From a virus: a stretch of DNA of 25,969 nucleotides. The position numbers were made by a program, and so were the translations under genes. Below, piece by piece: positions 1-25,969 of this stretch (its first letter is position 1; every line of letters begins with the position of its first letter). Location: positions 1-25,969 of IMG/VR virus record IMGVR_UViG_3300042987_000521. One strand, given 5' to 3'. A model generated the notes under the pieces. It saw nothing but the letters and a program-made list of their open reading frames with translations. It had not been told where the DNA came from and did not search any database.

Positions 1-25
1 TATTTACGGTCAGTTAAATATGTAA
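1..25 (+). CDS. Possible 3' end of an upstream gene (partial)
   Basis: The first bases can be read as the end of a gene cut by the window edge: the frame starting at base 2 gives IYGQLNM and a TAA at 23-25 directly before the next ATG. A second frame stops at 15-17 and cannot be excluded. The only support is the tight gene packing of the rest of the window. No function can be proposed. Confidence 0.25.
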
Positions 26-316
26 ATGCCAAAGAAGTATAAAATAAGTCCAGAAAAGCGTAAGAGTTTGGGTATTACTAGTGGTGTTAACGCTAGTACT
101 GTTAGCCAACTCAAAAAAATCAGTAAGATTAAAAAGCCCAAAATTGAATTACCACAAGTTCCACTATGTGATTTATACATGCGTGTTGATGGTATATGGG
201 TACATAAGGGCAAAAGTTGTCAACTATGCAAACTATTGATTAATAATCCTATTGTTATAGATAAGCATAGATATGTTTGCAAAGTGCTAAATAATAAAGA
301 CAGTGAGGAACTTTAA
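26..316 (+). CDS. Small basic protein with a CxxC motif, unknown function
   Basis: 96 aa, not recognised. The N-terminal half is rich in lysine and serine (MPKKYKISPEKRKSLG and a second basic stretch around residues 30-40). The C-terminal half has C48, a CQLC pair near residues 65-68 and C85, which could make a small zinc-binding unit together with H60 and H80; that is inference. The ATG is the first available start and follows the possible upstream stop directly. The next gene starts 2 bases after this stop, so the two are probably cotranslated. A small DNA- or RNA-binding protein is plausible but unproven. Confidence 0.7.
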   Translation: MPKKYKISPEKRKSLGITSGVNASTVSQLKKISKIKKPKIELPQVPLCDLYMRVDGIWVHKGKSCQLCKLLINNPIVIDKHRYVCKVLNNKDSEEL

Positions 317-317
317 C

Positions 318-473
318 ATGCCAGTACATCCAGTCTATAGTAAAGCAGGTAATGTTGTAGGTTATCAGTGGGGTAAATCAGGTAAAGTCTACAAAAAGAA
401 ATCAGATGCAGAACGTCAGGGTCGTGCAGCATATGCAGCAGGATATACTGGTGGATACAAGAAAAAATCATAA
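318..473 (+). CDS. 51-aa Gly/Tyr/Lys-rich small phage protein
   Basis: Short frame of 51 aa starting MPVHPVYSKAGNVVGYQWGK and ending in a lysine-rich tail (GYKKKS). The middle, with YKKKSDAERQGRAAYAAGY, resembles a type of very small protein often seen near packaging genes of tailed phages. This resemblance is from memory and has no assigned function. The start lies 2 bases after the preceding stop and the gene is followed by AAGGAATAACAA, a good ribosome site for the next gene. Composition and coupling to both neighbours argue that it is expressed. Confidence 0.7.
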   Translation: MPVHPVYSKAGNVVGYQWGKSGKVYKKKSDAERQGRAAYAAGYTGGYKKKS

Positions 474-483
474 GGAATAACAA

Positions 484-744
484 ATGAATTACAAAATGGT
501 AAGAGCAGAAGATGGTATTGTATGGGTAACATTACAACCATTATTATCAGATGTTAAAAGTGCATTAGAAAATGCCAAAAATATTGATACTAGTAAAATG
601 CTTGAAGGCGAAAAGCGTGGCGTAGACTTTACAATACTAGCAATGGAAAGCGTACATAACTTTATTAGTAGTTTACTAACAGAACATAATGTTACTGAAC
701 TAGTTAATAACGATAAACCAAATTCAGAGGAGACATTTCATTAA
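484..744 (+). CDS. Hypothetical 86-aa protein
   Basis: 86 aa, not recognised. An AAGGA ribosome site sits 7 bases before the ATG. A short beta-like start (MVRAEDGIVWVTLQPLL) is followed by predicted helices and an acidic tail, with no cysteines and no membrane segment. Its TAA overlaps the next ATG by one base (TAATG), so translation of the next gene is probably coupled. It lies in the run of small genes before the terminase; a DNA-packaging or host-takeover role would be a guess. Confidence 0.75.
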   Translation: MNYKMVRAEDGIVWVTLQPLLSDVKSALENAKNIDTSKMLEGEKRGVDFTILAMESVHNFISSLLTEHNVTELVNNDKPNSEETFH

Positions 745-1109
745 TGTTTACTACAGATATTTGGAATCGTAAATTCGATAATAAAAAAGTAAACATTATG
801 AACAAAATGATTACTGAATTAAGTTTATACATGAATGAATCAGAATTAGATCGTTGCCTAGACTTTATGTATCAAATAGAAGATAGTAAATTTGATATCA
901 ATCCCACAGTTAGTGATTGTAAAACACAGTTAAAACTAATATTGGGTAGTGATCGTTATGATGAGATTGTTAATAAATGGAAAGATAACAATCAGAAAAT
1001 ATTAAGTGTATTTGGTACATTAAAGTATAAAGAAAAAGCAAATGGCAAACTTTGGGACGGACTAGACCCAGAAGATGATCCTAATAATTATGAAAAGGTA
1101 TATGTATGA
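744..1109 (+). CDS. Hypothetical 121-aa protein
   Basis: 121 aa, not recognised. It is largely helical, with two cysteines in the middle (near residues 38 and 59) and an acidic C-terminus (GLDPEDDPNNYEKVYV). The start overlaps the previous stop by one base and its own stop overlaps the next start as ATGA, so it belongs to a translationally coupled string of small genes. No signal peptide or membrane segment is visible. Confidence 0.75.
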   Translation: MFTTDIWNRKFDNKKVNIMNKMITELSLYMNESELDRCLDFMYQIEDSKFDINPTVSDCKTQLKLILGSDRYDEIVNKWKDNNQKILSVFGTLKYKEKANGKLWDGLDPEDDPNNYEKVYV

Positions 1110-1252
1110 AACAATCTAAACCAGTAAAATTACAGCAAACAAATAGTCAGGGTAAAAAAGTAGGTGCTGATAATAAAGCATGTTGGGAAGGATATAGATA
1201 TCAGGGCACAACAAATGGTCGTGATGTCTGCGTAAAAGTAAAGAAGAAATAA
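1106..1252 (+). CDS. 48-aa small protein with ACWEGYRYQGT motif
   Basis: A 48-aa frame reading MKQSKPVKLQQTNSQGKKVG and then ACWEGYRYQGTTNGRDVCVKVKKK. It starts inside the previous gene's stop (ATGA overlap). The pair of cysteines around a GYRYxGT core and the lysine-rich ends resemble small proteins common in aquatic tailed phages (from memory, function unknown). The two cysteines could bind metal or form a disulphide. It is a credible gene because of the coupled start and the non-random composition. Confidence 0.65.
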   Translation: MKQSKPVKLQQTNSQGKKVGADNKACWEGYRYQGTTNGRDVCVKVKKK

Positions 1253-1253
1253 T

Positions 1254-1298
1254 ATGTACAACAAGAAACCAAAAACTAAACCAAAGCCAAAGAAGTGA
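1254..1298 (+). CDS. Possible 14-aa Lys/Pro-rich micropeptide
   Basis: ATG one base after the previous stop, encoding MYNKKPKTKPKPKK and TGA. The peptide is almost entirely lysine, proline and threonine. Its stop overlaps the GTG start of the next gene (GTGA). The exact fit between two flanking genes suggests it is translated, either as a micropeptide or as a coupling leader for the next gene, but at 14 codons chance is hard to exclude. Confidence 0.4.
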   Translation: MYNKKPKTKPKPKK

Positions 1299-1495
1299 TA
1301 GAAGAAGAATTAATACGCATTAGCAATATGGATGAACATCAGATATTACTTAAAGTGCGTAACCTAAAGCGTCATAGTAGTATGAGTAAACAAGACCATA
1401 CAAAACTATGTAATGCAGTAGAGTTAAAATTATTGGATTATGGTTATAGATTAGAATGTGCCTGTTGTGGCACATATAGGGCAGAAAAAATATGA
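1295..1495 (+). CDS. Hypothetical 66-aa protein with ECACC zinc-like motif
   Basis: 66 aa if the GTG at 1295 is the start; this GTG overlaps the stop of the 14-codon frame. An in-frame ATG at 1328 would give 55 aa but has no visible ribosome site. The C-terminus contains LECACCGTYRAEKI, a compact cysteine cluster that could bind zinc together with C39 or a partner protein. The rest is helical and charged. The stop overlaps the next start (ATGA). Function unknown. Confidence 0.65.
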   Translation: MIEEELIRISNMDEHQILLKVRNLKRHSSMSKQDHTKLCNAVELKLLDYGYRLECACCGTYRAEKI

Positions 1496-1680
1496 AAGAC
1501 AGTCACATATATCAACGATTGACTAATCCTAGTGTAGTTAAAACCTACATACATATGATTAACACATATGAATTGGAAACAGTTAATGATTTGTTTAATA
1601 ATATAACTAAACAAGCAGACGATCATCCACGTTATACAGCAATACTAGAAGCATATAACAATCGTATTAAAACTATATGA
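1492..1680 (+). CDS. Hypothetical 62-aa protein
   Basis: 62 aa, not recognised: MKDSHIYQRLTNPSVVKTYI followed by mostly helical sequence. Both its start and its stop overlap neighbouring genes as ATGA, so it sits in the middle of a translationally coupled series that runs directly into the terminase block. Its position just before the putative small terminase subunit hints at a packaging-related role, but nothing in the sequence proves it. Confidence 0.7.
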   Translation: MKDSHIYQRLTNPSVVKTYIHMINTYELETVNDLFNNITKQADDHPRYTAILEAYNNRIKTI

Positions 1681-2033
1681 AAAACAATCAGAATTCCAAA
1701 CCAGGGCGCGGTGGATATAGACCTGGTAGTGGGCGTAAGAAAGGTGTTGGTGAAAAGATACGCGCCAGCACAATATTAAATGAAATTTATAAGGTCAATA
1801 AGCAAACTTACGCACAATTATTAGTAGAAGAACTAAACAAAGCACGTTTAAGTGGTGATACAAAGTTAGTAGCACAATACCTACAGTGGATTGGTAACAA
1901 AGTTGTAGCAGATAAAATCGATGTAGACCATACAACTATGGGCGAGAGTTTACATGCTACATTTAACTTCCCACAAAAAGAATTAACAGATTGGACAGCA
2001 ATTGACAAAACAATTAAATTAGAGAGCAAATAA
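1677..2033 (+). CDS. Putative terminase small subunit
   Basis: 118 aa. The N-terminus GRGGYRPGSGRKKGVGEK (about residues 10-27) is the glycine/arginine-rich, AT-hook-like motif often found at the start of phage small terminase subunits and related DNA-binding proteins. The helical remainder (ILNEIYKVNKQTYAQLLVEELNKARLSGD) fits an oligomeric helical core. In the family this protein recognises the packaging site and feeds DNA to the large subunit, which here lies one gene downstream. The start overlaps the preceding stop. It is short for the family and there is no clear helix-turn-helix, so the call rests on the motif and position. Confidence 0.65.
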   Translation: MKNNQNSKPGRGGYRPGSGRKKGVGEKIRASTILNEIYKVNKQTYAQLLVEELNKARLSGDTKLVAQYLQWIGNKVVADKIDVDHTTMGESLHATFNFPQKELTDWTAIDKTIKLESK

Positions 2034-2034
2034 T

Positions 2035-2955
2035 ATGGAAACAATAACAAGTGAAATTACAACTACACCTATACACATAGATACAAAATATACACATTAT
2101 ACTAGCGACCAATTACTATTTCCTGATATAGGTTTTAGCGAATATACCGTACATACTAAATCACGTTATGGCAACATGCATGTGTTTAGAAATGATGGCA
2201 TGATTGGCTTTAGCATACAAGCATATGGCGAGTATGGACAATATGAAATCAATTTGCTTAACCATGTTATTGACAGTAACACAATTGTATATGACATTGG
2301 TAGCAATATAGGCTTTCATAGTTTAGGCTTAAGTGAAAAAGCCAAACATGTTTATGCCTTTGAGCCAAATGTAAAGAATTACAAATTGTGTAAACTAAAC
2401 ACAAAATTTAACAATAAGATATCATTATACAATGTAGCCTGCAGTAACTATAATGGCACAGGATACATAGAAGATATTGATTTGTCACAGCCTAATAACT
2501 ATGGCGAAGTGCATGTAAGTAGTGAAGGCATAGAAACAGAATTTGTTAAGTTAGATGATTTTATTGCCAACAATAACATACCTGTCCCGCATGTTATTAA
2601 GATTGATGTAGAAGGTCATGAATGGGAAGTATTGCAAGGATTAGATCAGACAATACGCACACATTTGCCTGTGATATTGTATGAACATCAGCATGGTGAT
2701 TATCTACCTAACATATATGATTACCTTACTGAATTAGGTTATACAATATATTGGTTCCCTTGTGCAAATTATAATCCTATGAACTTTAAAGGTAATACTA
2801 ACAATTACTTTATGCCAAACAGTGGCGTAGTCAATGCACTAGCACTACCAAAAACATTAGATGTCAAAACTAGTTTGCCTGTTAAAACACATCGTGATCA
2901 AACATTTCAAGAGGCAGTAGAACTAGCATTTAAGGCAAATGCACAAAAAAATTAA
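2035..2955 (+). CDS. FkbM family SAM-dependent methyltransferase
   Basis: 306 aa with the full set of FkbM landmarks: the SAM-binding motif VYDIGSNIGFHS (residues 85-96), the acidic loop VYAFEPN (106-112), VKLDDFIA (171-178), IKIDVEGHEWEVLQG (188-202) and the terminal strand VILYEHQ (213-219). Members of the family O-methylate sugars, polyketides or other small molecules; the substrate cannot be read here. The gene starts one base after the putative small terminase stop and overlaps the terminase large subunit start by 17 bases, so it is cotranscribed with packaging genes. It could modify host surface glycans or virion glycans. The family call is firm and the role is open. Confidence 0.92.
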   Translation: METITSEITTTPIHIDTKYTHYTSDQLLFPDIGFSEYTVHTKSRYGNMHVFRNDGMIGFSIQAYGEYGQYEINLLNHVIDSNTIVYDIGSNIGFHSLGLSEKAKHVYAFEPNVKNYKLCKLNTKFNNKISLYNVACSNYNGTGYIEDIDLSQPNNYGEVHVSSEGIETEFVKLDDFIANNNIPVPHVIKIDVEGHEWEVLQGLDQTIRTHLPVILYEHQHGDYLPNIYDYLTELGYTIYWFPCANYNPMNFKGNTNNYFMPNSGVVNALALPKTLDVKTSLPVKTHRDQTFQEAVELAFKANAQKN

Positions 2956-4369
2956 TATACCACTATATGGCGAACAAGCCACAATATTGCGTGATTGGTT
3001 AGATACCGATAAGCACTCAATTAATATTGTGCCTGTAGGTAGTGGCAAGACATTTCTTGCTGCTATCGCACTACCTATATTTGCTACAGATTATAGATAC
3101 CATAAAGGCAAAGACATAATTTATAGTGCGCCAACAGGTGCAATGATTAAATCACTTATTTGGGAACAACTGAAAAATAGTTGCATGGAGCATTTTGGTC
3201 TCAAAGATGGTGAGGATATAAACAATAGTGAACTTACAATTAAGTTTCCTAATGGTGTATTCATAAGATGCAAGAGTGCAGAGCAGCGTGAGAATCTACG
3301 TGGTCTTAACGTGGGCGTATGGATTGCGGACGAGGCTGCTCTGTACACCCAAGAAACATTGCAAGAAATTACCAATCGATTACGCCCTAGAGTTGGTCAG
3401 CCTGATACTGCTGGTCGATTAATTGTAATAAGCACACCTAATGGTACCGGACCGCTATATGATTTATTTAAATTGGCACTAGAAAATAAAGAGCGTTATA
3501 TAGTCAGACATTATAACTATTTGCAGATGCGTAGTGGCAATCGTAAATTTATAGAAGAACAAAAAAAATTATTAAGTCCACTTAAGTTTGCGCAAGATTA
3601 TTTGTGCAGTTGGGAAAGCGTACAAGACCAATTTTATTATACATTCGATAAACATAAACATAGTGTTGATAATATTGTTGATAGACATGGTGATCTATAT
3701 ACATTCCACGATTTCAACAAACGTGTGATGTGTGCTATTGTTGCACAAGTCAATCAAGACAAATTAGAAGTGTTAAAAAGTTATGCCATACCTGACTGTA
3801 GCACAGAAGGCATAGCAGAAGCAATACGCATAGATTTTCCTAAACGCAGAATCAATAGCATCATAGACATGAGTGGTACACAAGTTAATCGTGATACTAC
3901 AAGTCCATTTGGTATAACAGATAGAATTATTTTAGAGAAATATGGTTTTACAATTGTTAACAGCAGAAAAAGTAATCCACTGATAGTTGATACTGATAAT
4001 ACCAGTAATGCCTTTATAGCAAGAGGAGGGTTAGTAGTGCCTAGTAATGATCAATTATTATTAGAAGCATTGACAACCTATCACTATGAAGATGGCAGCC
4101 GTAAACGATTGGTAAAATATACAGAGCAAAAGTATGCTCACATAGACGGTCTAGGTGACGCACTAAGATATGGTATACATCATCTATTCCCAATTACACA
4201 TGATCAACCAAGCATACCAGAATATGTAGGTATGGATCAACGCATTGCTAGACAAAATATACCTGGGCGTGAATTTATGCCAGAAAGCCCATTATATCCA
4301 GGTGGACCTACATGGGAAGAAATTATTAATGGTACAGAAACAAATGAAGATTATGCAACATGGAGTTAA
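2939..4369 (+). CDS. terL: Terminase large subunit (packaging ATPase/nuclease)
   Basis: 476 aa, usual size. The ATPase domain has Walker A VPVGSGKT (31-38), Walker B VGVWIADEAA with D131/E132, and the coupling motif ISTPNG (164-169). The C-terminal RNase H-like nuclease has its expected acidic residues: D258 in TFHDFNK, D310 in NSIIDMSG, and the HIDGLGDALRYG motif with D403/D407. The protein pumps DNA into the procapsid through the portal and cuts the concatemer. The ATG lies inside the end of the methyltransferase gene, 4 bases after an AAGG. All catalytic positions appear intact. Confidence 0.96.
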   Translation: MHKKINIPLYGEQATILRDWLDTDKHSINIVPVGSGKTFLAAIALPIFATDYRYHKGKDIIYSAPTGAMIKSLIWEQLKNSCMEHFGLKDGEDINNSELTIKFPNGVFIRCKSAEQRENLRGLNVGVWIADEAALYTQETLQEITNRLRPRVGQPDTAGRLIVISTPNGTGPLYDLFKLALENKERYIVRHYNYLQMRSGNRKFIEEQKKLLSPLKFAQDYLCSWESVQDQFYYTFDKHKHSVDNIVDRHGDLYTFHDFNKRVMCAIVAQVNQDKLEVLKSYAIPDCSTEGIAEAIRIDFPKRRINSIIDMSGTQVNRDTTSPFGITDRIILEKYGFTIVNSRKSNPLIVDTDNTSNAFIARGGLVVPSNDQLLLEALTTYHYEDGSRKRLVKYTEQKYAHIDGLGDALRYGIHHLFPITHDQPSIPEYVGMDQRIARQNIPGREFMPESPLYPGGPTWEEIINGTETNEDYATWS

Positions 4370-4372
4370 CAA

Positions 4373-4855
4373 ATGACTAGACGTAGAACAGAAACAATAT
4401 TAGAACGATTGATGCGTAGATCCAATATACCAACAAACAAAGATGGTAGTAACAGCAAAACAAAATGTTGGACATGGACTGGACCAGTAAACAATGCTGG
4501 TTATGGTATGATGAAAGTCAGTAAAGAATTAAACATGGCTACTGTGCATAGAATTATGATGGTAGAATATCATGGTACTATCAATTATGGTGACAAACTT
4601 GAAGTATTACATGAATGTGGTAACAAACTATGTGTTAACCCACATCATTTAAGTTGTGGTACAATAGTAGAACGTGGACGTTTACAGAAAAAATATAAAG
4701 CATATAACAAGATGTTTCATGATCCTAAAATTATGTGGCCTGTCTGTGAGTATTGTGGTAACGCTGATTATCTACCACACTTTAAACGCAAACATAGTGT
4801 ATGTCAGTATTATTTGAAGCATAAATACATTGCTGCCTCTATAACAGGATATTAA
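4373..4855 (+). CDS. HNH endonuclease with zinc-binding cysteines
   Basis: 160 aa. The core reads CWTWTGPVNNAGYGMMKV (32-49), then VHR (58-60) and VLHECGNKLCVNPHHL (78-93), giving the HNH signature with H80, N89 and H91/H92 plus C82/C87 that typically hold structural zinc. A second group, CEYCGN (125-130) with H141 and C144, looks like an extra zinc finger. It lies 3 bases after the large terminase. HNH proteins beside terminases assist cos cleavage in HK97-type phages; the same fold also occurs as free-standing homing endonucleases, so either role is possible. The nuclease family is clear. Confidence 0.88.
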   Translation: MTRRRTETILERLMRRSNIPTNKDGSNSKTKCWTWTGPVNNAGYGMMKVSKELNMATVHRIMMVEYHGTINYGDKLEVLHECGNKLCVNPHHLSCGTIVERGRLQKKYKAYNKMFHDPKIMWPVCEYCGNADYLPHFKRKHSVCQYYLKHKYIAASITGY

Positions 4856-4866
4856 GGAGAATTACA

Positions 4867-5175
4867 ATGGATTTTGATATGATGGTTGAAATGTATGCTA
4901 TATCAAAGTTTTATATACCACAAGATGACCATTATGATCTTGCCAAAGATGTTGTACGCTATTTGACCGATATGGGTCATAGCACACAAGAAATTGATCG
5001 TGCATTTGGTGAATTTCCAGAAGTCATGAAAGCACTAGATGAATTTAGCGTATATACACAAGAAACCGAAGATGTCATGGATATGGACGTAGAAGAATAT
5101 GTTGATATGGAAAAAGAAGAATACGCTGAAGAAAAATTTGGCGGTGATTATTACGAATATCTTGACGAAGAATAA
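4867..5175 (+). CDS. Small highly acidic protein, unknown function
   Basis: 102 aa preceded by AAGGAGAATTACA, one of the best ribosome sites in the window, which suggests substantial expression. The C-terminal half is very acidic (VMDMDVEEYVDMEKEEYAEE and a tail ending YLDEE). No known domain is recognised. Its place between the terminase block and the portal is where some phages carry small head-assembly or DNA-mimic proteins, but neither role can be shown from sequence. Confidence 0.8.
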   Translation: MDFDMMVEMYAISKFYIPQDDHYDLAKDVVRYLTDMGHSTQEIDRAFGEFPEVMKALDEFSVYTQETEDVMDMDVEEYVDMEKEEYAEEKFGGDYYEYLDEE

Positions 5176-5191
5176 TCACTAGGAATATTAC

Positions 5192-6805
5192 ATGAAAAAA
5201 GCCCAAGAATTAATACACAAAAATCCAATATACAATGCCATTTATGAACAGATGCTAGGATATCAATATGCATATCTTGGCGGTTATATTTTTAAAACTT
5301 ATGTTCGTAAAAAGCGCCCTTCAGAGGATAGTAATCTCTATCTAGATTTAGTACAAAACACAGTTGCTCAACCTATCTGTAGGTACATAGTAGATACTAT
5401 AAATGATGTTTTATTTGAACCAGGTGTTAAACGTGAATTAATTTTCTGCACACCAACTGGTACAAAGATTAATCCAGATACAACTGAATGGTCAGAATTA
5501 TTTTTATTGGATGCAGATTTAAATAATCGTAGCCTTGATGGCTTTATGGAACAAGTAGGTGATCTAACAAGTATCTATGGACATTGTTGGGTATTTGTTG
5601 ATATGCCAGTAGAAGGTGATGCAAATTATGGTAGACCATATGTTGTATCAGTTAATCCATTAAATGTATGGGACTGGGAATGGGAATGGTTTGGTGGCAA
5701 GCCCATGGTCAAGTACGTCAAAGTATTAGAAAGCGAAGATAAAGATAATTACTATCTAAAGTGTTATCATCTTGGCACAGAAGAATATCCAAGTTATTGG
5801 AAGAGTTATAAAGTTGGCAAAAATGTTGCCAAAGGTGATGTAGAAGAAATAGGCACTGGCACATATCCAGCAGGCATGGCAATACCAGGCTTTATCGTTT
5901 ATGGTCGTCGTGATCCACGTACTATCGATATTGGCGTAAGCGATATTGATAGTGCAAGTGACGCACAACGCGAACATTATAAACTAGAGTGTGAAGCGTA
6001 TACTTCAGTTCAATTCGCAAAGACTATTATTCGCGCAGATAAAGGTGTAGCCATACCCGTACATGCTGGTGCCATTGTACGTGCAAGTCAGGGTCAAGTA
6101 GAAACTATTCCAGTTGATACAGGTGACGTTGATAAAGTAACTAGTCGCCAACGTGAAATTTTAGACAATATAGAAGCCCTAACAGGCTTAGGTGGATTAC
6201 GCAACACCAAGAATCAAATAGCAAGTGGCGTAGCAATTATTGAAGAACGCAAAACATTACATCGTCTTGCCAAATCAAAGGCACGTTTAATGGAAGTAGC
6301 AGAAGAAATGATATTTACATTTGCCGCACGTTTTATGAACATGCGTTGGGCAGGTGAAGTACATTATAATACTGACTATGAAGCGCATGATACAAATTAT
6401 AGATTAGCATTAATGGGACAAGCAAAACAACTTGTACAAAACAATCCTATTATTGATAATCTAATTGCAAAAGAAATTATTGGTATGCTTGCTCCTGCTG
6501 AAAAGATACCACAGTATGAACAAGCATTTATTGATACTATTGCCGATACACAAGTTAAAGAATTGATGACTAAGGATAATCAGACTATTAATAGTCGTGA
6601 TCTTGGTGATCAAATTAGTACACCAGAACAGTTTGGAGAAACAGAAGCAGTTTATGGTGATACAACAGAATATGATAGTGCAGGTGATTATGGTGCTGGA
6701 TACAATGATGAAGGTATTGGCACACCAGTCACTTATACTGGACAATCCTATTACACAAATCAGGCTATTGCCACTCAATTGACTGGCATTAACACTGGTA
6801 GGTAA
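5192..6805 (+). CDS. Portal protein
   Basis: 537 aa, the size and position expected of a phage portal, the dodecameric ring through which DNA enters and to which the tail joins. Supporting features are the N-terminal helical start with QNTVAQPICRYIVDTINDVLFEPG, a mid-region IDSASDAQREHYKLECEAYTSVQFAK, and the long helical segment AIIEERKTLHRLAKSKARLMEVAEEM typical of portal stem and wing regions. The C-terminal 80 residues are acidic and rich in Gly, Tyr and Thr, as in many portals. The start is preceded by AGGAATATTAC. I do not see a catalytic motif, and the assignment depends on length, helical pattern and order. Confidence 0.85.
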   Translation: MKKAQELIHKNPIYNAIYEQMLGYQYAYLGGYIFKTYVRKKRPSEDSNLYLDLVQNTVAQPICRYIVDTINDVLFEPGVKRELIFCTPTGTKINPDTTEWSELFLLDADLNNRSLDGFMEQVGDLTSIYGHCWVFVDMPVEGDANYGRPYVVSVNPLNVWDWEWEWFGGKPMVKYVKVLESEDKDNYYLKCYHLGTEEYPSYWKSYKVGKNVAKGDVEEIGTGTYPAGMAIPGFIVYGRRDPRTIDIGVSDIDSASDAQREHYKLECEAYTSVQFAKTIIRADKGVAIPVHAGAIVRASQGQVETIPVDTGDVDKVTSRQREILDNIEALTGLGGLRNTKNQIASGVAIIEERKTLHRLAKSKARLMEVAEEMIFTFAARFMNMRWAGEVHYNTDYEAHDTNYRLALMGQAKQLVQNNPIIDNLIAKEIIGMLAPAEKIPQYEQAFIDTIADTQVKELMTKDNQTINSRDLGDQISTPEQFGETEAVYGDTTEYDSAGDYGAGYNDEGIGTPVTYTGQSYYTNQAIATQLTGINTGR

Positions 6806-6839
6806 TTTACGTTTGTTACGTTATAACTAAAGAGGAAAT

Positions 6840-7619
6840 ATGTTAGAAAACAATATCGATGGCAACGCCACAGCCCCTGACGCAACACAGGATAATGGTG
6901 CAAATGATAAGCAAGTAAATGCAGGTGCCATTCGCAAAAGCACTACAGCAGGAATTTTAAACGCATTGTCACAAGCAAGCGGACAAAATTTTGATAGCGT
7001 AGAAGCAGCGATTGGTTACATGGCACGCACTGCGAGTCAAACTAACGTTGGCAACGCACAGCCAATGGATGTCGAACCTACACAAGAATCACGCATGGGG
7101 CGTGAAGTAGGTAATGACAACACCGATCTACGCGATCAGTTCATGAAATTACAGCGCGATCTCGCTCAAAAAGAAAGAGCATTACGCATGAAGGAACTTG
7201 ATGGTGAAATATTACGAAACATGGGCGATAGATTTGATCCTGACTTACAAGACTATGCGTTAAGCAAGATCAAACAAAATCTATCATTCAAGCGTGATGG
7301 TTCTTATTCAATCGTTAATTCAAAGGGTCAAGAACGATATGGCATGGATGGTAATCCATTAAACTTAAAGTCATTAGTAGAAGAAATTGCTACAGGTAAT
7401 CCAAAGTTACTAAAGCAAAATGGTCTATCTAATGGCAGTGGTTTGCGCCCTGGACAACAGACTTTCGCAGGCGCTACACCAGATTCAATACCAGACTATA
7501 GCAAAGATCCTGCTGCGTTCAACGCATGGGCGCAAGCAAGAGGCTTAGGTAAGCGTGTTGGATTGAAAGGTGCTAGTGTATCTGCAACTGTGTCTAGTGC
7601 AAGCCGTAAAATCGTATAA
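6840..7619 (+). CDS. Putative capsid scaffold protein
   Basis: 259 aa directly upstream of the major capsid gene, preceded by AAAGAGGAAAT. The composition is typical of scaffolds: an acidic, Asn/Gln-rich disordered start, a helical middle with a probable coiled coil (TDLRDQFMKLQRDLAQKERALRMKELDGEI, about residues 96-125), and a basic, Ser/Ala-rich end (GLGKRVGLKGASVSATVSSASRKIV) that could contact the capsid shell. Scaffolds guide procapsid assembly and leave before packaging. No prohead protease gene is seen nearby, so removal without a separate protease is likely, which is inference. Confidence 0.75.
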   Translation: MLENNIDGNATAPDATQDNGANDKQVNAGAIRKSTTAGILNALSQASGQNFDSVEAAIGYMARTASQTNVGNAQPMDVEPTQESRMGREVGNDNTDLRDQFMKLQRDLAQKERALRMKELDGEILRNMGDRFDPDLQDYALSKIKQNLSFKRDGSYSIVNSKGQERYGMDGNPLNLKSLVEEIATGNPKLLKQNGLSNGSGLRPGQQTFAGATPDSIPDYSKDPAAFNAWAQARGLGKRVGLKGASVSATVSSASRKIV

Positions 7620-7640
7620 CCAACTTAAGGAGATATTAAA

Positions 7641-8702
7641 ATGGCATACGTACTAGGCGGTGGCAATAACGAAGCCGACGGTTTCACAACTGCAATCGCA
7701 AATTTTGCTTTACGTGCAATGCACGAAAGCACAGGACTCGTAGAGTTCACACAGGTCGTTGCCCCTAATCAGGGTAACCAATATTTGGTGCCAAACTTTG
7801 CACCAATCACATACCAAGACTATAACCCAGCCGGTTCAGGCAGTGGTGACGGTTTCGGTTCACCTCCATTAGCAGTTGAACAGAATCCATCATTAGGTCA
7901 AGGTTCAATCACAGCAACTCCAGCAGTTGCAGCAACAGCATTCGACGTATTCTATGCTTGGACTACATCATTTGAACTTGCTGCTACACTAGGTGCTGAA
8001 CTTGGTGAATCATATGGTGAAAAGGTTGACATCCGTGTATGTCAGGCTTTCCTATCATTCAAAGCAACACCAGGCAACACTAACTATAGCCCAACACCAG
8101 CAGACGGCTTTGCTCGTCCAACTCAGTTAGGCGCTATGGAATTGATGGCATCAGGTCTATCACCTTCAACAGCAGGTTGGACTGATGGCTTCACTGCAAA
8201 CAGCGTACTAGAAACAGTACGTAACGTAAAGCAGAACTACAAAGTTGCTCGTCTACCAGGAACTCCAATCATCGTATTGGACAGCAATGGTAATGTACAA
8301 GGTGGTACAGTTGCAGGACAAGATGGTTCTTCATTGAATCGTTTGTTAGCAGAACTAACAGGTGGTGCAGTAAGCCAATCAGGTGGTTCAAACCTATCAG
8401 CACTTGGTAACGAATTGTTATCAACTGGTCGCATTGAATCAGTCTATGGTTGCGCAATTCTATTCACTACATTCTTGTCAGCAACTACTCGCGCATTCTT
8501 AGGTCAGCAATCAGCAAGCAATTGCTTAGTTGGTGCATACTTCCACGAAACAGCAATTTTCACTGTTCTTAAGGAAGGTCTACAGATCAAGATGGGTGAG
8601 AAGCCAGGCGGATTACAAATGTGGTTAACTGGTCTTGCTTATATGGGTGCAGGCGTAGCCGATCCAAGACGCGGTGGTGCAATCAATATTTACCAGTCTT
8701 AA
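7641..8702 (+). CDS. Major capsid protein
   Basis: 353 aa in the slot after the scaffold, with the strong ribosome site AAGGAGATATTAAA. Codon choice shifts visibly from its neighbours towards C-ending codons (AAC, TTC, ATC), as expected for the most abundant virion protein. The sequence is rich in Ala, Gly and Thr, with long non-charged stretches and few lysines. I cannot identify an HK97 family motif by eye, so the call rests on order, size, composition and expression signals. No N-terminal delta domain of the protease-cleaved kind is obvious. Confidence 0.85.
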   Translation: MAYVLGGGNNEADGFTTAIANFALRAMHESTGLVEFTQVVAPNQGNQYLVPNFAPITYQDYNPAGSGSGDGFGSPPLAVEQNPSLGQGSITATPAVAATAFDVFYAWTTSFELAATLGAELGESYGEKVDIRVCQAFLSFKATPGNTNYSPTPADGFARPTQLGAMELMASGLSPSTAGWTDGFTANSVLETVRNVKQNYKVARLPGTPIIVLDSNGNVQGGTVAGQDGSSLNRLLAELTGGAVSQSGGSNLSALGNELLSTGRIESVYGCAILFTTFLSATTRAFLGQQSASNCLVGAYFHETAIFTVLKEGLQIKMGEKPGGLQMWLTGLAYMGAGVADPRRGGAINIYQS

Positions 8703-8729
8703 TTTAAATTAGTATAGGAACAAACTAAT

Positions 8730-9257
8730 ATGTCAGTACCATATCAAAGAGTAAGCAACGCAACAGTACAGGATATTATATTTTATGATCCTGCTGCTGA
8801 ACGCCGCGCAGCACAAATGAATGTTAATTGGGATGATTACTTTAAAGTAGGTAGTCAAGAAATCCTTTATCAACTAGAGTTTGGTTGGTGGCAAAAGTAT
8901 TGTGATACTGTTTTAGGTGCAACATATTACACTAACTTACCTAACGGTAGTTTAATTTCATCATTCAACCCAAGTCTGCTCATTAAAAACGATCAGACAT
9001 TGATACGCCTTGATACATTCATGGCTGTCAAAATATTTTACGAGAGCATTGTATCAGATGTTAGCAACGTTAACGATGTTGACAGAGCAAACTATGATCA
9101 TGCTCTACGTAGATACCAGTTTGAATGGGAAAAAGCACTACAGTTGATGAATTTCTATGATCTAAACCAAGATGCTCCTAACGGTCCAACGACTAAGTTA
9201 GAAGAAAATTGGACAGCAGACGTAGATTATTTCAACAATGATCGTAGGTATTTTTAA
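8730..9257 (+). CDS. Probable head-tail connector (adaptor) protein
   Basis: 175 aa following the capsid gene, preceded by AGGAACAAACTAAT. It is largely helical, with aromatic-rich patches (LEFGWWQKYCDTVLGATYY, about 51-69) and a C-terminus WTADVDYFNNDRRYF. In siphophages this slot holds the connector ring proteins that bind below the portal. The stop overlaps the next start (TAATG), so the two proteins are made together. No motif is decisive. Confidence 0.6.
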   Translation: MSVPYQRVSNATVQDIIFYDPAAERRAAQMNVNWDDYFKVGSQEILYQLEFGWWQKYCDTVLGATYYTNLPNGSLISSFNPSLLIKNDQTLIRLDTFMAVKIFYESIVSDVSNVNDVDRANYDHALRRYQFEWEKALQLMNFYDLNQDAPNGPTTKLEENWTADVDYFNNDRRYF

Positions 9258-9673
9258 TGAGTAATGTACCATTAATTGTTAAGCAGAATATTATCGACTA
9301 CATCAAGGTAGTAGCGGATAATCTTATCCCTATTGTCGAGGTTAGCGGTGTATATCCTGCAGCAGATGATATTGTATCTTATGGTGTCTATGTTGATGAT
9401 GTTTCTACAATTAGTAGAGAAGTAAATCAATTAGGTATCACTAGATGTGGTAGCATCTACACAATGACCGATCAGTTTCAAATATTGTTTGTTAGTATTC
9501 AAGATGATCCTAAATGGATTTTCATTGAAGAACGCATACAAAATATGAGTGCTGATAGTGCATTCTTTAATGGTTATTATGAAGTTACATTTACACAAGA
9601 TGTTGTAATTGGTAATCGTAGTGAAAAAAGAACCTATACATTTAATTTGAAAAGATTGAATTTTAATGATTGA
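9257..9673 (+). CDS. Probable tail completion / terminator protein
   Basis: 138 aa immediately before the major tail protein. It alternates beta strands and helices (IKVVADNLIPIVEVSGVYP, then FQILFVSIQDDPKWIFIEERIQNM) and ends in a beta-hairpin-like segment (YYEVTFTQDVVIGNRSEKRTYTFNLKRL). Such alpha/beta proteins of 130-150 aa in this position usually cap the tail tube and join it to the head (gpU/gp17-like). The family assignment is inference from size, order and strand pattern. Confidence 0.6.
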   Translation: MSNVPLIVKQNIIDYIKVVADNLIPIVEVSGVYPAADDIVSYGVYVDDVSTISREVNQLGITRCGSIYTMTDQFQILFVSIQDDPKWIFIEERIQNMSADSAFFNGYYEVTFTQDVVIGNRSEKRTYTFNLKRLNFND

Positions 9674-9697
9674 GCCAAAACGTAAAGGAGAACTACA

Positions 9698-10228
9698 ATG
9701 GCATACATTACAGTAAACGAAACAGGCACTTTCCCTGCGTTGATACTGTCAACTGATATTGCTAACTGTAACGTTGGCGCAACTGGTAATGGTTTCCTCG
9801 CAGGAGCAAACCTATTAAACGTAACTTGCTTACAAGATGTCACTATCACAAATAGCACAGGCATCTTTAGTTGGACAGATTTCTGTTCAGCAAGTATCAA
9901 CAAAGTTACTACACCAAGCGACAACGAAATCAGCACTAACATTGTTATCGATGATGAAAAATTCTTTGGTGACAGTGCCGCTGGTAATACTACAGCAGCC
10001 TACTATGGTGTTTCTGGTCTAAGCCAGAATCGCGTAGAAGTTGCATTTAGAGTACAGTTGAACAACAGCAGTAACGTTGGAAACCTCGCTCCAGCAAATA
10101 CTTTTATCTATCATGGTAAGGGTTATTTGAGCAGCGTAGCACCAACTGTATCACCAGACAGTCCAGTGTGGGTGTCACCACTCACAATCGCTGTCACTGG
10201 CGATATGGGAAGTGGTCCAAAGGTCTAA
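9698..10228 (+). CDS. Probable major tail (tube) protein
   Basis: 176 aa with an excellent ribosome site (AAAGGAGAACTACA) and a strong terminator just after it, both signs of high expression. The protein is beta-rich, short of lysine and high in Asn, Thr, Ser and Gly, and begins MAYITVNETGTFPALILSTD. It stands between the completion protein and the tail chaperone pair, the standard place for the tube subunit. Repeated hydrophobic strands near 100-150 (NRVEVAFRVQL, NTFIYHGKGYLSSV) fit a beta-sandwich tube fold. No specific family can be named by eye. Confidence 0.75.
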   Translation: MAYITVNETGTFPALILSTDIANCNVGATGNGFLAGANLLNVTCLQDVTITNSTGIFSWTDFCSASINKVTTPSDNEISTNIVIDDEKFFGDSAAGNTTAAYYGVSGLSQNRVEVAFRVQLNNSSNVGNLAPANTFIYHGKGYLSSVAPTVSPDSPVWVSPLTIAVTGDMGSGPKV

Positions 10229-10242
10229 TAAACCAAACAAAG

Positions 10243-10269
10243 GAGAGCAGAGAAATCTGCTCTCTTTTT
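10243..10269 (+). terminator. Rho-independent terminator after the major tail protein
   Basis: GAGAGCAGA and TCTGCTCTC form a perfect 9-bp stem closed by a GAAA tetraloop (10252-10255) and are followed by five T residues. The stem can extend by flanking A-U pairs. It lies 14 bases after the major tail protein stop and 13 bases before the next ATG. It probably ends most transcripts from the capsid-tail tube block and lowers expression of the chaperone and tape measure genes downstream. Confidence 0.9.
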
Positions 10270-10282
10270 ATAAGGTGAACAA

Positions 10283-10471
10283 ATGAACAATACATTTTTA
10301 AAAACAAAAGAAGAAAAACTACGCAGCCTAATTGCAGATGAAGCAAAACTTATGCCAATGCTGCAAAATATGGAAGCAACAATTAGACAAATGAAAGCCA
10401 AGCAGGCATTTCGTTTAGCATTATTGAATCAACTTTTAGAAGAAGAATTCGATAAATATAGTGGTAATTAA
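10283..10471 (+). CDS. Small coiled-coil protein
   Basis: 62 aa beginning MNNTFLKTKEEKLRSLIADE, almost entirely helical with a heptad-like spacing of Leu/Met (LRSLIADEAKLMPMLQNMEATIRQMKAKQAFRLALLNQLLEEEF). It starts just after the terminator, with an AAGGTGAACAA ribosome site. The position between tube protein and tail chaperone suggests a tail-assembly accessory protein, but there is no recognisable family. Confidence 0.75.
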   Translation: MNNTFLKTKEEKLRSLIADEAKLMPMLQNMEATIRQMKAKQAFRLALLNQLLEEEFDKYSGN

Positions 10472-10489
10472 ATTATTTAGGAGAAACAA

Positions 10490-10786
10490 ATGAAACTATC
10501 ACAAATCTGTTCTGAACCACAATTAATTGAAATCAAATTAGACGATGAAGATATTGTAAAACAATATGGCGAACCATTAAGTTTTTATACTTGGGATCGT
10601 CAGCCAATGGAAGTATTCATGCGTCTTGCTAATGTAGAAACAAAAAATGCCGGTGAATTAATTAACATTATGAAAACATTAATTCTAGATGATGATGCCA
10701 AACCTATCATCAACGATAAAAATATGTTACCTACAGCAGTGTTAATGAAAGCAGTTACAAAGGTGACCGAACAGTTGGGAAAATAA
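10490..10786 (+). CDS. Tail assembly chaperone, upstream frame (gpG-like)
   Basis: 98 aa, starting MKLSQICSEPQLIEIKLDDE after a good TAGGAGAAACAA site. It lies between the tube protein and the tape measure, where lambda has gene G. The last sense codons are TTG GGA AAA, directly followed by TAA, and contain a canonical slippery heptamer (10777-10783). A fraction of ribosomes should shift by -1 and continue into the next frame, giving a 185-aa fusion. In lambda, G and G-T coat the tape measure protein and recruit tube subunits. Confidence 0.85.
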   Translation: MKLSQICSEPQLIEIKLDDEDIVKQYGEPLSFYTWDRQPMEVFMRLANVETKNAGELINIMKTLILDDDAKPIINDKNMLPTAVLMKAVTKVTEQLGK

Positions 10787-11046
10787 CAAATGACACCGTC
10801 GATGTCAAAAGTGCAAAGATGGTGTCAATTTTACAGTTAGATGGGCTTGGTAAAAGATATGGAATGTTGCCAAGCGAGGTATTAGGTAGAGGTAATACAT
10901 TTGATTTATACATAATGGATTGTGCTTTGTCATTTGAACATTATCACAATAAAAAGGCAATGAACAATGGTAAGGCTCCAATACCCGAATATAAACCAAG
11001 TGAATTAGAAGAAATATTTAAAACAGGAAAATTGCAAAAGAAATGA
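10490..11046 (+). CDS. Tail assembly chaperone frameshift fusion (gpGT-like)
   Basis: Product expected from the -1 shift: residues 1-98 of the upstream frame, 12 linking residues (ITNDTVDVKSAK, 10783-10818) and 75 residues of the downstream frame (10819-11046), 185 aa in all. The -1 frame is open from the slippery site to 11046. The downstream part begins MVSILQLDGLGKRYGMLPSE and has no convincing ribosome site before its ATG, so translation through the shift is the likely route. In lambda-like tails the T part binds tube protein and the G part binds tape measure. The stop overlaps the next start (ATGA). Confidence 0.85.
10777..10827 (+). promoter_or_regulatory. Programmed -1 ribosomal frameshift site
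   Basis: GGGAAAA at 10777-10783 is read in frame as G_GGA_AAA, which fits the X_XXY_YYZ rule; lambda G/T uses GGGAAAG. The zero-frame stop follows at 10784-10786. After a 7-base spacer, TGACACCGT (10791-10799) can pair with ATGGTGTCA (10819-10827) in a stem of 9 bp, one pair being G-U, around a 19-base loop. Slippery site, spacer and stem are all in the classical arrangement. The stem also holds the ATG at 10819, so independent start of the second frame would be hindered. Confidence 0.87.
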
Positions 11047-11345
11047 GTTTTAAACTTACAGTTAATATTAAAAGTAACATTACTCCAACTCTAAAATCTA
11101 TGCAAAAAAAGATAGATAAAATTCCTGCGGATGCATATAAATTTTTTGTAAAAGAAACACCTATAAGAAGTGGTAATGCTAGACGTAATACAACATTAAA
11201 AAATAAAAAAGATATCGTAGCAAATTATCCATATGCACAACGTTTAGATGAAGGATATAGTAAACAAAGTCCAAAAGGTATGACAGAACCTACTATGGAT
11301 TTTATTACTGATGAATTTATTAAAATAATGACAGGAAAGAAGTAA
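11043..11345 (+). CDS. HK97 gp10-like tail/neck protein
   Basis: 100 aa. The segment FFVKETPIRSGNARRNT (34-50) followed by YPYAQRLDEGYSKQSPKGM (62-80) matches the typical pattern of the HK97-gp10 family (PvrSGnlrrs ... YAxxlExGts...). This family acts in head-tail joining or tail completion. It usually lies before the tube gene, whereas here it sits between the chaperone fusion and the tape measure, an unusual order. It starts within the fusion's stop codon (ATGA overlap). Confidence 0.75.
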   Translation: MSFKLTVNIKSNITPTLKSMQKKIDKIPADAYKFFVKETPIRSGNARRNTTLKNKKDIVANYPYAQRLDEGYSKQSPKGMTEPTMDFITDEFIKIMTGKK

Positions 11346-11346
11346 T

Positions 11347-13770
11347 ATGGCAAATGCTACTGCTAATGTACAATTAAATGTTACTGGTAATGCTCAACAG
11401 CAATTACAAAAATTACAAAAATCTGTAAATTCAGTACAAAGTAGTTTTGCTGGATTACGCAATGCATTAGGTGGTATTGCCATAGGAGCATTCGTAACAA
11501 ATACATTTAGATTTGCTGATGCAATGGATGACCTAAGTAAAGCAACTAATATTGGTTTAGAAAGTGTAGTAGGATTTGGTCGCGCTGTACAACAAAATGG
11601 TGGCACATTAGAAGGTGCAGAAAATGCACTTAATAAATTTGTTATTACAATTGGTGAAGCAGCACAAGGCAGTAAAAATGCACAAAGTGCTTTTGCTAAA
11701 GTTGGTGTATCATTAAAAGATTTACGTAATTTAAGCGAAGAAGATTTATTACGTAAAACTATTAAAGGTTTGGGTGAGATTAAAGACGCAAGTGAAAGAG
11801 CAAAAGTATCTAATGAAATCTTTAGCAAATCATTGCGTGGTACAGATTTAACCGCACTAGCAGGTGATTTTGATAAGGCAACTGGAAGTGCTAAAGCATA
11901 TGCAGATAGTATAAGATCAGCAGCGGAAGTTCAGCAAACACTAGAAAATACTGTAGGCACATTCAAGAATGAATTATTGGTTGCATTAAAACCATTAACT
12001 GATTTTATTAACAAATTAGATAAGGATGACATTGCCAAATTTACTAAGGCAATCGCAGAATTAGCAGTATCCATAGGTGGATTGGTAGCAGTACTTAAAG
12101 CAGTACAGATAGTTGGTGCTCTAGCATTAGGCGCCTTTGCAATGATGAGGCAGGGTGCTATTCAAGTTGGAAACACAAGCAAAACAGCAGCAATTCAAGC
12201 CAAAGGATTTAGTAAAGCCTGGACTGAAGCAAGTGGTATTATTGAATCAGCCATGGTATTGTTAGTTGGTTTGGCAGCGAGACTTAAAAATATAGGATTC
12301 CTATTAGGTGGTATAGTAAGATTTATTGCTCCATTATATGCTGTTGCTGAAATCTTATCACGTATTGTTAGTGGTGGCGATAAAGGCGCACTAGATTATT
12401 TTGATACATTAATTAAAAAAATTAAAGATTTTTTAGGCTTAAAAAGTGAAGCAGAAAAATTTGATGCGAGAAAAATGGGTGCGCGTGAGGCAACTCCAGA
12501 AGAATCAGGTGTATTTTTTCCTACAGGCGACAACTCAGCAAATCGTGAGATTATAGATAGTAATGAACAATTAAGTTTATCAATTGCTGATGTAACTAAA
12601 AGTTACGCTGAACAAAATAATCAATTACAAACCAATTTGGCTAACCAATTAAAATACATGCAGGTTAGCATAGATGAAGCAGAAATATTACAAGCGCAAG
12701 ATCAAATTAGAGAACGCAGTAATGAAGCCGTAGCCAAATTAGTTGAAATGAAGGATAAATTACAGGATAAAGAAAAAGAATTAATTCCTATAATTGATGC
12801 TCAGATTGAAAGTATTAGATTGCAAGAACAAGCGCAAATTACAGCAGTAAAAACAAATATTGAAGCAATACAACAATATAAAAATGCACAAGAAGAATTA
12901 AAGGCAAGTATTGAAGATACTGCTCGCGCATTTGCACAAGCAGAAGCAATGCAAGATTTACAAGATCAATTATCATTAGTTGGTCTATATGGTGAAGAAT
13001 TAGAAAAACAAACAGTAATATTACAAGCACAAAAAGCCTTGCGTGAAGAAATGCAACGTTTAAGTGTTGAATTATTAAATCTAGAAGCACAACGCACTCA
13101 ATTAGGTGAGGTTGCATATCAACGTGAGCGCCAACGCATAACACAACAAATGATGGATGTCCAATCATTGGCAGAAGCAAAAATTAGTGCCTATGAACAA
13201 GAAATGGAAAAGAAAAAACAAATTGATGAAAGTTATGCGGAAGGTGCAGCAAGAGCATTAAAAGATATTGCTGATCAATATAAACCCATTAATTTAGCAC
13301 AAGAAGCAGTACAAAAAGGTTGGGGCAGAATTAGTGATGCTGTAGATACATTCGTTGAAACAGGCAAATTTAAGTTTAGCGATTTTGCACGTAGTGTTTT
13401 ACAAGATTTAGCCAAAATGATTGCTAAAGCCTTAATATTTAAGGCTATAAGCGCAGCATTAGGTGCATTTGGATTAAAATTACCTGGACTAGCAGCAGGT
13501 GGACCAGCAGAAGCAGGTCAACCATATATTGTTGGTGAAAAGGGTCCAGAACTATTTGTGCCACAAAATAGTGGTAAAGTTATACCTAACAATCAATTAG
13601 GTAAAGGTACTGGTGCAGTAAGTGCACCAATCACTAACAATTACAATACATACAACATAAACGCACTTGATGCTAAATCAGTAGCAACATTATTTGCTGA
13701 AAATCGCAAAGCAATATTTGGAGCAAACAAAATGGCAGAACGTGAAATGAGTTATGCTGGAGCAAGATAA
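11347..13770 (+). CDS. Tail tape measure protein
   Basis: 807 aa, the longest gene of the central tail block, setting tail length (about 120 nm by the usual 1.5 Å per residue rule, an estimate only). The N-terminus NATANVQLNVTGNAQQQLQK is typical. Two hydrophobic helical segments lie at about 235-267 and 300-341, useful for membrane passage of DNA. A long charged coiled coil covers about 395-650. The C-terminus has the lambda gpH-type sequence AGGPAEAGQPYIVGEKGPEL followed by FVPQNSG (about 716-742). It follows the chaperone pair, as in lambda. The stop overlaps the next start (TAATG). Confidence 0.93.
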   Translation: MANATANVQLNVTGNAQQQLQKLQKSVNSVQSSFAGLRNALGGIAIGAFVTNTFRFADAMDDLSKATNIGLESVVGFGRAVQQNGGTLEGAENALNKFVITIGEAAQGSKNAQSAFAKVGVSLKDLRNLSEEDLLRKTIKGLGEIKDASERAKVSNEIFSKSLRGTDLTALAGDFDKATGSAKAYADSIRSAAEVQQTLENTVGTFKNELLVALKPLTDFINKLDKDDIAKFTKAIAELAVSIGGLVAVLKAVQIVGALALGAFAMMRQGAIQVGNTSKTAAIQAKGFSKAWTEASGIIESAMVLLVGLAARLKNIGFLLGGIVRFIAPLYAVAEILSRIVSGGDKGALDYFDTLIKKIKDFLGLKSEAEKFDARKMGAREATPEESGVFFPTGDNSANREIIDSNEQLSLSIADVTKSYAEQNNQLQTNLANQLKYMQVSIDEAEILQAQDQIRERSNEAVAKLVEMKDKLQDKEKELIPIIDAQIESIRLQEQAQITAVKTNIEAIQQYKNAQEELKASIEDTARAFAQAEAMQDLQDQLSLVGLYGEELEKQTVILQAQKALREEMQRLSVELLNLEAQRTQLGEVAYQRERQRITQQMMDVQSLAEAKISAYEQEMEKKKQIDESYAEGAARALKDIADQYKPINLAQEAVQKGWGRISDAVDTFVETGKFKFSDFARSVLQDLAKMIAKALIFKAISAALGAFGLKLPGLAAGGPAEAGQPYIVGEKGPELFVPQNSGKVIPNNQLGKGTGAVSAPITNNYNTYNINALDAKSVATLFAENRKAIFGANKMAEREMSYAGAR

Positions 13771-14459
13771 TGGCAGCAGGATTACAAACAATTATAAACA
13801 AAGCAAGTGCATTAACTATTGATCGTAGAAAAGTAGTTGGTGTGCAAGTTACACGCAACGAAATACCACGCACTAGCCTTACGCCAACAAAACAACCTTG
13901 GCGTTTTACAATCACTATGCCAAGTAGTTTGCGTTATTATAACAATCGTGATTTGTTAGAAGCATTGGATACAATAGATCGTTACACACCGCAATTGGTT
14001 ACATTTAGTGACAATAGTTGTTTAAGTTGGATATTTAGATATCAAGGTGTAATGAACCAAACACAAATTAATAATCTTACAGTAAGTAGTTTTGTTGGTA
14101 ATCAACTTGTGTTAAGTGGATTACCTGGTATAGCAGCAAATGCTGTATTGTTTAAACCTAATGACTTAATACAAATAGGTGCACATACATATCCATTTAC
14201 AAGTACAACACAAATATTGCGTGGCAGCGCAAGCACAGTTACAATCACAACAAACAGACCTAATATTATTACAGGATCAGTAGTTGGCGATGGTATTACT
14301 GTTGGTAATGATTGTACATTCAATATGTTTTGTCCAAACATGCCTACTTATAAACTAACACCAGGTGGATTTGTTGGTAGTGACACAACTACACTAAACA
14401 ATGCATTAATAGAATTTAATGATGATTTTGAATTATATGAATGGGTAGGTACAGCATAA
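13770..14459 (+). CDS. Minor tail protein (tail-tip, gpM-like position)
   Basis: 229 aa directly after the tape measure. The start, MAAGLQTIINKASALTIDRR, and the region PRTSLTPTKQPWRFTITMPS look like distal tail proteins that ring the end of the tube. The central portion (LVLSGLPGIAANAVLFKPNDLIQIGAHTYPFT) reads like a small beta domain. It is coupled by TAATG overlaps on both sides. Lambda gpM is shorter (about 110 aa), so this protein may carry an added beta domain. The function is by position and general character. Confidence 0.65.
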   Translation: MAAGLQTIINKASALTIDRRKVVGVQVTRNEIPRTSLTPTKQPWRFTITMPSSLRYYNNRDLLEALDTIDRYTPQLVTFSDNSCLSWIFRYQGVMNQTQINNLTVSSFVGNQLVLSGLPGIAANAVLFKPNDLIQIGAHTYPFTSTTQILRGSASTVTITTNRPNIITGSVVGDGITVGNDCTFNMFCPNMPTYKLTPGGFVGSDTTTLNNALIEFNDDFELYEWVGTA

Positions 14460-15292
14460 TGGCACAAAATATACCTGCAGTTGCTAATGGCGCAGTACAA
14501 ATTAATAATGCTGAATTTGTAAAGGTTACAATTTACAACGAGTATCCTTATACAAATGCAAATGCTATTACTGCTAACACAACCTATATTATTAAAACTA
14601 GTGGCAATACGAATTGGACATCAATAGGTGCAAGCAGTAATGCAGTTGGCACATTCTTTACAGCAAATAATGTTGGCACAGGTAATGGCACAGCAGCCAA
14701 TGTCACTGTATTAACTTTTAGTAGCAGTTACAAAGATGAAGTTATAAGTGGCAATAGTTACAGTGCCCTAGGTGGTTTATTAAGTGTTGGCGCACAAACT
14801 CGTAATTTACGTGCCACAAGTGGCGAAACAGTTATAGCATTATCAGGCATAGATGGTAACAACATATACAATGTTCTTGCTACAAACATACGTGGTAGCG
14901 AAGTAGAAGTATATCGTGGTTTTTACAATAACAATATGGTATTAAGCAATGTCTATAATAGATTTAAGGGCGTTGTTACCAGTTATGGTATAAGTGAAGA
15001 ACGCGAAGAAACAGAAGATAACTTTACAGTAAGTGTAAGTGCTAGCAGTTACAAAACTGTATTAGAAAATCGTATTGCTGGTCGCAAAACAAATAAAGAA
15101 AGTTGGCGTTATTTTGATCCAAACGATAGTAGCATGGATCAAGTATATGCTATATCAGGAGTTAACTTTGACTTTGGTGTAACACCTAAAGCAGGTAGCG
15201 TTGTGCCTGGTGGCGGTGGCTTCCCAGGTGGCGGTGGATTTCCTGGTGGTGGATTCCCTGGTGGTGCAGGTGGACAGGTAATGGACAGATGA
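14459..15292 (+). CDS. Minor tail protein, gpL/DUF2163-like, with inserted module
   Basis: 277 aa using the ATG at 14459, which overlaps the previous stop (TAATG); an ATG 18 bases upstream is in frame but lies inside the previous gene. Residues about 88-245 resemble tail-tip proteins of the gpL/DUF2163 kind: EVEVYRGFYNN, GVVTSYGISEEREETEDNFTVSV, then ENRIAGRKTNKESWRYFDPN and DSSMDQVYAISG. The Fe-S type cysteines of lambda gpL are absent. Residues about 36-84 (TYIIKTSGNTNWTSIGASSN to GTGNGTAANV) look like an inserted phage module. The C-terminus is a glycine/proline-rich tail of GGGFP repeats. Confidence 0.72.
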   Translation: MAQNIPAVANGAVQINNAEFVKVTIYNEYPYTNANAITANTTYIIKTSGNTNWTSIGASSNAVGTFFTANNVGTGNGTAANVTVLTFSSSYKDEVISGNSYSALGGLLSVGAQTRNLRATSGETVIALSGIDGNNIYNVLATNIRGSEVEVYRGFYNNNMVLSNVYNRFKGVVTSYGISEEREETEDNFTVSVSASSYKTVLENRIAGRKTNKESWRYFDPNDSSMDQVYAISGVNFDFGVTPKAGSVVPGGGGFPGGGGFPGGGFPGGAGGQVMDR

Positions 15293-15756
15293 TTATTCGT
15301 GAAGCAAATAAATTTGATTTACCTTATTTCATAAATTTAATACATCGTATTAATGATATGGATGAACTTGGTGATGTTGTTCAAGGTGAATTAGATGATG
15401 AATATCTTAACCAAATATTTGCTACTGTATTAGCAGGTGCAGGTCTTTGCTATATTGCCGAAAGTGATGAGCGTGTAGGTATGATATTAGGTGTAATCAG
15501 TCCTAATATGTGGGCACCAAAATACTTGTTTATGCATCAAGTATTGTATTGGGTAGAAGAAGATTATAGAAACACACGCGCAGGTTATATGTTGTTTAAA
15601 GAATTTGATAAACAGTGCCAAAAATTAGTTGATATGAAACGCATACATCATGTTACATTAAGCGCACCAAAGACATTAATGGATATGGACTTTGAACGAT
15701 TTGATTATGAATTAAGTGAAAAAACATGGATCAAAAAAGGTATGAGACATGAGTAA
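15289..15756 (+). CDS. GNAT family N-acetyltransferase
   Basis: 155 aa with a GNAT plan: an N-terminal IREANKFDLPYFINLI (2-17), strands CYIAESDERVGMILGVI (54-70) and FMHQVLYWVEEDYRNTRAGY (81-100), the last holding the RNTRAGYML acetyl-CoA loop (R/QxxGxG/A type), followed by a helix LFKEFDKQCQKLVD. The family moves an acetyl group from acetyl-CoA to an amine; the substrate here is unknown. It sits in the tail-tip operon between the L-like protein and the J-like hub, with a 4-base overlap on one side and 8 bases on the other. GNATs also occur in other aquatic phages. Confidence 0.82.
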   Translation: MIIREANKFDLPYFINLIHRINDMDELGDVVQGELDDEYLNQIFATVLAGAGLCYIAESDERVGMILGVISPNMWAPKYLFMHQVLYWVEEDYRNTRAGYMLFKEFDKQCQKLVDMKRIHHVTLSAPKTLMDMDFERFDYELSEKTWIKKGMRHE

Positions 15757-18310
15757 GGTCGTCAAAAAAATTGCTACTGCTGTTGCTGTAGTTGCTGCTG
15801 TAGTATTAACAGGTGGTACAGCATTACTTGCAACTATTGGTAAAGCATTAGTTACTGCTGCTGTTAGTATTGGTGTCAGTCGCCTTGTTGCAAAACGCGC
15901 AAGTACGCCAGCAGATGCAGGTGGCGAAGGTGGTGCAAGAATACAATTACCTCCTGCTACAGTTAACAAATTGCCTGTCATATATGGTACAGCATTCGTA
16001 GGTGGCAGCATAACAGATGCAATGTTAAGCACAGACCAAAAAACAATGTGGTATGTGTTAGCATTAGCAGAACATAGTGATGACCAAGGTGGTGGCGGTG
16101 GTAGTTATACATTTGACACTAGTAAATGTTATTATGATGGTAAACAAATACAGTTTGGAACAAATGGTGCAGTTACTGGGCTTATAACAAATACAAGCAC
16201 ACCACAAGTAGATACACGTTGCAATGGTTTCTTATATGTTTATTTGTTTAATAATGGTAGTAGTTCAGGTATAAACACAGGTGGTCAAACTGCCGCACAA
16301 ATATTAAGCACAACAAATGGTGTACCAGCAAGCAAAGCCTGGGGTGCAGGTCAAACAATGACCAATTGTGCATTTGCTATTGTAAAAGTCATTTACAATT
16401 CAGATGCAGGTACAACTGGTGTTGGTCAATTAATGGTTAATATGACTAATAGTTTAGACAAACCAGGTGAATGTATACTTGATTACATGCTTAACAATCG
16501 TTATGGTTGTGCTATACCATATGATGCTATTGACACAGCAAGTTTAACTTATTTGGATGCATATGCTGATCAACTAATTGATTACAAACCAGTAGGTTGG
16601 AATCCTGGTGATCCATATAGTCAGCAAGCACGTTATCGTATCAATGGTCCATTAGATACAGGATCAAGTTGTTTGAATAATTTACAATTCCTTGTAGATA
16701 GTGCTGATAGTTGGTTACAATATAGTGAATTAACTGGCAAATGGAAAGTTGTAGTAAACCAAGATTACCAAGATAATCCTGCCACACCAACATTAAATGA
16801 TTTGTTTTTAGTTGATAGCAGTAATCTTGTTGGTGGTATAGAAGTAAGTCCTATCGACTTAAACGAAACATATAACCAAATAGAAGTTGCTTATCCAAAT
16901 ACAAATATTAAGGATCAAACAGATTATTATATTATAGATTTGTTTGAGGATGATCCACAATTATTATCACCAAATGAAGCAATTAACAGAATTAATGTTA
17001 CATTGCCGCTAGTTAATAATGCTGTGCAGGCACGTTACTTGGCTGCTCGTAGAATATATCAAAGTCGTGAAGATTTGGTTATAGCATTTAGATTAGATTT
17101 TAGTGGTATACAAGTAGAAGCAGGCGATGTTATTCGTGTTACACACGAAGTTTATGGTTGGACAGATAAACTTTTCCGTGTTAATAATGTAGCAGAAACA
17201 AAAGATGAAAGTGGTAATTTGTTTGCTGACATACAAGCATTTGAATATAGCGATCAAATTTATGATGACATTGTAGAAGATTATGTACCAGCATTTAACA
17301 CAGGTCTAGAGGATCCAAATGTTATTAGTGAACCTGGTGCACCTACTATTGTAACATTTACAGATGCTAATGCGTTGATTACTGGTTTTGAAGTTACAAG
17401 TACAACACCAGCAAATGGTATTGTATTGTATATGGACTTTAACTATGGTAATAGTAATGTTGTTACAGACCATAGATTATATCGCACAGTACAACAAGCA
17501 AATAGTGCACCTTATGCAGCAAATACAAGTGTAACTATACCAGTCAATGATTTAGCAGCAGGTAATTATTATTGGTCAGCAACTGCTCGTAACAATACTA
17601 GTGGCAAGCGTAGTAATAGTAGTGGTGTATTAAATTGGGCTGGTGCAAACATACAACCATATAATCCTAATACTAATACTGGTGGTATTGGTGGTAACCA
17701 AGTTAAAAATGGTACCATTGGTATTAATAATATGCAACTTGGATTTAATCAGTTAGGAGCAGCAAATAGTTTTAGTACTAGGGCAGGTAATACATTTACC
17801 TTACCTGTTGATATAACAACTGGTGTATATAATGTTCCTGTTTATTTGGATGGTACAGATGTTTTAGCAAATGAATATTTTCCACCATATCAAAATACAT
17901 CAACAACATCTATGGGTTATGTTAACAATAGTACTGCTCCATGGGAACCTGGTAATGCTGGATTATTAAATATATACAATGGTGATGATAATTGGTGGAT
18001 TATTGGAGAAGCAACATTTTCACCCGCAGCAACAGTATTATTACGAGAAGGTCAGTATGGATTCGTAGCAAATGCAAATACCACTATACAAGTACTATCA
18101 GGTAGAAAATTAGCGAATAATTTAATTGCTGCAGGAACATATTTCACCACTATTGAATTAATACAAGATAAACCATATTTTTATTTTAGTCGTGAATTTG
18201 CTAGTGGATCGGGAACAGATACTATTGTTTATATGTTAAGAAATATAGTATCAAATACACAAGTTACAGTTTTTAATGGAGATACACTTGGATATTACGT
18301 CAGTACATGA
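15749..18310 (+). CDS. Tail tip hub / host specificity protein (J-like)
   Basis: 853 aa. Residues 5-50 are a hydrophobic, Ala/Val-rich segment often seen at the start of tail hubs. LPVIYGTAFVGGSITDAMLS and the following strand (about 74-105) match the usual hub N-terminal. Residues about 385-515 (VQARYLAARRIYQSREDLVI to FADIQAFEYSDQIYDD) are typical of the gpJ/Phage-tail_3 hub core. About 525-635 looks like a fibronectin III-like domain, with the rest beta-rich and probably receptor-facing. As in lambda it follows the tail-tip genes. The 3' end overlaps the next gene by 35 bases. Confidence 0.87.
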   Translation: MSKVVKKIATAVAVVAAVVLTGGTALLATIGKALVTAAVSIGVSRLVAKRASTPADAGGEGGARIQLPPATVNKLPVIYGTAFVGGSITDAMLSTDQKTMWYVLALAEHSDDQGGGGGSYTFDTSKCYYDGKQIQFGTNGAVTGLITNTSTPQVDTRCNGFLYVYLFNNGSSSGINTGGQTAAQILSTTNGVPASKAWGAGQTMTNCAFAIVKVIYNSDAGTTGVGQLMVNMTNSLDKPGECILDYMLNNRYGCAIPYDAIDTASLTYLDAYADQLIDYKPVGWNPGDPYSQQARYRINGPLDTGSSCLNNLQFLVDSADSWLQYSELTGKWKVVVNQDYQDNPATPTLNDLFLVDSSNLVGGIEVSPIDLNETYNQIEVAYPNTNIKDQTDYYIIDLFEDDPQLLSPNEAINRINVTLPLVNNAVQARYLAARRIYQSREDLVIAFRLDFSGIQVEAGDVIRVTHEVYGWTDKLFRVNNVAETKDESGNLFADIQAFEYSDQIYDDIVEDYVPAFNTGLEDPNVISEPGAPTIVTFTDANALITGFEVTSTTPANGIVLYMDFNYGNSNVVTDHRLYRTVQQANSAPYAANTSVTIPVNDLAAGNYYWSATARNNTSGKRSNSSGVLNWAGANIQPYNPNTNTGGIGGNQVKNGTIGINNMQLGFNQLGAANSFSTRAGNTFTLPVDITTGVYNVPVYLDGTDVLANEYFPPYQNTSTTSMGYVNNSTAPWEPGNAGLLNIYNGDDNWWIIGEATFSPAATVLLREGQYGFVANANTTIQVLSGRKLANNLIAAGTYFTTIELIQDKPYFYFSREFASGSGTDTIVYMLRNIVSNTQVTVFNGDTLGYYVST

Positions 18311-18500
18311 TGGTCAAAATTTTATTGCAGAATATTGCAATATAATAGATAATGGCACAATGCAAGAATTTATTGCCTTTGCCAAATCATATAATATTTT
18401 TCAAATACCTCGTACAAAAATATACAAAGAAATGTGTGATAAGATTAAAGCACGATTAGATCGTGAGGGTCTGTCTTATGAAACAGTAAGACCAGACTAA
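18276..18500 (+). CDS. Hypothetical 74-aa protein overlapping the J-like gene
   Basis: 74 aa, not recognised. The only in-frame start that keeps the body is the ATG at 18276, 35 bases inside the J-like gene; the two ATGs at 18307 and 18310 are in another frame and close quickly. The protein is helical in its second half (MQEFIAFAKSYNIFQIPRTK and a basic tail). No signal peptide or membrane segment is present. Its overlap suggests translational coupling to the J-like gene. Confidence 0.65.
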   Translation: MEIHLDITSVHDGQNFIAEYCNIIDNGTMQEFIAFAKSYNIFQIPRTKIYKEMCDKIKARLDREGLSYETVRPD

Positions 18501-18522
18501 ATAATATATAGGAATAACTACA

Positions 18523-19026
18523 ATGAGTTTATTATTAAACGGCGCAAAAACAATGACAATAGCAGGCACAGAAATGCAGTGCCTCGAAATTTATACGGGT
18601 GAAGCGTATACTTTCCCATTAACATTTACAGATGCTAATGGCAATCCTGCTAATTGTCAGATACCTGCCAATTGGAATATTGCTGCTAGTGCAAATTATT
18701 ATACATTAACTGATGTAACATATAGTGTTGCTGATCCAAGTGTTGTAACTCTTGGTAATTTAACACTTATGGCAAATCAACCAAGCAATGCCAATTATAC
18801 ATTACAAACAGCATTTAGTAACCGTGCAAATGGTACAGCGTATCTGTATTTAGGTGCAGACATTACAGGAAATGGTGCAAGTACACCAAATGTTGCATTA
18901 GCAAACAATACAGCAAATAGTACATTGTTTTTGGTAAGTTTAACTGTAACAAGACAAAGCACAGCAAATGCAAGTTTGAATAACATTAATCGTGAACCAC
19001 TAGGCTTCATTGTAAGGTATCAATAA
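18523..19026 (+). CDS. Putative minor tail / fibre-associated protein
   Basis: 167 aa with an AGGAATAACTACA ribosome site. Beta-rich, with many Asn, Thr and Ala residues and only one Lys in the body, like the neighbouring adhesion proteins. It begins MSLLLNGAKTMTIAGTEMQC and ends EPLGFIVRYQ. Segments such as AYTFPLTFTDANGNPANCQI suggest a small beta-sandwich. It stands between the hub and the mosaic fibre, so a baseplate or fibre-attachment role is likely. No family is recognised. Confidence 0.65.
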   Translation: MSLLLNGAKTMTIAGTEMQCLEIYTGEAYTFPLTFTDANGNPANCQIPANWNIAASANYYTLTDVTYSVADPSVVTLGNLTLMANQPSNANYTLQTAFSNRANGTAYLYLGADITGNGASTPNVALANNTANSTLFLVSLTVTRQSTANASLNNINREPLGFIVRYQ

Positions 19027-19028
19027 AC

Positions 19029-21422
19029 ATGTCTGAAATAAATGCCAATTTTATAGTTGAGCAGTCAGCAGTAAACATACAATCAGATAATAATTTAATT
19101 ACTGTAGATGCTGAACCTATTAGCCTAAATGTATTTTCATTAGGTTTTACTAGTGCTGGTGGTCAACCAGGTAACTTACAATTTAACGATAATGGTAGTT
19201 TAGGCGGCGCAGCGAATACAGTTGTTAGTGCTGGTAATGTCAGTTTTACCAATATAAGTAATTTAAAAATTGCTAACGGTAGTAATGGATATTTTTTACA
19301 AACAGATGGTACAGGTAATCTAACATGGGCACCAGGTACTGTAACTGCTAATGGTAATGGTACACCAGTAGGTGCCAATACCCAAATACAAGTTACTGAT
19401 GGGTCAGGTAACTTTGTTAGCGCACCTGGATTTACATTTGATAATAGTACTAATGTTTTTACAACACCTGGCAATGCAGTAATTAATGGTAATGTAAATG
19501 CTACAGGAAATGTAACTGCTAGTTATTTTATAGGTAATGGTAGTCAACTAACAGGCATTTCTGGCAATGTTGCAGTAACTAATGCCAATTCAACTAGCAA
19601 TACAACTTATTATCCTGTATTTGTATCAGGTATAGGTAATGTAGAACCACAAATAGATAATTTTGGTAATATATTAGCCTTTATTCCAAATAGTGGTACA
19701 CTGAATACAAATATTTTAGATATTGCTACAATTAAAAATAGTAATGGTAATGTTAACATAAGCAATAATGTTATTGTAAATGCTAATGTCACTGCAAATT
19801 ATTTTATAGGTAATGGTAGTGCATTGACTGATATTACAGGTGCTAATGTTACTGGTCAAGTAGCAAATGCATTAATAGCAGGTACAGTTTATACAAATGC
19901 ACAACCAAACATAACTAGCGTAGGCACATTGTCATCATTATCTGTTACTGGCAATATAAGTGCAGGTAATGTTACTGGTGCTAATTTAATATCAGCCAAT
20001 TATTTAACAGGTACATTAACAACAAATGCGCAACCAAATATAACATCAGTAGGAATATTAACTAATTTAACAGTTAATGGAAATGTAACAGCAAATTATT
20101 TTAATGGCGACGGCGGTAATATATCAAATATACAAAGTATAGCAAATGGCGTATCTAGTATTACAATACCTACTGCTAATGGTAATATACAAGTTAACCC
20201 AGGTGGTATAACAAATCTTGTTACATTTAGTAATATTGGTATGAGATTGTTTACCGATACAATTGCGTTAGGTTCAAGCAGTGCTGCTGGTACACGAACT
20301 ATAGCAATTGGTTTAAATGCATTAGCAACTAATCCATCATTTGATAGTATAGGTATAGGTGCAAATGCTGGTAGAGTAAATCAAGGCAATGGTGCTGTAG
20401 CAATAGGTAGATTTGCGGGTGAGAATAATGCAAATGCTAATAGCATATCAATAGGTTATTTTGCAGGTGGTGGTTTTGCCAATGCTGGTCCAGGTGCTAA
20501 TGCTATTGCTATCGGGCCCGCTGCTGGTTATAATAATCAAGGTGTAGATACTGTTGCTATAGGTAGCGAAGCAGGTTATTTAAACCAAAAAGATAATAGT
20601 ATTGCTATAGGTCGTCAAGCAGGATCAAGTAATTTAACAAGCAATAGTATAGCGATAGGTTATCGTGCTGCGTATGGTAATAACCCTATTCCTAATAATT
20701 CTATATTTTTAAATGCGACTGGAGCAAATTTTGATGGCGCATTTAATAATACTTGGGCATCAGCAAATGGATTTTTCGTAAGACCAATAAAATTTGCAGG
20801 TTATAATTATGTTTTAGGTTATAATGATATTAGTGGTGAAATAAGTTATTATAACACTGCTTCAACATTTGATATTGGAACATCTAATATAACCAATGCA
20901 AATATTACCAATTTAACAGTAAGTAGTTCTTTTACAACATCTGGTAACATTACAAGTAATAACCTAGTTGTAAACAATTTTGCTAATGTCAGTGGTAATT
21001 TACGTAGCAATAATTTAACAGTTAACAACTTTGCTAATGTCAGCGGTAATATAAATGGTAACAATATTAGCATAACAAATAATTTGTCTGCTGCTAATAT
21101 TAGTCTTGTAAAATATCAAGAAACAGTCATTGCAGGTGGTAATGCTAATGGTACAATTACACCAAATGCTAGTGCAGGTACAATTTATAATTACACATTA
21201 ACTGGTAATATTACATTAAACACATTAGCCAATGCTGTTGCTGGTACAAGTATGACACTGATTTTAACACAAGATGCAGTGGGTAATCGTTTATTATCAA
21301 GCACTATGAAATTTGCTGGCAACTCACGATCATTAAGTACAACAGCAAATACTACCGATATTATTTCTGTATTTTATGATGGATCAATTTATTACGCAGC
21401 ATTAAGTAAAGGATATTTGTAA
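19029..21422 (+). CDS. Mosaic tail fibre with phage fibre repeats and YadA-like region
   Basis: 797 aa, rich in Asn, Gly, Thr and Ser. Residues 161-370 hold several short fibre repeats (NVTASYFIGNGSQLTGI at 161, NVTANYFIGNGSALTDI at 253, NVTANYFNGDGG at 352; TNAQPNITSVG twice, 43 residues apart). Residues about 425-552 hold eight left-handed coil repeats of the YadA/head type (xIGxxAG). About 645-685 holds a 17-residue repeat (VNNFANVSGN). The end (SMTLILTQDAVGNRLLSSTM) looks like a trimer-forming tip. It is probably a trimeric receptor-binding fibre. The stop overlaps the next start (TAATG). Confidence 0.85.
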   Translation: MSEINANFIVEQSAVNIQSDNNLITVDAEPISLNVFSLGFTSAGGQPGNLQFNDNGSLGGAANTVVSAGNVSFTNISNLKIANGSNGYFLQTDGTGNLTWAPGTVTANGNGTPVGANTQIQVTDGSGNFVSAPGFTFDNSTNVFTTPGNAVINGNVNATGNVTASYFIGNGSQLTGISGNVAVTNANSTSNTTYYPVFVSGIGNVEPQIDNFGNILAFIPNSGTLNTNILDIATIKNSNGNVNISNNVIVNANVTANYFIGNGSALTDITGANVTGQVANALIAGTVYTNAQPNITSVGTLSSLSVTGNISAGNVTGANLISANYLTGTLTTNAQPNITSVGILTNLTVNGNVTANYFNGDGGNISNIQSIANGVSSITIPTANGNIQVNPGGITNLVTFSNIGMRLFTDTIALGSSSAAGTRTIAIGLNALATNPSFDSIGIGANAGRVNQGNGAVAIGRFAGENNANANSISIGYFAGGGFANAGPGANAIAIGPAAGYNNQGVDTVAIGSEAGYLNQKDNSIAIGRQAGSSNLTSNSIAIGYRAAYGNNPIPNNSIFLNATGANFDGAFNNTWASANGFFVRPIKFAGYNYVLGYNDISGEISYYNTASTFDIGTSNITNANITNLTVSSSFTTSGNITSNNLVVNNFANVSGNLRSNNLTVNNFANVSGNINGNNISITNNLSAANISLVKYQETVIAGGNANGTITPNASAGTIYNYTLTGNITLNTLANAVAGTSMTLILTQDAVGNRLLSSTMKFAGNSRSLSTTANTTDIISVFYDGSIYYAALSKGYL
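19785..20105 (+). repeat. Fibre repeats of about 43 residues
   Basis: Two copies of a segment that contains TNAQPNITSVG start at 19893 and 20022 (129 bases, 43 residues apart). Related NVTAxYF units begin at 19509, 19785 and 20082. The copies differ at many third codon positions, so they are old repeats rather than a fresh duplication. They form a rod-like part of the fibre. Confidence 0.8.
20301..20685 (+). repeat. YadA-head-like xIGxxAG repeats
   Basis: Eight units with IG followed by AG or a near match (AIGLNALA, GIGANAG, AIGRFAG, SIGYFAG, AIGPAAG, AIGSEAG, AIGRQAG, AIGYRAA), spaced about 14-22 residues. This pattern is the hallmark of the left-handed beta roll in trimeric autotransporter heads. 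Here it lies inside a phage fibre. Confidence 0.88.
20971..21050 (+). repeat. 51-base tandem repeat in the fibre gene
   Basis: Two nearly identical 29-base segments at 20971-20999 and 21022-21050, 51 bases apart, encode VNNFANVSGN with a changed linker. They differ at three or four positions, which makes them a younger duplication than the other fibre repeats. They may change the length of the fibre's C-terminal stalk. Confidence 0.8.
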
Positions 21423-22210
21423 TGTTTGCTAGTCGTATAGGATTTTTTGGGCCAATTAATCCTACTTTTGGTAATAGCAGTTTATATACTACTCCTACAA
21501 GTGCTAACCGTTATTTAACAATAACTCCACAAACAGGTTTAGTTGATATAAAAAATAGCAATGGTTTTACAGTAGAATATTGGATTTATCCTACAAATTT
21601 TGATACTGCTGGTGGTGGTACAACCAATCCAGGTCCTGGAAATAAAAATGGAATAGGAGCAACTTTTTGGTCTTTTGGTCCAGCAAATGATGGAGTCAGT
21701 CAAGTTAATAGATTAACTTTATATTATTTTGATTTTGTAAATTCTGCAGCCAGAACTATTAGCACTAATAATAATGCATTAGTTGTTAATACATGGCAAA
21801 ATATAAGTGTTGTTACAACTACAGCAAGTGGAAATACGACATTTAGTTTGTATATAAATGGTATAAGACAACAAATAGCACTTTCAAATGTAGGCACTTA
21901 TGGTAATACTGTTACTATAGACAGCACAACGATTAGTTCAAATACTAGTTTTCCTTTTTTAATTGGTAAAGATGTTGGTCCAAGATTAATTGGATATGTC
22001 GATGAAATTCGTGTAAGCAACATTAACAGATATAGTGGATCATCATATACAGTTGCCAATCAACCATTTACAGATGATGCTAATACACAATTATTGATAC
22101 ATTGTGATGGTACAAGTGGATCAACAAGTTTTACAGACAGCAGTAGTTTTAATTACACAATAACTAATAATAGTAATTTAGTCACTATAAGTAACCAGGT
22201 GGTACTATAA
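21422..22210 (+). CDS. LamG / concanavalin A-like lectin domain protein
   Basis: 262 aa. The sequence RYLTITPQTGLVDIKNSNGF-TVEYWIYPT (29-57) is the typical beginning of a LamG-like (Laminin G 3) domain. Next come the strand TWQNISVVTTTASGNTTFSLY, INGIRQ, and a late YVDEIRVSNINRYSGSSY strand. These domains bind carbohydrates. The N-terminus MFASRIGFFGPINPTFGNSS may be an attachment region. An AAAGGA lies before the ATG, which overlaps the fibre stop. It is probably an adhesin on the virion surface. I see no enzymatic residues. Confidence 0.82.
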   Translation: MFASRIGFFGPINPTFGNSSLYTTPTSANRYLTITPQTGLVDIKNSNGFTVEYWIYPTNFDTAGGGTTNPGPGNKNGIGATFWSFGPANDGVSQVNRLTLYYFDFVNSAARTISTNNNALVVNTWQNISVVTTTASGNTTFSLYINGIRQQIALSNVGTYGNTVTIDSTTISSNTSFPFLIGKDVGPRLIGYVDEIRVSNINRYSGSSYTVANQPFTDDANTQLLIHCDGTSGSTSFTDSSSFNYTITNNSNLVTISNQVVL

Positions 22211-22275
22211 TAAATAATAATTATTACCCAATAACTGCGAGATAGCATGGTTGGGTCAACAGCGAGGCAGCGAAG
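22211..22275 (+). promoter_or_regulatory. 65-base gap with imperfect repeats and possible hairpin
   Basis: One of the largest gaps in the window. It begins AT-rich (AATAATAATTATTA) and holds ACCCAA (22226-22231) and TTGGGT (22251-22256), which could pair over a 19-base loop. ACTGCGAGATAGCATG and ACAGCGAGGCAGCGAAG are imperfect direct repeats. The second copy supplies a GAGG eight bases before the next ATG. It might serve as leader or regulatory site, with weak evidence. Confidence 0.3.

Positions 22276-25969
<3,694 letters not shown>

Follow-up and report, generated by a model that had tools for sequence, protein, structure and literature searches.

Two open reading frames (ORFs) lie end to end among the tail genes of the window (the whole 25,969-nt stretch of viral DNA analyzed here), raising the question of whether they are two separate genes or a single gene that yields two proteins. 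A preliminary description had read their junction as a programmed −1 frameshift cassette. Judging from the sequence signals described below, we hold with high confidence that −1 programmed ribosomal frameshifting lets this gene encode two tail assembly chaperones. The features on which the argument draws are as follows.

9698..10228, + strand: probable major tail protein, assigned only from its position and from synteny
10490..10786, + strand: zero-frame ORF (98 aa), predicted G-type tail assembly chaperone, from the ORF and its predicted fold
10761..10766, + strand: Shine-Dalgarno (SD)-like putative stimulator AGGTGA, 10 nt before the heptamer, from synonymous recodings and anti-SD pairing
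10777..10783, + strand: slippery heptamer G_GGA_AAA, from its position in frame and the relatives' codon choice
10784..10786, + strand: zero-frame stop TAA, adjoining the heptamer, from the sequence
10783..11046, + strand: −1 frame continuation, T-type domain, 87 aa, from the sequence and the −1 relation in 122/122 relatives
10791..10800, + strand: hairpin 5′ arm TGACACCGTC, from folding, synonymous controls and covariation
10818..10827, + strand: hairpin 3′ arm GATGGTGTCA, containing the −1-frame ATG 10819, from folding and covariation
11043..11345, + strand: next gene, tail-completion/neck-like protein (PHROG 5, E 5.5e-6)
11347..13770, + strand: tape measure protein (PF09718, E 1.1e-12; PHROG 24, E 7.8e-21)

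The first ORF (G) ends in TTG GGA AAA TAA, which places the heptamer in the correct frame and the zero-frame stop right after it, as the preliminary description had stated. It was also right that the −1 frame stays open beyond the slip site as far as 11046, where its TGA (11044–11046) ends, and that a −1 slip would join 98 and 87 residues into a G-T fusion of 185 aa. By itself, GGGAAAA is unremarkable: the window holds two copies, compared with 2.8 expected by chance. Its significance comes from frame, stop, stem, and conservation taken jointly.

To follow the site through related viruses, we collected IMG/VR loci and deduplicated them by the 300 nt around it, leaving 122 distinct sequences with the window included, all from uncultured viruses. 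No cultured relative was found by tblastn in 50,697 phage records with the window's fusion and two divergent relatives as queries, and the 27 pattern hits in GTDB genomes included no relative. The second part lies in the −1 frame in all 122 sequences, and in none are the two parts fused in frame. Every one keeps a slippery heptamer: GGGAAAG in 90, GGGAAAA in 29, and GGGAAAC (L131), GGGGAAG (L034), and GGGGGAA (L079) in one each. G_GGA_AAA or G_GGA_AAG is thus the heptamer of 119, and a less canonical one appears only in L034 and L079. The stop adjoins the heptamer in 120 sequences and lies one codon further in the other two, both with GGGAAAG. The preliminary description had suggested checking the conservation of GGGAAAA, which is seen for the slippery motif throughout and for the exact heptamer in the 29; the counterevidence that it named, relatives with both frames but without heptamer and stem, did not turn up, as all keep the heptamer.

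The codons of the slip site are also constrained. Its glycine is encoded by GGA in 120/122 sequences, compared with 4/118 at the conserved Gly70, and its leucine codon is always NTG (TTG or CTG only), compared with up to all six codons at other conserved leucine positions. These patterns indicate that the choice of Leu-Gly-Lys codons before the stop reflects a constraint on nucleotides rather than on protein. The three rare heptamers all retain the −1 relation, and L131 also retains 9 of the 10 pairs of the hairpin described below. GGGAAAC is weak in E. coli, though reported as likely used by IS elements. GGGGGAA is a recurrent motif in annotated actinophage frameshifts (PMC10274946), and G_GGA_AAG, but not G_GGA_AAA, is among the most efficient heptamers in E. 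coli (PMC4066793).

Beginning 7 nt after the heptamer, TGACACCGTC can pair with GATGGTGTCA to form a simple hairpin of 10 bp, one of them G-U, with a 17-nt loop. The preliminary description had this spacing right and put the stem slightly too short, at up to 9 bp; the ATG that it placed inside the stem is indeed there, with both the −1-frame ATG 10819 and GTG 10822 in the 3′ arm. Folding of the RNA downstream of the heptamer, one of its proposed checks, gave a stem with a minimum free energy (MFE) of −17.4 kcal/mol, a value that none of 200 dinucleotide shuffles equalled (z = −4.3). Compared with synonymous recodings that keep the −1-frame protein, the window's hairpin has z = −4.5 (p = 0.003), and 26 of the 29 GGGAAAA members fold better than their synonymous controls (p < 0.05, mean z −3.15). 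A pseudoknot, in which the loop pairs with downstream sequence, was significant in 0/34 sequences, and a search of Rfam returned no match.

Codon-shuffle z-scores treat sequences as independent and are inflated by shared ancestry; a sliding control and a comparison of pairing registers provide safer evidence for the hairpin. Within the window's clade (30 distinct sequences), two-sided changes occur at 5 of the 10 pairs. Compensatory cells, the covariation that the preliminary description had proposed looking for, number 28, compared with 7.4 ± 2.6 after shuffling (0/500 reach the observed value), and slid registers score far lower. A blind register scan picked the window's register as best for its own clade (z 10.9). 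For the sister GGGAAAG clade, it picked another, i+j=61 from the stop (z 12–14), and in the basal lineages it gave no register signal. For register 61, covariation was present in the sister clade (35 cells versus 14.9 ± 3.1) and absent from the window's clade; the window's register, in turn, showed none in the sister clade. The sister set in these covariation tests consists of all rows of the tree except the 47 of the window's clade and the basal ones, and is therefore a grade rather than one strict clade.

This double dissociation implies that the 5′ arm is common to both hairpins and that the 3′ partner differs by nine bases. In the sister clade, the 5′ arm is kept, still about 7 nt after the heptamer, and has its partner 9 nt farther along. 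Several sequences, such as L145, L029, and L161, can form both stems. On the strength of the dissociation, we rejected the window's register as a family-wide feature. The hairpin is missing from 13/13 members of one subclade (sub12) and from 14/18 basal sequences. Thus, of the cassette first described, the heptamer is universal and the stem is not: the basal lineages and one subclade mostly do without it, and the sister clade has a different pairing. Mean hairpin MFE is −14.4 kcal/mol with GGGAAAA and −10.0 kcal/mol with GGGAAAG, and stronger hairpins may perhaps compensate for the weaker G_GGA_AAA. We rejected a strict dependence of GGGAAAA on the window's stem: L159 and L176 carry that heptamer but lack the stem, and L194 carries the stem with GGGAAAG.

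Our analysis also revealed an element absent from the preliminary description. AGGTGA, upstream of the heptamer, can pair with the anti-SD GAUCACCUCCUUA at −8.7 kcal/mol. SD-like sequences occur here in 53 of 102 distinct upstream stretches, whereas synonymous recodings predict 4.2 ± 2.0. In the two main clades, codon 91 is AAG in 72/72 sequences, compared with 138 of 711 lysine codons elsewhere in the gene; the next codon, 92, is GTG in 52/72. Mean anti-SD pairing peaks exactly at the element (−6.9 and −7.3 kcal/mol in the two main groups), and that of the gene's own start is −6.9 kcal/mol. This usage indicates that the element is under strong selection in the two main clades. It is nearly absent elsewhere, with any SD-like sequence in 1/17 distinct basal upstreams and 0/13 in sub12. 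The co-occurrence of SD and hairpin rests on few evolutionary events in the tree and is not statistical proof. The reported SD spacing for stimulation of −1 frameshifting is 9–14 nt (PMC5009743), and the 10 nt seen here falls inside that range.

Each of the two flanking signals could have another origin. The stem might be a coding by-product of the peptide NDT(V/I)D...KMVS and have no role, and synonymous recodings of the same protein do still give about 6 of 10 pairs. We consider this quite improbable: the stem has 9.1 of its ten pairs in the GGGAAAA members and 6.0 in such recodings, two-sided compensatory changes exceed every shuffle and every slid register, and the blind scan favored the window's register for its clade. 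Similarly, AGGTGA might serve initiation or coupling at a downstream start rather than stimulate frameshifting, as SD sequences close to gene ends can serve coupled starts (PMC5009743). However, the −1 frame offers no canonical start at initiation distance from the element. TTG 10775 has the right spacing but is in the zero frame, where it opens a 3-codon ORF, and ATG 10790 is likewise zero frame and not conserved. The distance to the heptamer fits −1 frameshifting, and the element is missing from clades that mostly also lack the hairpin. A coupling role is therefore unlikely.

Other explanations do away with ribosomal slippage altogether. One makes the heptamer incidental and the second frame a separate gene, with re-initiation or translational coupling providing its start at ATG 10819. 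A gene caller would choose this start, and its codon is kept in 105/122 relatives. Yet an SD-like sequence precedes possible −1-frame starts in 4/122 sequences, compared with 121/122 for the first ORF, and mean anti-SD pairing is −2.9 versus −6.9 kcal/mol. In three relatives, the first 20 codons contain no ATG at all; members of the window's clade have it within the stem; and the IT/VT..D residues before the methionine are conserved as protein though they would be untranslated. A separate gene also leaves GGA in 120/122 sequences unexplained. We regard it as very improbable, and independent initiation of the second frame appears unlikely, though a minor product started separately from the widely kept ATG 10819 may exist. 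The scarcity of SD-like sequences before −1-frame starts agrees with the preliminary view that the frameshift product is the main form of the second frame. The fusion might also arise by transcriptional slippage on the short homopolymer run inside the heptamer. This run is just four A long in the window and three A long in the GGGAAAG relatives, and runs that normally cause transcriptional slippage are far longer. Nor would this route account for an SD-like element whose distance is specific to the ribosome, and we give it almost no weight.

The gene and its neighbors stand in a conserved order: major-tail-like gene, 62-aa ORF, G, T, neck-like gene, and tape measure. Among relatives with enough flank, the neck-like gene is present in 118/118, the major-tail-like gene in 105/105, and the tape measure in 102/107. 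The product of 9698..10228 has no family match in PHROG or Pfam. The start of the neck-like gene overlaps the T stop (ATGA), and the placement of this gene between T and the tape measure is unusual compared with lambda. By sequence, G itself matches neither a PHROG or Pfam chaperone family nor any other curated family. Its predicted fold (pLDDT 87) has as its best PDB match the HK97 gp13 tail assembly chaperone (2ob9; prob 0.94, TM 0.53, E 0.075), and in BFVD it matches an annotated tail assembly chaperone (TM 0.89, E 1.2e-8). The PDB match is modest, and overall support for a tail-chaperone fold is moderate. T is predicted to be helical; 15/23 members match PHROG 6541 (function unknown), and a PDB sequence search with the T profile found no match. 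Taken together, the frame relation, slip codons, covarying stem, synteny, and fold support a −1 programmed frameshift in a G/GT-type gene.

Some observations concern neighboring genes. L060 (3548–3841), and also L061, carries a second G-like paralogue of 97 aa directly after T, overlapping the T stop (ATGA). The L060 copy is 23% identical to G (BLASTP E 1e-9, single comparison) and is possibly a duplicated chaperone. In the window, an FkbM-type methyltransferase (2035–2955; PF05050, E 4.7e-23) lies just upstream of the large terminase gene. An open-ended ORF of at least 959 aa (23091–25967), with collagen-like Gly-X-Y repeats and two non-repeat inserts, leaves the contig and is likely a tail fibre or adhesin.

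How does this locus compare with known systems? As far as lambda G/GT and HK97 are represented by Xu, Hendrix and Duda 2004 (cited in PMC5009743), the locus shares with them a two-ORF chaperone gene before the tape measure, a −1 shift near the end of G, a GGGAAAR heptamer, and a fusion as the longer product. The G fold is most like HK97 gp13, the second ORF is in the −1 frame, the flanks are tail genes (the major tail protein by position), and the in-frame heptamer is conserved. Unlike lambda and HK97, the locus has no PHROG or Pfam chaperone match for G, a neck-like gene intervenes before the tape measure, and the hairpin and SD-like element are also under selection. These two signals recall E. 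coli dnaX and the IS911/IS3 family, in which an SD-like sequence 9–14 nt before an X_XXY_YYZ heptamer is combined with a close downstream hairpin (PMC5009743, PMC4066793, PMC3711429); here, the covarying hairpin stands at 7 nt, within the usual 4–10 or so. That bacteria employ hairpins and SDs of this kind is established (PMC4066793). The gene and heptamer differ from those of dnaX and IS911, and the hairpin here is a simple one; frameshifting would yield a longer tail protein, not the truncated polymerase subunit or the transposase of those systems. By analogy, then, the signal layout resembles dnaX/IS911 and the gene function lambda/HK97. AGGTGA, heptamer, and hairpin together give this tail chaperone gene a cassette of three parts in the style of dnaX/IS911. 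The likeness to lambda G/GT drawn in the preliminary description holds for the logic of the gene; the putative upstream SD-like stimulator makes dnaX/IS911 a closer mechanistic analogue than lambda's minimal site.

We propose that most ribosomes would read G and stop at TAA 10784. When a ribosome reaches GGA AAA, two signals could act on it: its anti-Shine-Dalgarno could pair with AGGTGA, 10 nt behind the heptamer, and the 10-bp hairpin, 7 nt ahead of it, could resist being unwound. The Gly- and Lys-tRNAs would then slip back by one base and pair anew, Gly moving from GGA to GGG and Lys from AAA to AAA, and translation would enter the T domain to give the 185-aa fusion. If lambda and HK97 are a guide, G may coat the tape measure protein, as may the G portion of G-T, with the T portion recruiting the major tail protein. 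In other phages, frameshifting in HK97-like tail chaperone genes was measured at 6–7% (PMC3711429), and the lambda G to GT ratio is 30:1 (PMC5009743).

A tentative history, which we put somewhat below an even chance, would treat the upstream SD and hairpin as one module, gained after the basal split and lost in one subclade while the heptamer was kept. The hairpin would have switched its 3′ partner, bridged by sequences that form both stems, and its strength may offset the weaker G_GGA_AAA or G_GGA_AAC.

The mechanism is already well known from tail genes; what is seen here is selection on all three signals across a large uncultured group. The upstream SD and the switch of hairpin partner are additions to the preliminary account. 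A literature search turned up no account of this combination in tail chaperone genes; because most subscription papers lay outside its reach, we claim no priority. The finding adds a large uncultured phage family with a predicted tail chaperone frameshift. Gene callers will miss the 185-aa product, and the tail chaperone of this family cannot be annotated without the frameshift. The relatives form a natural series, from a bare heptamer to a full SD-heptamer-hairpin cassette with two alternative hairpins, which would allow measuring the contribution of each stimulator to the G to G-T ratio that the phage needs.
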